Below, in pieces: positions 1-64,000 of a DNA stretch of 64,000 nucleotides. Both the position numbers and the translations under genes were made by a program. The notes under the pieces are model-generated. The model was not told the origin of the DNA, made no database searches, and saw only the letters and a list, made by a program, of their open reading frames with translations. Each line of letters opens with the position of its first letter. Within the stretch, counting starts at the first letter, position 1. Origin of the DNA: Flavobacterium phycosphaerae (lineage in GTDB: Bacteria > Bacteroidota > Bacteroidia > Flavobacteriales > Flavobacteriaceae). The stretch is from the NCBI RefSeq assembly GCF_010119235.1, contig NZ_JAAATZ010000001.1:526501-590500 (forward strand), given 5' to 3'.

Positions 1-443
1 TTTTTACTTGGTTTGATAATAACAATCATCCCTTTTTCTTTGGTTCCGGTATATTGAAGCACTGCCTCTTTTCTGCTCAATAATTCTTTACGGATACCGT
101 CTTTACCATATTCAAAATCTTTTGGTGCTCCGCCTTTAACAGGAGTTGCCAATAACCCAACATAACGAACCAGTTTGTTATTGTCACCCAATAAAATAGT
201 CATGGTTCGATTTTCATCTACTTTAACATCAACATTTTTATCCTTATCTGGATCTTTATCTGGCAAACCCAAATTCATCGATTGGGGTTTAGACAACGTA
301 GTGGTAAGCATGAAGAAAGTGATTAAAAGGAAAGCCAAATCCACCATAGCCGTTAAGTCTACTTTTGAGTTTTGCTTTTTACTCCTAACCTTTTTACTGC
401 CTTTTTTACCACCACCAGCGTCGCCGGTATTTAATTCAGCCAT
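1..443 (-). CDS. exbD: ExbD/TolR-family biopolymer transport protein (3' end outside window)
   Basis: Partial gene: the start is ATG at 441-443 and the 3' end lies beyond position 1. About 147 residues are visible. A basic, Gly/Lys-rich cytoplasmic N-terminus leads into one membrane helix containing VDLTAMVDLAFLLITFF, where the second Asp is the conserved ExbD proton-path residue. A periplasmic domain follows. ExbD works with an ExbB channel to pass proton-motive force to TonB or a similar periplasmic partner. It is the third gene of an ExbB-ExbD-ExbD operon, 18 nt after the previous gene. Two unlike ExbD copies in one operon are common in Bacteroidota. Confidence 0.9.
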   Translation of the reverse strand, partial: MAELNTGDAGGGKKGSKKVRSKKQNSKVDLTAMVDLAFLLITFFMLTTTLSKPQSMNLGLPDKDPDKDKNVDVKVDENRTMTILLGDNNKLVRYVGLLATPVKGGAPKDFEYGKDGIRKELLSRKEAVLQYTGTKEKGMIVIIKPSK

Positions 444-461
444 TTAGTGTATATTTTTAAA

Positions 462-1070
462 TTATTTTTCTTTTCCTCTCAAACCAGTAACCAAACTAAA
501 GCTATTGATTTTCTGATCCTGCAAAATATCCATTACTTTTTTGATTATAGGATACTCTTCTTTAGCATCACCTTTAATTGCAAGCTGCAATTCTTTATCG
601 TGCAATTCAATATTTGCAATTCGAGCATTTTGTACCCAATCTGCTAATTGATTATCCAAAGAATCTTTAGGAATCCCAGGCTGTTGAACGTTCTTTCTGT
701 CTGCAGGTTTCATGTCAATGATTTGCTTAAGACTCTGAACCGGAACACCAAAACTTTCCATTATGGCAAATTTGTTTTGATCATCTTCAGAGAATTTAAG
801 ACCATATTTCTGACCCATTAATTCAAGGGTTCTTATACGAACATCTTTTCCTTTAACGTCAAAAAACACTTTTCCGTTACCAACAGTCAATGTAGCCAAA
901 TCTTTTTCGGGCAACTTAGTCTGCACAGTAGATGCTGGTGTATCAACCGGCATTACCTCAGGAACTTTAGCAGTAGCAGTCAAAATAAAGAACGTAAGCA
1001 AAAGGAATGCAACATCACACATCGCCGTCATATCGGTAGATGTTGACTTTTTTTTCATTTTTATTGCCAT
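462..1070 (-). CDS. exbD: ExbD/TolR-family biopolymer transport protein
   Basis: 202 residues. A short Lys-rich N-terminus precedes a single membrane helix, TDMTAMCDVAFLLLTFFILT, carrying the Asp conserved in ExbD and TolR. A periplasmic domain of about 160 residues follows, longer than E. coli ExbD (about 140 residues in total). By family it is the stator partner of the ExbB proton channel that energises outer-membrane transport. It lies 34 nt after exbB and 18 nt before a second ExbD, so the three genes are probably one transcript. The substrate system served cannot be read from the sequence. Confidence 0.92.
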   Translation of the reverse strand: MAIKMKKKSTSTDMTAMCDVAFLLLTFFILTATAKVPEVMPVDTPASTVQTKLPEKDLATLTVGNGKVFFDVKGKDVRIRTLELMGQKYGLKFSEDDQNKFAIMESFGVPVQSLKQIIDMKPADRKNVQQPGIPKDSLDNQLADWVQNARIANIELHDKELQLAIKGDAKEEYPIIKKVMDILQDQKINSFSLVTGLRGKEK

Positions 1071-1104
1071 TGTTATACTTTTTTATTGATAAATGAATAT
1101 CAAA

Positions 1105-1926
1105 TTATTGTTTTAAGCTACCTCTAAAATGTCTGTAAGTATTAACGATAGTAGTACCTGCCTCATCAATTGAATAAGTCAATGTATCGATTTTAGATGT
1201 AAAGAAGTTGTACATGATAATTGCTAAAGCAGAAGTCGAGATACCAGTTGCAGTATTAATCAATGCCTCAGAAATACCGTTTGCTAGTTCCGCAGAATCT
1301 GCTCCACCACCACCAGCTAATCCGGCGAAAGCTTTAATCATCCCTGTTACCGTTCCTAACAATCCTGCTAAAGTTCCTAAAGAAACCAAAGTTGACAAAA
1401 TAGTCATGTGCTGCTCTAACATTGGCATTTCTAATGAAGTAGCTTCTTCAATTTCTTTGTGAATTGTTTCTGAAGCTTCTTCGCTATTAAATCCTTCTTT
1501 TTTAACATCTTGGTATTTTACTAACGCTGAACGGATAGCATTCGCTACTGAACCTTGTTGTTTGTCACAAGCTGTAATAGCTTCTTCTATGTGACCGCCT
1601 TTGATACTGGCTTGAACATTTTTCATAAACGCATCTAAATTACCTTTACCAGTAGCTTTAGTTATTACAAAATATCTTTCAAATGAGAAAACAACCACCA
1701 TTAATAATAACCCCATCAAAACTGGTACAATTGGCCCTCCTTTGTAGACCATTGCCAGATAATTTCCTTTTAGTGGCGCTCCTGTATTTACTCCACCTTC
1801 AAAATTTGATCCAGCACCCATAATAAAGTTCCATACAAGTACTCCGATTAAAATACATACTACAATCACAATTCCAGAGAACATTCCCCCTAAGTTTGAA
1901 CCACTTTCTTTTTTAACGTTTGCCAT
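1105..1926 (-). CDS. exbB: MotA/TolQ/ExbB proton channel family protein
   Basis: 273 residues. An extra N-terminal membrane segment (about residues 15-37, GIVIVVCILIGVLVWNFIMG) comes before the usual three ExbB helices. The second half carries the family core, LEQHMTILSTLVSLGTLAGL, then LGTVTGMIKAF and a Gly-rich turn, and ends with a helix around TATGISTSALAIIMYNFF. ExbB forms the pentameric inner-membrane channel around the ExbD helices. It is first in the operon with two ExbD genes downstream. A TAAATTTG box on the minus strand at 1991-1998 could be its -7 element. Confidence 0.93.
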   Translation of the reverse strand: MANVKKESGSNLGGMFSGIVIVVCILIGVLVWNFIMGAGSNFEGGVNTGAPLKGNYLAMVYKGGPIVPVLMGLLLMVVVFSFERYFVITKATGKGNLDAFMKNVQASIKGGHIEEAITACDKQQGSVANAIRSALVKYQDVKKEGFNSEEASETIHKEIEEATSLEMPMLEQHMTILSTLVSLGTLAGLLGTVTGMIKAFAGLAGGGGADSAELANGISEALINTATGISTSALAIIMYNFFTSKIDTLTYSIDEAGTTIVNTYRHFRGSLKQ

Positions 1927-1990
1927 TTTTTTAAAATTTTAATTTTTAGATAATTTATAAGTTTTAGTTGTTAATAAACTTGATTGGTAG

Positions 1991-1998
1991 CAAATTTA
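1991..1998 (-). promoter_or_regulatory. Candidate -7 box for the exbB operon
   Basis: On the minus strand this reads TAAATTTG, an exact match to the Bacteroidota -7 consensus TAnnTTTG, 65 nt upstream of the exbB ATG. I do not see a well-spaced -33 TTTG, so the call is tentative. Confidence 0.35.
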
Positions 1999-2229
1999 AT
2001 TTTTTACTTCAAATAAAAAAACTTTTTTTAGATTTAATACCCAATGCCTCAATCTCAATTGAATTAAGCAGTTTCGACATTTTTAACAATCAATAAACTT
2101 TACTTAAAAATACTGCTTATTTTCACTGTTTTACTAAGCATTTATATGTATAACGGGAAAAGCCTTGAAAATGTATTTATGACACAAAAGTTTTTTAACA
2201 AAGTTAAATATACCTCTTTTTACATCGGA

Positions 2230-2260
2230 TTGAAAAACAATTAACATTTGTTTATTTTTG
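2230..2260 (+). promoter_or_regulatory. Candidate promoter for the DUF486-cupin pair
   Basis: TTG at 2230-2232 and TATTTTTG at 2253-2260, separated by 20 nt, fit the Bacteroidota primary sigma pattern. The ATG at 2290 lies 30 nt downstream of the -7 box. Confidence 0.5.
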
Positions 2261-2289
2261 AAGAAACAATTTCTTAACACCAAAAGCGA

Positions 2290-2658
2290 ATGAAAGGCTA
2301 CCTCACCATCAGTTTATTGATTTTATCTAACATCTTTATGACACTAGCCTGGTATGGCCATTTAAAATTTAAAGAACTCAAGTGGTTTGAAAATGCCGGT
2401 TTGATTACCATCGTGTTAATTAGTTGGGGATTGGCCTTTTTTGAATATTGTTTTCAGGTTCCTGCTAATAAAATAGGGTATGAAGGCAACGGCGGCCCTT
2501 TTTCTTTATTACAACTCAAAGTAATTCAGGAAGTGATTACATTGGTGATTTTTGTGGTTTTCTCCCTTTTATTTTTTAAAAACGAAACCCTGCGCTGGAA
2601 TCACATTGTTGGCTTTTTATTACTGATATTTGCTGTATATTTTATATTTAAAAAATAA
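2290..2658 (+). CDS. DMT-superfamily DUF486 membrane protein
   Basis: 122 residues and four predicted membrane helices: residues 4-24, 37-54, 78-97 and 104-120. The sequence matches the DUF486 family, small four-helix proteins related to drug/metabolite transporters, through MTLAWYGHLKF, FFEYCFQVPANKIG, and LLQLKVIQEVITL followed by VFVVFSLLFF. The transported compound is unknown for the family. The next gene starts 5 nt after its stop, so the two are probably co-transcribed. Confidence 0.85.
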   Translation: MKGYLTISLLILSNIFMTLAWYGHLKFKELKWFENAGLITIVLISWGLAFFEYCFQVPANKIGYEGNGGPFSLLQLKVIQEVITLVIFVVFSLLFFKNETLRWNHIVGFLLLIFAVYFIFKK

Positions 2659-2663
2659 TCATC

Positions 2664-3026
2664 ATGAAAAAGTACTTTATCCAAAAAAGCCCGTTTGTGG
2701 TTCCCACGACTGATGGCAAACTTATCGAAGAACACTACGGCAATGCTACAACCAATAATGCTGAGATTTCCATTGCACACATGATAGCACCACCTAAATG
2801 GGCTGAACCGTTTCAAACACCCGAGTTTGACGAATATACTTATATCATTTCGGGCAAAAAACAATTTATCATTGAAGGTGAAGTAGTCGTTTTAGAAGCG
2901 GGGCAATCCATCAAAATTAAAAAAAACACCCGAGTGCAATATTCCAATCCGTTTGACGAACCATGCGAATACATTGCCATTTGCCAACCGGCTTTCGATT
3001 TTACTAAAGTGCACCGAGAAGAATAA
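2664..3026 (+). CDS. Cupin-domain protein
   Basis: 120 residues forming one cupin barrel: PEFDEYTYIISGKKQFIIEG, then VVLEAGQSIKIKKNTRVQY and a C-terminal strand CEYIAICQPAF. The motif 1 region has Glu where many cupins have paired His, so metal binding is uncertain. The enzymatic or sensory role cannot be told from the sequence. It lies 5 nt behind the DUF486 gene and ends at a bidirectional terminator. Confidence 0.75.
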   Translation: MKKYFIQKSPFVVPTTDGKLIEEHYGNATTNNAEISIAHMIAPPKWAEPFQTPEFDEYTYIISGKKQFIIEGEVVVLEAGQSIKIKKNTRVQYSNPFDEPCEYIAICQPAFDFTKVHREE

Positions 3027-3028
3027 AA

Positions 3029-3052
3029 AAAGTCCTGAATCATCAGGACTTT
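3029..3052. terminator. Bidirectional terminator between cupin gene and kmo
   Basis: Stem AAAGTCCTGA / TCAGGACTTT with a 4-nt loop ATCA. It has A and T runs on the two sides, so it can stop both converging genes. The kmo stop codon is at 3056-3058. Confidence 0.85.
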
Positions 3053-3055
3053 TTT

Positions 3056-4396
3056 TTATTTCAATAATGCTATGATTTTATTTTCTACTTCCTCACTGTT
3101 CCACTTTTCTTCGATGTTCTTCATTTGCATAACTTGTTCCATGATTTTGTTTTGCAAGTCACCAATGGCTAAGGCTTCCGAATAGGGTTGCAAACTGAAC
3201 GTTACCCTACTGTACAAAGGCTTCCATTTACCCGGATGCTTATCGGAAAACCATTTTTCGATTTTCTTTTGCAATAAAAAATTAGGATCCGCCGTCTTGG
3301 TACTCATTTCGATAAAATTACGAAGCGACAGTTCAGCAATGGCATCAGCATTAGGCTTGCGCGATTTTTGGTATTCACTGAAAATCATCTTCCAGTCATC
3401 ACCGTATTTTGACATCATTTGACTCAAAATAGTAATATCTTCAAAACCGGCATTCATTCCATGACCGTAAAAAGGCACTATGGCATGTGAAGCATCACCA
3501 ATCAAAGCTACTTTGTCTTCAAAGGTCCAAGGATAACATTTCATTATGGCCAAATAACTGGTTGGGTTTTTAAAGAAATCGCGAACCAAATCAGGTATAA
3601 CTTCTTTAGTATCAGGGAAATAATTTGCAAAGAAGGCTACCAAAGACGCTTCATCTTTTAATTGCTCAAATGAATTCTCGCCTTCAAACGGCATAAACAA
3701 AGTACAGGTAAAACTACCGTCCAGATTGGCCAAAGCCATCAGCATAAAATTACCACGCGGCCATATGTGCAAAGAATTTTTATCAATCTTGTGCGTTCCG
3801 TCAGTATTGGCAGGAATATGCAATTCTTTGTAGCCAATTTTCATAAACTCCTGCGAATAATCAAACATGCTTTGGCGTTGCATTCGGTGGCGGATTCTTG
3901 AAAAAGCACCATCGGCACCAAATACCTTATCATACTTCAGCTCTGTCCAAGCGCCATGTTCTGACTCACCAATATGCAATGTTGCATCGGCTAAAGTAAC
4001 ATCCCAAATTTTGTGATTAAAATAGAATTCGACTCCTTCCGCTTCTGCCAAATCAATCATTCTGCGATTTAAAACACCACGTGATAAAGAAAAAATAGCT
4101 TCTCCGTCTTTACCATAATATTGGTAATTGAGGTTTCCGTCTTGTAAATGAATCGCTCGCTTATCAACCGGGATACCAATCTTGCGAATTTCGTCATCCA
4201 GTCCCACATCTTCCATGGCTTTCCAACCTCGATTAGACATAACCAGGTTGATAGAACGACCCGAAAACTGTACGGTTCTGATATCCGGACTACGATCATA
4301 CACATGAACGGTGTGACCTTGTTTTTTTAAATAGATTGCCAACAATGTTCCGACTAAGCCCGAACCTACTATGGCAATTTTTTGAGGAGTTTGCAT
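3056..4396 (-). CDS. kmo: Kynurenine 3-monooxygenase
   Basis: 446 residues, the usual length. It hydroxylates L-kynurenine to 3-hydroxykynurenine using NADPH, O2 and FAD. An N-terminal dinucleotide fold IAIVGSGLVGTLLAIYL (residues 8-24) is followed by SGRSINLVMSNRGW (about 46-59). A second FAD motif, GDASHAIVPFYGHGMNAG, is the family fingerprint. With the kynureninase at 9844-11121 it points to tryptophan breakdown, or 3-hydroxyanthranilate and NAD synthesis. The two genes are separated by unrelated genes. The remaining pathway genes (dioxygenase, HAO) are not in the window. Confidence 0.93.
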   Translation of the reverse strand: MQTPQKIAIVGSGLVGTLLAIYLKKQGHTVHVYDRSPDIRTVQFSGRSINLVMSNRGWKAMEDVGLDDEIRKIGIPVDKRAIHLQDGNLNYQYYGKDGEAIFSLSRGVLNRRMIDLAEAEGVEFYFNHKIWDVTLADATLHIGESEHGAWTELKYDKVFGADGAFSRIRHRMQRQSMFDYSQEFMKIGYKELHIPANTDGTHKIDKNSLHIWPRGNFMLMALANLDGSFTCTLFMPFEGENSFEQLKDEASLVAFFANYFPDTKEVIPDLVRDFFKNPTSYLAIMKCYPWTFEDKVALIGDASHAIVPFYGHGMNAGFEDITILSQMMSKYGDDWKMIFSEYQKSRKPNADAIAELSLRNFIEMSTKTADPNFLLQKKIEKWFSDKHPGKWKPLYSRVTFSLQPYSEALAIGDLQNKIMEQVMQMKNIEEKWNSEEVENKIIALLK

Positions 4397-4482
4397 TTAT
4401 TTCTGGTAAACGGTTTGGCAAATTTAAGGGTTTGCACTGAATGAGGGAACGGATTTAGAATAATTATTTGCTATCACACTAT

Positions 4483-6867
4483 TTACTTTGGCGTAAAAAC
4501 TAACTTGGTGGAGGTGGCTTCAATTTCCTTTTTGTTGAGTTTCATTTTGCGAAATTTTCCATTGACAAACAATTCGGCTTGATCATTATAATGAGCACTC
4601 ATCGGATTCCCGGATTGACCCGTCGGCAAAACACTTAGGCTGTTTTCAATATCCGAGAAATCAATAATTCGTCGTGTTGACGGACCTCCTTTAACTCCAA
4701 TTTCGGCATCATCAGTATAAATAAACAGTTGGTTATTTATCACTTCATTGCTACCGGCTATAGGAAAGGTACCTACATTGAAAAAGCGGCTCAGTAATTT
4801 TACTTTACCTATCGGATGCTGAAATTCCACACGATGCACTTTTCCCCATTTCCAATTCCCGAGATCATTCCCCAGTTGCTTTTCGAGTGAGGCGACCGCT
4901 TCCTTAAATGATTGGGTTAGCACTTCGGTTTGCGTTTCTTTTTTGGTCTTCGTCTCGATATTATCCCACCAAGGTGAAGCCCCATTTTTAGTTTGATTTT
5001 CTATGACTTGTTTGATAATATGAGTACTCAATAGTAACTTGAAATTATCTTTTCCGAATTCATCTTCAAAGGTATCCCGCAAATAAAAGTAAAGCCATTT
5101 GTTGTAAATTGTTGGCGCTATCTCTTTCAGTCCGTTGGCTCCTTGCCAATCTTTTAACGTTTGTAATGCCTGTTTTTCATTGGCAGAAAAATTTACAGTA
5201 CTAACCGAAGCCGTCATATGACTTACAATGGTCTGAGCCGTTGCCGAAGTATTGTCCACTATCATTTTGCTCACGTCTTCTTTAGTCCAATTATTTTTAG
5301 GCTGGAGTAAATTATCTATACGCATGGCTCTGTCTTTGGGCAAATAATATCCCGGATACAAATAACCATCAATCGCTTCGGGTTGATTGTTGGCCGTATA
5401 AACGTAATGCCACGGCGGATTGATAGCGGAAGGGTTTTTAGCAAAAGGCAGGAATTCTTTCTTATCATCTATCCCATTGGCACCGTTAAGAATAAAATTG
5501 GTATTGACACTTTTATCCACTTTATACAACTTGCCCGAAGTTATCCAAGCTATATTACCTATAGCATCACCATACATAATATTGAGTCCGGGAGCTTTGA
5601 TGAGTTCAATGTTTTTATGAAAATAAGCTAAATCTTTGGCATGTGACAATTGATAAACAGCATTCAGTATTTGGTTTTTTTGTTCCAAAAGTGTCCACGT
5701 CATAGCTATGTTTTTTTTGGAAGACAAACCCTCTAACAATCCTGTAACAACGGGGCCATGCTGACTGGTTTTTACATTCAGTTTCACATTGGCACTGTCT
5801 TTTACTTTGATGATTTTCTGCTTATAGGTGTAGTTTTTATATCCTTCGAGTGTTTTGTATTGCTTGTCATTGTTAGGATTGTCTTCTTCTTGAAAGAAAT
5901 CGACATCATCGTTTTCAAACATTGTCAAGCCATAAGCATACTCTCTATTATGTCCCAAGAGTGGAAATGGCGTTCCGGCAATATAATACCCATACATTTC
6001 ATAATTTGGACAAACTATGTGAGCCTCATACCAAGTCCCCGGTTGCGAATACATAATGTGCGGATCATTGGCCAAAATAACTTGACCGCTTTTAGTTTTA
6101 GCCCCACCAATAACCCAACTATTACTTCCGACAAAAGCTGGCACCGGAGAGGCTTCGAGCATAGTGGTTAGCGATTGAGCGATTTTGCTGTACTCAAGAT
6201 AGTTACCTTTATACGATTTTAATTGTTTGGTTCCGAATTCCCCATTAATACCAAAATCATTGAGATACTTCATCCCAAAACGGTCGCGAATGTCGGTTAG
6301 CAACGGATCGGTTTTTTGTGCCATAGCAAAACTGAAAGACATAAATCCGAAGATGTTATAGACATCTTTCAACGTAAATTTTTCAGGTTTAATACCTAAT
6401 AATCTAAACTCAACCGGAGTCACACCGGCTTCCATATATTGGTTGATTCCGTCAAGATAGGCATTTGCCAAAATATAGGTAGGTGAGTTTTTATCTAACT
6501 GCGCCACAGCTTTAGCAGAGTTTTCATCAATCCCAATGCCGGCAAAAAATTTATCCGTTTTTAAAACCGGATTCCCAAAAATTTCAGAAAGCCTTCCCGG
6601 TGCTATGCGACGCATGAGTTCCATTTGCCATAAGCGGTCTTGTGCATGAACATATCCCAAAGCAGTCATAGCATCTTTTTGATTGGCGGCATAAATATGA
6701 GGCACGCCAAATTCATCAAAATATACGGTGGTTTCCTTGGTGATGTTTTTTAATGACTGTTGTCCTTCATAGCTGGGTTTGGTATATTGCAAATAGCCAA
6801 AAACAAACAGCACGAGCAACACAATCAGCGTCAAAACAATCAGGAAAAATTTCTTTACTAGTTTCAT
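4483..6867 (-). CDS. Penicillin acylase family protein (Ntn hydrolase)
   Basis: 794 residues. An N-terminal signal anchor (residues 5-27) is followed by an alpha-like part and then GSNSW (residues 247-251). The Ser at 248 is the expected self-cleavage and nucleophile residue of penicillin acylase and acyl-homoserine-lactone acylases. NDPH lies shortly after, as in the family. Such enzymes cut amide bonds of acylated small molecules; the substrate cannot be inferred, and the family name does not imply antibiotic resistance. It is probably periplasmic and single-standing, 86 nt before kmo. Confidence 0.88.
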   Translation of the reverse strand: MKLVKKFFLIVLTLIVLLVLFVFGYLQYTKPSYEGQQSLKNITKETTVYFDEFGVPHIYAANQKDAMTALGYVHAQDRLWQMELMRRIAPGRLSEIFGNPVLKTDKFFAGIGIDENSAKAVAQLDKNSPTYILANAYLDGINQYMEAGVTPVEFRLLGIKPEKFTLKDVYNIFGFMSFSFAMAQKTDPLLTDIRDRFGMKYLNDFGINGEFGTKQLKSYKGNYLEYSKIAQSLTTMLEASPVPAFVGSNSWVIGGAKTKSGQVILANDPHIMYSQPGTWYEAHIVCPNYEMYGYYIAGTPFPLLGHNREYAYGLTMFENDDVDFFQEEDNPNNDKQYKTLEGYKNYTYKQKIIKVKDSANVKLNVKTSQHGPVVTGLLEGLSSKKNIAMTWTLLEQKNQILNAVYQLSHAKDLAYFHKNIELIKAPGLNIMYGDAIGNIAWITSGKLYKVDKSVNTNFILNGANGIDDKKEFLPFAKNPSAINPPWHYVYTANNQPEAIDGYLYPGYYLPKDRAMRIDNLLQPKNNWTKEDVSKMIVDNTSATAQTIVSHMTASVSTVNFSANEKQALQTLKDWQGANGLKEIAPTIYNKWLYFYLRDTFEDEFGKDNFKLLLSTHIIKQVIENQTKNGASPWWDNIETKTKKETQTEVLTQSFKEAVASLEKQLGNDLGNWKWGKVHRVEFQHPIGKVKLLSRFFNVGTFPIAGSNEVINNQLFIYTDDAEIGVKGGPSTRRIIDFSDIENSLSVLPTGQSGNPMSAHYNDQAELFVNGKFRKMKLNKKEIEATSTKLVFTPK

Positions 6868-7014
6868 GGGAAATGGATTTACACAAATGTAAATAATTAT
6901 AAGTTAGGAGATATAAGTTGCAAGCCGGATTGATTTATTTCTTAGTTTAGCAACAGAAAGCCCCATGATTCCTATAAAACCTTCATCAGAATTCATGAAA
7001 AACAACAGTAAATT

Positions 7015-7371
7015 ATGCTAATCAACATCAACCCGAAATTACCGATGCGCGACAAAAAAGCAACAAGGGAATTTTATATGACCCAATTAGGCTTTCAGGA
7101 ATTTGGCAGCGCTGACTATGATGGCTATCTGATGGTACAAAAAGATAGTATTCAAATTCACTTTTTTGAGTTTAAAGAACTCAATCCAAAAGAAAACTAC
7201 GGTCAAGTTTACATCAGAACCGATGATATTGAAAATTTGTACCAAACTTTACTGGATAATAAAACCCGTATTCATCCTAACGGACAATTAGAAGTAAAAC
7301 CCTGGGGACAAAAGGAGTTTTCCGTACTTGACCCTGATTATAATTTGCTCACTTTCGGGCAAAGTATTTAA
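7015..7371 (+). CDS. VOC-superfamily protein (glyoxalase/bleomycin-resistance fold)
   Basis: 118 residues. The paired beta-alpha-beta modules of the vicinal oxygen chelate fold are visible: an N-terminal KLPMRDKKATREFYMTQLGF and a C-terminal KPWGQKEFSVLDPDYNLLTF, the latter very like bleomycin-binding and fosfomycin-type proteins. Members bind or convert small ligands. An actual resistance role is only inferred from the fold. It lies 31 nt before chrA. Confidence 0.82.
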   Translation: MLININPKLPMRDKKATREFYMTQLGFQEFGSADYDGYLMVQKDSIQIHFFEFKELNPKENYGQVYIRTDDIENLYQTLLDNKTRIHPNGQLEVKPWGQKEFSVLDPDYNLLTFGQSI

Positions 7372-7402
7372 CACAATCAGCCTAGTCGCATTAAACTAAA
7401 AC

Positions 7403-8713
7403 ATGAAAAAACCCACTTTTCGAGAAGCTTTACAATTTTGGGTCAAACTGGGATTCATAAGTTTTGGAGGACCGGCTGGACAAATTGCGATAATGCACGA
7501 CTATTTGGTTGACAAAAAAAAGTGGATTAGCGATAGTAAATTTCTGCATGCTTTAAACTATTGCATGATTTTACCGGGTCCCGAAGCACAACAACTGGCA
7601 ACCTATATTGGCTGGATGCTCCACGGCAGTTGGGGTGGACTTGCCGCGGGTATTCTTTTTGTACTTCCGGCTATGGTATTGCTTCTCGGACTAAGTGCCA
7701 TTTATGTAACTTTTGGAAATATTCCTTGGATTTACGCCATGTTTGACGGATTAAAACCTGCTGTAATAGCCATTGTTATTTTAGCTCTAATCAAAATCGG
7801 GAAAAAATCGCTTTTGAGTCCGTTTCATTATTTTGTGGCGCTGATGGCTTTCGTTTGTATTTTCTTTATGAACATTCCGTTTCCGTTAATTATAATTGGA
7901 ACTATTATTTTAGCCGCCATAATGCGACAGTTTGTACCAACATTCTTTGCCAAAACCAATACCTCAGCCACACAAAATCAAACCGATGAAAAAGAGTTTT
8001 ACATTAATAAAGATACAGTTGTCCCAAACATCGGGTTTAAGCCAAAGCGTTTTTGGAAACAAGTAGGTCTTAGCTTTTTTCTTTGGACCATGCCGCTGAT
8101 TGCCTTTTACTTTCTGACCAGTGACTTTCTTTTTTGGAAAAAATTAATAATCTTCTTTACACAAGCCGCCTTTGTAACCTTCGGAGGAGCCTATGCGGTC
8201 TTGCCTTACGTGGCGCAGGTTAGTGTAGCAAAATTTAACTGGCTGACCAATTCACAAATGCTCGATGGGTTGGCACTTGGCGAAACCACTCCCGGACCGC
8301 TAATTATGGTATTAGCCTTTGTTGGTTTTATGGCCGGGCATAATCATTTTGGTAATTCTCTTGCCATGGGAGCACTCGGACTGGTAACCACTACCTTCTA
8401 TACTTTTCTTCCCTGCTTCTTTTTTATTTTTGTGGGTGCACCCATCATTGAACGAACTCAGGAAAACAAAAAAATAAAAGAAATTCTGGCTTTGGTGACA
8501 GCCGCTGTAGTGGGTGTTGTACTCAATTTGACAATATACTTGGGTAAATCTGTACTTTTTCCATCCGATATTTCACTAATATCAATTGATTACATAGCAC
8601 TAAGCTGGACGGTAGTTTCCTTTATAGCACTTTACCGATACAAAGTAAACATGATACCTTGGATTGGCATTAGTGCTGTTTTCGGGCTTATCAATTATAT
8701 GATACTACATTAA
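7403..8713 (+). CDS. chrA: Chromate transporter, two-domain ChrA
   Basis: 436 residues with two homologous CHR halves, the long bidomain form. The first half carries FWVKLGFISFGGPAGQIAIM, and the second carries AAFVTFGGAYAVLPYVAQ with GLALGETTPGPLIMVLAFVG. About ten membrane segments are visible. Characterised members export chromate with proton exchange; some relatives act on sulfate. There is no ChrB regulator or other metal gene nearby, so the real substrate is uncertain. Confidence 0.9.
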   Translation: MKKPTFREALQFWVKLGFISFGGPAGQIAIMHDYLVDKKKWISDSKFLHALNYCMILPGPEAQQLATYIGWMLHGSWGGLAAGILFVLPAMVLLLGLSAIYVTFGNIPWIYAMFDGLKPAVIAIVILALIKIGKKSLLSPFHYFVALMAFVCIFFMNIPFPLIIIGTIILAAIMRQFVPTFFAKTNTSATQNQTDEKEFYINKDTVVPNIGFKPKRFWKQVGLSFFLWTMPLIAFYFLTSDFLFWKKLIIFFTQAAFVTFGGAYAVLPYVAQVSVAKFNWLTNSQMLDGLALGETTPGPLIMVLAFVGFMAGHNHFGNSLAMGALGLVTTTFYTFLPCFFFIFVGAPIIERTQENKKIKEILALVTAAVVGVVLNLTIYLGKSVLFPSDISLISIDYIALSWTVVSFIALYRYKVNMIPWIGISAVFGLINYMILH

Positions 8714-8739
8714 TAACTTATAATTATTGAAATCCTGTT

Positions 8740-9825
8740 TTACTTTCTGGGAAAATTAATTTTCTGTCCCACATTCATCTTGTTGTTTTGGGCTAAAACC
8801 CCGCACATATGAAATAACATTCGAGCTCCCACATTACCATCCCAATCCGTTTCTCCCGGAGCTACTTCAACTAAATCAAAACCTATAATTTCTTTACCGC
8901 TTTCGGCTAATTTATTGAACAAATAAGTGGCTTGTTCAAAAGAAAAACCACCAGGCACAGGAGTTCCTGTATTAGGAGCATACCATTGGTACATGCCGTC
9001 AATATCAAAACTGATGCAAACTTTTTGAGGTAAAGTAGCAATAATGGCCTCACATTGTTGCGCCCAAGTTTTGCCTTCAAATGATTCGGCTTTCAAATCG
9101 GCATCTGTATTGACCAAAACTCTGCCATTAGCTTTTTTCACCACCTCAACTTCTTGTTCGCAAAAATCGCGAATACCTACTTGAACAATCTTTGTTATTT
9201 GTGGAATTTGCAATGCATTGTACATGATAGAAGCATGCGAATAAGTAAATCCTTCGTAGGCAATACGCAAATCCATGTGAGCATCAAGGTGTAATATTCC
9301 AAAATCAGCATGTTGTGTGGCCAAAGCTTCGTAATACCCTAGTGGCGTAGAATGATCTCCTCCCACAAGGACTACTTTTTTACCTTTGTTCATCCAGTAC
9401 AGCACTTTGTCTTTTACTTCTGCATGCAGTTCGCGGCACACTTTGTTGATTTTATCCAAATCGGCTTGCAGAGCAGGATAGTTTTCAATGGCTTCCCCGC
9501 TTTCGAGCATTTCTATAATAGGTTGTGCCAAAGCTTTGTATTTATCCGAATTGGTTCCCCAATGCGCCGGAGCTTCCTCCATATAAATACCTAACTTCCA
9601 TAACTCAGGGAAATCTTGATGATTCAAATCAACCTGAAAGGAAGCATCTAATATGGCTGCCGGTCCTTCTGAAGCTCCTGCTCCGTAACTAACTGTTACT
9701 TCCCACGGAACCGGAATCACAATAATTTCTGATTGTTCTGCGGAAAAAGGCAATCCAAAAACGGTAGCATCAGCTAAACCCGGTTGGCTTGGATCAAAAT
9801 TGTCTATGATTTGTTGTTTATTCAT
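8740..9825 (-). CDS. Arginase/agmatinase/formimidoylglutamase family hydrolase
   Basis: 361 residues. Ureohydrolase metal ligands are visible: GGDHS, HLDAHMDLR, and DID in SFDIDGMYQWYAPNTGTPVP followed by GG. The usual DP after the second Asp motif is altered (GMYQWYAP), so this is a divergent subgroup and the substrate (arginine, agmatine, formimidoylglutamate or other) is open. Its ATG lies 18 nt after kynU, so the two are very likely co-transcribed. That position makes it a candidate for the missing N-formylkynurenine-hydrolysing step, which is only an inference. Confidence 0.85.
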   Translation of the reverse strand: MNKQQIIDNFDPSQPGLADATVFGLPFSAEQSEIIVIPVPWEVTVSYGAGASEGPAAILDASFQVDLNHQDFPELWKLGIYMEEAPAHWGTNSDKYKALAQPIIEMLESGEAIENYPALQADLDKINKVCRELHAEVKDKVLYWMNKGKKVVLVGGDHSTPLGYYEALATQHADFGILHLDAHMDLRIAYEGFTYSHASIMYNALQIPQITKIVQVGIRDFCEQEVEVVKKANGRVLVNTDADLKAESFEGKTWAQQCEAIIATLPQKVCISFDIDGMYQWYAPNTGTPVPGGFSFEQATYLFNKLAESGKEIIGFDLVEVAPGETDWDGNVGARMLFHMCGVLAQNNKMNVGQKINFPRK

Positions 9826-9843
9826 TTTTTATTCTTGCTATTG

Positions 9844-11121
9844 TTATCCTAAGATTCCTTTTTTTAATAGTTGTCCAAAGTCGTACATATCTTCATATGA
9901 ACAATAGAATGGCGCCGGTGCCAAACGGATTACATTGGGCTCTCTCCAATCAGTAATCACTCCGTTTTTCATTAAATACTCAAACAAGCTTCTCCCTTGT
10001 CCGTGTAGAAAAACAGACAGTTGGCAGGCACGTTCTTCTGGTTGGCTTGGCGTTATAATTTCAAATTCGGTTCCCGGTATTTCGGCATCAATCTGGTGTA
10101 GAATGAATTCTAAATAGGCGGTGAGTTGATTTCTTTTCTTAATTAATTTGGCCATACCCACTTCAGCAAACATTTCTACCGAAGCCAAATAAGGTGCTAA
10201 TGACAATATTGGCAAATTGCTTACTTGCCAACCGTTGGCTCCAACTATAGGGTCATATTGCGGTTCCATTTTGAAGCGGCGTTCTTTGTTATGTCCCCAC
10301 CAGCCACCGAAACGTGCCAGCTCTTTATTAGCATGATGTTTTTCGTTTATGAAACAGCCCGATACATTGCCCGGTCCGGAATTCATATATTTATAACTGC
10401 ACCAAGCAGCAAAATCTACTTGCCAATCGTGCAATTGCAATTCGATATTTCCTGCGGCATGGGCTAAGTCAAAACCAACAATAGCTCCTGCTTTGTGCCC
10501 GGCTTCTGTAATGGTTTTCATGTCGAAAACTTGTCCGGTATAATAGTTCACTCCGCCTAATAAAACCAAAGCCAGTTCATCACCTACTTCTTCAATTTTG
10601 GCCAGCACATCTTCTAAACGGATGTTGTGTTCTCCTTCTCTTCTTTTGATTTCTACTATGGCTTCCTCTGGTTTATACCCGTGAAAATGCACTTGCCCCT
10701 GAAACATGTATTGGTCTGAAGGAAAGGCTTTTTCTTCGCAAATGATTTTGTAACGCGTTTGGGTTGGGCGATAAAACGACACCATCAGCAAATGCAAATT
10801 TACAGTCAAGGTGTTCATTACCGTTACTTCGGAGGGCTTTGCCCCTACCAATTGACTTAGCGGATTGGCAAATCGTTCGTGGTAGTCCCACCAAGGTTTG
10901 TTGGCGTAGAAATGGCCTTCTACTGCGAGATTCGCCCAATCGGTCATCACCTCATCAACATATTGTTTGGTTCTTTTGGGTTGTAACCCCAGTGAGTTTC
11001 CGGTAAAATAAATTACGTTTTTACCGTTGTGCTGCGGGAATATAAATTCGTTACGATACTGCTTTAATTCGTCTTGTGCATCGAGTTGTTGAGCAAATTC
11101 GCGTGTATTTTGAAAAGTCAT
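9844..11121 (-). CDS. kynU: Kynureninase
   Basis: 425 residues from the ATG at 11119-11121, chosen over one 10 codons upstream because the family starts near FQNTREFAQQLDAQDEL. This PLP enzyme splits kynurenine or 3-hydroxykynurenine to anthranilate or 3-hydroxyanthranilate plus alanine. Visible: FTGNSLGLQPK (about 39-49), GFDLAHAAGN (about 216-225), and CSYKYMNSGPGNVSG with the PLP Lys at residue 244. A perfect palindrome at 11146-11165 sits 24 nt upstream of the start. The next gene is the arginase-family hydrolase. Confidence 0.95.
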   Translation of the reverse strand: MTFQNTREFAQQLDAQDELKQYRNEFIFPQHNGKNVIYFTGNSLGLQPKRTKQYVDEVMTDWANLAVEGHFYANKPWWDYHERFANPLSQLVGAKPSEVTVMNTLTVNLHLLMVSFYRPTQTRYKIICEEKAFPSDQYMFQGQVHFHGYKPEEAIVEIKRREGEHNIRLEDVLAKIEEVGDELALVLLGGVNYYTGQVFDMKTITEAGHKAGAIVGFDLAHAAGNIELQLHDWQVDFAAWCSYKYMNSGPGNVSGCFINEKHHANKELARFGGWWGHNKERRFKMEPQYDPIVGANGWQVSNLPILSLAPYLASVEMFAEVGMAKLIKKRNQLTAYLEFILHQIDAEIPGTEFEIITPSQPEERACQLSVFLHGQGRSLFEYLMKNGVITDWREPNVIRLAPAPFYCSYEDMYDFGQLLKKGILG

Positions 11122-11145
11122 AAAGTTGTGTTTTTGGAACCGGAG

Positions 11146-11165
11146 GGACAAGTCGCGACTTGTCC
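11146..11165. repeat. Perfect 20-bp palindrome upstream of kynU
   Basis: GGACAAGTCGCGACTTGTCC is fully self-complementary. It is either a REP-like dispersed palindrome or an operator-like site for the kynU operon. It is the only full copy I noticed here. Confidence 0.6.
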
Positions 11166-11244
11166 GTACAAATGTGGCGTAAAAGTAAAAAAAAGGGAAA
11201 AGAAAAAAGGGAAAAGAGAAAAGTTTTAATCCTAAAGATTGTAT

Positions 11245-11311
11245 TTAGCCCTGATGGGAGCGGCACCGAAGTAGAGCGGACAGCAGGAATAGGATTTAAA
11301 GAATGCCCGAT
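11245..11311 (+). repeat. Interspersed repeat, copy A
   Basis: Starts TTTAGCCCTGATGGGAGCGG, contains GAGCGGACAGCAGGAATAGG, and ends near GAATGCCCGATAG. It shares these blocks with 30084-30156 and 34903-34981, and more weakly with 61222-61316. It lies between kynU and the queA terminator. Confidence 0.6.
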
Positions 11312-11327
11312 AGTTTGGCTCAAAAAA

Positions 11328-11350
11328 AATCCCGCCATTACTGACGGGAC
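11328..11350 (-). terminator. queA terminator
   Basis: On the minus strand a GTCCCG / CGGGAT stem with a loop TCAGTAATGG is followed by a run of eight T. It lies 17 nt after the queA stop. Confidence 0.75.
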
Positions 11351-11366
11351 TGTTATAATTCATTTC

Positions 11367-12416
11367 TTATAGTATTAACATGGCGTCACCATAAGAGTAA
11401 AAACGGTATTTTTCTTTGATGGCTTCTTCATAGGCTTTCTTCATTAGGTCATGCCCGCAGAATGCTGAAATCATCATCAACAAGGTTGATTTTGGGGTAT
11501 GGAAATTGGTTACCATGCAATCAGCGATGCTGAAATCGTAAGGAGGGAAAATGAATTTATTGGTCCAACCTTCATACGGATTCAGTGTTCTTGCTGACGA
11601 TACAGAGCTTTCAATGGCACGCATGGAAGTGGTTCCGATGCAGCATATTTTTTTCTTTTTGACTTTGGCATCATTCACGACATCACAGGCTTCTTGTGTG
11701 ATGATTAACTCTTCCGAGTCCATTTTGTGTTTAGATAAATCTTCTACTTCTACCGGATTGAACGTTCCTAAACCTACGTGTAGCGTCACCTCGGCAAAAT
11801 TGATTCCTTTGATTTCCAATCGTTTCAAAAGGTGTTTTGAGAAGTGTAAACCGGCAGTTGGTGCGGCTACAGCTCCTTCTTCTTTGGCATAAATCGTTTG
11901 GTAACGCTCGGCATCTTCTTCGGTTACTTCACGGTTGATGTATTTTGGGATTGGGGTTTCTCCTAATTCCGTTAATTTTCTTCTGAATTCAGTATAAGAA
12001 CCGTCGTATAAGAAACGTAAAGTTCTACCGCGCGAAGTGGTGTTATCAATTACCTCAGCTACCAACGAATCGTCATCGCCAAAATACAATTTGTTACCAA
12101 TTCTGATTTTACGGGCAGGATCAACCAATACATCCCAAAGACGTTGCTCTGCATTTAATTCTCTCAACAAGAAAACTTCGATACGAGCGCCTGTTTTTTC
12201 TTTGTTTCCATACATACGAGCCGGAAAAACTTTAGTATTGTTCAAAATCATCACATCGCCATCGTCAAAATAATTGATAATGTCTTTGAATAATTTGTGC
12301 TCAATGGTTTTGGTTTTTCGGTTAACGACCATCAATCTTGATTCGTCTCTGTTTTCGGCCGGAAATTCCGCTAAAAGTTCGGTAGGAAGGTTGAACTGGA
12401 AATGAGATAATTTCAT
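11367..12416 (-). CDS. queA: tRNA preQ1(34) S-adenosylmethionine ribosyltransferase-isomerase
   Basis: 349 residues, full length for QueA. It transfers and rearranges the ribosyl group of SAM onto 7-aminomethyl-7-deazaguanine in tRNA, giving epoxyqueuosine. Recognised by [20 protein letters not shown] at the N-terminus, then [40 protein letters not shown] and [16 protein letters not shown]. It is a single gene with its own terminator, and a copy of the AT-rich 'ggattcaggattt' repeat lies just upstream of its start. Confidence 0.97.
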
Positions 12417-12514
12417 AAATGTAATTTAGGAATTAGGATTCAGGATTTAGGGTTTTAATTCTAAAAACTAAAAGAGTGCAAATATACTATCGTGAGATAG
12501 GCAAAGTCAAGTGT

Positions 12515-12544
12515 TTTGCCGTTTATTTTTATTTACTATTTTTG
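12515..12544 (+). promoter_or_regulatory. Promoter of tRNA-Pro
   Basis: TTTG at 12515-12518 and TATTTTTG at 12537-12544, 18 nt apart, match the Bacteroidota -33/-7 consensus. The mature tRNA starts 11 nt downstream. Confidence 0.72.
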
Positions 12545-12554
12545 CAGCATAATT

Positions 12555-12628
12555 CGGGATGTAGCGCAGCCTGGTAGCGTACTAGCATGGGGTGCTAGGG
12601 GTCGCTGGTTCGAATCCAGTCATCCCGA
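12555..12628 (+). tRNA. tRNA-Pro (anticodon GGG)
   Basis: A 74-nt cloverleaf read by eye. Acceptor CGGGATG / CATCCCG with discriminator A, D stem GCGC/GCGT, anticodon stem CTAGC/GCTAG with loop ATGGGGT, T stem GCTGG/CCAGT with loop TTCGAAT. The anticodon GGG reads CCC and CCU. CCA is not encoded. A T-rich tract follows, overlapping the end of convergent aroA. Confidence 0.95.
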
Positions 12629-12630
12629 CT

Positions 12631-13866
12631 TTATTTTTTTTCTATTTTAAATCCTACCGTTTGCAAATCTTTCCAAAAAGCGGGATAGGATTTTGAGACT
12701 ACTTCAGCTTCTTCGATAATGATATTGGTTTTTAAAGCCAAAGGGGCAAAAGCCATGGCCATTCGGTGGTCCTGATAGGTTTTGATTGTTACGTTTTCAC
12801 GGATTGTTGATGACGGTTCCAAAGTTAGGCTGTCCTCTGTTATTGAAACTGTTGCGCCAAGTTTGGTAAGCTCTGTTTTCAATGCCTCTAATCGGTCGGT
12901 TTCCTTTATTTTTAGCGTATGCAAACCCGTTAAATGGCAGCCTACTCCTAATCCGAAGCAGGTTACCGCTATGGTTTGGGCTATGTCGGGAGCGTTACTA
13001 AGATTTAGGATTAAGGATTCAGGATTTGGGATTTGGGATTTTTTTAAATGAATTTGATTGTTTTCAAAAACCGTTTCTACTCCAAAGTCTTTATAAATGG
13101 CTGCCAAAACACTATCACCTTGCAGGCTGTTTTTTTTGTAACTGGAAAGTGTGATTTCGGTGCCGATGTCAGACAAAGCCACTATTGAATAAAAATAAGA
13201 CGCCGAAGACCAGTCGCTTTCAATTGTGAATTGTGAATTGTGAATTGTGAATTTGGGATTTACTGTGATTTTATTTTCTATGAATGTCGTTTCGACTCCT
13301 ATTTCGTTGAGTAAAGCCAGAGTCATTTTGATGTAGGGCACTGAAGTAATTTTGCCTTCTAGTGTTAGCTCTAACCCATTTTCTAATTTGGGAGCTATAA
13401 GCAATAATGCCGAAATGTACTGACTGCTAATATTAGCCGGAAGAGAAACTTTGTTTTGTGTTAGTTTTTTGCCTTTAATTCTAAGTGGCGGAAAACCCTC
13501 GTTTTCTTCATAGCTAATTTGGGCACCAAGTTGTTTTAAGGCTTCTACCAAAATTTGAATAGGGCGTTCTTTCATTCTTGAAGAGCCTGTCAGTACCACT
13601 TCTTTATTTTCCTGAATGGCAAAAAAAGCGGTTAGAAATCGCATGGCGGTTCCGGCGTGGTGCACTTCGACAAGCTCAGTGTTACAATCTGTATTCTCTA
13701 ACGCATTTCTCATCACATCAGAATCATCAGAATTGGAAGTGTTTTCTAAAACCAGATTGGGGTACAAAGCCTGTAACAGTAACAAGCGGTTGGTTTCCGA
13801 TTTACTTCCGGAAATTTGCAATTGTGAATTGTGAATTGTGAATTGTGAATGTAAGTGTAAGTTCAT
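12631..13866 (-). CDS. aroA: 3-phosphoshikimate 1-carboxyvinyltransferase (EPSP synthase) carrying in-frame repeats
   Basis: 411 residues. It adds the enolpyruvyl group of PEP to shikimate-3-phosphate in the shikimate pathway. Visible: GSKSETNRLLLLQAL, AGTAMRFLTAFFA, RMKERPIQILVEAL, GLHTLKIKETDRL and DHRMAMAFAPLAL. Unusually, four stretches of short repetitive DNA lie inside the frame: ATTGTGA heptamers at 13821-13848 and 13223-13250 (encoding FTIHNSQ-type peptides), CTTCGACAAGCTCAGTG at about 13665-13681 (encoding TELVEV just before HHAGTAMRF), and a 'ggattcaggattt' stretch at 13004-13048. The frame is intact and the catalytic motifs are present, so the enzyme is probably active. Confidence 0.93.
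   Translation of the reverse strand: MNLHLHSQFTIHNSQLQISGSKSETNRLLLLQALYPNLVLENTSNSDDSDVMRNALENTDCNTELVEVHHAGTAMRFLTAFFAIQENKEVVLTGSSRMKERPIQILVEALKQLGAQISYEENEGFPPLRIKGKKLTQNKVSLPANISSQYISALLLIAPKLENGLELTLEGKITSVPYIKMTLALLNEIGVETTFIENKITVNPKFTIHNSQFTIESDWSSASYFYSIVALSDIGTEITLSSYKKNSLQGDSVLAAIYKDFGVETVFENNQIHLKKSQIPNPESLILNLSNAPDIAQTIAVTCFGLGVGCHLTGLHTLKIKETDRLEALKTELTKLGATVSITEDSLTLEPSSTIRENVTIKTYQDHRMAMAFAPLALKTNIIIEEAEVVSKSYPAFWKDLQTVGFKIEKK
13004..13048. repeat. 'ggattcaggatttggg' repeat inside aroA
   Basis: An AT-rich degenerate heptamer-like tract that encodes IPNPESLILNLSN at about residues 274-287 of AroA. Related tracts occur in gaps at about 12420-12455 and 60050-60130. Confidence 0.55.
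13223..13250. repeat. ATTGTGA x4 inside aroA
   Basis: Four exact ATTGTGA units. Read on the minus strand they encode FTIHNSQFTI at about residues 206-215. The same heptamer recurs at 13821-13848 and in gaps near 14315-14332. Confidence 0.75.
13663..13683. repeat. CTTCGACAAGCTCAGTG element inside aroA
   Basis: An imperfect palindrome, CACTTCGACAAGCTCAGTGT, that I recognise as a dispersed motif in bacterial genomes. Here it encodes TELVEVH at residues 62-68 of AroA, directly before the AGTAMRF active-site motif. Confidence 0.5.
13821..13848. repeat. ATTGTGA x4 at the start of aroA
   Basis: Four exact ATTGTGA units, encoding SQFTIHNSQL at residues 7-16 of AroA, just before the first catalytic motif. 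Confidence 0.75.
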
Positions 13867-13873
13867 TTATAAA

Positions 13874-13915
13874 TGGTGAATGGTGAATGGTGAATGGTGA
13901 ATGGTGAATGGTGAA
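13874..13915. repeat. Heptamer tandem array TGGTGAA x6
   Basis: Six exact, gap-free copies of TGGTGAA directly upstream of the aroA ATG (13864-13866). With a unit length of 7, unit gain or loss would change promoter or leader spacing. It is a likely length-polymorphic locus. Confidence 0.9.
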
Positions 13916-13947
13916 TGCTTTTATACTTCACAATTTACAAATCACAA

Positions 13948-14313
13948 TTATTTAATTTTTCCAATTCTTTGTTTGGTTGATATAATAATTGATGCTAAAA
14001 TTTTATTGATTTCTACAATATCATTTTTTACAGACTGAAACTGAGTTTCATTTAAATATCCTGATTGAAATAATAATTCAACCCAATAATCTGATTCGTT
14101 AGCTTCTTTTTGAGCTATTGCCAACTTATGAATAAAATCCAATTTGCTTTCTGCTTGTTCTGACTCTCTGACTAATGCCCCTATGGATGTCCCGCTGCGA
14201 AGCAATTGCTTACTAAGTACAAACTCTTTCTTATCGTTACAAAGAAATTTATACAAATCAACAATTTTCAAAGCAAAGTTAAACGATTTGATTTTTATGA
14301 TATTATCTCCCAT
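13948..14313 (-). CDS. Four-helix bundle protein (S23 / 23S rRNA intervening-sequence family)
   Basis: 121 residues, all predicted helical. It matches the family first seen inside 23S rRNA intervening sequences: SFNFALKIVDLYKFL, LSKQLLRSGTSIGALVRESEQAES, and FIHKLAIAQKEANESDYWVELL. The gene is free-standing here, with no rRNA in the window. It sits between heptamer-repeat tracts on both sides. The cellular role of free-standing members is not established. Confidence 0.85.
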   Translation of the reverse strand: MGDNIIKIKSFNFALKIVDLYKFLCNDKKEFVLSKQLLRSGTSIGALVRESEQAESKLDFIHKLAIAQKEANESDYWVELLFQSGYLNETQFQSVKNDIVEINKILASIIISTKQRIGKIK

Positions 14314-14329
14314 AATTCACAATTCACAA

Positions 14330-14656
14330 TTATTTCAGTTTATCGTTATTGTGATGACGGTCGTGATCGCGGTTGGTTTTTAAATCCATTTTTTTATCGA
14401 AGGCGGCTTGCAGGTCGATGCCCGTTTGATTGGCTAGGCACAATACAACAAAAACTACATCGGCGAGTTCTTCACCCAAGTCTTTGTTTTTATCGCTTTC
14501 TTTTTCAGATTGTTCTCCGTAGCGTCGGGCGATGATGCGGGCCACCTCACCTACTTCTTCGGTAAGTTGTGCCATATTGGTCAATTCGTTAAAGTAACGA
14601 ACACCGTGGTTTTTTATCCAGTTGTCTACTTCTAGTTGGGAATGTTTTAGGTTCAT
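14330..14656 (-). CDS. MazG-like nucleotide pyrophosphohydrolase
   Basis: 108 residues from the ATG at 14654-14656, preferred to an ATG 14 codons upstream because MNLKHSQLEVDNWIKNHG fits the family start. The metal-binding motif is visible as TEEVGEVARIIARR and GEELADVVFVVLCLANQTG (an ExxE...ExxD pattern). Such all-alpha NTP pyrophosphatases hydrolyse (d)NTPs to monophosphates, often as house-cleaning enzymes. It lies 16 nt before the S23-type gene. Confidence 0.85.
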   Translation of the reverse strand: MNLKHSQLEVDNWIKNHGVRYFNELTNMAQLTEEVGEVARIIARRYGEQSEKESDKNKDLGEELADVVFVVLCLANQTGIDLQAAFDKKMDLKTNRDHDRHHNNDKLK

Positions 14657-14710
14657 GGTTATGAGTTTATATTCTATAAACCAAAGATACAACTCCACAA
14701 GAATAAAGTA

Positions 14711-16720
14711 CTACACTTTCTTAAGAACTATTTTTTCAGTTTGCTTGTTGACAATTTCTTTGAAGAAATTTTTTAGCACATCATAATATTCAGCGCTAAT
14801 AATAGCCTGATTGATATCTAAACTGTATAGTAATTGAACCTGATTGCCATTATTAGAGATATTGTATTTGAAATTACCTAATTCTTCGGGCATTCCAATA
14901 GCTTTAGGAAGAGGTAATGTTTCTACAGCGTATCCTTCAGGGATGTTGATACTGATATTGTATTTTTCTTGACTTGGAAAAACAAAATCAACCGGATACT
15001 CTCGGATTTCCTGCTTAAACGGATTTTCTTTCATGGCAAAAAACAGAAAGGGAGACACATACATTTTATCACCAATGATTTCAACTGCATTAGTATTGGT
15101 AAACGAATAATTCTCAACAATTGGTTTTTCTAGATCGGTATTGTTTTGCACATCATATTCTACAATTTCCAAACCTTGATAGTTCTTTTCAAGCCTTTCG
15201 ATTATACTTTCTTTTGAAAGAACGTTTTTGTTATCTCTGAAGACAAAAGCATTGTAATCAAAATACTGATCTCGAATTTTACCGGAAACTTCACCTTGGG
15301 CATTGATATTGGCCATGATATTTAAAATTTCTCTGGAATTAGATTTTGGCATAAGGTCAATCATTGCCGAAGAACCTTCTTTCCTGATGATTCTTCCATA
15401 CCAGTTTAAGTCGCGAATGGGGAGAATATTGGGAAGTGAATATTTGTTGGTTGCATCAAGCAATAGCACTTGATTTTCCATTTCGATTCCGGTGATAACG
15501 TAATTAAATGCGGATTCACTGGGGAATAATGAAATTCCGTTTGAGCGTGTACTTACCAGTATCGGATTGGCTTCAAAACCGGCAAAGCGTAACATGGCTG
15601 TCAGCATCAGGTTTATTTCGGCTACATTTCCTTTTTTATCCTGATAGGCTTTTTTAACTCCGTTATCACAATGAAATCCATAAGATTCATCCCAATTCAT
15701 TCTTGATTTAACATAGTTAAAAACTGCATTAATTTTTTCAGGAGCCGATATTTTACCGGTCAGTAATGATGTTATGTCATTTTCAAAATAACCAGTCTTT
15801 TTTAATTCATCTCCAAAACTATCACTTTCATACACTTTTTTAACCACAGACTCCCAATCGGTAGTATAATTTACATAAGGTGAATTCGGAAATCTTTTGC
15901 TGGCAATTTCATGGATAACTGTACTTCTGTAATTATTTAAATTGTTAACATAAGCTTCATTTTTTAGAGCCGGGACATCTGAAAGTGTATATTTTACAAT
16001 ACGTTCGTTAAATTCTAATGCAGAATTAACCCTTTCAGAACTATGACCATTTAGTCCGGGCATAGCATCGGTTTTATAAGTGTATTCTATTTTTCGGCTT
16101 TTTGAACTTTCCTCTGCTTTAGGAATAATAAACCCTTTCATATGGGTATTGTAAATATAATATTCGGGTATGTAGCTAATGTATTCTGAATAGTTTACCG
16201 GTATGTTTTTTTGAAATTCCCAGTCCGGAAAATTATGAATAAAGGGTGATTTTATTTCAATTCTATATTCAACAATAGAGCCTTCTTTAACATTAGGCAT
16301 AGTAATTTTTTTTCGTTGAAAATATTTATTTATCTTTTCATTAAACTCACCATCACTGCTTAATTTGGTTTTTTCTATCTTGTTATTAACTAAATTATAA
16401 GTTACCGCTTTAGACACAGAAACACTTTCAGAACCATTACCTCCCACATAATAACTTACCGAATTGTTGGCATAACTGTACCCTTCTTTTTTATATATTT
16501 TTATCTTAACATTGACCACCGTAATAATTTCAAAACCATTATCATGAGAATATTCAAAAGACGTTTTACCTACGTTGAATAAATAAGCCGCAACTGCAGA
16601 TGTATCTTTTGGACATACTTTTTCATTTAGTTCTTCTATAGTTACTTTTCCTAATTCATGGTTTTGAGCGAAGGTGGAAAAGGTTATTACTAAAATGATG
16701 GTGGCAAATAATTGTTTCAT
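14711..16720 (-). CDS. DUF3857 / transglutaminase-like protein lacking the catalytic Cys and His
   Basis: 669 residues with a signal peptide (MKQLFATIILVITFSTFAQ). It has an N-terminal DUF3857 domain, a transglutaminase-like core at about 330-430 and a C-terminal beta domain. Where the paralogue at 16725-18632 has YGDCKALTNY this protein has KGNVAEINLM, and where active enzymes have a His (NHV) it has FNYV. The Asp region LLLDAT is kept. It is probably catalytically inactive. It is co-transcribed with the upstream paralogue (4-nt gap). The function is not known. Confidence 0.82.
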   Translation of the reverse strand: MKQLFATIILVITFSTFAQNHELGKVTIEELNEKVCPKDTSAVAAYLFNVGKTSFEYSHDNGFEIITVVNVKIKIYKKEGYSYANNSVSYYVGGNGSESVSVSKAVTYNLVNNKIEKTKLSSDGEFNEKINKYFQRKKITMPNVKEGSIVEYRIEIKSPFIHNFPDWEFQKNIPVNYSEYISYIPEYYIYNTHMKGFIIPKAEESSKSRKIEYTYKTDAMPGLNGHSSERVNSALEFNERIVKYTLSDVPALKNEAYVNNLNNYRSTVIHEIASKRFPNSPYVNYTTDWESVVKKVYESDSFGDELKKTGYFENDITSLLTGKISAPEKINAVFNYVKSRMNWDESYGFHCDNGVKKAYQDKKGNVAEINLMLTAMLRFAGFEANPILVSTRSNGISLFPSESAFNYVITGIEMENQVLLLDATNKYSLPNILPIRDLNWYGRIIRKEGSSAMIDLMPKSNSREILNIMANINAQGEVSGKIRDQYFDYNAFVFRDNKNVLSKESIIERLEKNYQGLEIVEYDVQNNTDLEKPIVENYSFTNTNAVEIIGDKMYVSPFLFFAMKENPFKQEIREYPVDFVFPSQEKYNISINIPEGYAVETLPLPKAIGMPEELGNFKYNISNNGNQVQLLYSLDINQAIISAEYYDVLKNFFKEIVNKQTEKIVLKKV

Positions 16721-16724
16721 GGTA

Positions 16725-18632
16725 TTAGGCTTTTGCTATTACTATTTTTGAATTGTCGTTCTTGGCTATGGTTTCTCTGAATTTTCTATACTCTTCGTAC
16801 TTGGTTTTATCGTAAAACCCTTTTTTAATTATTAACTTTCGTTTGCATATAATTTTGTTGTCACTTGTTGCGGCAAACTCTATTTTATAGTAACCAAATT
16901 CATTGGTCAGTTCTGTCCCGTTAGGTTTTGCTTCTACCATAAATCCTTCGGGAAGGGTAATTTCAGTTTCATCTTCGTTGGTATACCCTCTTTGTATTTC
17001 AAAAGGAAATTCACGGTTTTTGTATTTTTTAGGAACATTAGAATTTTGGTTAAAGGCATTCAAAGCAAACATCAACTTTCCTCCTGAATTTTGAGCGTAA
17101 CCTTCGGCTTGCAGCTCTAACTCTTCGGTAAACTCTATGCTTTTCGGATTATTATTTAAAGTAATTTTTTTGATGGTCAAATTGTTAATATTATCAAACT
17201 CTTCTTTATACTGCTTAATTTGATTTTCTCTACTCATTCTTTCTTTTCCAAATTCATTATCATATTCTAATCCTTTGGAGACCATATTAACTTTTCCAGT
17301 AAAATTACCCTCACTGGTTAACTGATAACTTCCCTTTAAGGTTTTTATAGTTTCATTCTCTGAAAATAATTTTGTTCTCACAATTTCTCCACCTTCCGGT
17401 TTGACTACCAAAACCGTTCTGTCATCGGTAAAATCGCCTTGAAATCCAAAAGGATGAATTTGACTGGTACATTCTAACCACATTGGTCCATTGGCTGTTG
17501 GTAAAGTCAAAATAACGTGATTCCCCTGAACAGAAGCGATATCGTTTTGGACATCTTGCCTGTTTGTTCCTGCATAAACTACTGTATAATAAGAAGGCAC
17601 TCCCACTGATTTTAACAAACAACGAGTATAATTGGTCAGTGCTTTGCAATCACCATAACCAAACTTATCAACTTCTTTAGCATCCATAGGTTTCCAACCT
17701 CCAATACCTACCTGAACACTTACATATCTTGTTTTTTCCTGAACATATTTATATACAATTTTAGCTCTCTCAACAGGATTGTTTTCATTCCCAATCAGTT
17801 GCTTTATTTTCAGAACTGTTTCTTCGGGTATTTCTTCTGTATCAGCCAAAAGTGCCTCATACATCCATTTTCCAAATTCTGCCCAACTGGAAGCATTTCC
17901 TTGGACATTTTCAAGAGAAAAATTTTCAAGACCAAAATAAACTACAGGGAAAATTTTTTGAAAATCAGGACTTAATTCTTCTCGCCTTTTGGCAGCAATA
18001 TTTTTAACCGAATAGTGGATTGAATTGACGGATTCCGTTTTAGTGATTGGTAATGATTTTGAAAAATTAATTTCCTTGATTTTAAGTTTTAACTCAGGTT
18101 TAAAATTAATCGTTAAAGCAACATTTTCAACACCAACAAGATACTCTTCTAACGGGAGCCAAGACGGAATAAATGCCGTATTAGAGGTCTCTGTTTCGGT
18201 TTCTATAACCATTGTAAAAGGATAAGCTATTGGAGTATAATCAAGATATAAAGCTCTGTTATCATTAAAAATAGAAATGCCATCGGCAACACTGGTATCT
18301 TTAAAATCTTTCCTTTTGTATGTTTTTATTTGTTGGCCAAATGCATTATACACTGTAGCTTCAATTTTGTTTATTTTTCTTCTTTTATCATAGTGCTCAG
18401 ACAAGTCTAATGAATTCAATCCTAATTCATTTAGAATTGTGATTGCATGATTAGATTTCAAAATCATTGAGTTTTGAGAAGAGATAGTTATGTTCATTTC
18501 GCTTAAACGAACGACAGCATTAGCATTTTGTTTTAAACTATCAGGGATTGCAGCAACAGCATAATTTGAAGTTTGACTAAAAACCGTTAAGGAAATTAAG
18601 GTAAAAAGGAATGGTAAAACAGTGAGCCTCAT
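16725..18632 (-). CDS. DUF3857 and transglutaminase-domain protein
   Basis: 635 residues with a signal peptide (MRLTVLPFLFTLISLTVFSQ). It has an N-terminal DUF3857 domain, a transglutaminase core with Cys in FGYGDCKALTNYTRCLL and His in GNHVILTLPT, then WLECTS where an Asp is usual. A C-terminal beta-rich domain follows. It is probably periplasmic or surface-exposed. Family members in Bacteroidota occur as tandem pairs like this one; substrates are not known. Confidence 0.85.
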   Translation of the reverse strand: MRLTVLPFLFTLISLTVFSQTSNYAVAAIPDSLKQNANAVVRLSEMNITISSQNSMILKSNHAITILNELGLNSLDLSEHYDKRRKINKIEATVYNAFGQQIKTYKRKDFKDTSVADGISIFNDNRALYLDYTPIAYPFTMVIETETETSNTAFIPSWLPLEEYLVGVENVALTINFKPELKLKIKEINFSKSLPITKTESVNSIHYSVKNIAAKRREELSPDFQKIFPVVYFGLENFSLENVQGNASSWAEFGKWMYEALLADTEEIPEETVLKIKQLIGNENNPVERAKIVYKYVQEKTRYVSVQVGIGGWKPMDAKEVDKFGYGDCKALTNYTRCLLKSVGVPSYYTVVYAGTNRQDVQNDIASVQGNHVILTLPTANGPMWLECTSQIHPFGFQGDFTDDRTVLVVKPEGGEIVRTKLFSENETIKTLKGSYQLTSEGNFTGKVNMVSKGLEYDNEFGKERMSRENQIKQYKEEFDNINNLTIKKITLNNNPKSIEFTEELELQAEGYAQNSGGKLMFALNAFNQNSNVPKKYKNREFPFEIQRGYTNEDETEITLPEGFMVEAKPNGTELTNEFGYYKIEFAATSDNKIICKRKLIIKKGFYDKTKYEEYRKFRETIAKNDNSKIVIAKA

Positions 18633-18682
18633 TAATACTAAGTTTTACCAAATATAAAAAAATTATGTTTTCTTTGGTAATC

Positions 18683-19135
18683 TTATTCTTTATTTTTTGT
18701 ATCAATTACAATAGTCACCGGGCCGTCATTAAGCAGGGCTACTTTCATATCAGCACCAAACTGACCGGTTTGTACTTTTTTGCCGATTTCGGTTTCCATT
18801 TGTTTGATAAAAGCTTCATACATGGGAATGGCGACATCGGGTTTGGCCGCTTTGATATAGGATGGGCGATTGCCTTTTTTAGTATTGGCCTGAAGGGTAA
18901 ATTGACTCACAATAATCATATCACCGCCCATGTCTTTGAGCGATAAATTCATCACGTCATTGGCATCGCCAAAAATTCTGAGGTTGGCTATTTTGGCGGT
19001 CAACCAATCGATATCGTCTTGGGTATCGGCGTCTTCAATACCAATTAAAACCAACAATCCGGCTTTAATATCGGCCACTCTGACTTCTTCAATAGTAACA
19101 GAGGCTTCCGCAACTCTTTGAATAACCGCTTTCAT
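18683..19135 (-). CDS. dtd: D-aminoacyl-tRNA deacylase
   Basis: 150 residues, the usual length. It removes D-amino acids (and Gly from tRNA-Ala) from mischarged tRNAs. Both signature loops are present: IIVSQFTLQANTKKGNRPSY and LLNDGPVTIVIDTK. It starts 2 nt after the rsgA stop, so the two are co-transcribed. Confidence 0.97.
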   Translation of the reverse strand: MKAVIQRVAEASVTIEEVRVADIKAGLLVLIGIEDADTQDDIDWLTAKIANLRIFGDANDVMNLSLKDMGGDMIIVSQFTLQANTKKGNRPSYIKAAKPDVAIPMYEAFIKQMETEIGKKVQTGQFGADMKVALLNDGPVTIVIDTKNKE

Positions 19136-19137
19136 GA

Positions 19138-20121
19138 TTACTCTGATTTTCGGGTTTGATCACTGGCTATGCGGTCATCGTTGTAAATATCAGAACGGTA
19201 ATGTTCGTCATCGCCTTCCAATATTTTGAGGTAGCTGTTGTAACGTGACCAAGCAATTTTGTCTTCCTCCAGAGCGGCTTTGACAGCGCAATGAGGTTCT
19301 TCTTTGTGCAAACAATTGTTGAACTTACATTGGTCTTTCAACTTAAAAAACTCAGGGAAAAAACCACTGATTTCGGTTGGCTCCATATCTACAATTCCGA
19401 AACCTTTGATTCCAGGGGTGTCAATGATTTTGGCACCAAAAGACAAGTCGTACATTTCGGCAAAAGTGGTGGTGTGTTGTCCTTGTTTACTTTGTTCGGA
19501 GATGTGCTTAGTTTTCAAATTCAGCTGCGGCTCCAAAGCATTGACCAAAGTAGATTTTCCCACTCCTGAATGGCCCGAGAACATACTTACTTTTCCTGTC
19601 ATCATTTCTTTCAGTTTATCGACACCTTTTTTTTCTGTAGAAGAAATTCGCAGGCATTTATAGCCTATTTCGGTATAGATGTGCTGTAAATACAATTGCT
19701 CATCTAACATTGCATCATCAAAAGTGTCAATTTTGTTAAAAATCAAAACTGCTTCAATACCATAAGCTTCAGCCGTAACCAAAAAACGGTCGATAAAACT
19801 GGTGGTCGTTGGCGGATTATTGATGGTAATCAACAAAAAAACAATATCAATATTAGACGCAATAATATGAGTTTGCTTGGATAAATTAACCGATTTTCGA
19901 ACGATGTAATTCTTTCGGTCGTGAATATTATGAATGGTTCCGGTAATATCATCGGAAGTATCGTCTAATTCAAAATCTACCACATCGCCCACTGCTATGG
20001 GGTTGGTGCTTTTGATACCTTTCATCCTGAATTTTCCTTTGATGCGGCATTCAAAAACTTGCTGGTCTTCGGTTTTCACGGTATACCAACTTCCGGTAGA
20101 TTTATAAACGAGTCCTGTCAA
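19138..20121 (-). CDS. rsgA: Ribosome small subunit-dependent GTPase A
   Basis: 327 residues. It is a late 30S maturation GTPase with circularly permuted motifs: NKID (G4) comes before GHSGVGKSTLVNAL (G1) and DTPGIKGFG (G3). An N-terminal OB fold and a C-terminal zinc knuckle (CKFNNCLHKEEPHC) are present. It is first in the rsgA-dtd transcript. Confidence 0.97.
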   Translation of the reverse strand: MTGLVYKSTGSWYTVKTEDQQVFECRIKGKFRMKGIKSTNPIAVGDVVDFELDDTSDDITGTIHNIHDRKNYIVRKSVNLSKQTHIIASNIDIVFLLITINNPPTTTSFIDRFLVTAEAYGIEAVLIFNKIDTFDDAMLDEQLYLQHIYTEIGYKCLRISSTEKKGVDKLKEMMTGKVSMFSGHSGVGKSTLVNALEPQLNLKTKHISEQSKQGQHTTTFAEMYDLSFGAKIIDTPGIKGFGIVDMEPTEISGFFPEFFKLKDQCKFNNCLHKEEPHCAVKAALEEDKIAWSRYNSYLKILEGDDEHYRSDIYNDDRIASDQTRKSE

Positions 20122-20200
20122 AATTGATTATGAATTATAAATTAGGAATGACAAAGGTAAAAAAATGCAACCGTTATTGTATTTAAAGTAGGTTCAAATA

Positions 20201-20230
20201 AAAAAAGTTGCCATTACTGACAACTTTTTT
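20201..20230. terminator. Terminator after the 20236-21891 gene
   Basis: A 10-bp stem AAAAAAGTTG / CAACTTTTTT with loop CCATTACTGA, just past the minus-strand stop at 20236. A and T runs on both sides make it bidirectional in form. Confidence 0.75.
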
Positions 20231-20235
20231 GTGTT

Positions 20236-21891
20236 TTAATCTTGTAAAATCATTCTTCCGATTTTATCTTTTGATTTTCGGGAAGCGTAGATTATATATT
20301 CGTTATCCGTTTTTCGGTAATAAATTCCCGGACGTAAAACCAATTCGTTTTTAATTACCTCCTCAGGGTCTTTACGGGTAATGTTTCCTTTATCATCAAA
20401 AATAAACAGCGTTGGAACAGCATTATTGTAGTTGCCTAAAGACTTTATTTCTTCAATATCAGTTATCCCTTTATTTTTTACATTATCATTAAAAATAATA
20501 TTTAATTGTCCGTTGTGGTACATAGGCAAAGCACTCAAATATTCAGGGCCTCTTCCCATTACACCAAGAGGGATGGCCATTTCAACACCAACACTAAACG
20601 AACCGTTACTTCCTCCGGCAAATAAGTTGAAAGTAGCAACTGTAACTGATGCTGACTGCTCTTTAGCCACCACATTGCTCCACTCTAACGAACCGTCAGG
20701 TTTAAGACTATTAACAATCATTTCGTTCATCGTATAGGTAATAGGCTGTAGACCAAATGGGCCAATTCCCTGCTTTTGCCCCACATAAATCATTCTGTAT
20801 TCAGAAATCACAATCAAGCCGCCGTCATTTTTTTCAACGATGCTGTGAATAACGTACAAGGGTTTTACATCTTTACCTTTATTGGCTCTTCTTTGTCCCA
20901 ACAATTTTACTTTAGTTGGCATATCAAATTCGTTGAACTTTACATTTTCGGTAGTGTTTTTGGCCAAATTTACAGTGATGTTGTATACTCCCTTAAGCTC
21001 TTTGTTGGCTTTACCGTTATCGCGAACGCTCGAATAAAACCCTGTTAACTTAACATCATTTTTTGAAGTAGCCATCATACTGCAGTTGATGATTTCCTTA
21101 TCGACGATGTCAATTTTAACCACTTCCTTTTTATAACCGTTGGCTTGCTTAAAAATATGCAACTCAACTTTTTCTTTCTTTTCTTTTAATTTTTTATCTC
21201 TGTATCCTTCGTTTACTACCAAGAAAACATCGTCTTTGTTGTTTACATCAAAATCCGAGATGGTAAATTGGTAATCCTTTTTGTTATCGTCATAGGACAC
21301 CTTGTCTTCGGTAGAAAAAGCAGCTTTCATGTTTTCATCAAAAAGCTTGATTTCATATTTCATAGCATCTTCTTTTTCAAAAAGTGCGGTGTGCATTACC
21401 AATATCATTTGGTCATCCGGAGATTTTTTGAAATAAAAACCACCACGGTCTGAACTTCTGGCTACGATAGATTCGAATAACGTAATCATATCTTTTCCTA
21501 AAATGCCATTTTCCGAAATAGGCATAGCTACTAAAGTGAATTTTTTTTCTTTGCGGTGAAATACGCTTCCGATAACATATAGCTTGTCGTTCAACAAGGC
21601 TATTTCCTCAAATTCAAGGTCTTTATCGTTTAATTCAGGAAGAACAATAGGATTTAATGAAAGTTGTTTCATTGCTTTAGAATCAAATGTTTTCAAGAAA
21701 TAATCTGATTTTCCTTTGAGCACCAAGGTGTAGATTTTATTATTGGCTTCTCCTATAATTTTGACAATTTTACCCTTGTCGTCAGTGATTTCCTCACCAT
21801 AGGTCATGTTGATCTTATCGATTTTGTTTTGGGCATTCAAGCTTATGCCACTGCAAACAAAAAGGATAAAACCCAAAAAGATTTTTTTCAT
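20236..21891 (-). CDS. Secreted protein of unknown function
   Basis: 551 residues from the ATG at 21889-21891, chosen because it gives a clean signal peptide (MKKIFLGFILFVCSGISLNAQ); an upstream ATG would add 15 polar residues. No domain is recognised. The sequence is rich in alternating hydrophobic strands with repeated 'YVIGSVF / IYVGQ / LFIFDDKGNI'-like pieces, suggesting a beta-propeller. Terminators flank it on both sides, so it is monocistronic. Confidence 0.7.
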   Translation of the reverse strand: MKKIFLGFILFVCSGISLNAQNKIDKINMTYGEEITDDKGKIVKIIGEANNKIYTLVLKGKSDYFLKTFDSKAMKQLSLNPIVLPELNDKDLEFEEIALLNDKLYVIGSVFHRKEKKFTLVAMPISENGILGKDMITLFESIVARSSDRGGFYFKKSPDDQMILVMHTALFEKEDAMKYEIKLFDENMKAAFSTEDKVSYDDNKKDYQFTISDFDVNNKDDVFLVVNEGYRDKKLKEKKEKVELHIFKQANGYKKEVVKIDIVDKEIINCSMMATSKNDVKLTGFYSSVRDNGKANKELKGVYNITVNLAKNTTENVKFNEFDMPTKVKLLGQRRANKGKDVKPLYVIHSIVEKNDGGLIVISEYRMIYVGQKQGIGPFGLQPITYTMNEMIVNSLKPDGSLEWSNVVAKEQSASVTVATFNLFAGGSNGSFSVGVEMAIPLGVMGRGPEYLSALPMYHNGQLNIIFNDNVKNKGITDIEEIKSLGNYNNAVPTLFIFDDKGNITRKDPEEVIKNELVLRPGIYYRKTDNEYIIYASRKSKDKIGRMILQD

Positions 21892-21947
21892 TTTGGTTGT
21901 TTTAAAATAGTACTGATTGTTTTTATTGTTGCACAATGATACAAAAA

Positions 21948-21972
21948 AAACCTACTGAATTACAGTAGGTTT
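21948..21972 (-). terminator. Terminator of the aromatic amino acid operon
   Basis: Stem AAACCTACTG / CAGTAGGTTT, with a run of eight T on the minus strand, 22 nt after the stop of the DAHP synthase gene. Confidence 0.85.
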
Positions 21973-21994
21973 AAAAATTTAAAGAAAAGCGGTT

Positions 21995-23077
21995 TCAGCC
22001 GTTAATTATTTTCTCTTGGTGACTGATACTTTCCTGGTGAATGGCTTTGAAAAGTTTTAGGATAAACTCTTCGCTCAAGCCTTTTTCTTCTCCGTCTAAA
22101 ATCATTTTTCCTAAAATTTCATTCCAGCGTTTGTTTTGCAAAACAGCTACATTTTTGGCTTTTTTAAGTGCTCCTATTTGTTCTGCTACTTTCATTCGGT
22201 TGCCTAAAATCTCTAATAATTTACCATCAGCAATATCAATATTGGCACGCAATTTTATCATCTCCGTATTGTAATCGTCTTCTTCGGTCGTCATTTTTTT
22301 GACTTTCAAATCTTCAAATATTTTTTTCAAAACGGTTGGCGTAACTTGTTGTGCGGCATCGCTCCAAGCATTATCCGGGTCGATGTGGGTTTCAATAATC
22401 AATCCGTCATAATTCAAATCCAAAGCTTGTTGTGACACTTCCTGAATCATATCTCTTTTTCCGGTAATGTGTGACGGGTCACAAATCAGTGGTAAATCAG
22501 GGAACCGGCTTTGCAATTCAATCGCCAATTGCCACTCAGGGATGTTTCGGTATTTGGTTTTTTCATAAGTAGAAAAACCTCTATGTATCACGCCCAATTT
22601 CTTAATTCCGGCATTGTACAAACGCTCTACACCACCAATCCACAAAGCTAAATCAGGATTCACCGGGTTTTTTACCAAAACAATTTTATCAGTACCTGCC
22701 AAAGCATCGGCAATTTCCTGAACTGCAAACGGGTTTACCGTAGTTCGTGCTCCAATCCACAACACATCAATATCGTGTTCTAAAGCCAACTTAACGTGAG
22801 CCGCATTAGCCACTTCGGTTGCCATCAACAAACCGGTTTCAGCCTTTGCTTTTTGTAGCCATTTTAGTCCAATGGCACCCACACCTTCAAATCCACCCGG
22901 ACGCGTTCTTGGTTTCCAAATCCCGGCACGATAAATACTGACATCGGAATTTTTAAGTTCGTGAGCAATTTTTAAAACCTGCTCTTCGGTTTCAGCACTG
23001 CAAGGCCCTGCAATTACCAAGGGATGCGTCAATTTAAAATCATCCAACCATTTTCTGTTATCCATTGTAATATTCAT
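21995..23077 (-). CDS. aroF: Bifunctional 3-deoxy-7-phosphoheptulonate synthase / chorismate mutase
   Basis: 360 residues. An N-terminal DAHP synthase of the AroAI-beta/KDO8P type spans residues 1-255: VIAGPCSAE, AGIWKPRTRPGGFEGVG, LVKNPVNPDLALWIGG, LICDPSHITGKRD. A C-terminal AroQ chorismate mutase spans about 265-350 (IDIADGKLLEILGNRMKVAEQI). This order is the reverse of Bacillus and is typical of Bacteroidota. It catalyses the first shikimate step and the branch-point reaction to prephenate. It is last of four genes under the aromatic leader attenuator. The symbol is by function. Confidence 0.94.
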   Translation of the reverse strand: MNITMDNRKWLDDFKLTHPLVIAGPCSAETEEQVLKIAHELKNSDVSIYRAGIWKPRTRPGGFEGVGAIGLKWLQKAKAETGLLMATEVANAAHVKLALEHDIDVLWIGARTTVNPFAVQEIADALAGTDKIVLVKNPVNPDLALWIGGVERLYNAGIKKLGVIHRGFSTYEKTKYRNIPEWQLAIELQSRFPDLPLICDPSHITGKRDMIQEVSQQALDLNYDGLIIETHIDPDNAWSDAAQQVTPTVLKKIFEDLKVKKMTTEEDDYNTEMIKLRANIDIADGKLLEILGNRMKVAEQIGALKKAKNVAVLQNKRWNEILGKMILDGEEKGLSEEFILKLFKAIHQESISHQEKIING

Positions 23078-23081
23078 AGCT

Positions 23082-23933
23082 TTATTTTTTTCCGTTTAAT
23101 ATCTCTTTGATTCTGTTCGTGTTTTGCATTTCGTTGAAGACAGCTTCGTAATTTTCGTCTTCCAGTAATTTTTTAAAGTGTGTCAAATTGGAAATGTATT
23201 CTTCCAAACTTTTGATGACATGTTTTTTGTTTTGCCTGAAAATGGGTGTCCACATGACCGGGGAACTCTTGGCCAAACGCACCGTACTTTCAAATCCGCT
23301 GCCCGCCATATCAAAAATATCGCGTTCGTCTTTTTCCTTCTCCACCACGGTTTTTCCGAGCATGAACGAACTGATATGCGACAAATGCGACACATAAGCA
23401 ATGTGTTTGTCGTGCGATTTCGGATCCATATACCGAATGCGCATCCCCAATTTTTTGAACAATTCCATGCCGCGTTCCTGTAATTTAAACGTGGTTTTTT
23501 CGACTTCGCAAATGATATTAGTCTTGTCTTGAAACAATCCTCTTACAGCAGCTGAAGGTCCTGAAAACTCAGTTCCGGCTATGGGATGCGTGGCCAAAAA
23601 ATTTCTTCTGTTGGCATGATTGCTTATCGCTTCGCAAATCGGAAGTTTAGTAGAACCCACATCAATTACTAACGTTTCTTCTCCTATTACATCCAAAACT
23701 TTAGGCAAAAGTACTAAACCAATATCAACCGGAACGGAAACAATTACTAAGTCAGCTTTGTCTAAATCTTCCAAAGAAGCTTTGTCGTCAATAATGCCTA
23801 ATTTAATAGCTTCCTCCAAATGGTTTTCATCAGCATCAATCCCAAAAACGGTGGCATTTTCATAATGCAATTTGATATCCAATGCCATTGAACCACCTAT
23901 TAATCCTATTCCTATTATGTGTATTTTTGTCAT
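23082..23933 (-). CDS. tyrA: Prephenate dehydrogenase
   Basis: 283 residues. It oxidatively decarboxylates prephenate to 4-hydroxyphenylpyruvate for tyrosine. NAD fold IHIIGIGLIGGSMALDI at the N-terminus, SVPVDIG, DVGSTK, and LATHPIAGTEFSGPSAA with the substrate-binding His. There is no fused chorismate mutase, as that activity is on the next gene (4-nt gap). Confidence 0.95.
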   Translation of the reverse strand: MTKIHIIGIGLIGGSMALDIKLHYENATVFGIDADENHLEEAIKLGIIDDKASLEDLDKADLVIVSVPVDIGLVLLPKVLDVIGEETLVIDVGSTKLPICEAISNHANRRNFLATHPIAGTEFSGPSAAVRGLFQDKTNIICEVEKTTFKLQERGMELFKKLGMRIRYMDPKSHDKHIAYVSHLSHISSFMLGKTVVEKEKDERDIFDMAGSGFESTVRLAKSSPVMWTPIFRQNKKHVIKSLEEYISNLTHFKKLLEDENYEAVFNEMQNTNRIKEILNGKK

Positions 23934-23992
23934 AAAGTCATAAATTTAAAAGTCGAAAGTTCAAAAAACTACAACTTCATAATTCGTAATTT

Positions 23993-25144
23993 TTAATTCG
24001 TAATTCTCGAAATGGCTTCTTCAATTTTCTGTTCCGTAACGCAGAGTGAAAACCGAATATAACCTTCGCCGTTGCTGCCAAAAATGGTTCCCGGCGTGAT
24101 GAAAATATTTTTATCTACAAGTACTTCATCAATAAACGCTTCAGAAGATTTTATGCCTTCCGGAAGTTTGGCCCAAACGAACAGTCCAACGCTTGCTTTA
24201 TCAAAAGTACAATTCAGTTTTTCGGCAAGTTGGAATATTAAATTTCTTCTTTTGGTATAAATCTCATTTTGTTTTTCGAACCAATCTGTTCCCAATTTTA
24301 ATGCTTCAATGGCACCTTTTTGAATGCCGTAAAACATACCGCTGTCCATATTGCTTTTTACTTTCAATACCGCATCAATTAAAGTAGCGTTCCCCATAAC
24401 CATCCCCACACGCCAACCGGCCATATTGTAAGTTTTTGACAAGGAATTTAACTCTAAAGCAATGTCTTTGGCTCCCTCTATTTGCAAAATTGACAATGGG
24501 TTTTTATTCAAAACAAAACTGTACGGATTGTCGTTTATGATTAAAATACGATGTTTTTTACCAAAAGCGATTAGTTGTTCAAACAGCTCTAAAGTCCCGT
24601 TAGCGCCTGTCGGCATGTGCGGATAAGAAACCCACATTAGTTTAACTTTTGATAAATCTTGTTGCTCTAATTTTTCAAAATCCGGTTGCCAATTAGTACT
24701 TTCCTTTAAATCGTAAAACACGGCTTTGGCCTGAACCAATTCGGTTACCGAAGCATACGTAGGATAGCCCGGATTCGGAATTAAGACTTCATCTCCTTCA
24801 TTTAAAAAAGCCAACGAAATGTGCATAATCCCTTCTTTGGAACCAATCAACGGGAGAATCTCAGTATTGAAATCCAAACGCACCTGAAAATGATTTTGGT
24901 AAAAATCAGCCATGCCTTTTCGCAATTCCGGTAAGCCTTGATAGCTTTGGTATTCGTGGGCTTTGTCATCAAACATGGCTTTACTCATCGCTTCTATTAC
25001 GGTTGTATCAGGGGTCAAATCGGGGCTACCAATACCCATATTGATAACGGGTTTCCCTACCGAAATCATTTGGCGCACTTCACGCAATTTTCGCGAGAAG
25101 TAATATTCCTGAACGCTGGCTAAACGGTTGGCTGTTGTTATCAT
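23993..25144 (-). CDS. Class I/II PLP aminotransferase (probable aromatic/aspartate type)
   Basis: 383 residues of fold-type I. GIGSPDLTPD near the N-terminus, NPGYPTYASV, DNPYSFV, and LNSLSKTYNMAGWRVGM carrying the PLP Lys. By position between pheA and tyrA it should transaminate phenylpyruvate and 4-hydroxyphenylpyruvate. By sequence it also resembles LL-diaminopimelate and alanine aminotransferases, so specificity is inferred from context. It overlaps the end of pheA by 4 nt. Confidence 0.88.
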   Translation of the reverse strand: MITTANRLASVQEYYFSRKLREVRQMISVGKPVINMGIGSPDLTPDTTVIEAMSKAMFDDKAHEYQSYQGLPELRKGMADFYQNHFQVRLDFNTEILPLIGSKEGIMHISLAFLNEGDEVLIPNPGYPTYASVTELVQAKAVFYDLKESTNWQPDFEKLEQQDLSKVKLMWVSYPHMPTGANGTLELFEQLIAFGKKHRILIINDNPYSFVLNKNPLSILQIEGAKDIALELNSLSKTYNMAGWRVGMVMGNATLIDAVLKVKSNMDSGMFYGIQKGAIEALKLGTDWFEKQNEIYTKRRNLIFQLAEKLNCTFDKASVGLFVWAKLPEGIKSSEAFIDEVLVDKNIFITPGTIFGSNGEGYIRFSLCVTEQKIEEAISRITN

Positions 25145-25968
25145 TGTTTTGCATTTTTATATTCGCCCAATACTTTGAAATGATTGGTCATTATGGCTAA
25201 AATTTTCATTGCTTTTTCGTAGTGTTTGTACTTTTCGAAAACTACATCCACAAAAAACGAATACTGAAAAGGAGTTTCAATAATCGGCATCGACTGGATT
25301 TTGGTCAAGTTTAATTTGCAATTCGTCATTACGTTTAACACTGTGGCCAAGCTTCCCGGCGTATCATCCAACTCAAATTTTAACGAGGCTTTGTTAATTT
25401 CATCTTTGGCTACTTGACTCTCTTTTTTACTGATGATAAAAAAGCGAGTCATGTTGTTGTTTACCGTTTGAATTTCGGAAGCAATAATGGTTAAATCATA
25501 CATACTGGCGGCCACTTTACTACCAATAGCCGCAATCCCTTTTATCTGGTTTTGATGAATTCTGCGGGCGGTTTCAGCCGTATCTTTATCTTCCACCAAT
25601 TTGATTTTCGGGTATTTTTTCAAAAAATCCATGCATTGCAAAAGGGCCATCGGATGAGAATGCACTTCCTGAATTTCGTCTAATTGTTGTCCGTTCAACA
25701 CCATTAAATTCTGAATAATATCTAAATAATATTCGCCAATAATATGGAACTCATTTTTGTCAATCAAAGCGTAATTCGGAATAATGGAACCCGCAATAGA
25801 ATTCTCAATCGCCATCACCGCCAACTGGGCTTTGTCACTCAGCAAGCTATCCGTAAGTGCTTCAAACGACAAGCATTCGTCAATTTTCACATTTTTCTGA
25901 AAATACTCGAGCGCCACCTGATGATGAAACGAACCTTTGATTCCTTGTATTGCAATTCTCTCTTCCAT
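25141..25968 (-). CDS. pheA: Prephenate dehydratase
   Basis: 275 residues from the ATG at 25966-25968; the frame is also open to a TTG three codons upstream, but that start would run into the terminator's T tract. It converts prephenate to phenylpyruvate. AIQGIKGSFHHQVALEYF, MAIENSIAGSI, and the TRFFIISKKE loop are visible. A C-terminal ACT domain (SLKFELDDTPGSLATVLNVM) would bind phenylalanine for feedback control. It is the first structural gene after the aromatic leader. Confidence 0.95.
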   Translation of the reverse strand: MEERIAIQGIKGSFHHQVALEYFQKNVKIDECLSFEALTDSLLSDKAQLAVMAIENSIAGSIIPNYALIDKNEFHIIGEYYLDIIQNLMVLNGQQLDEIQEVHSHPMALLQCMDFLKKYPKIKLVEDKDTAETARRIHQNQIKGIAAIGSKVAASMYDLTIIASEIQTVNNNMTRFFIISKKESQVAKDEINKASLKFELDDTPGSLATVLNVMTNCKLNLTKIQSMPIIETPFQYSFFVDVVFEKYKHYEKAMKILAIMTNHFKVLGEYKNAKQ

Positions 25969-25984
25969 TATAGTCAAAAAAAAA

Positions 25985-26006
25985 AATCCCGATTTTCATC
26001 GGGATT
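25985..26006 (-). terminator. Attenuator terminator before pheA
   Basis: A 9-bp stem AATCCCGAT / ATCGGGATT with GAAA loop and a run of about eleven T on the minus strand, ending roughly 8 nt before the pheA ATG. Its 5' arm (26000-26008, ACAATCCCG) can instead pair with CGGGGTTGT at 26048-26056 late in the leader ORF. That pairing is 9 bp with one G-U and excludes the terminator. Confidence 0.85.
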
Positions 26007-26040
26007 GTATCTTTAGTTTATTGATTTTAGTTTTAAATCA

Positions 26041-26112
26041 CTACACGACAACCCCGCTTCTATCCCAGAAGAAATAAAAAGAATTGTTATAATATGTAGC
26101 GTTTGATAACAT
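26041..26112 (-). CDS. Aromatic leader peptide (attenuator)
   Basis: A 23-codon ORF, too short for most callers, 72 nt before pheA. Residues 6-16 read TYYNNSFYFFW: seven aromatic codons in ten (3 Tyr, 3 Phe, 1 Trp). The stop is TAG at 26041-26043. The antiterminator strand lies at codons 19-22, just after the aromatic run. A ribosome stalled for charged Tyr/Phe/Trp tRNA would leave it free, and one that reaches the stop would cover it. Sensing all three aromatics fits an operon that includes the first shikimate enzyme. Translation has not been shown. Confidence 0.85.
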   Translation of the reverse strand: MLSNATYYNNSFYFFWDRSGVVV

Positions 26113-26212
26113 AACTGTGCTTTGTTGTTTGGCTAAAATAAAAAAATAAAGTGTAGGTTTTACACAAACGAAATAAAAAATTTAAGGCAACGTTTTCGTA
26201 ACTATAGATGAT

Positions 26213-27136
26213 TTACATTTTTTCAAGTCGGGCAGGCGTATCTTTCCCGCTGATAATAGATTGCGAACTGATGGCGATGGCTTTGATGATTTCGGTCATG
26301 TTGTCTAAGTCTAAAGTCGAAACCTCATCAGTCACTTTGTGGTAATTGGCTTCCGAATCCATTTTGGAAGTTGAAATCGTATGTGCCGGCACCCCCAAAG
26401 CGGCCAAACGCGCGTTATCCGAACGGTAAAAAAGATGCTCCTGCGGATAAGGATCGGCATAGAAGGTAAAGTTAGTGCCCTTTAAATTCTTTTGCAAAAT
26501 GGTTCCGAAATCTGATTTTTCAAAGCCGGTGATGTATGCCGAATTTTTATTCCATTTGCTTTGGGTTCCTATCATTTCAATATTGAACATCGCTACTACT
26601 TTATCGGGATTGATGTTTTCTGAAAAATAAGATGAGCCATAGCCGCCTACCTCTTCACCGGTAAATGCGACGAAAATAATGGTTCGTTCGTTTTTATTCA
26701 ATACTTTAAAATACTTTGCCAAAGTGATTATAGCCGTTACGCCCGAGGCATCATCATTGGCTCCGTTGTATATGGTATCATCACCGCTTTTCTTCATCCC
26801 TAAATGATCAAAATGAGCTGAAAAAACTACATATTCTTCCGGTTTTGATTTTCCTTTTAACACTCCGATGACATTATTGGCGGGTTTTCCGGCTTCAATA
26901 AATTCTTGACGGTAATTTTTTAAATCACCATAATATGAAAGTCCTGTAATCTTAAATTCGGTTTCAATAAAAGAGGAAGCCAACTCAATTCCTTCCGAGA
27001 AAACTTTTCGACCTTCCATTTTGTCGGATGCTAATTCGGTTTCAATTCGGGTTATGTCTTCTTTTTGAATTTTTGGATTTAGTTGAGCTTGCGCTAAAAG
27101 ACCGTAAGAGAGAAAAATTAAAAGATACTTTTTCAT
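26213..27136 (-). CDS. M28-family zinc metallopeptidase, secreted
   Basis: 307 residues with signal peptide MKKYLLIFLSYGLLAQA. The aminopeptidase-type zinc ligands are visible: SAHFDHLG, NGANDDASGV, FTGEEVGGYGS, MFNIEMIG, and a late His in NYHKVTDEVS. Known members cut N-terminal residues from peptides in the periplasm or outside. It is monocistronic, and the aromatic leader starts about 100 nt downstream. Confidence 0.92.
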   Translation of the reverse strand: MKKYLLIFLSYGLLAQAQLNPKIQKEDITRIETELASDKMEGRKVFSEGIELASSFIETEFKITGLSYYGDLKNYRQEFIEAGKPANNVIGVLKGKSKPEEYVVFSAHFDHLGMKKSGDDTIYNGANDDASGVTAIITLAKYFKVLNKNERTIIFVAFTGEEVGGYGSSYFSENINPDKVVAMFNIEMIGTQSKWNKNSAYITGFEKSDFGTILQKNLKGTNFTFYADPYPQEHLFYRSDNARLAALGVPAHTISTSKMDSEANYHKVTDEVSTLDLDNMTEIIKAIAISSQSIISGKDTPARLEKM

Positions 27137-27232
27137 AATCGTTTTATTTAATCGTAAATATAAGAATCAAATTCCTAATTAAAAAGAAAGTTAATCTGCG
27201 CACAAAAACCAAAAATGAAGCTAATTTCTATT

Positions 27233-27240
27233 TACATTTG
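27233..27240 (+). promoter_or_regulatory. Candidate -7 box of gldA
   Basis: TACATTTG is an exact TAnnTTTG match, 17 nt before the gldA ATG. A clear -33 TTTG at the right spacing is missing. Confidence 0.4.
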
Positions 27241-27257
27241 CGACAAATAGTTAGTTC

Positions 27258-28157
27258 ATGTCGATAGAAGTTCAAAATATCTCCAAAAGCTATGGTGCTC
27301 AAAAGGCACTGGACAGTGTTTCTTTTTCCATCAAAAAAGGAGAAATCGTAGGTTTCTTGGGGCCGAATGGGGCCGGAAAATCAACCTTAATGAAAATACT
27401 GACCACCTTTATCAACTCCGATGAAGGAACAGCAACCGTAAATGGCAACGATGTAAACGAAGCGCAATTGTTGGTACAAAAATCAGTGGGGTATTTACCG
27501 GAACACAATCCGTTGTACTTGGATTTATACGTTCGCGAGTATTTGGCTTTTAATGCAGATGTTTATAAAGTAGACAAATTGCGTATTGAGGAAGTAATTC
27601 AACTAACCGGATTAACGCCGGAAAGTCATAAAAAAATTGGGCAACTATCAAAAGGATACCGTCAAAGAGTAGGTTTGGCCACTGCCTTGTTACACAATCC
27701 GGATGTGCTGATTTTAGACGAACCTACCACCGGATTAGATCCCAATCAATTGGTTGAAATCAGAAATGTGATTAAAAATGTGGGGAAAGACAAAACAGTT
27801 TTCTTATCTACTCACATTATGCAGGAAGTAGAAGCCATTTGCGACCGAGTGATTATTATTGATAACGGAAAAATTGTTACCGATAAAAAACTTGACAAAC
27901 TGGTTACGGAAGAAAAAGAACAAATCATTGAAGTCGAATTTGACAAATCCATTGCTGCTGATTTGTTAGCCAATCTGCCTAATATCAAAACGTATAAAAA
28001 CACGACTGATAATCTTTGGTTACTGACCTTTACTTCGGAGGACGATATGCGCCCAACCCTATTTGACTTTGCGCATGACAATGGCTTGAAAACACTGCAA
28101 ATCAGTTTGAAAAATAAAAATCTGGAGCAAATTTTCAGAGAAAAAACTAAGAAATAA
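27258..28157 (+). CDS. gldA: Gliding motility ABC transporter ATP-binding subunit GldA
   Basis: 299 residues. Walker A GPNGAGKST, signature LSKGYRQRVGLATALLHNP and Walker B VLILDEPTTGLDP are intact, with HIMQEVEAICDRVIII in the H-loop. The length and the C-terminal tail are those of GldA, which works with GldF and GldG and is needed for gliding in Flavobacterium. GldF and GldG are not next to it. Confidence 0.9.
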   Translation: MSIEVQNISKSYGAQKALDSVSFSIKKGEIVGFLGPNGAGKSTLMKILTTFINSDEGTATVNGNDVNEAQLLVQKSVGYLPEHNPLYLDLYVREYLAFNADVYKVDKLRIEEVIQLTGLTPESHKKIGQLSKGYRQRVGLATALLHNPDVLILDEPTTGLDPNQLVEIRNVIKNVGKDKTVFLSTHIMQEVEAICDRVIIIDNGKIVTDKKLDKLVTEEKEQIIEVEFDKSIAADLLANLPNIKTYKNTTDNLWLLTFTSEDDMRPTLFDFAHDNGLKTLQISLKNKNLEQIFREKTKK

Positions 28158-28160
28158 AGA

Positions 28161-28180
28161 AGTCCCGAAGCATCGGGATT
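28161..28180. terminator. Bidirectional terminator gldA / DUF2807 gene
   Basis: Stem TCCCGA / TCGGGA (plus flanking pairs), 4-nt loop AGCA and a T tract on the plus side, in the 26-nt gap between convergent genes. Confidence 0.75.
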
Positions 28181-28183
28181 TTT

Positions 28184-28936
28184 TTATGGATATACTACAC
28201 TTCCGTAGAAAAGCGTCTGTAAATCAACTATAGGCGGAACGTTTTTCAGGACAAGATTTCCTGTACTGTTTAATAGTCCCGTGATACTTTGTACCGGATG
28301 TACTATCATATCATTAGAGCCACGATGGTATACCGTGATGTCTTGAGTAATTAAATTTGCCGCCTCGATTCTGCCATCACCAAAATAAAAATTGAAATTA
28401 GCGGTACCCATTTGTCCCGAAAGATAAAAACGGGAAACATTATTGTTGTTAATCGTCAATGTTCCAGTGCTATTCAATGTCATAATAAAATCACCCGTTC
28501 CGGCACCGGATTCGCCATCGGCATCTTTATCAAAGGAGAACAGAGTCAGATTATCAAAACCCAACACGCCATTGGAACTGATATTTCGGTCTGTTTTTGA
28601 ATAGATTTCTTCCAGTGTTGGCGTAGTAATTAAAATTTTGGTTTTGCCATAAGCTCGCACCCAATTGCAACTGGTTTCATCTTTAAAAACCAATTGGTCT
28701 CCATATTGCTTGACTTCAACATTATCAATAAAATTAGCTCCGGCTTCGATCTGTACTTTCGTTTCCGGGCCTTGCGTAATCACTACTTCAATGCCTCTAT
28801 AGACTTTAATTTTCTTAAATGGCAACACCTCAACATCCTTTAGCACCGTAGCGCCACTACTTTCAATGCAATCGCTTGGCTTTTCACACGAGTTGAAAAG
28901 TAAAATTAGAACTATGAGTGTCAATATCTTTTTCAT
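28184..28936 (-). CDS. Head GIN domain (DUF2807) lipoprotein
   Basis: 250 residues. A lipoprotein signal MKKILTLIVLILLFNSCEK with Cys17 as the lipid site is followed by a DUF2807 beta-helix: FKKIKVYRGIEVVITQGPET, KILITTPTLEEIYSKTDRNI, and repeated strands with GSGAGTGD-type turns. Function is unknown for the family, which is frequent on Bacteroidota cell envelopes. It lies 9 nt after the PagL-like gene and is likely co-transcribed. Confidence 0.85.
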   Translation of the reverse strand: MKKILTLIVLILLFNSCEKPSDCIESSGATVLKDVEVLPFKKIKVYRGIEVVITQGPETKVQIEAGANFIDNVEVKQYGDQLVFKDETSCNWVRAYGKTKILITTPTLEEIYSKTDRNISSNGVLGFDNLTLFSFDKDADGESGAGTGDFIMTLNSTGTLTINNNNVSRFYLSGQMGTANFNFYFGDGRIEAANLITQDITVYHRGSNDMIVHPVQSITGLLNSTGNLVLKNVPPIVDLQTLFYGSVVYP

Positions 28937-28945
28937 CTTTTTCTT

Positions 28946-30034
28946 TTATAATCTAACCCCAACACCAAATTCTAAAGCCTCAGCTAAAAACAAGTGCGTT
29001 TTAACAGCAAAGCTTGTAAAAATTTTATCGGTAACATAATATTTAATTCCAACACGGTCATAAATAGCAATGTCTTTTTTAAACGGCTGGTAAACATAAT
29101 ATCCCAATTGCGCTTCGAGCGAAACCCTATTGATAAACAATTCATGCCCCACAAAAACCCCGACACGCTTGTAATCGGTATTCGGGTCAATGTTTTTCTC
29201 CGGATAAGCTACCGCGAAATATTTGATATAATCTTTAAATGAATTTGTCAGAAACAATTCGGTTCCCAACTGCAAAGCCGATTTGCGGTTCAGGCGTTTA
29301 TCCGCATAAAAACCTATATGATAAAACGGTCGCTGACCACTTCCTATAATCGGACTTTCATTGATTCCGGTTCGTAAAACAAAATTGTATTTTATAGGTT
29401 CGCGGTATGATTTTTTGACCCCGGTAGTATCATTCACTATCGCTTTTTCATCATTAAAATTATAATTCACCCCTAAATTCAGCGAATAAGTATTGATTCC
29501 ACTGTTGGGCGACCTCACTCTACCGTTCGAATAATGCGCAAAAAACAGTCCGGCATGAAACCCTATATTTTTAAATAGCGTCTGATTCGTATACGTCAAA
29601 CCAAAATTGGTATTATCCAAAATCTTGGTTCCAAAAGCCTTATTCTTGCTGTTGGTTTCTTTATCATACGGATTGGTCGTCATCGCAAATCCTTGCGCCA
29701 GTTGCAATTGCAACCTTCTTTTCCAAAAATAAAAATTGTAAAAACCACCAACAGCATAAGCCGAGCCTAAAGGTTCGCTCTTAAAATCCTGATATAAAAA
29801 ATAGGTTCCGTAATCGGGAAAATTAAACGCTTTTTGCCACTCTTTTCGGCCATGAGTTTTGACCAAAAAACGCACCATCAATCCTTCCGGATGTCCGTTA
29901 ATTAAGTGATACATATCTTCTTTGTGCGGTAAAACATTCCCTCGCAAGGCTGACACCTCTATGGCATAAGTATCCTTTTGCTGCGCCAAAGCAAGGCCTG
30001 AAACCAATAAAAGAAAACAGTAAAAATGTTTCAT
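28946..30034 (-). CDS. PagL-like acyloxyacyl hydrolase / lipid A deacylase family protein
   Basis: 362 residues with a signal peptide (MKHFYCFLLLVSGLALAQ). It is an outer-membrane beta-barrel type sequence with alternating strands and aromatic ends. FFAHYSNGRVRSPNSGIN carries the His-x-Ser pair of PagL-type lipid A 3-O-deacylases. It is longer than Pseudomonas PagL (about 170 residues), a form common in Bacteroidota. Activity on lipid A is inferred from the motif. Confidence 0.8.
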   Translation of the reverse strand: MKHFYCFLLLVSGLALAQQKDTYAIEVSALRGNVLPHKEDMYHLINGHPEGLMVRFLVKTHGRKEWQKAFNFPDYGTYFLYQDFKSEPLGSAYAVGGFYNFYFWKRRLQLQLAQGFAMTTNPYDKETNSKNKAFGTKILDNTNFGLTYTNQTLFKNIGFHAGLFFAHYSNGRVRSPNSGINTYSLNLGVNYNFNDEKAIVNDTTGVKKSYREPIKYNFVLRTGINESPIIGSGQRPFYHIGFYADKRLNRKSALQLGTELFLTNSFKDYIKYFAVAYPEKNIDPNTDYKRVGVFVGHELFINRVSLEAQLGYYVYQPFKKDIAIYDRVGIKYYVTDKIFTSFAVKTHLFLAEALEFGVGVRL

Positions 30035-30083
30035 GCTAAAAGTTAAAAACGCACAAATATAACGGAATATCTTAAGGAGCGAA

Positions 30084-30156
30084 GGGTTCGGGCATTTTTA
30101 ACATCCATGTTCCCGCTGTCCGCACTACAAGGTAGTTGCTCCCATCGGGGCTAGTT
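30084..30156 (-). repeat. Interspersed repeat, copy B
   Basis: On the minus strand: CTAGCCCCGATGGGAGC, GTGCGGACAGCGGGAACA, then AATGCCCGAACCC. The same blocks occur in copy A (11245-11311). It sits just after the metF stop. Confidence 0.6.
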
Positions 30157-30177
30157 AGGAATGCTCTTTTGCCAAAG

Positions 30178-31134
30178 TTAAAACACCTGTGAAGCAATTG
30201 CCTTAATATTCGCTGCTTTTCCCATCGAGTAATAATGCAAAACCGGTATTCCTGCAGCTACTAACTCTTTACTTTGTTGGGTACACCACTCAATTCCTAT
30301 TTCTTTTACATGGTCGTTGTCTTTGGCTTTTACCACAGCCATAATTAAATCATCAGGCAATTCTATACTGAATCGGTGGGGAATTAAGTTCAGTTGTTTT
30401 TTAGTCGCTATAGGTTTCAATCCCGGTATAATTGGTACTGTTATGCCGGCTGTTCTGCATTTTTCTACAAAATCAAAGAATTTCTGATTGTCAAAAAACA
30501 TCTGAGTAATAATGTAATCGGCACCATTTTTTATTTTTTGTTTCAGAAAATGGATGTCGCTGTCCAAGCTCGGAGCCTCCATGTGTTTCTCAGGATAACC
30601 GGCCACACCCACACAAAAATTAGTCTTAGCCGAATTCTTCAAATCTTCATCCAAGTAAATTCCGTTATTCAGATTACTGATTTGAGTAACCAATTCAGTC
30701 GCGTATTCATTCCCTTCTTTTTCCGGATGAAAATAGGTTTCGGTTTTTAAAGCATCGCCTCGTAAAGCCACAACATTATCAATTCCTAAAAAATCCAAAT
30801 CAATCAAAAGGTTCTCGGTGTCTTCTTTGGTAAAACCACCACACAAGATATGCGGAATAGCATCTACATTATATTTATTCTGAATACCGGCACAAATTCC
30901 CACCGTTCCCGGACGTTTCTTAACGATTTTCTTTTGTAACAACCCATTGGGTAATTCTTTGTATTCGTATTCCTCTCTGTGATAAGTCACATCAATAAAT
31001 GGCGGATTGAACTCCATCAACGGATCAATACTGTCAAAAATCGACTGAATGTTTTGCCCTTTCAAAGGCGGTAAAATCTCAAAGGAGAACAATGGTTTTC
31101 CTTTAGCGTTTTCTATATGTTGGGTTACTTTCAT
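30178..31134 (-). CDS. metF: Methylenetetrahydrofolate reductase
   Basis: 318 residues. It reduces 5,10-methylene-THF to 5-methyl-THF, the methyl donor for MetH. FSFEILPPLKGQ at the N-terminus with the catalytic Glu, DVTYHREEYEY, VALRGDA, QMFFDNQKFFDFV and PIIPGLKPI are visible. It is third in the metH1-metH2-metF unit preceded by a SAM-I-type aptamer. A tract of 'ttataagttatgaattatgag' repeats occupies the gap to metH2. Confidence 0.96.
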   Translation of the reverse strand: MKVTQHIENAKGKPLFSFEILPPLKGQNIQSIFDSIDPLMEFNPPFIDVTYHREEYEYKELPNGLLQKKIVKKRPGTVGICAGIQNKYNVDAIPHILCGGFTKEDTENLLIDLDFLGIDNVVALRGDALKTETYFHPEKEGNEYATELVTQISNLNNGIYLDEDLKNSAKTNFCVGVAGYPEKHMEAPSLDSDIHFLKQKIKNGADYIITQMFFDNQKFFDFVEKCRTAGITVPIIPGLKPIATKKQLNLIPHRFSIELPDDLIMAVVKAKDNDHVKEIGIEWCTQQSKELVAAGIPVLHYYSMGKAANIKAIASQVF

Positions 31135-31172
31135 TCCTAGTTATAAGTTATGAATTATGAGTTATGAGTTGG

Positions 31173-33836
31173 TTAATCGGCAATATTTGGTGAAAGCCAT
31201 TTGTTGGCTGTTTCTGTTGAAATTCCTCTTCTTTTGGCATAATCTTCTACTTGGTCATTCTTGATTTTTCCTAAGCCAAAATACTTGCTTTCCGGGTTCG
31301 CAAAATAATAGCCCGAAACCGAAGAAGCCGGCCACATTGCCATACTTTCAGTTAGCTTCACGCCTATTTCCAGTTCTACATTCAACAGTTTCCAAATGGT
31401 GGGTTTTTCTAAATGGTCAGGACAAGCAGGATAACCCGGAGCCGGGCGGATGCCTTTGTATTCTTCGTCAATCAAATCTTGATTGGTCAAACTTTCCTCG
31501 GACGCATAGCCCCAAATCTCTTTACGGACTTTTAAATGCAAATACTCAGCAAAAGCTTCTGCTAATCTATCACCAAGGGCTTTTACTAAAATCGAGTTGT
31601 AATCGTCTAATTGTTTTTCGAATTCGGCTGCTTTTTCCTCTACGCCAAATCCGGTAGCAACACAAAAACAACCAATATAATCTTGCTTTCCGCTTGCTTT
31701 TGGTGCAATAAAATCAGCTAACGCGATGTTTGGTGCTCCCGCTGTTTTTTGTGATTGTTGTCGCAAAGTCAGAAACTTATGATTAGTTCCTTCAATTTCA
31801 ATATCATCATCATTGACCGTATTCGCTGGAAAAATTCCAAGAATTCCTTTCGCTGTTAACCATTTCTCGGAAACTATTTGGTTGAGCATTTTTTGGGCAT
31901 CGGCGAATAAAGTAGTGGCTTGTTCCCCTACTACCTCATCCGTCAAAATCGCCGGATATTTTCCATACAGTTCCCACGAACTGAAGAAGGGTGTCCAGTC
32001 GATGAAATCAACTAGTTCAGATAATTCAACATCAATGGTTTTTGTTCCGATGAAATTTGGTTTAACCGGTGTGAAATTATTCCAATCTAATTGTAATTTA
32101 TTCTTTCTTGCATCCTCAATTGAAAGGTAATTTTTATCTCGACTTCGACTTAAATAGCCTTCCCGGAGTTTGTCGTATTCGGCCCGAACGGTTTGAGCAT
32201 AAGCTATTTTAGTTTCTGCTTGAAGCAAATTACTGGCTACGGTTACCGCACGCGAAGCATCGTTTACGTGAACCACCGTTTCTTTATATTCCGGTGCAAT
32301 TTTCACAGCCGTATGCGCTCTAGAAGTCGTAGCTCCGCCTATCATGACCGGAATTTTGATGTTGAGTTTGTCCATTTCTTTGGCCAAATACACCATTTCA
32401 TCCAGCGAAGGCGTAATCAATCCGCTCAACCCAATGATATCGACATTTTCGCGAACAGCCGCTTCAATGATTTTTTCCGGTGGCACCATTACGCCCAAAT
32501 CGATGATTTCAAAATTGTTGCAGGCCAATACTACGGCTACTATATTTTTGCCGATGTCGTGCACATCTCCTTTTACGGTGGCCATCAAAACCTTTCCGGC
32601 GGAGGATGATTTCCCGTCTTTAGAAGCTTCTATATATGGTAGCAAATAGGCCACGGCTTTCTTCATTACACGGGCTGATTTTACCACTTGAGGCAAAAAC
32701 ATTTTCCCGCTTCCGAATAAATCACCCACCACATTCATCCCGGCCATCAAATTGATTTCGATAACTTCAATGGGTTTGGAGGCTACTTGTCTTGCTTCTT
32801 CAACATCTATTTCTATAAATTCGTCAATTCCTTTCACTAACGAATGGGTTAATCGGTCTTGTACCGAACCACTGCGCCATTCTTGAATCGCTTTTTCGTT
32901 GGTCTTGAAATCGCCTTTGAAGCTTTCGGCTAAATCCAATAATCTTTCTGTGGCATCTTCTCTTCTATTTAGCAAAACATCTTCTACATGTTCCAATAAG
33001 ATTGGATCGATTTCATCATAAATCTCCAACATTTCCGGATTCACAATTCCCATCGTCATGCCGTTTTTAATCGCGTGGTATAAGAACGCCGAATGCATGG
33101 CTTCCCGTACTTTGTCATTCCCACGAAATGAAAACGACACATTACTCACCCCACCGGAAACACCGGCATAAGGCAAGTTTTCGCGAATCCATTTGGTGGC
33201 TCTGAAGAAATCTAAGGCGTTTAATTTGTGTTCTTCCATTCCGGTAGCCACCGGGAAAATATTCGGATCAAAGATGATGTCTTCCGCCGGAAAATGCACT
33301 TCATTGACTAAGATATCATAACTTCTTTTACAGATTTCAATTCTTCTTTCATAGTTATCAGCCTGACCTTCTTCATCAAAAGCCATAACGATTACTGCGG
33401 CACCATATCTTTTAATCAACTTCGCATGATGAATGAAAGCTGCTTTCCCTTCTTTTAAAGAAATGGAATTCACAACCCCTTTACCTTGTACTACCTTCAA
33501 ACCGGCTTCAATGATTTCCCATTTGGAACTGTCAATCATTACCGGAACTCGAGCAATATCTGGTTCGGCGGCAATCAGGTTGAGGAATTTGGTCATCGCA
33601 TAAACCCCGTCCAACATTCCTTCATCCATATTGATGTCGATGATTTGTGCTCCGCCTTCCACTTGGTTGCGGGCAATATCGAGTGCTTCTTCGTATTTTT
33701 CTTCTTTAATAAGTCGCAAGAATTTACGCGAACCGGTTACGTTGGTGCGTTCTCCTACGTTAATGAAATTAGATTCCGGAGTCACGATAAGCGGCTCTAA
33801 ACCGGATAGTTTTAAATATTTTGTTGCTTCCGCCAT
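31173..33836 (-). CDS. metH: Methionine synthase, pterin-, cobalamin- and activation-domain subunit
   Basis: 887 residues. The pterin-binding domain (about 1-300: [16 protein letters not shown]) is followed by the B12 domain with GDVHDIGKN (axial His ligand) and the AdoMet reactivation domain with [16 protein letters not shown]. It lacks the homocysteine domain, encoded by the preceding gene, whose stop overlaps this ATG by one base (TAATG). Together they make cobalamin-dependent methionine synthase. This two-gene form is usual in Bacteroidota. Confidence 0.96.
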
Positions 33837-34825
33837 TATATCGTTTCTAAAATATGTCTTGGTTTAAATTCTTTGGCTACTTCAGCGATGGCTTTGATAT
33901 GTTCCGGAGTTGTACCGCAGCAACCGCCAATGATGTTTACTAAATTATCTTGTAAATACTCTTTGATTAAGGCTTGCATTTCCTGTGGTGTTTGGTCGTA
34001 TTGCCCGAAAGCATTAGGCAAACCGGCATTAGGATGAGCAGAAATATTTAAGGTTGTATTGTGGGCTAAACGCTTTAAATACGGTTTTAATTGGTCGGCA
34101 CCAAGAGCACAATTAAATCCTATGCTTAGTAAAGGAATATGGGCAATGGAAATCAAAAAGGCTTCTACTGTTTGCCCGGAAAGGGTTCGTCCTGAAGCAT
34201 CGGTAATGGTTCCAGAAACCATTACAGGTATGTCTAAATTGCGTTCTTCCTTGACTTCTTCAATAGCGAATAAAGCCGCTTTGGCGTTAAGTGTGTCGAA
34301 AATGGTTTCTACTAAAAGTACATCGACTCCACCTTCAATTAAGGCTTCTACTTGTTGTTTGTAGGCTATGCGCAAATCGTCAAAGGTTACCGCTCTGAAT
34401 CCCGGATCGTTTACATCGGGTGACATGGAAGCAGTTCTGTTGGTTGGTCCGATGGAACCGGCTACGAAACGTGGTCTGTCTGTAAATTCATCGGCTACTT
34501 CACGGGCAATTTTGGCGGATTCGTAGTTTAATTCATAAACCAAATCTTCCAAGTGGTAATCGGCCATACCGATTGTGGTTCCTGAGAACGTGTTGGTTTC
34601 TACGATATCGGCACCGGCTTGAAAATATAGGCGGTGGACTTGTTTTACTGCTTCGGGTTGGGTGATGGAAAGCAAATCATTATTGCCTTTCAGCGGATGG
34701 GGAAAATCCTTAAAGCGTTCACCTCGGAAATCTTCTTCGGAGAAATTGTTGCGTTGCAGCATCGTTCCCATGGCACCGTCGAGGACGAGAATTCTTTCTT
34801 TTATGGCGTCTTGAATTGTTGACAT
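33836..34825 (-). CDS. metH: Methionine synthase, homocysteine-binding subunit
   Basis: 329 residues equal to the N-terminal module of Met[17 protein letters not shown] at the start, VETNTFSGT, and zinc ligands in [11 protein letters not shown] and [11 protein letters not shown]. It is translationally coupled to the other half by a 1-nt overlap. It is the first gene after a SAM-I-type aptamer (35000-35128). Confidence 0.96.
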
Positions 34826-34902
34826 ATTTTTTTGGGTGTTGTGTCTTGGTTGTCGGTTGTTGAGTAGGCAACTGACTCCAAGAAATCAATACATTTTACT
34901 TT

Positions 34903-34981
34903 TTAGCCCCGATTGACGCGACTGCCATGCAGTGCAAAAAGCGGGAATAGGGACTGCTGCAATTGCGCAAGCCATTCGCTC
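34903..34981 (+). repeat. Interspersed repeat, copy C
   Basis: TTTAGCCCCGATTGACGCG at one end and AAAGCGGGAATAGGGACTGC inside match blocks of copies A and B. It lies between the aptamer and the metH start, so it is part of the metH leader RNA. An ACTGC/GCAGT hairpin is contained within. Confidence 0.55.
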
Positions 34982-34999
34982 TTAAAAATTATAAATATG

Positions 35000-35128
35000 T
35001 TATCGTGAAAGTGAGAAAAATTCTCGGGTTATCTGCTCTCAAGTAATTTGAGATAGAATGTAGCACCTTCTTTTGGCAAAGGGTTGCTAAGCTTTCATCG
35101 GGTCTATTCCCTCCGGCTTTCGTGATAA
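35000..35128 (-). promoter_or_regulatory. SAM-I (S-box) type riboswitch upstream of metH
   Basis: On the minus strand the conserved core is clear: GGAGGGAATAGACCCGATGA, then AAGCTTAGCAACC and AAGGTGCTACATTC. The P1 helix joins TTATCACGAAAG (35117-35128) with CTTTCACGATAA (35000-35011), with two internal mismatches. It should sense SAM and lower metH-metF expression. The expression platform is not obvious, as the next 80 nt belong to repeat copy C. Confidence 0.88.
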
Positions 35129-35199
35129 CAAACAATACGTTTATGAACGGTGCAAAGTAACATCATAGATTTTGGATTTGCAAGTCTTTTGAAAAAATA

Positions 35200-35231
35200 A
35201 AAACCTACAACGTTGTAGTGCTGTAGGTTTT
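35200..35231 (-). terminator. Terminator of the metY-hom operon
   Basis: A 10-bp stem AAAACCTACA / TGTAGGTTTT with an inner CAACGTTG palindrome and a T-rich tail on the minus strand, immediately after the hom stop. It separates the leader-controlled operon from the riboswitch-controlled one. Confidence 0.85.
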
Positions 35232-35236
35232 TAGCG

Positions 35237-36337
35237 TTAGAGCCAAACGGCTTCTTTGATTTTAATTTTTTCGGCGATTTTGAGAATATCAGTCAAAACG
35301 CCACGAGCGGTAACTTGTTTCCCTGCGCCAGCTCCCTGGATGACAATTGGGATTTCGCCATAGGATTTGGTGTAAATTTCAATCAGGTTATCGGCGCCTT
35401 TGAGTTGACCCAATGCGGAACTTTTTGGAACTGAAATCAGTTTGACTTCCAATTCTTTTTTGATCACATCAAATTCACCTACATAACGCAAAACATGGTT
35501 TTCGGCTTGCGTGATTTTGGCAATTTGAAACGGTTTGTCAAAAAGCAATTTATTTACTGAATATTCTGCTTTGGTATTCTTTTCATTCAGATTGGGAAGC
35601 AAAAGGGTTTCTATTTTTATACCTGAAAACTCAAACTCTTGCTCTATTTCGCGAGCCAGAATCAATAATTTTCGGGCCACATCGTTTCCGGATAAATCTT
35701 CTCGGGAGTCGGGCTCCGTGTATCCTTTCTTCTCCGCATCGGCAAGAATAGTAGAAAACGGAATGTCTTCGGAAGAAAATCGATTAAAAATATAACTCAG
35801 CGAGCCGGAGAATACGCCTCGAATTTTGGTGATTTCTTCACCCGAAAAGTGTAAGTCGTTGATGGTTTGGACTACTGGTAAACCGGCACCTACATTGGTT
35901 TCATACAGAAAGGATTTGTCAAATTTTTTGAGGTTCCTTCGGAGTTCTTTGTAGAAGTCGATGTGCTGAGTATTTGCTTTTTTGTTGGCAGCAACTATAT
36001 CGAACCCGTTTTGAATGAGTGGGATATAGCTTTTAATCAATTCGGAACTGGCGGTGGCATCCACAGCAATCAGGTTTTCCAATTGTTGCTCTTGAACGTA
36101 TTCAATGATGTCATCGATTCGGAATGGAATAGCTGATTGGGCGAAGTTGGCTTCCCATTTGTTTTTGACGCCCTCTTTTTCAAAAAAAGCCAAAGTGGAA
36201 TTGGTGATGATGGGAAAACGCAGCTCAATATTTCTTTTTTTAAGAAAGAATTGTTGGCTTTCGATTACCTGATTGATTAAAGTGCTTCCGACATTTCCGA
36301 TGCCGAAAAGGATGACATTGACTCTAAGCGCTGACAT
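35237..36337 (-). CDS. hom: Homoserine dehydrogenase
   Basis: 366 residues, monofunctional with no aspartate kinase part. NAD(P) fold VILFGIGNVGSTLI, then DATASSELIKSY, VAANKKANTQ, and the catalytic region GVFSGSLSYIFN with GYTEPDSREDLSGNDVARKL. A C-terminal ACT domain is not evident. It makes homoserine for methionine and threonine. Its ATG overlaps the end of metX by 14 nt. Confidence 0.93.
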   Translation of the reverse strand: MSALRVNVILFGIGNVGSTLINQVIESQQFFLKKRNIELRFPIITNSTLAFFEKEGVKNKWEANFAQSAIPFRIDDIIEYVQEQQLENLIAVDATASSELIKSYIPLIQNGFDIVAANKKANTQHIDFYKELRRNLKKFDKSFLYETNVGAGLPVVQTINDLHFSGEEITKIRGVFSGSLSYIFNRFSSEDIPFSTILADAEKKGYTEPDSREDLSGNDVARKLLILAREIEQEFEFSGIKIETLLLPNLNEKNTKAEYSVNKLLFDKPFQIAKITQAENHVLRYVGEFDVIKKELEVKLISVPKSSALGQLKGADNLIEIYTKSYGEIPIVIQGAGAGKQVTARGVLTDILKIAEKIKIKEAVWL

Positions 36338-37325
36338 AATTATGTTGATTTTGTTTGTTAAAAATAGGTTCTAAAATTTGAGCTAGCTGTTCGAATTCTA
36401 TCAAAAAAGCATCGTGTCCGTGGATGGATTGGATTTCGTGATAAAAGACATTTTCTTTTACGGTTTGCAATTGCCGGTGCGTTTCGCGGTTTTCCTCGGG
36501 AATAAAAAAATAATCCGTGTCAACAGCCACCACATGAATATGAGCTTGGATTGTTTGGGCAACAGTCAAAAATTCTTTTCGGTTACGAGTGATGTCATTT
36601 GTTTTCAGTAAATGATTCATCAATTTATAAGCCGATAAACGAAAGCGGTTTTTGAGTTTGAACCCATGAGTAATCAGCCAATTTTCGATTTGAAAGATGG
36701 ACAAGTTGTTGAACTTATTCCTTTGAAACCGTTGGTTGATGGATTGTGGTGTTCGGTACAAAAGCATTGCATGCAATCGGGCATCAGCAATCGGATCGTC
36801 AGAATTGTTGAGAATTTGGTCTTGAATCAACACATTGGCAATGACCCAATCGGTGGCTTTCCAATCGGTGGCGATGGGAATTAAATGCTCGATTTTGTTG
36901 GGTTGTAAAACAGCCATTTCCCAGGCTACGGCTCCGCCCAAACTCCCTCCTATTACAGCAAAAACTTTTTTGATGTTTAAAAACTGCAGGCCTTCCCAAA
37001 AAATTCGCGCTACATCTCGAATGGTAAAATCCTGATAATTGGAAATTAAATTCCCAAAATTATTATCATATCCATTTCCCGGAATATTAAAGGCTATAAC
37101 GGTAAAGTAAGTAGTGTCGATGATTTTATGGTCACCTATCAAATCATTCCACCAGCCGTTTTCTCCGGTCACCGTGGAGTTTCCGGTTAAAGCATGATTT
37201 ACCACCACCACCGGAGCTGTGCCGATGGGCTTCCCAAAAGTTTGATAAAACAACGAAAGATAAGGACGTTGCTTCCCGTTTTCTAAATCAAAAGTAAACA
37301 GGTCTATTTTTTCTAAATTTTTCAT
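36324..37325 (-). CDS. metX: Homoserine O-acetyltransferase (MetX family)
   Basis: 333 residues from the ATG at 37323-37325. An in-frame ATG 20 codons upstream would add a tail encoded by a hairpin (about 37337-37376) and is less likely. Alpha/beta hydrolase: VVNHALTGNS, the nucleophile elbow GGSLGGAVAWEMAVL, a late catalytic Asp near VAVDTDYFF, and His in HGHDAFLIEF. It activates homoserine for MetY. Succinyl versus acetyl preference cannot be read with certainty. Confidence 0.92.
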   Translation of the reverse strand: MKNLEKIDLFTFDLENGKQRPYLSLFYQTFGKPIGTAPVVVVNHALTGNSTVTGENGWWNDLIGDHKIIDTTYFTVIAFNIPGNGYDNNFGNLISNYQDFTIRDVARIFWEGLQFLNIKKVFAVIGGSLGGAVAWEMAVLQPNKIEHLIPIATDWKATDWVIANVLIQDQILNNSDDPIADARLHAMLLYRTPQSINQRFQRNKFNNLSIFQIENWLITHGFKLKNRFRLSAYKLMNHLLKTNDITRNRKEFLTVAQTIQAHIHVVAVDTDYFFIPEENRETHRQLQTVKENVFYHEIQSIHGHDAFLIEFEQLAQILEPIFNKQNQHNYVSA

Positions 37326-37414
37326 TTTTATTTTTTTTAAAAGACTGCCTCCAACCTTGAAACTGCAGACAGTCTTAGCAAACAAAACCTAACCTATAGT
37401 TTTATTTTTCAGTA

Positions 37415-37873
37415 TTAGGCGACTGCTGAGGATTCATATTCCTTGAACAACACTACGGAAACCGGAGTTGGATTGGCCAAATTATCCTGAACCGGACAGC
37501 GATTTTCAACAGCGATTAACCAATCTTTTAATTGCTCTAAAGTAGCATCGGATGTTGGTTTAACTACTACTTCAACCGATTTGAAACCCGCTCTTTCATA
37601 GCTGATTTTCCCCTGATACTTATCTAAACTTAGGGTTCCTGAAATTTCTATTTGAAGTGATTTTAAAACAATACCCTGTTCTTTAGCTACCAATTCCCCA
37701 ACAGCATTAATGCAACCGGCATAACCTGCCAGAATTTATTCTATCGGACTGGGGCCTTCCAGTTCCGGGAATTGTTCGTTTTTACTGATTCGGATATCGA
37801 AGCTTTGGGCTTTAACTACGAACTGATTATTGTCTTTAACGTAACCTAATACGGTTACTGTTTTTGTGCTCAT
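37415..37873 (-). pseudogene. OsmC-family protein with an in-frame stop
   Basis: The ATG is at 37871-37873 and the frame is 153 codons, a normal OsmC length, but codon 46 is TAA (37736-37738). It interrupts ...GPSPIE*ILAGYAGCIN. Tyr (TAT or TAC) would be expected there, so one base change explains it. The rest is intact: the Cys motif AGYAGC, then ENRCPVQDNLANPTPVSV with the second Cys. It lies 3 nt after metY inside the methionine operon. It could be a genuine nonsense mutation, a sequencing error, or an open frame restored by readthrough. Confidence 0.85.
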
Positions 37874-37876
37874 GAT

Positions 37877-39169
37877 TTATACGGTTTGTGGGGATTTAAT
37901 GGTAGTGAATACCGCTTGTAAATCGGCTTTCAAATCGTCGATGTTTTCTAAACCAACTGACAAACGAATCAGGTCTTTGGTTACTCCGGCCGCTTCTTGT
38001 TCGGCATCAGACAACTGTTGATGGGTGGTACTGGCGGGATGGATGATTAACGATTTAGTGTCACCGATGTTGGCTAACAGTGAAAATAATTTGGTGTTGT
38101 CAGCTACTTTCTTAGCAGCTTCGAATCCTCCTTTTAATCCGAATGTTACGATACCGCTTTTGCCTTCCGGTAAATATTCATCGGCTAAAGTTTTGTATTC
38201 TGAAGTTGCCAATCCCGGATAATTTACCCAGGCAACCTGCTCCTGTTTTTCTAACCATTGCGCTAAATCCAAAGCATTTTCGCTGTGTTTTTTGATTCGA
38301 ATTTCCAAAGTCTCTAACCCTTGAATGGTTTGAAACGCGTTGAACGGACTTAATGCCGCACCGAAATCACGCAATCCTTCAATTCTCACTTTGGCAATGA
38401 AAGAAGCCGCGCCCAGAGCTTCATAGTATTTCAGTCCGTGATATCCCGCTGATGGTTCTGTGAATTCCGGGAATTTACCGTTGCTCCAATCAAAGTTCCC
38501 GGCATCGATGATGACACCGCCCAGCGACGTTCCGTTTCCGGAAATGTACTTGGTTAACGAGTGAATTACAATGTCGGCTCCATGCTGAATTGGGTTTAGC
38601 AAAAAAGGAGTTGCAACGGTATTATCAACAATGAAAGGCACTTTGAATCCTTTTGCTTCTGCGGAAATGGCTTTCAAATCGAGTACATCCAACTTTGGAT
38701 TTCCAAGGCTTTCGACAAAGAAGGCTCTGGTGTTTTCCTGTGCGGCTTTGGTAAAGTTTTCCGGATTTGATGGATCAACGAAAGTGGTCGTAATCCCTAA
38801 TCTTGGTAAAGTTACTTTCAGCAAATTGTAAGTTCCTCCGTAAAGACTGTTTGAAGCTACGATGTGGTCACCCGATTTTAGTAAAACCAATAATGCGGTG
38901 GCGATGGCTGACGTTCCTGAAGCGGTCACTACAGCTCCGATTCCACCTTCCAAGGCGGCTAAGCGTTGTTCCAAAATGTCGTTAGTTGGATTGTTCAATC
39001 GAGTGTAAATGAATCCTGCTTCGGCCAAACCAAAAAGATTAGCGGCATGGTCTGAATTGTTGAATACATACGAAGTGGTTTGGTAAATCGGAACGGCTCT
39101 GGTTCCTGCATTTTTAGTAACGTCGTGTCCTGCGTGCAACGCGTTGGTTGCAAATTTTTGTGTGCTCAT
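37877..39169 (-). CDS. metY: O-acetylhomoserine aminocarboxypropyltransferase (sulfhydrylase)
   Basis: 430 residues, Cys/Met metabolism PLP family. ALHAGHDVTKNAGTRAVPIY at the N-terminus, SLYGGTYNLLKVTLPRLGI, VDNTVATPFLLNPI and the PLP Lys in IVIHSLTKYISGNGT. The length and ALSPFNAFQTIQGLETLEIR are those of MetY rather than MetB or MetC. It makes homocysteine from O-acetylhomoserine and sulfide. It is the first structural gene after a Met-rich leader ORF and terminator. Confidence 0.94.
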   Translation of the reverse strand: MSTQKFATNALHAGHDVTKNAGTRAVPIYQTTSYVFNNSDHAANLFGLAEAGFIYTRLNNPTNDILEQRLAALEGGIGAVVTASGTSAIATALLVLLKSGDHIVASNSLYGGTYNLLKVTLPRLGITTTFVDPSNPENFTKAAQENTRAFFVESLGNPKLDVLDLKAISAEAKGFKVPFIVDNTVATPFLLNPIQHGADIVIHSLTKYISGNGTSLGGVIIDAGNFDWSNGKFPEFTEPSAGYHGLKYYEALGAASFIAKVRIEGLRDFGAALSPFNAFQTIQGLETLEIRIKKHSENALDLAQWLEKQEQVAWVNYPGLATSEYKTLADEYLPEGKSGIVTFGLKGGFEAAKKVADNTKLFSLLANIGDTKSLIIHPASTTHQQLSDAEQEAAGVTKDLIRLSVGLENIDDLKADLQAVFTTIKSPQTV

Positions 39170-39231
39170 GGTGTTTAAATTTAAATGTTAGTATGAATAA
39201 TTTTAAGTGTTTACGAATGTTTGGGCATAAA

Positions 39232-39265
39232 AAAGTCCCTTTGGATGGCTTACCAAAAGGACTTT
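39232..39265 (-). terminator. Attenuator terminator before metY
   Basis: A 13-bp stem AAAGTCCTTTTGG / CCAAAGGGACTTT (one G-U on the minus strand), loop TAAGCCAT, then six T. It lies between the Met-rich leader stop (39288) and the metY ATG (39169). Its 5' arm segment CTTTTGG (39253-39259) can pair with CCAAAAG (39300-39306) near the end of the leader ORF. Confidence 0.85.
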
Positions 39266-39287
39266 AAGAATTGAGCAATAACTACGA

Positions 39288-39386
39288 TTACGTCTTCCGC
39301 TTTTGGTTATAGGATATGGTGATGCAACACATCATCATGTGCATCATCGTGCGGTTCATCATCATATTTTTTACTGCTAGGCTCAT
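39288..39386 (-). CDS. Methionine leader peptide (attenuator), metY operon
   Basis: A 32-codon ORF. Residues 7-21 read NMMMNRTMMHMMMCC: eight Met and two Cys codons in fifteen, nine Met overall. The stop TAA is at 39288-39290, 22 nt before the terminator's 5' arm. The antiterminator strand CCAAAAG lies about six codons before the stop. Charged tRNA-Met (and perhaps tRNA-Cys) shortage should stall ribosomes and allow metY-osmC-metX-hom transcription. Translation has not been shown. Confidence 0.87.
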   Translation of the reverse strand: MSLAVKNMMMNRTMMHMMMCCITISYNQKRKT

Positions 39387-39434
39387 TATTTTGTTTTTAT
39401 TTTATTGCTTTTAGAATTTTATTTTTATTGCGGA

Positions 39435-40058
39435 TTACTTCAGTTTGTCAAAAATATATCCTGCCTTTTTTGCCCCCCAAACCTGTTTTCCCTCTTTGTC
39501 AAATCCTTGATCCCAAGACAGAATCTGATTTTCCAGAACGGTAACTTTGGACGTGGCGTAATTAGCCCCTCTCAATTCACTAGAACATGTTTTAATTCCG
39601 GTTTGTCCGGTAAATTTATTTTTACCAAGACGTTTCAACACCACTTCACATCCTTTTTTTTGTTCGATATCATTTTCCGTTAGGGCATCAAAAGTTTCCG
39701 GCGTATTCCATTTACCAATCCAATCTTTTTCGTTTTTCAAAGTATAGATTTCGCTAATAAACTCATCTCCATTTTGAACCAATTTGTAAATTCTTACTCT
39801 GTATGGCTTGTCTTGTTTTTTGAAAATAGCTTGTTCAACATACAAATAGTGCCCTTTATTTTTCCAGATGGGAACCATACGAAGCGAAATGTTGAAATAC
39901 GTGGTATCAGTTACTGATTGTTTTTCCGAAGAATAATGACCTTGCATGATAGTTACCAATTCATTTAAATATTTTTCGCTTTTGCTCTTTTTGGATTGTG
40001 CATTGCTTGTAAAGAAGCTGAACGAAATAAGTAGCAGTAAAAGGATGTTTTTTTTCAT
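39435..40058 (-). CDS. CpcT/CpeT-like secreted protein
   Basis: 207 residues with signal peptide MKKNILLLLLISFSFFTSNAQ. The mature part resembles the CpcT/CpeT family, first known as chromophore lyases of cyanobacterial phycobiliproteins: LVTIMQGHYSSEKQS, RMVPIWKNKGHYLYVEQAIF, YRVRIYKLVQ, and GCEVVLKRLGKNKFTGQT. This is no phototroph, so the ligand here is unknown. The gene has its own Met/Cys-rich leader and terminator upstream, and the metY leader begins 49 nt after its stop, so it sits in a methionine-linked regulatory context. Confidence 0.8.
   Translation of the reverse strand: MKKNILLLLLISFSFFTSNAQSKKSKSEKYLNELVTIMQGHYSSEKQSVTDTTYFNISLRMVPIWKNKGHYLYVEQAIFKKQDKPYRVRIYKLVQNGDEFISEIYTLKNEKDWIGKWNTPETFDALTENDIEQKKGCEVVLKRLGKNKFTGQTGIKTCSSELRGANYATSKVTVLENQILSWDQGFDKEGKQVWGAKKAGYIFDKLK
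39449..39481 (-). promoter_or_regulatory. Candidate promoter of the metY leader transcript
   Basis: On the minus strand TTTG (39478-39481) and TATTTTTG (39449-39456), 21 nt apart, lie in the last codons of the CpcT-like gene, about 60 nt before the Met-rich leader ORF. If real, the metY unit has its own start as well as possible readthrough. Confidence 0.45.
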
Positions 40059-40104
40059 TTTGATTTGTTGTTTTAAGTTTATTGGTTTTTGCTTTAAATA
40101 AAAA

Positions 40105-40128
40105 AACCTCTGCGTTTTGGCAGAGGTT
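40105..40128 (-). terminator. Attenuator terminator before the CpcT-like gene
   Basis: A 9-bp stem AACCTCTGC / GCAGAGGTT, loop CAAAAC, then T-rich on the minus strand. It lies between the Met/Cys-rich leader ORF and the CpcT-like ATG at 40058. CTCTGC of its 5' arm (40120-40125) can pair with GCAGAG at 40173-40178 in the leader ORF. Confidence 0.82.
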
Positions 40129-40157
40129 CGATTGTATCTATTTTAAAAAATTTAAAA

Positions 40158-40226
40158 TTATGCAATAGTGTGCTCTGCGGAATCTTCCGACATCATACGA
40201 CACATATGGCACATTGTAAATTTCAT
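40158..40226 (-). CDS. Met/Cys-rich leader peptide before the CpcT-like gene
   Basis: A 22-codon ORF starting MKFTMCHMCRMMSED: five Met and two Cys codons within the first twelve. The stop TAA is at 40158-40160, 30 nt before the terminator stem. The design matches the metY leader: codon run, then an antiterminator strand (GCAGAG, codons 17-18), then a terminator. Expression has not been shown. Confidence 0.8.
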   Translation of the reverse strand: MKFTMCHMCRMMSEDSAEHTIA

Positions 40227-40386
40227 TTTTTGTTGTTATTGGATGAAGCAAACTTCTGAATGTTTTTTGAATTGACCAAACGAAATTTGAAAAATTAACA
40301 TTTGAAGTTTGTTTATATATATTTAAATACTACGTATTTAGAATTTTGAATGAATCATAAAAAAAATAAAAAAAGTAAAATTGTTT

Positions 40387-40416
40387 TTTGTATTCTAAAT
40401 AGTCTTTATACATTTG
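40387..40416 (+). promoter_or_regulatory. metK promoter
   Basis: TTTG at 40387-40390 and TACATTTG at 40409-40416, 18 nt apart, fit the Bacteroidota consensus exactly. Transcription would start near 40422, so the SAM-II-like aptamer begins almost at the 5' end of the RNA. Confidence 0.7.
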
Positions 40417-40428
40417 CAACCGAAAAAT

Positions 40429-40480
40429 GAGAGGAAAAATTTGAACTGATTGCAACCTCGTTAAAAAATGCTAAAGCAGA
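40429..40480 (+). promoter_or_regulatory. SAM-II-like riboswitch upstream of metK
   Basis: The pattern of a SAM-II pseudoknot is visible: P1 GAGG (40431-40434) / CCTC (40456-40459), loop TTGAACTGATTGCAA, an A-rich linker GTTAAAAAA, then TGCTAAAGCAG, which can pair back to the loop. GCTAAAG can instead pair with CTTTAGC downstream (about 40489-40495), a possible switch. By function SAM binding would lower metK expression. A covariance-model score is needed to confirm it. Confidence 0.72.
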
Positions 40481-40552
40481 AACTCTCCTTTAGCTTTACC
40501 GGCAATTTTCAGTTTTTCTTCATTACAATTAATATTAAATTAAACTATAATT

Positions 40553-41803
40553 ATGGCTTATTTATTTACGTCGGAGTCAGTTAGTGAAGGACATCCAGAC
40601 AAAGTTGCAGACCAAATTTCAGATGCGTTAATTGACAATTTCTTAGCCTTTGACCCTGAGTCAAAAGTAGCTTGCGAAACCTTGGTAACAACGGGTCAGG
40701 TAATTTTGGCCGGCGAAGTAAAATCGAATACCTATCTTGATGTGCAGCAAATTGCCAGAGAAGTAATCCGTAAAATCGGATATACTAAAAGCGAATACAT
40801 GTTTGAAGCTGATTCGTGTGGTGTTTTATCTGCCATTCATGAGCAATCAGCTGATATCAATCAAGGAGTTGACAGAGCCAGCAAAGAAGAGCAAGGAGCC
40901 GGTGACCAAGGAATGATGTTTGGGTATGCTACCAATGAAACTGAAAACTACATGCCATTAGCTTTAGATTTATCTCATGCGTTATTGATTGAATTGGCTA
41001 ACTTAAGAAGAGAAAACAACGAAATTAAATACTTACGCCCTGATGCTAAATCTCAGGTGACTTTAGAGTATTCTGATGACAACAAACCGGTAAGAATTGA
41101 TGCCATTGTAATTTCAACACAACATGATGATTTTGCTGCAGAAGCTGAAATGTTGGCTAAAATTAAAAGTGATTTGATTTCGATTTTGATTCCGAGAATT
41201 AAAGCCAAATATCCTCAATACGCCCATTTATTCAATAACGATATTACGTATCATATAAACCCAACCGGAAAATTCGTAATCGGCGGTCCTCACGGAGACA
41301 CCGGATTAACAGGAAGAAAAATCATCGTTGATACGTATGGCGGAAAAGGAGCTCACGGGGGTGGTGCTTTCTCAGGAAAAGACCCATCAAAAGTAGATCG
41401 TTCAGCGGCTTATGCAACCCGTCACATTGCTAAAAACTTAGTAGCTGCCGGATTGTGTGATGAAGTTTTGGTACAAGTTTCTTATGCGATTGGAGTGGCA
41501 AAACCAACTTCTATCAATGTGGTTACTTACGGAACTTCTAAAGTAAATTTAACCGACGGTGAAATCAGTAAAGTGGTTGAGAATGTATTTGATATGAGGC
41601 CTTACTTTATTGAGCAACGTTTGAAATTGAGAAACCCAATCTACAGCGAAACCGCAGCTTACGGACACATGGGACGTAAACCGGAAACGGTTACTAAAAC
41701 TTTCCAATTGCCAAATGGCGCTCCGAAAACAGTATCGGTAGAGTTATTTACTTGGGAGAAATTAGACTTCGTTGACAAAGTAAAAGCAGCTTTTGGATTA
41801 TAA
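40553..41803 (+). CDS. metK: S-adenosylmethionine synthetase
   Basis: 416 residues. It makes SAM from methionine and [49 protein letters not shown], and [20 protein letters not shown] are all intact, with ATP, Mg and K sites. It is transcribed divergently from the methionine operons and preceded by a SAM-II-like aptamer, so it is probably repressed by its own product. Confidence 0.98.
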
Positions 41804-41827
41804 AATTCCCAAAGCATTTAGTTATAA

Positions 41828-41851
41828 AAAATCCCGCAATTGCGGGATTTT
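41828..41851. terminator. Bidirectional terminator metK / TonB-type gene
   Basis: An 11-bp stem AAAATCCCGCA / TGCGGGATTTT with a 2-nt loop AT, flanked by A and T runs, between convergent genes. Confidence 0.88.
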
Positions 41852-41857
41852 TTGTTG

Positions 41858-44617
41858 CTATAAATTATACTTTAAACTGAACATCACATAGCGCGGTTGC
41901 ACACGGTATTGCGATGTTCGGGTGGTGAATTGCGAGAAGCTGTCGTCATTAAGCGAAGTGGTATTCAGCAAGTTGGTTGCTGAAATTTTATACTCCCATT
42001 TGCTGTCTTTGGTCTTTTGATAAATCAAACTGGCAGATAGGAAATCGTATTCATTTTCGACTGATTTGTCGTTATTGTAATAGTGATAAAACTCATACTC
42101 GGTTACGAATGAAAAGCTTTTTAAGAAGAAATAATCCAACGTTATTGTGGGCTTGTCTGTAAAAAAAGTATCTGTCGGATAATCATTCACCGTATAACTG
42201 TAACCTAATTCAATGTTAGGCCATTGCTTAAAATTGGTCGAAGCTTTTAAACTGTAGGTTTGACTAAAACTCTCATTCGTTATCAGTACATCTTGTAATG
42301 TATTTCTATCGATTTGAATATTATTATACTTGGCCCAATTCAAACTGGCACTTAAAGAAGCTTTATAATATTTGAAAAAAGAACGACCATAATTCCCATA
42401 AAATGTCAAAGTTTCATCAGCAAACGAAGAATTATACGGAGATGAAACTTGGTTTACATTATCAAAAAAAGCTCTCGTTTTCACGGCATCAACTGTACGA
42501 TTATAACTGGCAAATGCCGAAATATTCTCAAAGTTGAACATGTTGTATTTGAAATACCGCAGAGAATGAGATTGCTGAATGGCATTTTCAAGCGTTCGGT
42601 TACCGGCAGACAAACTGTTGTAGCTGTTGATAATAAACCCTTGCGCCAACCTAGTAATATCACTAAAATTATTAGTAAACGAAAAATTATACGTTAGTGT
42701 TTCCGCTTTTTTGATTTGGTAAATGGCTAAGAAATCAGGCAACAATCTCGTGAAGTTTTGGGTGTAGTTTGTTCCTAATTGTTCATTGTTTAAAGCATAG
42801 GTATGCAAGCTTACTCCAGGGGTAAAGGTAAATTTCCCGCTTAAAATTTTGTAATGCAATCCCAGGAAAGCATCGTTAAAGCGGTAATTAACGTCATTCG
42901 TATTAGAGGGAGTATTCAACTCATTAACCGTTTCGTTGTCCATAATCTGATACATACCGGAATTGAAATTCTGATGCGAGAAGGTATTCCCCAAAGTAAT
43001 ATTGATGTTGCTTTTTGGCGTCACCATGTAGTAGTAATCCAATTTCGTATCAATTTTATTGGTTTTCACAAAACGATTTTGATTCAAATTGGTTCTGTTT
43101 TGTGAAGGATCATAGCCCAAAACATTATTCGCCGGTGGCGGCGCTAACGGATTAACAAAAGGATCGGAAGCTAAATCAGCGTTATAAAACGGATTTTCAT
43201 CTTGGTATAAATGCTGCATTTCCAAAGCAAAAACATTTTTCTCGGAAGCTGTGTAGTAAAAACTCAGGTTCTGATTGACTGAAACGGGATCTTGCTTTTT
43301 CTTGGTAAAAATATTTTCGGTAGATGAGTTATTGCTCTCATCAATGGCTTCTCTCAAAAGGAAATTGTCCTCATCTTGCTTAGAAAATTTCGCCAAAACA
43401 TCATAATCAAACTGGAAATTGGCATTCGGTTTATAACTTGAACTTAGTTTAAACAATCCTAAATTATTTTTTTGATGGGCTACTTCAGCTCTGTTTTCGG
43501 TTGAGGCTACTTCGCTGGAATTTTCATTCAAATAATTCGTTGTGGATTTAGTTTCTAAATCTGTTTTAGAAGCTGAAAGAATGGCAAAACCACTAAGATT
43601 CCAGGATTTGGTTGGATTATAGGAAAAATTGGTAGCCCCAAAATCAGTTTCAATTGCTTTGGCTCGGTTATTTCGCAACAACGAAATACCCAAATCATTA
43701 GACGATACATTAAAACTTGAACCGCCTTTGGCCATCATGTTCTTAAAGCCGCCAGTGAATTTGAAATAATCCTGAATCGTCAGCGGCAATTCACCTATAT
43801 TATTGGTATTAGTAATGATATTGATGCTGTATTTTGGGCTGTAATAAAACAATTTTGGGCTGATATTATAGCGGTCAAACTTGCTCTCAGGTCGAAAACC
43901 GCCGGCAGCCGTAATATCACCAAACCAAAAGTTCTTCTTGCCATCCTTTAGTTTGATGTTCATCGCTACATTATCCTGATTGTTTTCAACCCCTTTTAGT
44001 ATGGAATTTTCGTTGTAGTTTCTCAAAACTTGCACCTTATCAATGGCATCAGCGGGAATATTTTTGACACCCAATTTGGTATCACCATCAAAAAAATCTT
44101 TCCCTTCCACCATTAATTTGGATACTTTTTTACCTTCAACTTCTACCTCACCATCGGCATTGACTTCAACACCGGGCAATTTTTTCAACACGTCTTCGAG
44201 CTTTCTTTCAGTTCCGGTTTTGAACGAATCAGCATTATACACTATTGTATCCCCTTTAATGGAAACCGGCATTTCGCGAACGATTTCTACGCCGTCCAAT
44301 TCAATCCCACCGCTTTCCATAGTGATATTTTGAGTAATATTTTCGGATAGTGTGGCAATGGTAATTTCTTTATTCTTCATACCCAAATAGCTCAGCTTAA
44401 TGGTATAAGTTGAATTAGGTTTCAAATTGAGTACAAATTTTCCTTTGTCATTTGTTATTGCATAAGCATCCATAGCATTGGTCCCTTGGTTCATGGCCAT
44501 GATGTTAGCCATTTCTAGTGGTGCCTTTGTATTGTCTTGAATAACTCCTTCGAAACGAATATTTTGCGAAAAAGAGACAGTTGTTAGTAATAAAAAAAAA
44601 TAGAATAATTTGTTCAT
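41858..44617 (-). CDS. Outer-membrane beta-barrel protein with carboxypeptidase-like domain (TonB-receptor-like)
   Basis: 919 residues from the ATG at 44615-44617, chosen because it starts a clean signal peptide (MNKLFYFFLLLTTVSFSQ). Then come a carboxypeptidase-regulatory-like beta domain (FEGVIQDNTKAPLEMANIMA), a plug-like part (EDVLKKLPGVEVNADGEV, KVSKLMVEGKDFFDGD), and a long barrel ending SQYRVQPRYVMFSLKYNL. It has no clear TonB box. It is co-oriented with two GLPGLI genes and probably transports or secretes something with them. Confidence 0.85.
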   Translation of the reverse strand: MNKLFYFFLLLTTVSFSQNIRFEGVIQDNTKAPLEMANIMAMNQGTNAMDAYAITNDKGKFVLNLKPNSTYTIKLSYLGMKNKEITIATLSENITQNITMESGGIELDGVEIVREMPVSIKGDTIVYNADSFKTGTERKLEDVLKKLPGVEVNADGEVEVEGKKVSKLMVEGKDFFDGDTKLGVKNIPADAIDKVQVLRNYNENSILKGVENNQDNVAMNIKLKDGKKNFWFGDITAAGGFRPESKFDRYNISPKLFYYSPKYSINIITNTNNIGELPLTIQDYFKFTGGFKNMMAKGGSSFNVSSNDLGISLLRNNRAKAIETDFGATNFSYNPTKSWNLSGFAILSASKTDLETKSTTNYLNENSSEVASTENRAEVAHQKNNLGLFKLSSSYKPNANFQFDYDVLAKFSKQDEDNFLLREAIDESNNSSTENIFTKKKQDPVSVNQNLSFYYTASEKNVFALEMQHLYQDENPFYNADLASDPFVNPLAPPPANNVLGYDPSQNRTNLNQNRFVKTNKIDTKLDYYYMVTPKSNINITLGNTFSHQNFNSGMYQIMDNETVNELNTPSNTNDVNYRFNDAFLGLHYKILSGKFTFTPGVSLHTYALNNEQLGTNYTQNFTRLLPDFLAIYQIKKAETLTYNFSFTNNFSDITRLAQGFIINSYNSLSAGNRTLENAIQQSHSLRYFKYNMFNFENISAFASYNRTVDAVKTRAFFDNVNQVSSPYNSSFADETLTFYGNYGRSFFKYYKASLSASLNWAKYNNIQIDRNTLQDVLITNESFSQTYSLKASTNFKQWPNIELGYSYTVNDYPTDTFFTDKPTITLDYFFLKSFSFVTEYEFYHYYNNDKSVENEYDFLSASLIYQKTKDSKWEYKISATNLLNTTSLNDDSFSQFTTRTSQYRVQPRYVMFSLKYNL

Positions 44618-44664
44618 GTGGTGGCTTGTATATTGTATGCTTTGGTTTGAAAAATCATGTTCCA

Positions 44665-45468
44665 TTAGCGTTCGAGGCTTTCCATTTTGTCTTTGTGAAA
44701 AATATCAAACTCTTCTTGGGTTACCACTCTACCGGTATTAGGAACTCTAATAGGTGTATTTCCCTTATTGCTTAAAGTAACTTTTGAACATAATGTAATA
44801 GCAACTTCATCATTAAGTTCCAAGATTAAACCGGGCAATCCCCAATAGCTGGCTGGGCCAACACTAACCGGAATTTCAGGAGTGTACCATGCAATAATCT
44901 TTTTATCCTTTGGCTCTTCCTTCGTAAAAAAAGATGTTTTTGCTTGCTGCTTGCTTAAATACTCTTCATATTCCTTCTTGTCCTTTTCTGAAACCGGAAT
45001 TATAAGTTCTGCCTTATAGCAATTATAATCTCCTATTTTCTTAGTTTCATTTATCAGCTTCCAATCAAGAGGAATTAATTTTTCAACAATTAAAAACTCT
45101 TTTCCTAATATATCATCTTCAGTAATTTTTGTTTGGTCTTTGAGATTGATGTACTTTTTCCCTTCGCCCGAGAAACTGATAGTGACACTCACATCATCAC
45201 TTTCCGGCTTTGGTTTTTCCAAATATTGCTGTTTTTCGTACAATGCTTCTTTTTGGTTAAAAGTCAGAATAAACATTTTTTCAGAAGCTATCTGTAAGGC
45301 TTCATTATAGGCTTTTTTCAATTCGGCATCATCGTTTTGCTTAACACCAAAGCCCTTTCCTCCGTTTTTTAAAATGCGTTTGGAGAAATATTCTGCTTTG
45401 CCTTGAAATTCTTGGGCATTAAACACTACAGCAGCGAAAATCAACGATAGGAGAATTACTTTTTTCAT
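44665..45468 (-). CDS. GLPGLI family protein
   Basis: 267 residues with signal peptide MKKVILLSLIFAAVVFNAQ. The name-giving motif YWGLPGLILELND lies near the C-terminus, with AWYTPEIPVSVGP before it. The function of this Bacteroidota exported family is unknown; members cluster with outer-membrane barrels, as here. It lies 9 nt after the second GLPGLI gene. Confidence 0.9.
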   Translation of the reverse strand: MKKVILLSLIFAAVVFNAQEFQGKAEYFSKRILKNGGKGFGVKQNDDAELKKAYNEALQIASEKMFILTFNQKEALYEKQQYLEKPKPESDDVSVTISFSGEGKKYINLKDQTKITEDDILGKEFLIVEKLIPLDWKLINETKKIGDYNCYKAELIIPVSEKDKKEYEEYLSKQQAKTSFFTKEEPKDKKIIAWYTPEIPVSVGPASYWGLPGLILELNDEVAITLCSKVTLSNKGNTPIRVPNTGRVVTQEEFDIFHKDKMESLER

Positions 45469-45477
45469 CGGTCGAAA

Positions 45478-46386
45478 TTAATGTCCAAATCTCATTTGAG
45501 TTCTACCGCCCCCTTTTCCGTCGTACATTTGGCGCATCTCTTCCATTTTTTTGACTACGGTTTCATCGTATTCCTTTTGCGAAATCACTTTACCATTGGT
45601 TGGCGCTTTGATTTCAACTTTGTCTTTGGCATTCAAAACCACTTTAGAACATAAAATTACCGTTTTGCCGTCATTGACTTCCAAAATCAAACCCGGAAGA
45701 CCCCAATAAGTTTCCGGTCCTTGGTTCACCGGAATTTCAGGCGTATACCAAGCGGTAATGGTAATTTCTTTAGGCATATCAAAATCATCCATGAAGTTGG
45801 TTTTTTTGTCTTTGTCTTCAGTCTTAGTTTCTGATTTTGCAGCATCTTCTTTTTTATTTTCTTCTTTTTTAGGACGGAAATTTCTAAAATCAGACTGGCT
45901 AACCGGACGCACTGCTGTTGCTTTGAAGCAGTTGTAACCACCTATAACGCGGGTTTCCGACTCCATTTTCCAGTTTAGTTTTGGCAGCGAATCTTTGACT
46001 AGAAATTCTTTCCCCATAAACTCTTTGTCCACCGTATAGCTTTTGTCCTTTACGTTTTTATAGTACGTTCCGCCGCCGCCCATCATTGAAGACATCATTC
46101 TAAAGCCGCCTTGTTGCCCGCCGGGAGCATCAAGCTTTTCTTCTTCTTTATAAATAGAAGCCGATTTGTCAAAATTGAGAATGAATGTTTTTTCGAACAT
46201 TTTTTTCATGCGCTCTTCAATCATTTTCTGCATTTCGGGAGTGATTTCTTTATTGCCTTCAAAACGGGATTTGAAATCAGATGTACTGGTTTTGGATTCA
46301 TAAACCGCCATGCCCTGAAAATCTTTTTGTGCATTTGAAGTACTAAATACCAAGAGTAATGTGAAAGTTAAAACGATGCTTTTCAT
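45478..46386 (-). CDS. GLPGLI family protein
   Basis: 302 residues with signal peptide MKSIVLTFTLLLVFSTSNAQ. The motif YWGLPGLILEVNDG and AWYTPEIPVNQGP are present. It has a Lys/Glu-rich low-complexity stretch (KEENKKEDAAKSETKTEDKD) before the motif and Gly/Met-rich GGQQGGFRMMSSMMGGGG. It is first of three genes, with the paralogue and the barrel protein downstream. Confidence 0.9.
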   Translation of the reverse strand: MKSIVLTFTLLLVFSTSNAQKDFQGMAVYESKTSTSDFKSRFEGNKEITPEMQKMIEERMKKMFEKTFILNFDKSASIYKEEEKLDAPGGQQGGFRMMSSMMGGGGTYYKNVKDKSYTVDKEFMGKEFLVKDSLPKLNWKMESETRVIGGYNCFKATAVRPVSQSDFRNFRPKKEENKKEDAAKSETKTEDKDKKTNFMDDFDMPKEITITAWYTPEIPVNQGPETYWGLPGLILEVNDGKTVILCSKVVLNAKDKVEIKAPTNGKVISQKEYDETVVKKMEEMRQMYDGKGGGRTQMRFGH

Positions 46387-46504
46387 TGTAGTTTATTTTG
46401 ATAGAGCAAATATGACGAATCGTTGCGAAATCTGCTACCAATATTTTGTTAAAATAGTATTTCAGTCTCATTGAAATTAATTTGGTTTACCGTAAATTAG
46501 CCTT

Positions 46505-47299
46505 ATGATGAAAAACACGATTTACCTTTTTTTACTACTAACTTGTTCGCTTAGTTTTTGTCAAAAACCAAAACTGAAAACTACTTCTTTGAATTCCGAA
46601 GAAATGGAAAATAAGACTTATGTCGGTTTCGATGGTTTGGGCAACAATTATTACATTAAAGACAATGTATTTATCAAACAGGACAACAAACAAAAATGGG
46701 AATACAAAAATATAGCCTTAGGAAAAATAACTTCGGTAGATTATATAAACCCGTTGCAAATAGTGGTTTTTTATGAAGATTTCAATACGATTATTACACT
46801 GGACAATCAGCTGAATGAAATTCAGAAACTGAATCTTTTTGATATTGACAACAGTATTTTTGCTTCTAAAATCGGCATGGCTTCTAAGAGTCAGTTTTGG
46901 ATTTACAATGCTTTGACACAGCAGATTTTGTTGTTCAATTATGCTAATAATACTTCCACCACCGTTGGAAATCCGATACAGGAAAGCATCAAATACACCC
47001 AGTCTGATTTCAATAATTTTTACTGGATTGATGAAAACAATAATTGGTTTGCTACTGATATTTATGGCAAAGTGACTTTGCTGGCTAACATTCCGCCATG
47101 GGAAAAATTGCAGATAATAGATAATGATAAATTGTTGTTTTCCTATGACAATATTCTGTATTGCCTGAATAACAAATCGAAAGTGATTTACGAAATAGAA
47201 ATTGTTGAGAAATCGTTTCAGAATTTTTATTACAAAGACCAAATTTTAGCTATTTTTACCAACCAACAAATTACCAATTTTAAATTAAAATTACCATAA
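46505..47299 (+). CDS. Exported protein of unknown function
   Basis: 264 residues (or 263 if the second ATG is used). Signal peptide MKNTIYLFLLLTCSLSFCQ. The mature part has regularly spaced strand-like pieces, about 40 residues apart (KITSVDYINPLQIVVFYEDF, QFWIYNALTQQILLFNYAN), suggesting a beta-propeller. No family is recognised. Its stop overlaps the start of the deoxynucleoside kinase (TAATG), so the two are coupled. Confidence 0.7.
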   Translation: MMKNTIYLFLLLTCSLSFCQKPKLKTTSLNSEEMENKTYVGFDGLGNNYYIKDNVFIKQDNKQKWEYKNIALGKITSVDYINPLQIVVFYEDFNTIITLDNQLNEIQKLNLFDIDNSIFASKIGMASKSQFWIYNALTQQILLFNYANNTSTTVGNPIQESIKYTQSDFNNFYWIDENNNWFATDIYGKVTLLANIPPWEKLQIIDNDKLLFSYDNILYCLNNKSKVIYEIEIVEKSFQNFYYKDQILAIFTNQQITNFKLKLP

Positions 47300-47913
47300 T
47301 GCACATAGCGGTAGCAGGAAACATCGGAGCAGGAAAGACAACATTGACCAGATTTTTGGCCAAACATTTCAAGTGGGAACCTCATTTTGAGGATGTAGTT
47401 GACAATCCCTATTTGGATGATTTCTACCACCAAATGGAACGTTGGAGTTTTAATTTACAGATTTATTTCTTGAACTCTCGTTTTCGTCAAGTGTTGCAAA
47501 TTCGCGAAAGCGGTAAAAACATCATTCAGGATCGTACGATTTATGAAGATGCTCACATCTTTGCTCCCAATTTGCATGCAATGGGCTTAATGACTAATCG
47601 TGATTTTCAAAATTATACCGATCTTTTTGAATTGATGGAAGGATTAGTGGGCTCCCCGGATTTGTTGATTTATTTAAGAAGTTCGATTCCTAATTTGGTT
47701 TCGCAAATTCACAAGCGAGGTCGTGATTATGAAAATACCATTTCGATTGATTATTTAAGTCGATTGAACGAACGCTACGAAGCTTGGATAACCACTTACG
47801 ACAAAGGAAAGCTGCTTATTATTGATGTTGACAATGTTGATTTTGTCAATAATCCTGAAGATTTAGGAATGATCATCAACCGAATTGACGCTGAGATAAA
47901 CGGATTGTTTTAG
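47299..47913 (+). CDS. Deoxynucleoside kinase
   Basis: 204 residues. P-loop AGNIGAGKTTLTRFLAKHF at the N-terminus, DRTIYEDAHIFA, LIYLRSS, and the lid region HKRGRDYE mark the dNK family (deoxyadenosine/deoxyguanosine kinase type). It phosphorylates deoxynucleosides for salvage. Specificity is not readable. Translation is coupled to the upstream exported protein by a 1-nt overlap. Confidence 0.92.
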   Translation: MHIAVAGNIGAGKTTLTRFLAKHFKWEPHFEDVVDNPYLDDFYHQMERWSFNLQIYFLNSRFRQVLQIRESGKNIIQDRTIYEDAHIFAPNLHAMGLMTNRDFQNYTDLFELMEGLVGSPDLLIYLRSSIPNLVSQIHKRGRDYENTISIDYLSRLNERYEAWITTYDKGKLLIIDVDNVDFVNNPEDLGMIINRIDAEINGLF

Positions 47914-47925
47914 TCCTTTATATAT

Positions 47926-47953
47926 AAAAAGCCCCGCAAATGCGGGGCTTTTT
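47926..47953. terminator. Bidirectional terminator after deoxynucleoside kinase
   Basis: A 13-bp stem AAAAAGCCCCGCA / TGCGGGGCTTTTT with a 2-nt AA loop, between convergent genes. Confidence 0.9.
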
Positions 47954-47963
47954 ATTTTCAACA

Positions 47964-50861
47964 TTACTCTTTAATTATTTTAAGTGTTTTAGTGGTGGTG
48001 CCTTGGCAAACCACAACTTGATACAATCCTGAGGAATATCCCTGTCCTAAAGTGAGATCAGCCATAGCATCCGGTTGGATTGCGGTTCTTTCAATGAGTT
48101 TTCCGGTCATGTCATAAACCGCAATGGTTACCCCTTCGTTGTTTGAAGAGTGTAAATCTAAGTTAAAACCATTTTTGTATGGGTTCGGGGAGGCAGTTAC
48201 CTCAAATAATAAAGCCGCATCCAACTTCGTAATTAGACATTCCTGATAATAAACCGTCGCAGCTACACCAAAAACCGAGGCACCACAGCTATTGGTAAAT
48301 TTAGCCCTTAAATAATTAGCGCCTACAACCGGATTGTTCACGGTATAGCTCTCGTTTGTAGCACCTCCAATATCTGCAAATCCTGTGGTCGTTGAAGTTG
48401 TGGAAGCCTGCCATTGAATAGTGCCGTTGTATCCTGAGCCAATGGTAAGCACTTTGGAATGATTGCTAGTACACATTGCTGTTGAGGAGCTTGCTCCTGA
48501 AGGTGAAGTAACGTTTTTCGAAATGTTCTTAGCCAATGGTTTGGCAACCATATACACATAGACCGTATTGCTATAAACTGTTGAACAACTGCCTAAGGTC
48601 ACCTTGGCGCGGAACGCAGTATTGTAGGCTAAATTTCCGGTGCTTATTGACAATGCGTTGGAGTTAGCTATACTGGTCCACGTTGGCGATGCCGCCGTAT
48701 AATTTATTGATTTTTGCCATGTGATGGTTCCTGTAGCTGTGGTTATGGTTACGCTGGTTGCTGTACCCGAACAAATGGTGGTTAAAGCTGCACTGGTAGT
48801 ACCGACTGAGGCGAGTGTTCCAATGATGTAAGAAACAACATCACTATAAACAGGACTACAGGCACCGCTGGTCACTTTCGCCCTGAAATAAGTGTTTCCG
48901 GTTATGTTCACCAACATATAAGCGGCCGAAGTACTGCTTACCGAAGTGGTTCCAAAAGATAAACTAGATGTGGCAGACGAAGCTGTTGGCGCATTGAAAT
49001 AGGTGATTCCATCTATAGAATATTCCCATTGTATTTTTCCGATATAACCCATAATTTTCAAGGTTCCACTGCCTCCGCTACAAATAGTTCCTCCACCCGT
49101 AATTGTTCCCGCAACCGGAGTCGGATTTACCGTAATCGTTTTTATAGTCGAAGTGGCTGTAGTTCCGCAAGGGGCGTTGGTTACAATCGCACGATACGAT
49201 TTATAGGAAGTCAGCTGCATATTAGTTACCGTGAATGTAGTTCCTGTCGCGTTCGGAATATCTGAAAACGTACTACTCGCATTAGGAGCCGATTGCCATT
49301 GAATAGATGTGCCAACATAATTGCCAAGCGTAAAAGTAATATCATTGGCTTCGCATACCGAACTGGCTGCTGTTATGCTTCCTGATTTGGCCACGCCTAT
49401 AATCGTTAGGTTTACAGCATCCGAAGTTACTGAAGCGCATTCGCCTCCCCCAACGATGACTCTGTATTGGGTTCCTGATTTGGGTAAGGCTGTCGTTGTT
49501 CTTGTAATACTTAAAGCAGCTGAAGTATAATTACTGTAAACACTTCCGGCATTGGAACTTGTAATCGTTATCCATGTCGAATTGGGCATGGCATCGGTAA
49601 GTACACGATACTGCCAAGTGTAAGTTGGACTAGCAATGTTTGATGCTACTGAAATATTAGCCATTGAACCTAACGTTGTACATAGCACTGGAGCAATTGG
49701 GGCTGTTGTTATGAGCGAATTATTGATGGTCAGATTTAATATTTCGGTATGATTGCCTGTTACAACCGTATACGTTCCCGATGTGCTATAGGTTTGGCCA
49801 TTTACTGACCATGTGTAACTACCACAAACAGTTGCTGTGGTTGTGTTGGATGTCGGATTCAAAAATTCACAAGTTGAACTCAACTGGCAATTGGGATTAG
49901 TATACCCAGATTGGTTGATTTTGTTTTGATAATATGCCATTTCATTTGCATCAGCACATATATACTGTAAGTTTGGTGTGCCCTGAAAATTAATCCCAGA
50001 AGTTGGTGGGGGAACTACTGGAGGAGGAATGGCATTAGCACCACTATTCCCCATTCTGTAATTAGCAGAAAACTCACTGCTCATTATGATGTTATCTTTA
50101 GTATTGATAGAGATTAAATTGGTGTTGTATGAACAGTTTATCTGAACCCAAGGTCGCGATACAGTAAAAATACTCACATCAATTTTACTCAAATTATTAT
50201 AGGCACAGTTAATGGAATAAATAGAATTCAGACCAGCAAGATCAAGCACTGTCAATTGATTATTTGAACAATCAAAATTAAACAGACTGGTAAGTCCCGT
50301 CAATGTTAAACTTGTCAATTGATTATTATTGCATACAAATGTGTTTAAAATTGATAACCCGCTTACGTTTAGATTAGAAATCGAATTATTATTACAATAC
50401 AGATACTTTAAAGCGGTCAAATTGTGTAAATCTAAATTCGATATTGAATTATTAGTGCAGTAAAGGGTTTGCAGGTTTAAATTGGTCAAATTCAAATTAG
50501 ATATTGCATTTTTTGAACAATCTAGTTCTTTCAGGTTAACTAAAGCACTAAGATTGATAGATGTTAATTGATTATTATTACAGTTCAGTTCTCTAAGATT
50601 AGTAAAACTTTCGATTCCGGTTAAATCTGAAATATTGGAACTCATTACCCATAACCTATAAATAAGTTGTGCTTCACTAACCTGAATTTGCCCATCATGA
50701 TTGGCATCAATAGGGACTATATTATACGATGAATTAAATCCTATTGGTCCGGTTGTCGCCAACAATTTCGCTTTAAAATTGGCATCGGGAATATTAACAA
50801 TCTGAGCCTTACTAACGGCAACTGCCAAACAGAAAAAAAAGAGCGTGTAAAGTTTCTTCAT
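47964..50861 (-). CDS. LRR protein with T9SS C-terminal sorting domain
   Basis: 965 residues with signal peptide MKKLYTLFFFCLAVAVSKAQ. A calcium-loop-like PIDANHDGQIQVSEA (about 52-66) precedes about eight leucine-rich repeats of 20-21 residues (LRELNCNNNQLTSINLSAL type). A region of Ig-like Ser/Thr-rich repeats with paired Cys follows. The C-terminal type A sorting domain (ASPNPYKNGFNLDLHSSN ... LKIIKE) targets the type IX system. It is probably a cell-surface adhesin or binding protein; the ligand is unknown. Confidence 0.9.
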   Translation of the reverse strand: MKKLYTLFFFCLAVAVSKAQIVNIPDANFKAKLLATTGPIGFNSSYNIVPIDANHDGQIQVSEAQLIYRLWVMSSNISDLTGIESFTNLRELNCNNNQLTSINLSALVNLKELDCSKNAISNLNLTNLNLQTLYCTNNSISNLDLHNLTALKYLYCNNNSISNLNVSGLSILNTFVCNNNQLTSLTLTGLTSLFNFDCSNNQLTVLDLAGLNSIYSINCAYNNLSKIDVSIFTVSRPWVQINCSYNTNLISINTKDNIIMSSEFSANYRMGNSGANAIPPPVVPPPTSGINFQGTPNLQYICADANEMAYYQNKINQSGYTNPNCQLSSTCEFLNPTSNTTTATVCGSYTWSVNGQTYSTSGTYTVVTGNHTEILNLTINNSLITTAPIAPVLCTTLGSMANISVASNIASPTYTWQYRVLTDAMPNSTWITITSSNAGSVYSNYTSAALSITRTTTALPKSGTQYRVIVGGGECASVTSDAVNLTIIGVAKSGSITAASSVCEANDITFTLGNYVGTSIQWQSAPNASSTFSDIPNATGTTFTVTNMQLTSYKSYRAIVTNAPCGTTATSTIKTITVNPTPVAGTITGGGTICSGGSGTLKIMGYIGKIQWEYSIDGITYFNAPTASSATSSLSFGTTSVSSTSAAYMLVNITGNTYFRAKVTSGACSPVYSDVVSYIIGTLASVGTTSAALTTICSGTATSVTITTATGTITWQKSINYTAASPTWTSIANSNALSISTGNLAYNTAFRAKVTLGSCSTVYSNTVYVYMVAKPLAKNISKNVTSPSGASSSTAMCTSNHSKVLTIGSGYNGTIQWQASTTSTTTGFADIGGATNESYTVNNPVVGANYLRAKFTNSCGASVFGVAATVYYQECLITKLDAALLFEVTASPNPYKNGFNLDLHSSNNEGVTIAVYDMTGKLIERTAIQPDAMADLTLGQGYSSGLYQVVVCQGTTTKTLKIIKE

Positions 50862-50892
50862 AAGTATAGCTTTTTGAAAATCAAAGTTATAA

Positions 50893-50920
50893 AAAATGCC
50901 TCATGTTGATGAGGCATTTT
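50893..50920 (-). terminator. Terminator of the 50938-52089 lipoprotein gene
   Basis: A 12-bp stem AAAATGCCTCAT / ATGAGGCATTTT with a 4-nt loop CAAC and a T-rich tail on the minus strand, 17 nt after the stop. Confidence 0.85.
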
Positions 50921-50937
50921 CAATAGAATTCTAAAGA

Positions 50938-52089
50938 TTATAAATTCAAGATTACATATTCTAAAATCAAACCTGAATTACCAATATTTCCGTTAGCATG
51001 ATTGTGGAAAGTGGTGTAGTATATCGTTCCGCTATTATTGGTATTGGTACAAGCACCAACTGAATCGCCGTGAGCTTCATGACTCGGCCATTCACTTTCT
51101 TCTATTGTAATGGTAATTGGACTTCCTGAGTCATCTGTATGACAAATAGTAATCCAACCATCATTTTCATTATCGCCAACCGGATCAGAAACAGTCCCTG
51201 AACTGAAGCTGTTTGTTTTAATCATTAAAGGTTGGTTAGAAACCGGATCACTCACCATTACATCCCAGTAAGTGGCATCATAACTGAATACATTTTGCCA
51301 AGAGCCTAAATTATACTCAATATCAAGTGCGGAAAATCCTAAAGCGGTAGCCAAATTAGCATCTGTTACTTGGGCTCCGGTAATAGTAGTACTGGCACCG
51401 ATATTTTTCGAACACAGTTTATCATCCGGAATAAATCCGCCGGTTTCACCACAATCATGTGAATTTGAACCTCCACCGGTTAAATAGGCAACTGCCCAAT
51501 CTGATGCGTATAAACTACCTCCATTGGTCACAAAATTGGCCAAATTAGTATCCATAGCAGCATTAACATAACCTTGTTTTGCACCACAATTTAAGAAGAT
51601 AATGTCAAATTGAGATACTATACTGTAATCAGCCAAGTCAGCATTAGTAATTTGAGTTATGGTATATCCTAAACCCGTAACGATATCTTGGATTTCATCA
51701 TAATAACCGGCTACATAAGCCATATTGGCCACCTGGTCTAATCTTGACAATGATGAGTCTATGGTTAAAGTTTGATCTTTTACAACGGTTACCTGAAGCG
51801 AGGTCCTGAAATTAGCTCCTCCACCGGTTTGCATTTGTAGTTTTCTTTGTCCGATAGGGGCTTGTAACGAAAAATCCCCATTGGCTTGAGTATAGGTATA
51901 ATAAAGTTTGTTGTTGTCATCAAAGACAAAAACTAAGGCCCCACCTACCGGTTTAGAGCCATTTTTAACCATAAGTTTTCCTTTTATGGTTCCTGTTGCT
52001 TGAACTGGTGTTGAACTGTCATCCTTACTGCAACTCAACATCAGAAAGACTAACCCTAAAAAGGGTACTAAAATAGATTTAATTCTCAT
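50938..52089 (-). CDS. Lipoprotein with carboxypeptidase regulatory-like domain
   Basis: 383 residues. A lipoprotein signal MRIKSILVPFLGLVFLMLSC, with the lipid Cys at residue 20, is followed by an Asp/Ser-rich linker. A carboxypeptidase-like beta domain (GTIKGKLMVKNGSKPVGGAL) comes next. The C-terminal part has a glutamine-amidotransferase-like fold start (FDIIFLNCGAKQGYVNAAM, VTNGGSLYASDWAVAYLTGG) that may be non-enzymatic. It is flanked by terminators on both sides, so it is a single-gene unit. Function is unknown. Confidence 0.78.
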   Translation of the reverse strand: MRIKSILVPFLGLVFLMLSCSKDDSSTPVQATGTIKGKLMVKNGSKPVGGALVFVFDDNNKLYYTYTQANGDFSLQAPIGQRKLQMQTGGGANFRTSLQVTVVKDQTLTIDSSLSRLDQVANMAYVAGYYDEIQDIVTGLGYTITQITNADLADYSIVSQFDIIFLNCGAKQGYVNAAMDTNLANFVTNGGSLYASDWAVAYLTGGGSNSHDCGETGGFIPDDKLCSKNIGASTTITGAQVTDANLATALGFSALDIEYNLGSWQNVFSYDATYWDVMVSDPVSNQPLMIKTNSFSSGTVSDPVGDNENDGWITICHTDDSGSPITITIEESEWPSHEAHGDSVGACTNTNNSGTIYYTTFHNHANGNIGNSGLILEYVILNL

Positions 52090-52197
52090 TGGTTTTTGGT
52101 TGTTTGGTTAATAAATTATCTGATTGTAAGTGACTTGAGGTAATCAAATATAATAAAAAAAGAAAGCAAAAAAACATAACATACAAAAATCAAAAAA

Positions 52198-52225
52198 AAA
52201 GTGCCTCACATATGTGAGGCACTTT
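52198..52225 (-). terminator. Terminator of the membrane pyrophosphatase gene
   Basis: Stem AAAGTGCCTCACA / TGTGAGGCACTTT with a 2-nt loop TA and a long T run on the minus strand, 22 nt after the stop. Confidence 0.88.
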
Positions 52226-52247
52226 TGTATCAAATAGAAATACTTTA

Positions 52248-54824
52248 TTATTTCAAAGCATCAACTTTAGCTTTTACTTCAGCCTCTGTACCTTCAAAAG
52301 TTTCAGTAGCCGATGTCCCGTTTACAGTTGTAGTAACAGTTGCTTTTGCTTTACCGTTTGTATTGGTAATTTCAACTCTTACGTTTTTACCCATCGGTGC
52401 CTCCATTTTCATTCCTTTTTTAGCGCAACAATCGTCTTTTTTCTCAGCAATGAATTTTCCATCAGCGTCGTAATGTGACAAACAAGCTTCTTTTTGTTCC
52501 GGTGTACATTGTAAAGAATCGCACATAGCAGCACATTCTTCTTTGGTCATAGTAGCGCATTTACTCATATCGCATTTGCCTATCATATCCCCTTTGCACT
52601 CCATTTTCACATCCATAGTGCACTCCATTTTTTTGCCTTCCGATGCTACACCGTTTCCTAAAATTGGAGCAATTACTAAACCAATTAAACAAGTTAATTT
52701 GATTAAGATGTTCATAGATGGACCTGAAGTATCTTTAAATGGATCCCCAACAGTATCTCCGGTTACGGCAGCTTTGTGAGCATCAGAACCTTTGTATGTC
52801 ATTTCTCCGTTGATTTCAACACCCGCTTCGAAAGATTTTTTAGCATTATCCCAAGCACCTCCGGCATTGTTTTGGAACACAGCCCAAAGAACACCAGAAA
52901 CAGTAACTCCGGCCATGTAACCTCCTAACATTTCAGCGATTAATTGGTTGTTATCTCCGTAAACTAATTTACCTAATAATACGATTGCGATAGGGAAACC
53001 GATAGTTAAAACTCCCGGTAACATCATTTCTCTTAAAGCGGCTTTAGTAGAAATCTCAACACATTTACCATACTCAGGTTTTCCTGTACCTTCCATGATA
53101 CCCGGAATTTCTTTGAACTGACGACGTACTTCGTAAACCATATCCATAGCAGCTTTACCAACCGAATTCATAGCCAAAGCCGAGAACACAACCGGAATCA
53201 TACCACCAATGAATAACATCGCTAAAACTGGCGCTTTAAAGATGTTGATACCATCAATTCCTGTGAAAGTGACGTATGCAGCAAACAAAGCTAATGACGT
53301 TAACGCTGCAGAAGCGATGGCAAAACCTTTTCCTGTAGCAGCTGTTGTATTACCAACTGAATCCAAAATATCGGTTCTTGTTCTAACTTCTTTAGGTAAT
53401 TCGCTCATTTCGGCAATACCACCAGCGTTATCAGAGATTGGTCCGAAAGCGTCGATTGCCAACTGCATAGCAGTCGTAGCCATCATAGCAGAAGCAGCCA
53501 AAGCCACCCCGTAGAAACCAGCTAAAGCATAAGAAGCCCAGATAGCACCACCAAACAATAATACAGTTGGGAAGGTAGAAATCATACCAGTAGCTAAACC
53601 GGCGATTACGTTAGTTCCTGCTCCAGTAGAAGATTTTTGTACAATAGCCAAAACCGGTTTTGTACCCAATCCTGTGTAATATTCAGTTACGGATGAAATA
53701 GCTCCACCCACGATTAATCCGATGATAGTAGCATAGAAAACTCTCATAGAAGAGATTTCTTTTAAACCTTCACCAAAGAAATCCATATTCATTTTAGTCG
53801 GTAACATATATTGTACTAAGAAGAAACAAGCCACTGCCGTTAAAATAATAGAAACCCAGTTTCCAATATTTAAGGCTTTTTGTACTTGTGCTTCTTTGGC
53901 ATCATCACTAGTAATTTTCACTAACATCGTTCCGATGATAGAGAATAAGATTCCGAAACCGGCGATTGCCATTGGTAATAAAATTGGACCAATACCACCG
54001 AACGCATCTTCGATTTTTCCGCCCATATCTTTGATAACATAGTTACCTAATACCATAGCTGCTAATACCGTTGCTACATATGAACCGAACAAATCGGCAC
54101 CCATTCCGGCAACGTCACCCACGTTATCACCCACGTTATCTGCAATAGTAGCAGGATTACGAGGATCATCTTCTGGAATTCCTGCTTCTACTTTACCTAC
54201 TAAGTCGGCACCAACGTCAGCAGCTTTAGTATAAATACCACCACCCACACGAGCAAACAAAGCAATTGATTCAGCTCCTAAAGAAAATCCTGCTAATGTT
54301 TCTAACACTACAGTCATTCCTTCGGTATCTGTCCAAACACCACCCATAAAGAAGTGGAAGAATAATATAAAGAATGTTGTTAATCCTAAAACAGCCAAAC
54401 CGGCAACACCAAGTCCCATTACTGTTCCACCACCAAAAGACACTTTCAAAGCTTGTGGTAAACTGGTACGAGCAGCTTGTGTCGTTCTAACGTTTGTTTT
54501 AGTAGCAATTTTCATCCCCATATTCCCAGCTAATGCTGAAAAGAAAGCTCCGAAAATAAACGCGATAACAATTAATAAATGCGTTTTAACACCCGGTAAA
54601 AAAGTAATACCCGCTAACACAGCACTTGCAATAAGTACAAACACAGCTAACAAACGGTATTCTGCTTTTAGGAAAGCCAAGGCACCTTCGTAGATGTAAT
54701 CTGAAATCTCTTTCATCTTACCGTCTCCGGCATCTTGTTTTAAAACCCAAGCTCTTTTGGCTGCCATAAACAGCAACCCAATTATTGCCATTACTATTGG
54801 CACGTAAATCATCATTGATTCCAT
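52248..54824 (-). CDS. hppA: Membrane-bound ion-pumping pyrophosphatase with Cys-rich tail
   Basis: 858 residues from the ATG at 54822-54824. About 730 residues form the 16-helix pump core. The PPi site shows EDDPRNPATIADNVGDNV; GNTTAATGKG with Ala suggests the K+-dependent class. The usual DLFES Glu is Gly (DLFGS, residue 247), while GAES puts a Glu at 185 where related enzymes have a small residue, so the ion gate is rearranged. A tail of about 128 residues (52251-52634) carries ten Cys and should face the periplasm. H+ is the likelier ion, but this is inferred. Confidence 0.93.
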   Translation of the reverse strand: MESMMIYVPIVMAIIGLLFMAAKRAWVLKQDAGDGKMKEISDYIYEGALAFLKAEYRLLAVFVLIASAVLAGITFLPGVKTHLLIVIAFIFGAFFSALAGNMGMKIATKTNVRTTQAARTSLPQALKVSFGGGTVMGLGVAGLAVLGLTTFFILFFHFFMGGVWTDTEGMTVVLETLAGFSLGAESIALFARVGGGIYTKAADVGADLVGKVEAGIPEDDPRNPATIADNVGDNVGDVAGMGADLFGSYVATVLAAMVLGNYVIKDMGGKIEDAFGGIGPILLPMAIAGFGILFSIIGTMLVKITSDDAKEAQVQKALNIGNWVSIILTAVACFFLVQYMLPTKMNMDFFGEGLKEISSMRVFYATIIGLIVGGAISSVTEYYTGLGTKPVLAIVQKSSTGAGTNVIAGLATGMISTFPTVLLFGGAIWASYALAGFYGVALAASAMMATTAMQLAIDAFGPISDNAGGIAEMSELPKEVRTRTDILDSVGNTTAATGKGFAIASAALTSLALFAAYVTFTGIDGINIFKAPVLAMLFIGGMIPVVFSALAMNSVGKAAMDMVYEVRRQFKEIPGIMEGTGKPEYGKCVEISTKAALREMMLPGVLTIGFPIAIVLLGKLVYGDNNQLIAEMLGGYMAGVTVSGVLWAVFQNNAGGAWDNAKKSFEAGVEINGEMTYKGSDAHKAAVTGDTVGDPFKDTSGPSMNILIKLTCLIGLVIAPILGNGVASEGKKMECTMDVKMECKGDMIGKCDMSKCATMTKEECAAMCDSLQCTPEQKEACLSHYDADGKFIAEKKDDCCAKKGMKMEAPMGKNVRVEITNTNGKAKATVTTTVNGTSATETFEGTEAEVKAKVDALK

Positions 54825-54936
54825 AAATATAATTTTCGTTATAAATTTTATCGGGGGCAAAAATAACAAAATTTTAAGAACTTATACAAGTTGTTTCGGT
54901 TTATAAAAAACAAAACTGCTAATTTCGTATAGGTAC

Positions 54937-55530
54937 TTAAATTTTATTTCTTCTTTTGAGGTAGTAATGCCATAATATATAGGAAGCCAAGGTTCTGTGA
55001 GGTTTCCAATTGTCAGCCAATTGCTCCATTTCTTCCAAAGTGTGAATGTCGTATAATTCTTTGATTGTATTCCGAATGGCTATGTCTCCTAGCGGAATAA
55101 TATCAGGGGCCTGCAAACAAAACATCAAGTAGACTTCCACTGTCCAATTGCCTACACCTTTTAATTGCAGGAGCTCCTCTCTGATTTCTTGTTGTGATTT
55201 GGACGCAAAACTCTCAAAGACAATTTCGTTGTTTAGCACTTTTTCGGCCAGATGTTTTAAGTAAATGCTTTTTTGGCGCGAAACTCCAAACCCTCTCAAC
55301 TCCTCATCAGTTGCCTTGTAAATTTTTTCAGGATGGATTTCGCCATAATAATTTTGCAACTTAGCATAACAAGCTTTTGCCGAAGCAATAGAAACCTGCT
55401 GTTCCAGTATAATATGACACAATGCCGCAAAGCCTTCCTCTCGTTTTTGAATGACAGGATGGCCAAAGTTTGCTACTATGAATTGTAGTATTTTGTCTTT
55501 TTCAGCTAAAAAAACAACTGCATCCTGCAT
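54937..55530 (-). CDS. DNA-3-methyladenine glycosylase family protein (HhH-GPD)
   Basis: 197 residues. A helix-hairpin-helix LLQLKGVGNWTVEVYLMF is followed by the catalytic Asp in IIPLGDIAIRN, the AlkA-type base-excision repair signature. It lacks the N-terminal domain of E. coli AlkA, as do many short homologues. Substrates are probably alkylated purines. It starts 2 nt after the DUF5686 gene. Confidence 0.9.
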   Translation of the reverse strand: MQDAVVFLAEKDKILQFIVANFGHPVIQKREEGFAALCHIILEQQVSIASAKACYAKLQNYYGEIHPEKIYKATDEELRGFGVSRQKSIYLKHLAEKVLNNEIVFESFASKSQQEIREELLQLKGVGNWTVEVYLMFCLQAPDIIPLGDIAIRNTIKELYDIHTLEEMEQLADNWKPHRTLASYILWHYYLKRRNKI

Positions 55531-55532
55531 TT

Positions 55533-58019
55533 TTAGAAGTAAAAACCGAACGAGCCTTTAATGGTAAAATTATTGGTCTCGGGTAAATTTCTGTAATTAC
55601 CGCGCCAAGCAAAGTCAAGACGGAAAACTTTAAAGATATTCCCAATACCGGCATTGTATTCCCAATATGGTTTTTCAGGTGCTTGATAGATAAGTCCGGA
55701 AGCGTTGATTAATCTGTTTTCATCTGAAACGGTTCCGTAAACGCCTTTAACACCCACAATTTCACGAAGGTTTAGTTTTCGTAATCCCGGAATTCTGGCA
55801 AATATTTTTCCTTGGAAATTGTGCTCCCATTTGAAAGTAGCATACTGATCGGCAACAAATTCATAGAAATTCAGGTTGCTGAACGTATTGTCGATGATGA
55901 AAAGAGTTTGATTCCCAGGCACCACACTCATTAATCCGAGCGGAATCTGACCGTAGGTTTTTCCTAATTCCACAGTAACATTCGAACGACCTAATGCTCC
56001 AATGATAATGGGCTGTTTGTAGTATAACTGAATTTTTTGGTAATCAAAATCACTATTGATAAACCCTTTAAATCCTTGACTGTAATTCACAAATATTCGA
56101 CTGTACGGACTATCGATATCGCGTCTTTCAACACCATAACCGATTGTTTTTTTCTTTGGCGTCAATTCAATCTGCACATTCAACTCTGATTGTGTCACGT
56201 TGCTTTTTGTGCTTGTTAACGTTTCGTCTGTGTAATAATCAAGCTTAAAGGTATCTGACGCCGATTGTAACGTGCGGTAAGAAAATCCAAGTTGGAAAGT
56301 CACATTTTTTATAGGCTCAATCTCTGCTGCTAAAGTCGTCAGGTTGATATTGGTTAGTTTTCCATTGGAGCCTGTTGTAAATAATCCGGACGAGGCATAA
56401 CTCCTCCCCAAAACATCATTGGTCGTTGTTAAACTAGCTCCTATTTGTTCCACATCACGTCGGTTTCCGCCGGAAATAATAATTCTATTTTCCTTGTTAA
56501 CCATCCATTTCCCGGAAATTCCGTATTTAAATTTATTGTCTTTAAATCCGTAAGCGGTGTAGCCTTGTATACGCCAAAGGTCATTAGGCCCGAAATAGGT
56601 TCTGACTCCGGCTCTTAAACGCAAACCTTCTACTTCATTGTTGCCAATTGTGGAAAATATTGGCCCGTAATCCAAATGATATTTTGGAATTTCAATATAC
56701 CCGCTACCTAGAATTGACACCAGACTGTAAAGTTGTTTGAACTTTTTGACTGTTTTGAGGGTGTCAATCATTTTATAGATTTTCTCCTCATCTTTATTCA
56801 GATGTTCAAATCGGTTTTCATCCCAATACTCATTAGATCTTGCATAAACCTCATTGTCTATATAATTGATCTCTTGTTTATAGAATTTATCCGGTTTCTT
56901 TTCATTGAACTTAAAGTTTCTATACAAAGTGGTTCGTTTTCCGTAGACCCCTTTCGATTCTTCCTTTTTTCTCAAGGCAAAATCGGACATCATATAATCG
57001 CGGGTCGGCAAGAAAACAGAATCATTCAACACTTCATATTCTTGTTCCAAATAAATATCTTTTACCCAGTTGATGTTGGCGCTTTTGGTGATGGCCATAT
57101 TAATTTTCTTGATGGCAAATGTGGTATCATTGACCCAGAAATCCCCTTTAAAAGTGAGTTCGTTTTTACGTCTTGGGTAAAAGACAATATTATAGCAAAG
57201 TTTGTTATCAATCACCGCTGTATCGGCCAAAACATAGTTATAGACATCAATTCCGGTTCGGGATAACGGACTGGTAAAACTCTTGTCAAACAACTGCAAA
57301 TAGTTGTCATAAATATCGTAATCGTTATACAAATCCTTGATAAACATATTGACTCCATCGCCGCTTCCTAAACCTGAGTTTTTGTTGGCTTTCAGGATTT
57401 CTTTTGATCTTTTGTTTTCGTTATCACCATAAAAATCAGTCAAAGATTCATTAATGAATATAGGCAGATAGGTTTTTCCGGTAACTTTTGAAGTATCTAT
57501 ATTTTTGAACACAAACTCCATTCCTTTGAAAATTTTACTTTTCATAAAGGCACTGTCGATGGTGTTCATATCAAATTCTACTTTTTCGTATTTTTCAAAT
57601 TGATATTGCTTGAACATTTTAAGTCCGTTCTTTCTTCTTCGCTCCCATATTTTTCTGAGAATGTCTAAAGCCGGATTGTTCTTTTTGGATGTTTTACCGG
57701 CATAAATCTTAACTTCTTTTAATGTATTTCCTTCGGTTAGAACCACTTTGAAATCATAATTTACCTGTTTAGGCAATTTCACTACCTTATCAGGAAAACC
57801 TACAAACGAAACGACTAACTCAGTGTAATTATCGGGTGATTCTATATAAAAACGTCCATCTTCGTTGGAAACTACCCCAACATTAGAACCTTTGAATACA
57901 ATATTTGCATAGGGAATTGGTTCCTTAGAATTATCTAACACAACACCGCTTACTTTGGTTTGGGCCGTAATGATATTGGCAAAAACCACTAGAAATAAAC
58001 TAAAAAATATCTTTCTCAT
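55533..58019 (-). CDS. DUF5686 and carboxypeptidase-like domain outer-membrane protein
   Basis: 828 residues from the ATG at 58017-58019, which begins the signal peptide MRKIFFSLFLVVFANIITAQ. The carboxypeptidase regulatory-like domain VSGVVLDNSKEPIPYANIVF comes next, then the DUF5686 region (KNNPALDILRKIWERRRKNG, FKQYQFEKYEKVEFDMN) and a C-terminal barrel ending NNFTIKGSFGFYF. A TonB-dependent-receptor-like surface protein of unknown cargo, typical of Bacteroidota. Confidence 0.86.
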   Translation of the reverse strand: MRKIFFSLFLVVFANIITAQTKVSGVVLDNSKEPIPYANIVFKGSNVGVVSNEDGRFYIESPDNYTELVVSFVGFPDKVVKLPKQVNYDFKVVLTEGNTLKEVKIYAGKTSKKNNPALDILRKIWERRRKNGLKMFKQYQFEKYEKVEFDMNTIDSAFMKSKIFKGMEFVFKNIDTSKVTGKTYLPIFINESLTDFYGDNENKRSKEILKANKNSGLGSGDGVNMFIKDLYNDYDIYDNYLQLFDKSFTSPLSRTGIDVYNYVLADTAVIDNKLCYNIVFYPRRKNELTFKGDFWVNDTTFAIKKINMAITKSANINWVKDIYLEQEYEVLNDSVFLPTRDYMMSDFALRKKEESKGVYGKRTTLYRNFKFNEKKPDKFYKQEINYIDNEVYARSNEYWDENRFEHLNKDEEKIYKMIDTLKTVKKFKQLYSLVSILGSGYIEIPKYHLDYGPIFSTIGNNEVEGLRLRAGVRTYFGPNDLWRIQGYTAYGFKDNKFKYGISGKWMVNKENRIIISGGNRRDVEQIGASLTTTNDVLGRSYASSGLFTTGSNGKLTNINLTTLAAEIEPIKNVTFQLGFSYRTLQSASDTFKLDYYTDETLTSTKSNVTQSELNVQIELTPKKKTIGYGVERRDIDSPYSRIFVNYSQGFKGFINSDFDYQKIQLYYKQPIIIGALGRSNVTVELGKTYGQIPLGLMSVVPGNQTLFIIDNTFSNLNFYEFVADQYATFKWEHNFQGKIFARIPGLRKLNLREIVGVKGVYGTVSDENRLINASGLIYQAPEKPYWEYNAGIGNIFKVFRLDFAWRGNYRNLPETNNFTIKGSFGFYF

Positions 58020-58030
58020 AAACAAAAAAA

Positions 58031-58060
58031 AACTCCATCAAAAAAGGTTTGATGAAGTTT
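58031..58060 (-). terminator. Terminator after pyruvate dehydrogenase E1 beta
   Basis: On the minus strand AACTTCATCAA pairs with TTGATGGAGTT (one G-U), loop ACCTTTT, then nine T, 21 nt after the stop. The T tract ends about 4 nt before the DUF5686 ATG, so that gene needs a promoter elsewhere or depends on readthrough. Confidence 0.8.
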
Positions 58061-58080
58061 CAAATATAAGTATAATTCTA

Positions 58081-59058
58081 TTATTTGTATGTTACTTTTT
58101 TTACTGCTTTGATAACATCTTCTGCATTAGGCAACCACTCTTTTAATAGCGTTGGCGAATAAGGTGCAGGGGTATCAGCCGTAGTGATTCTTTGGATAGG
58201 TGCATCTAAATAATCAAAAGCTCTTTCTTGAACCATATAGGTGATTTCAGAGGCTACGCTGGCAAATGGCCAAGCTTCTTCCAACACTACTAATCTGTTC
58301 GTTTTTTTAACCGAATTGATAATGGCATCATAATCCATCGGACGCACAGTTCTCAAATCGATAATTTCACAAGAGATGCCTTCTTTGGCTAACTCATCCG
58401 CAGCGATAAAAGCTTCTTTAATGATTTTTCCAAAAGAAACAATCGTTACATCAGTCCCTTCTCTTTTAACATCAGCAACACCAAGTGGAATAGTGTATTC
58501 TTCTTCAGGCACTTCGCCTTTATCACCATACATTTGCTCCGATTCCATGAAAATTACCGGATCGTTATCACGAATGGCGGCTTTCAATAATCCTTTGGCA
58601 TCATAAACGGTAGACGGAACCACAACTTTCAATCCCGGTGTGTTGGCAAACCAATTTTCAAAAGCTTGTGAGTGTGTAGCACCTAATTGTCCGGCAGAAG
58701 CGGTAGGCCCACGAAAAACCATCGGCATTGGAAATTGTCCGGCCGACATTTGACGCATCTTAGCAGCGTTATTGATGATTTGATCAATTCCGACTAATGA
58801 GAAATTGAAGGTCATATATTCTACAATCGGACGACAACCGTTCATCGCTGAACCTACTGCAATTCCGGCAAAACCAAGCTCTGCAATAGGAGTATCAATG
58901 ACTCTTTTCGGGCCAAATTCGTCTAACATTCCTTTAGAAGCTTTGTAAGCACCATTGTATTCGGCTACTTCCTCTCCCATTAAATATACAGATTCATCGC
59001 GACGCATTTCTTCACTCATCGCTTCGGCTATCGCTTCTCTAAATTGTATCGTTCTCAT
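58081..59058 (-). CDS. pdhB: Pyruvate dehydrogenase E1 component, beta subunit
   Basis: 325 residues. RTIQFREAIAEAMSEEMRRD, LMGEEVAEYNGAYKASKGM, DTPIAELGFAGIAVGSAM, and QLGATHSQAFENWFANTPGL are typical of the E1 beta transketolase-like subunit that binds the thiamine diphosphate pyrimidine. No alpha subunit or E2 gene is adjacent. It could also belong to a branched-chain complex, but the sequence favours the pyruvate type. Confidence 0.92.
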   Translation of the reverse strand: MRTIQFREAIAEAMSEEMRRDESVYLMGEEVAEYNGAYKASKGMLDEFGPKRVIDTPIAELGFAGIAVGSAMNGCRPIVEYMTFNFSLVGIDQIINNAAKMRQMSAGQFPMPMVFRGPTASAGQLGATHSQAFENWFANTPGLKVVVPSTVYDAKGLLKAAIRDNDPVIFMESEQMYGDKGEVPEEEYTIPLGVADVKREGTDVTIVSFGKIIKEAFIAADELAKEGISCEIIDLRTVRPMDYDAIINSVKKTNRLVVLEEAWPFASVASEITYMVQERAFDYLDAPIQRITTADTPAPYSPTLLKEWLPNAEDVIKAVKKVTYK

Positions 59059-59302
59059 AGTATGATTATGTTACTTTCTATAATTTTGAATGGCAAAAAT
59101 AAAAATTAAAAACGATTAAAAAACATTTATCGCCCTTAATTAATAGCGTTTTGACCCAACATAAATTTGAAATAAAACCAATTGCATTTTTCATTCCTTA
59201 CGAAATCGATTGAAATTTAAAAAAAATATTATGCACGCATATAAAAATTAGAAATATATTTTATACTTTTACGCTCTTAAAATTCACTTAATAGATACTA
59301 TA

Positions 59303-60049
59303 ATGAAAATATTAGTTTGCATCAGTCATGTGCCTGATACTACTTCAAAAATCAATTTCGTTAACGGTGATTCAGAATTTGATACCAATGGTGTACAATT
59401 CGTTATCAACCCCAATGACGAGTTCGGATTAACCAGAGCGATTTGGTTTCAAGAACAACAAGGAGCTACTGTAACGGTTGTCAATGTTGGCGGTCCTGAT
59501 GCGGAAGCTACACTTAGAAAAGCACTAGCTATAGGCGCTAACGAAGCGATTCGTGTGAATGCTAATCCAACCGACGGATTTTTTGTTGCCAAACAATTAG
59601 CGGAAGTCGTTAAATCAGGCGGCTATGATTTAGTGATCTGCGGAAAAGAATCGTTAGACTACAATGGAGGTATGGTTCCTGGTATGTTGGCCGGTTTATT
59701 AGATTACAATTTTGTAAACTCTTGTACCGAGTTAACTATCGAAGGCACTTCAGCCAAAGTAGCTCGAGAAATTGACGGTGGAAAAGAAACTATTGCAGCT
59801 TCATTGCCATTAGTAATAGGCGGACAAAAAGGATTGGTGGAAGAAAAAGACTTACGCATCCCGAATATGAGAGGCATCATGACCGCCAGAACCAAAGTAT
59901 TAACAGTACTTGAACCGGTTGCGGCTAATGTAAATACCAAAGCGGTGAAATTTGAAAAACCAGCTCCGAAATCAGCCGTAAAATTATTTTCCGCTGATGA
60001 TTTAGACGGATTAGTAAATGCCTTACACAACGAAGCAAAAGTGATTTAG
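59303..60049 (+). CDS. etfB: Electron transfer flavoprotein, beta subunit
   Basis: 248 residues. MKILVCISHVPDTTSKINF, FVINPNDEFGLTRA, GKESLDYNGGMVPGMLAGLL and the C-terminal KTKVLTVLEP-type strand are family signatures (AMP-binding subunit). With EtfA it carries electrons from acyl-CoA dehydrogenases to the quinone pool. etfA follows after a 91-nt repeat-filled gap. Confidence 0.95.
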   Translation: MKILVCISHVPDTTSKINFVNGDSEFDTNGVQFVINPNDEFGLTRAIWFQEQQGATVTVVNVGGPDAEATLRKALAIGANEAIRVNANPTDGFFVAKQLAEVVKSGGYDLVICGKESLDYNGGMVPGMLAGLLDYNFVNSCTELTIEGTSAKVAREIDGGKETIAASLPLVIGGQKGLVEEKDLRIPNMRGIMTARTKVLTVLEPVAANVNTKAVKFEKPAPKSAVKLFSADDLDGLVNALHNEAKVI

Positions 60050-60130
60050 GAATTAGGATTTGGGAATCAGGAATTAAAATCCTTAATCCAAAATCTATAA
60101 ATCCTTAATCCGAAAATCCTTAATCTTAAA
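60050..60130. repeat. AT-rich repeat tract between etfB and etfA
   Basis: Tracts of the kind 'aggaattaggatttgggaat' and 'aaatccttaatcc' in opposite orientation can fold as an imperfect hairpin of about 30 nt. The same repeat class lies inside aroA and upstream of queA. It separates two genes of one functional complex. Confidence 0.55.
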
Positions 60131-60140
60131 TAAAAAAATT

Positions 60141-61109
60141 ATGTCATTATTAATTTACGCAGAATCGGCAGACGGAAAATTCAAAAAAGTAGCTTTTGAG
60201 TTGGCGTCTTATGCAAAAAAAGTAGCCGAATCATTAGGAACAACCGTAACAGCAGTAACTGTAAACGCCGGTAATGTTTCCGATTTATCAAAATATGGTG
60301 TAGATAAAGTATTGAAAGTATCTAACGACAAGTTGGCCAACTTCAATGCCAAAGCTTATGCCGATGTAGTAAAACAAGCCGCACAAAAAGAAGGAGCCAA
60401 AGTGATTTTGCTTTCCTCTACTACCGATAGTTTATACATGGCACCAATAGTAGCCGTGGGCCTTGACGCCGGATTTGCTTCAAACGTAGTAGGATTGCCG
60501 ATAAGCACATCACCTTTTCAGGTAAAAAGAAATGCTTTTTCAAACAAAGCCTTCAACATCACCGAAATTACAACAGATGTAAAAGTATTAAGCTTAGCTA
60601 AAAACTCATACGGATTAGTAGAAAGTGCTTCCTCAGCTACTGAAGAAGATTTCGCGCCAAGCTTAAACGAAGCCGATTTCAATGTAAAAGTAGCTTCGGT
60701 TGAAAAAACCAGCGGTAAAGTAACCATCGCCGATGCAGACATAGTAGTATCAGGAGGTCGTGGGTTAAAAGGACCGGAGAATTGGGGCATGTTAGAAGAA
60801 TTAGCCTCTGTTTTAGGAGCGGCTACCGCTTGTTCAAAACCGGTATCCGATTTAGGTTGGAGACCTCACAGCGAACACGTAGGACAAACCGGAAAACCGG
60901 TAGCTACCAATTTATATATCGCCATAGGAATTTCGGGAGCTATTCAGCATATTGCCGGAATCAATTCCTCAAAAGTAAAAGTGGTAATCAACTCCGATGC
61001 CGACGCGCCATTCTTCAAAGTAGCCGATTACGGTGTGGTGGGTGACGCCTTCGATATTGTACCAAGATTGACGCAAAAACTAAAAGAGTTCAAAGCGCAA
61101 AACGCCTAA
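60141..61109 (+). CDS. etfA: Electron transfer flavoprotein, alpha subunit
   Basis: 322 residues. An N-terminal Rossmann-like domain is followed by the FAD-binding C-terminal part: VVSGGRGLKGPENWGMLEEL, VSDLGWRPHSEHVGQTGK, YIAIGISGAIQHIAG, INSDADAPFFKVADYGVVGD. It pairs with EtfB to form the FAD-containing heterodimer. Confidence 0.96.
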   Translation: MSLLIYAESADGKFKKVAFELASYAKKVAESLGTTVTAVTVNAGNVSDLSKYGVDKVLKVSNDKLANFNAKAYADVVKQAAQKEGAKVILLSSTTDSLYMAPIVAVGLDAGFASNVVGLPISTSPFQVKRNAFSNKAFNITEITTDVKVLSLAKNSYGLVESASSATEEDFAPSLNEADFNVKVASVEKTSGKVTIADADIVVSGGRGLKGPENWGMLEELASVLGAATACSKPVSDLGWRPHSEHVGQTGKPVATNLYIAIGISGAIQHIAGINSSKVKVVINSDADAPFFKVADYGVVGDAFDIVPRLTQKLKEFKAQNA

Positions 61110-61133
61110 AATAAATTTATTAATTCAAATCAG

Positions 61134-61165
61134 GAGCTGTCGAAAAATTATTTTTTTGACGGCTC
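61134..61165 (+). terminator. Terminator after etfA
   Basis: GAGCTGTCGAAAAA pairs with TTTTTTGACGGCTC (one G-U), followed by a run of T, 24 nt after the stop. Confidence 0.82.
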
Positions 61166-61221
61166 TTTTTTTTATCCTTTCCATTTTTAGAAGCGAAAAG
61201 TTTTTGTTACTTTGCAGTCCA

Positions 61222-61316
61222 TTTTCCTGCTGTACGTTCCAATCTTTTCTGCATTTCCCTTTCGCTATCGCTACAGGGCAATCCAAAAAAGGATTTACAC
61301 TGCCATCAGGGCTAAT
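61222..61316 (-). repeat. Interspersed repeat, copy D (long, divergent)
   Basis: On the minus strand: TTAGCCCTGATGGCAGTG at one end and CGTACAGCAGGAAAA at the other, matching the end blocks of copies A-C, with a different middle. It lies upstream of the DUF151 gene. Confidence 0.5.
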
Positions 61317-61392
61317 GAGGATTTGTATTGCATAGTTGCTATCGTTTTGAATACAGAAACTGGAGTAACTGAATCTAACATTAAAAACCATA

Positions 61393-62019
61393 ATGAGTTT
61401 AGTAAAACTAACCATAAAAGGGATTTCCTATAGTCAAACACAAAATGGCGCTTACGCGTTGATTCTAAACGAGGTAGACGGGGAAAGAAAATTACCGATT
61501 GTCATCGGCGCTTTCGAAGCCCAATCTATAGCCATAGCACTCGAAAAAGAAATCAAACCGCCACGGCCGTTGACACACGATTTATTCAAGAGTTTCGCTG
61601 ACCGTTTTGATATTGTAGTAAAACAAGTCATTATCCACAAATTGGTGGATGGTGTTTTTTACTCGAGCATCATTTGCGAACGCGACAAAATAGAGGAAAT
61701 TATCGATGCCCGAACTTCGGATGCTATTGCTTTAGCCCTGCGCTTTGCCGCTCCGATTTTTACATATAAAAACATTCTAGACAAAGCCGGAATCTATTTA
61801 AATCCAAATCCGGCTGAATTGGAAAATCCGGGCTCAGAAGACGAAGGCGTACTCTCTACTCCGGAAACTTTCGGTTTAGACAACGAAGGCAAATCAGGAG
61901 ATATTTATGTCAGCATGAGTTTGTCTGAACTGCACGAAGCTTTAGAGAAAGCCGTTCAGGATGAAGATTATGAAAAGGCCGCCAAGATAAGAGACGAAAT
62001 TTCGAAAAGAGAAAGCTAA
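61393..62019 (+). CDS. Bifunctional nuclease (DUF151) family protein with UvrB/UvrC motif
   Basis: 208 residues. The DUF151/BFN domain is clear: LTIKGISYSQTQNGAYALIL, LPIVIGAFEAQSIAIALE, PRPLTHDLFKSF and RTSDAIALALRF. A C-terminal UvrB/UvrC-type coil (LHEALEKAVQDEDYEKAAKI) follows an acidic linker. Plant homologues have nuclease activity; the bacterial role is not known. It stands between etfA and thyA, a grouping seen in Flavobacteria. Confidence 0.88.
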   Translation: MSLVKLTIKGISYSQTQNGAYALILNEVDGERKLPIVIGAFEAQSIAIALEKEIKPPRPLTHDLFKSFADRFDIVVKQVIIHKLVDGVFYSSIICERDKIEEIIDARTSDAIALALRFAAPIFTYKNILDKAGIYLNPNPAELENPGSEDEGVLSTPETFGLDNEGKSGDIYVSMSLSELHEALEKAVQDEDYEKAAKIRDEISKRES

Positions 62020-62099
62020 ATAATTATTTTGAATGTTAAATGCGTTATCAATTTAACTAACCCAGATTAATTTATCATTCAACATTTACAATAAATTTT

Positions 62100-62924
62100 A
62101 TGAAGCAGTACCATGATTTAGTGCGACACGTTTTAGCAAACGGTTGTCAAAAAGGAGATAGAACCGGGACGGGAACCAAAAGTGTTTTTGGGTACCAAAT
62201 GCGCTTTGATTTAAATGAAGGTTTTCCAATGGTAACTACCAAAAAACTTCACCTGAAATCAATTATTTATGAGTTATTATGGTTCTTAAAAGGCGATACT
62301 AATATTGCTTATTTAAAAGAAAACGGCGTAAAAATCTGGGACGAATGGGCTGATGAAAACGGGGACTTGGGTCCGGTATACGGCCATCAATGGCGCAATT
62401 GGAACAGCGAAGAAATTGATCAAATCACCGAATTGATTGACACTTTAAAGAAAAACCCCAACAGTCGACGCATGTTGGTTTCCGCCTGGAATCCTTCGGT
62501 ATTGCCGGACACTTCAAAATCGTTTGCCGAAAATGTAGCCAACGGAAAAGCCGCTTTACCTCCTTGCCATGCCTTTTTTCAATTTTATGTAGCCGATGGC
62601 AAATTATCTTGTCAGTTATACCAAAGAAGCGCTGATATTTTCTTAGGCGTTCCGTTTAATATTGCTTCTTATGCTTTATTTACCATGATGATTGCTCAGG
62701 TTTGCGACTTACAAGTAGGCGAATTCATTCACACTTTTGGCGATGCTCATATTTATAACAATCACTTTGAACAAGTAGAATTGCAATTATCGCGTGAGCC
62801 AAGACCATTACCGAAAATGATTCTGAATCCGGAGGTGAAAAACATCTTCGACTTTACTTTTGAAGATTTTACTTTAGTAGATTACGACCCGCATCCTCAT
62901 ATTAAAGGCGCTGTTGCTATTTAA
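62100..62924 (+). CDS. thyA: Thymidylate synthase
   Basis: 274 residues. It methylates dUMP to dTMP with 5,10-methylene-[47 protein letters not shown], and the catalytic Cys region [12 protein letters not shown] are visible, and the C-terminus ends IKGAVAI. The start (62100) follows an 80-nt AT-rich gap after the DUF151 gene. Confidence 0.97.
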
Positions 62925-63014
62925 ATCGTTTCCAAATTTCTAAAAAAGACTACCAATTATTAGTTCCGCTAATTTTTTGTTTATTTTTATATGGAATTTA
63001 CTTTTCTTTAACCA

Positions 63015-64000
63015 ATGAAAACAATCGGAATTATCGGCGTCGGATTCACCGGAACAATGACAGCCGTTCAGCTTATTGAAAAAGCTACAGCTCCATGTGA
63101 AATAACTTTAATAAATGAGAGAGAAACACTGAACCGAGGCATTGCTTATAATCCGTATTCAGACAAACATTTATTAAATGTCATAACCGCTAAAATGAGT
63201 GCTTTCCCTGATCAGCCGGATCATTTTTTGGACTGGATTATGGAAAGGGATGACTTTAAAAATAAAGACAAGGCTTTTATTGCCAATTCCTTTTTACCAC
63301 GTCAATTGTTTGGCGATTATTTGGTTACCATTTGGGAAAAATACCAAGCAGTTGCTAAATCAAAAAACATAAAACTAACCGTCATTGAAAGTTTTGTGGT
63401 CGATTTAGAAGTACATCCTAATTCCGTAGAACTTTGGTTAGACAACAACGACAAATTGCTGGTGGATTATGGTATAATTGCTTCCGGAAATCAAGTGCCA
63501 AAGAATCCAAAAATAGAAAATCCTGATTTTTACCAAAGCAAAAATTATTTCCAAAACCCCTGGAAGATTGATTCAGTACTTAACATCAACCCCGATTTGC
63601 CCGTATTGATTGTAGGTAATGGATTGACCATGGTGGATACTGTAATTGCTCTTTTGGAACAAGGATTTAAAAATGAAATTTATTCCATTTCCCCTAACGG
63701 ATTTAATATTTTACCACACCGTCACAACGGATTGAAATACACCAAACTAACCGAAGAGCTGCGAGACGATATGAGTTTGTATGATTTGGTGAAATTGGTT
63801 CATAAACACATCAAAGCGGTTAGAGAATATGGCGCAACTGCCGAACCGGTCATCGATTCTTTGCGTCCGTTTACTCAAAATATGTGGAAACGTTTTACCG
63901 ATGAAGAAAGAAGTATATTCATGTCGAGATTCCGTCATTTATGGGGAGTTGCGCGTCATCGAATTCCGATTCACTCTCACGATAAATTACAGCAGTTGCG
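63015..64000 (+). CDS. FAD/NAD(P)-binding protein (3' end outside window)
   Basis: The open frame runs from the ATG at 63015-63017 to the window edge, about 328 residues visible. An N-terminal dinucleotide motif TIGIIGVGFTGTMTAVQLIE, NERETLNRGIAYNPY, and a second motif LIVGNGLTMVDTVIALLEQ match the FAD-NAD(P)-binding (HI0933/YdhS-like) family. The substrate is unknown. A TTG-N19-TACTTTTC promoter-like pair (62977-63006) ends 8 nt before the ATG, so the mRNA may be almost leaderless. Confidence 0.85.
   Translation, partial: MKTIGIIGVGFTGTMTAVQLIEKATAPCEITLINERETLNRGIAYNPYSDKHLLNVITAKMSAFPDQPDHFLDWIMERDDFKNKDKAFIANSFLPRQLFGDYLVTIWEKYQAVAKSKNIKLTVIESFVVDLEVHPNSVELWLDNNDKLLVDYGIIASGNQVPKNPKIENPDFYQSKNYFQNPWKIDSVLNINPDLPVLIVGNGLTMVDTVIALLEQGFKNEIYSISPNGFNILPHRHNGLKYTKLTEELRDDMSLYDLVKLVHKHIKAVREYGATAEPVIDSLRPFTQNMWKRFTDEERSIFMSRFRHLWGVARHRIPIHSHDKLQQL

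Follow-up and report, generated by a model that had tools for sequence, protein, structure and literature searches.

Two putative Met/Cys leader-peptide attenuators in series before the metY operon of Flavobacterium phycosphaerae

What controls the metY-osmC-metX-hom operon of Flavobacterium phycosphaerae? Bacterial methionine control usually runs through a SAM riboswitch, a Met T-box or a repressor. Leader-peptide attenuation is a classical mechanism, on which comparative work was reportedly done by Vitreschak in 2004, and its use for Met/Cys control of methionine synthesis has rarely been proposed, as far as we have seen. A first-pass annotation of the window (the whole stretch of 64,000 nt analyzed here) placed a methionine leader peptide attenuator directly before metY. 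Attenuation by a leader peptide is supported by relatives, by covariation and by geometry, but the reported unit is the second of two in series; the upstream one, leader 1 with its terminator T1, had been overlooked, as had a SAM-II aptamer before metK. Methionine as the sensed residue stands in part, since the Met run is kept in relatives, but the codons enriched across them are Met and Cys, not Met alone. From the sequence, it is very likely that two ribosome-mediated transcription attenuators precede the operon in series, where they would sense Met-tRNA and probably Cys-tRNA.

On the minus strand, the order in the direction of transcription is a promoter-like site, leader 1, T1, a CpeT-family gene, leader 2, T2, metY, osmC, metX and hom (Table 1). 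Domain matches agree with the operon as first named, with the MetX-like product under the TIGR01392 cut-off and the other three over theirs. The SAM aptamer attributed to the neighboring metH is indeed there, as a SAM-I.

Table 1. Features of the metY region, in window coordinates
Feature	Position	Strand	Detail	Basis
Promoter-like site before leader 1	40249..40279	-	TTG 40279-40277, 20 nt, GAAGTTTG 40256-40249	Consensus match only
Leader ORF 1	40158..40226	-	MKFTMCHMCRMMSEDSAEHTIA + stop	Met/Cys count; model R1
Antiterminator strand of leader 1, within the ORF	40173..40180	-	CCGCAGAG	Covariation with T1 5′ arm, 30 loci
Terminator T1 + T run	40100..40128	-		Sequence; script's detector; 99.6% of A3 cells paired
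CpeT/CpcT-family gene between both leaders	39435..40058	-		PF06206, 155 bits
Promoter-like site before leader 2, within 3′ end of CpeT-family gene	39449..39480	-	TTG 39480-39478, 21 nt, TATTTTTG 39456-39449	Consensus match only
Leader ORF 2 (reported earlier)	39288..39386	-	32 codons + stop	Met/Cys count; model R2
Antiterminator strand of leader 2, within the last codons	39300..39307	-	ACCAAAAG	Pairing with CTTTTGGT of T2; staged folding; loop covariation
Terminator T2 + T run	39229..39265	-		Sequence; script's detector
metY, O-acetylhomoserine sulfhydrylase	37877..39169	-		TIGR01326, 640 bits, over cut-off
OsmC-like gene	37415..37693	-		PF02566, 33 bits, over cut-off
metX-like gene (homoserine acyltransferase family)	36324..37385	-		TIGR01392, 181 bits, under curated cut-off of 500
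hom, homoserine dehydrogenase	35237..36337	-		PF00742, 161 bits, over cut-off
SAM-I aptamer before metH	35131-35026	-		Rfam
SAM-II aptamer before divergent metK	40425-40484	+		Rfam

Leader ORF 2 encodes MSLAVKNMMMNRTMMHMMMCCITISYNQKRKT (39386-39288) and holds, as first described, eight Met and two Cys within a 15-codon stretch of its 32 codons. After the start, 10 of 31 residues are Met or Cys (binomial P 1.7e-9; the background, 16 window genes, has Met at 1.6% and Cys at 0.8%). It ranks first by Met/Cys count (10; next 6) among the 384 ATG ORFs of 15 to 45 aa in the window. In 300 dinucleotide shuffles of 38400-40600, which gave 6,405 ORFs of that length, five ORFs had at least 7 Met/Cys; the largest count was 7, and none had 10. 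The search of its own genome with model R2 returned a single match, leader 2 (E 1.1e-18).

The 13-bp terminator claimed between leader 2 and metY is present by sequence. T2 joins AAAGTCCTTTTGG (39265-39253) to CCAAAGGGACTTT (39244-39232) over an 8-nt loop, with 13 pairs, one of them G-U; its T run reaches 39229, and the metY ATG lies at 39169. Three of its six T's are within the stem and only three come after it. T2 is absent from the list of a generic terminator scan, outside whose range T1 lies, but our script's detector did find T2. The pairing proposed between the ORF end and the terminator, ACCAAAAG with CTTTTGGT, comes to 8 bp, one more than claimed.

Leader 1 has six Met or Cys among its 21 residues after the start (P 7.5e-6), the highest Met/Cys fraction among the four window ORFs of 15 to 45 aa that have six. 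Model R1, built from relatives plus the window copy, gave one convincing match in its own genome, which is leader 1 (E 2e-23; next, 5e-4). Weak matches there at L113, L116 and L118 resemble ordinary terminators that lack a Met/Cys ORF and were rejected.

Across related genomes, the strands of the proposed pairing between ORF end and terminator covary, and they do so across genera. In the alignment of leader 1 from 30 loci (A3), the terminator has 99.6% of its cells paired and 33 double-change cells, the antiterminator 86.5% and 18; the rows of L002 and L049 are one column off at the antiterminator. Covariation was above all 500 shuffles (0.432 vs 0.166 and 0.287 vs 0.126), the shuffles ignoring relatedness, and pair-type counts showed no excess over shuffles. 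The core of leader 1 co-changes at three places, reading GCAGAG/CTCTGC/GCAGAG, GCAGCG/CGCTGC/GCAGCG or GCAAGGG/CCCTTGC/GCAAGGG. Its antiterminator is short, the seventh pair being missing in 16 of 29 loci.

The leader-2 antiterminator can extend into bases of the terminator loop. We counted this in 57 distinct cases out of 78 rows, L061 and L096 having been dropped for want of a CC anchor. Pairing with the ORF is seen for the first loop base in a fraction of 0.93, vs 0.75 when permuted (0 of 2,000), bases 2-3 are without excess (0.825 vs 0.827), and bases 4-6 pair at 0.36 vs 0.29 (2 of 2,000). For the 19 cases from outside Flavobacterium, the figures are 0.84 vs 0.77 for the first base (373 of 2,000) and 0.67 vs 0.57 for bases 4-6 (4 of 2,000). 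In L005, L022, L063 and L108, the first loop base is also able to extend the terminator, so the antiterminator is tested more cleanly by bases 4-6. Pairing of the ORF end with the 5′ arm plus loop was more stable than the mean of dinucleotide shuffles in all 65 leader-1 units and in 79 of 80 leader-2 units.

The spacing of these elements is suited to control by a ribosome, the front edge of which lies about 12 nt past the A site. In the 62 of 65 leader-1 ORFs that were measurable, the last Met codon starts 14 to 18 nt (median 15) before the antiterminator strand, and that strand starts a median of 18 nt (6 to 24) before the stop; the same two distances have medians of 23 (14 to 36) and 7 (-8 to 17) nt in 68 of 80 leader-2 ORFs. 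Therefore, stalling would keep the antiterminator strand accessible, and a ribosome that has reached the stop would cover it. In staged folding with a stalled ribosome and the polymerase just past the loop, the probability of the antiterminator is 0.96 for leader 2 and 1.00 for leader 1. When the 3′ arm is present as well, the terminator dominates whichever state the ribosome is in (P 0.96). Since the finished terminator wins at equilibrium, the choice between the two structures would have to be kinetic.

We envision that, with ample charged Met-tRNA and probably also Cys-tRNA, the ribosome would move on to the leader stop and cover the antiterminator strand, so that the terminator could fold and transcription would end. 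At low charging, the ribosome would stall within the Met/Cys run, and the strand just ahead of it would stay free to pair with the 5′ arm of the terminator before the 3′ arm is made, letting the polymerase read through; in leader 2, this pairing would also take in loop bases. Two serial gates should lower leakage and steepen the response. Leader translation, stalling, termination in the cell, the nature of the signal and the passage of one transcript through both gates are all features that we infer from the DNA.

The leader-1 ORFs suggest what might be sensed. We counted codons in 65 distinct ORFs, of which 41 are 22 codons long. In those 41, Met/Cys makes up 47% of codons 2-13 and 1.4% of codons 14-22. 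ORF length, frame and stop are kept, and Met and Cys exchange for one another, as at codon 9 (Cys in 27, Met in 6) and codon 10 (Cys in 18, Met in 10); TGT and TGC are both used for Cys. A different pattern holds in the second part. The GCAG core is present in 55 ORFs; GCA is a codon in 36 of them (S-A-E type), the other 19 use another frame (P-Q-R type), and the alignment of the window with L002 has offsetting one-base differences on either side of the core. Thus, with the frame of the core shifting while the RNA is unchanged, and with the start rich in Met/Cys, the first part appears to be kept as codons and the second as RNA. One RNA in two frames separates codon selection from RNA selection within 22 codons. 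Codon 13 is Trp in 27 of the 41 ORFs and Ser in the window.

Units of this kind are found before other operons as well. Order-wide, R1 matched 30 of 196 genomes at an E of 1e-4 or below. Four loci outside the family were inspected, and three are leader-like: L270, from another family, has two Cys-rich short ORFs with terminators, from about 540, before cysH-cysD; L271 is leader-like before metX and L272 before metY. The fourth, L276 (G560), is not leader-like. In L266 (G493, 473-7900), a leader-1 unit precedes cysE-cysK-SUMT-cysJ-cysI-siroheme synthase, which is followed by leaders 1 and 2, metY, osmC and metX. In L121 (G143), metX is preceded by a leader-1 unit and a SAM-I riboswitch in tandem (1501-1626 and 1272-1371, minus strand). 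Seven leaders upstream of metX share this architecture but have few Met/Cys residues (L265, L267, L268, L269, L273, L274 and L275); L267 also has an ORF of about 950 aa, receptor-like by eye, where the window has the CpeT-family gene.

At the genus level, we sampled 130 of 140 metY hits, about one genome per genus. SAM-I only was called at 96 of these loci and leaders only at 16; none had both, and 18 had neither. SAM-I was called by sequence pattern and Rfam, 86 of the 96 by the pattern only; Rfam, run on 40 loci, gave SAM-I in 5 of 5 pattern-positive loci and in 5 of 35 others. Pattern matches that fell on far-upstream SAM-II aptamers were removed by position and Rfam. Thus, metY appears to be SAM controlled in most genera of the family and aminoacyl-tRNA controlled in others, which offers a single operon for comparing two control logics. 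Taken together, it seems rather probable that Flavobacteriales control a sulfur-amino-acid regulon through a family of Met/Cys leader-peptide attenuators, which often come in pairs. These would occupy at metY the place that SAM-I has in other genera of the family, and would also stand at metX, at cysE-cysK-sulfite-reductase (L266) and at cysH-cysD (L270); the L121 arrangement would read tRNA charging and then SAM in turn.

The positions of these units bear on whether they sense cysteine, or general sulfur shortage, more than methionine, a reading to which we give an appreciable though minor chance. Cys codons are kept in leader 1 (codon 6 in 29 of 41, besides codon 9), and the units before the cys genes of L266 and L270 point the same way. 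The F. phycosphaerae genome also encodes a protein like cystathionine beta-synthase (496 bits; cut-off 510), and a search of it with the sulfite reductase of L266, run without a positive control, gave no match. Given these two results, homocysteine from MetY may also feed cysteine, which would suit a Met-plus-Cys sensor. The cysE model found nothing over cut-off in the same genome, its best match (L250) adjoining glycosyltransferase-like ORFs by eye. Against a mainly cysteine signal, however, Met is kept at codons 8, 11 and 12 of leader 1 (37, 37 and 38 of 41), leader 2 has eight Met vs two Cys, and the downstream genes make methionine.

Returning to sensors of both Met-tRNA and probably Cys-tRNA, we examined 1,200 nt at each of 80 metY loci from GTDB genomes, the closest ones by metY similarity and mostly labelled Flavobacterium. 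A leader was taken as an ATG ORF of 13-45 aa with at least 5 and at least 20% Met/Cys and a terminator within 130 nt. All 80 loci have such a leader with a terminator (leader 1 in 47, leader 2 in 71, both in 38), and on the opposite strand of these segments the same rule found leaders in none. L177, a candidate from a looser detector, is absent among the leaders of this stricter rule. The Met run is therefore kept in the closest relatives sharing metY, a metY-selected set; it should not be taken as genus-wide, because R2 matched 33 of 61 genomes in a genus sample and had no match in the other 28. R1, which is not anchored on metY, found 34 of 397 Flavobacteriaceae genomes below an E of 1e-6. 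Among the 30 best matches, taken as loci, 25 units stand before a metY more than 70% identical to that of the window, 1 before a 35% metY-like gene and 2 before metX; L141 ends 0.8 kb downstream, and in L124 a receptor-like ORF (by eye) follows.

Both attenuator units are complete in the window. A second alternative is that they form no double gate: metY would be controlled by leader 2, transcribed from a promoter of its own, and leader 1 would control the CpeT-family gene. The CpeT-family gene does lie between the two leaders. Moreover, the promoter-like match before leader 2, inside that gene, is perfect to TAnnTTTG, given as the promoter consensus of F. psychrophilum in the available text of PMC9723704, and could give leader 2 its own start; the GAAGTTTG site before leader 1 is imperfect, with 5 of 6 letters. 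Imperfect matches precede 20 of 63 leader-2 units (trimmed ORFs), all among L031-L071. We nevertheless regard separate control as unlikely, given that both leaders occur within 1,200 nt in 38 of the 80 loci, that in many of the closest relatives leader 1 is followed by leader 2 with no intervening gene, and that TTG-N17-22-TAnnTTTG-like matches precede 31 of 40 leader-1 units. In L034, leader 2 and metY are separated by a small ORF of some 58 aa, judged by eye. In L049, leader 1 is the only leader; the mini-ORF after it, MKIAIYNPRRCCRMCS (translated by eye), lacks a terminator and may be what is left of leader 2.

Alternatively, the region might act without being translated, as a new RNA aptamer for SAM or Met in which the ATG repeats serve a structural role; in favor of this, the leader folds more stably than its shuffles do (z -2.6), and SAM aptamers are nearby. 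We consider this very improbable. No Rfam riboswitch (SAM-I, SAM-II or other) or T-box reached gathering level before metY in 39150-40320, and at an E of up to 1 the leader region gave three weak matches only, all to unrelated families. The only conserved helix in alignment A1 is the terminator, and A2 adds one further helix of 4 bp; the kept ORF length and stop, the exchange of Met and Cys codons and the use of both Cys codons also argue against an aptamer and are indirect signs of translation. That the ORFs encode small working peptides, for instance metal-binding Met/Cys/His peptides (Met, Cys and His are metal ligands), is likewise very improbable, as the last third of the leader-1 peptide switches frame among relatives while the RNA is kept, the ORF ends pair with terminators, and Pfam and NCBIfam assign no family to either peptide.

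Two attenuators in series would share with those of the trp and his type a short ORF rich in the regulated amino acid, an intrinsic terminator, and an antiterminator exposed by a stalled ribosome and masked by a ribosome at the stop. They differ in that Met and Cys would be sensed, that two units stand in series, that the host belongs to Bacteroidota and that such a unit is found at metY, a position taken by SAM-I in most of the other genera sampled. The first-pass annotation had called the mechanism rare, which agrees with the literature that we searched: the sole published Met leader peptide that we found, in the text available of PMC8079986, is metL before metNIQ of Streptomyces lividans. 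As described there, metL is likewise a proposed Met-dependent leader peptide with Met and Cys codons, but it is a single unit before an import operon and has no typical Rho-independent terminator. Our literature search, in which subscription literature is thinly covered and some sources are represented by part of their text, found no Met leader peptide before metY or in Bacteroidota.

Other systems resemble the present one in part. The poly-Cys short ORFs before mycobacterial cys operons also carry Cys runs, but the available portion of PMC1262725 gives no conserved terminator hairpin and mentions no Met run, and PMC13236596, in the part available, describes translation attenuation; the former also reports the methionine operons of Actinobacteria to be without conserved upstream structure. 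In mgtM/mgtP of Salmonella mgtCBR, according to the accessible text of PMC3641672, two short ORFs in one leader are each an attenuator, but they answer to different signals (ATP and proline), whereas here both ORFs are rich in the same two residues. The doubled gate lends itself to the question of what is gained from a second attenuator of the same kind. The accessible sections of PMC2965389 state that before its Firmicutes case, leader-peptide systems were known only in Proteobacteria and Actinobacteria; leader-like short ORFs in Bacteroides appear in what is available of PMC7366714. Closer to hand, in the same genus, PMC9723704 reports "strong clues" for leader-peptide attenuation before amino-acid biosynthesis operons of Flavobacterium psychrophilum, with met or cys operons unnamed in the available main text. 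The system is directly testable in easily grown flavobacteria.

A few further observations may be recorded. Contigs labelled Candidatus Nitrotoga (L007) and Bifidobacterium breve (L012) bear a Flavobacterium-like metY with leaders, and these bins are probably contaminated. The window holds Flavo-1 RNAs at 61219-61317 (minus strand) and 11243-11294 (plus strand). The leaders, the SAM-II at metK and the SAM-I at metH place three kinds of sensor within about 6 kb.
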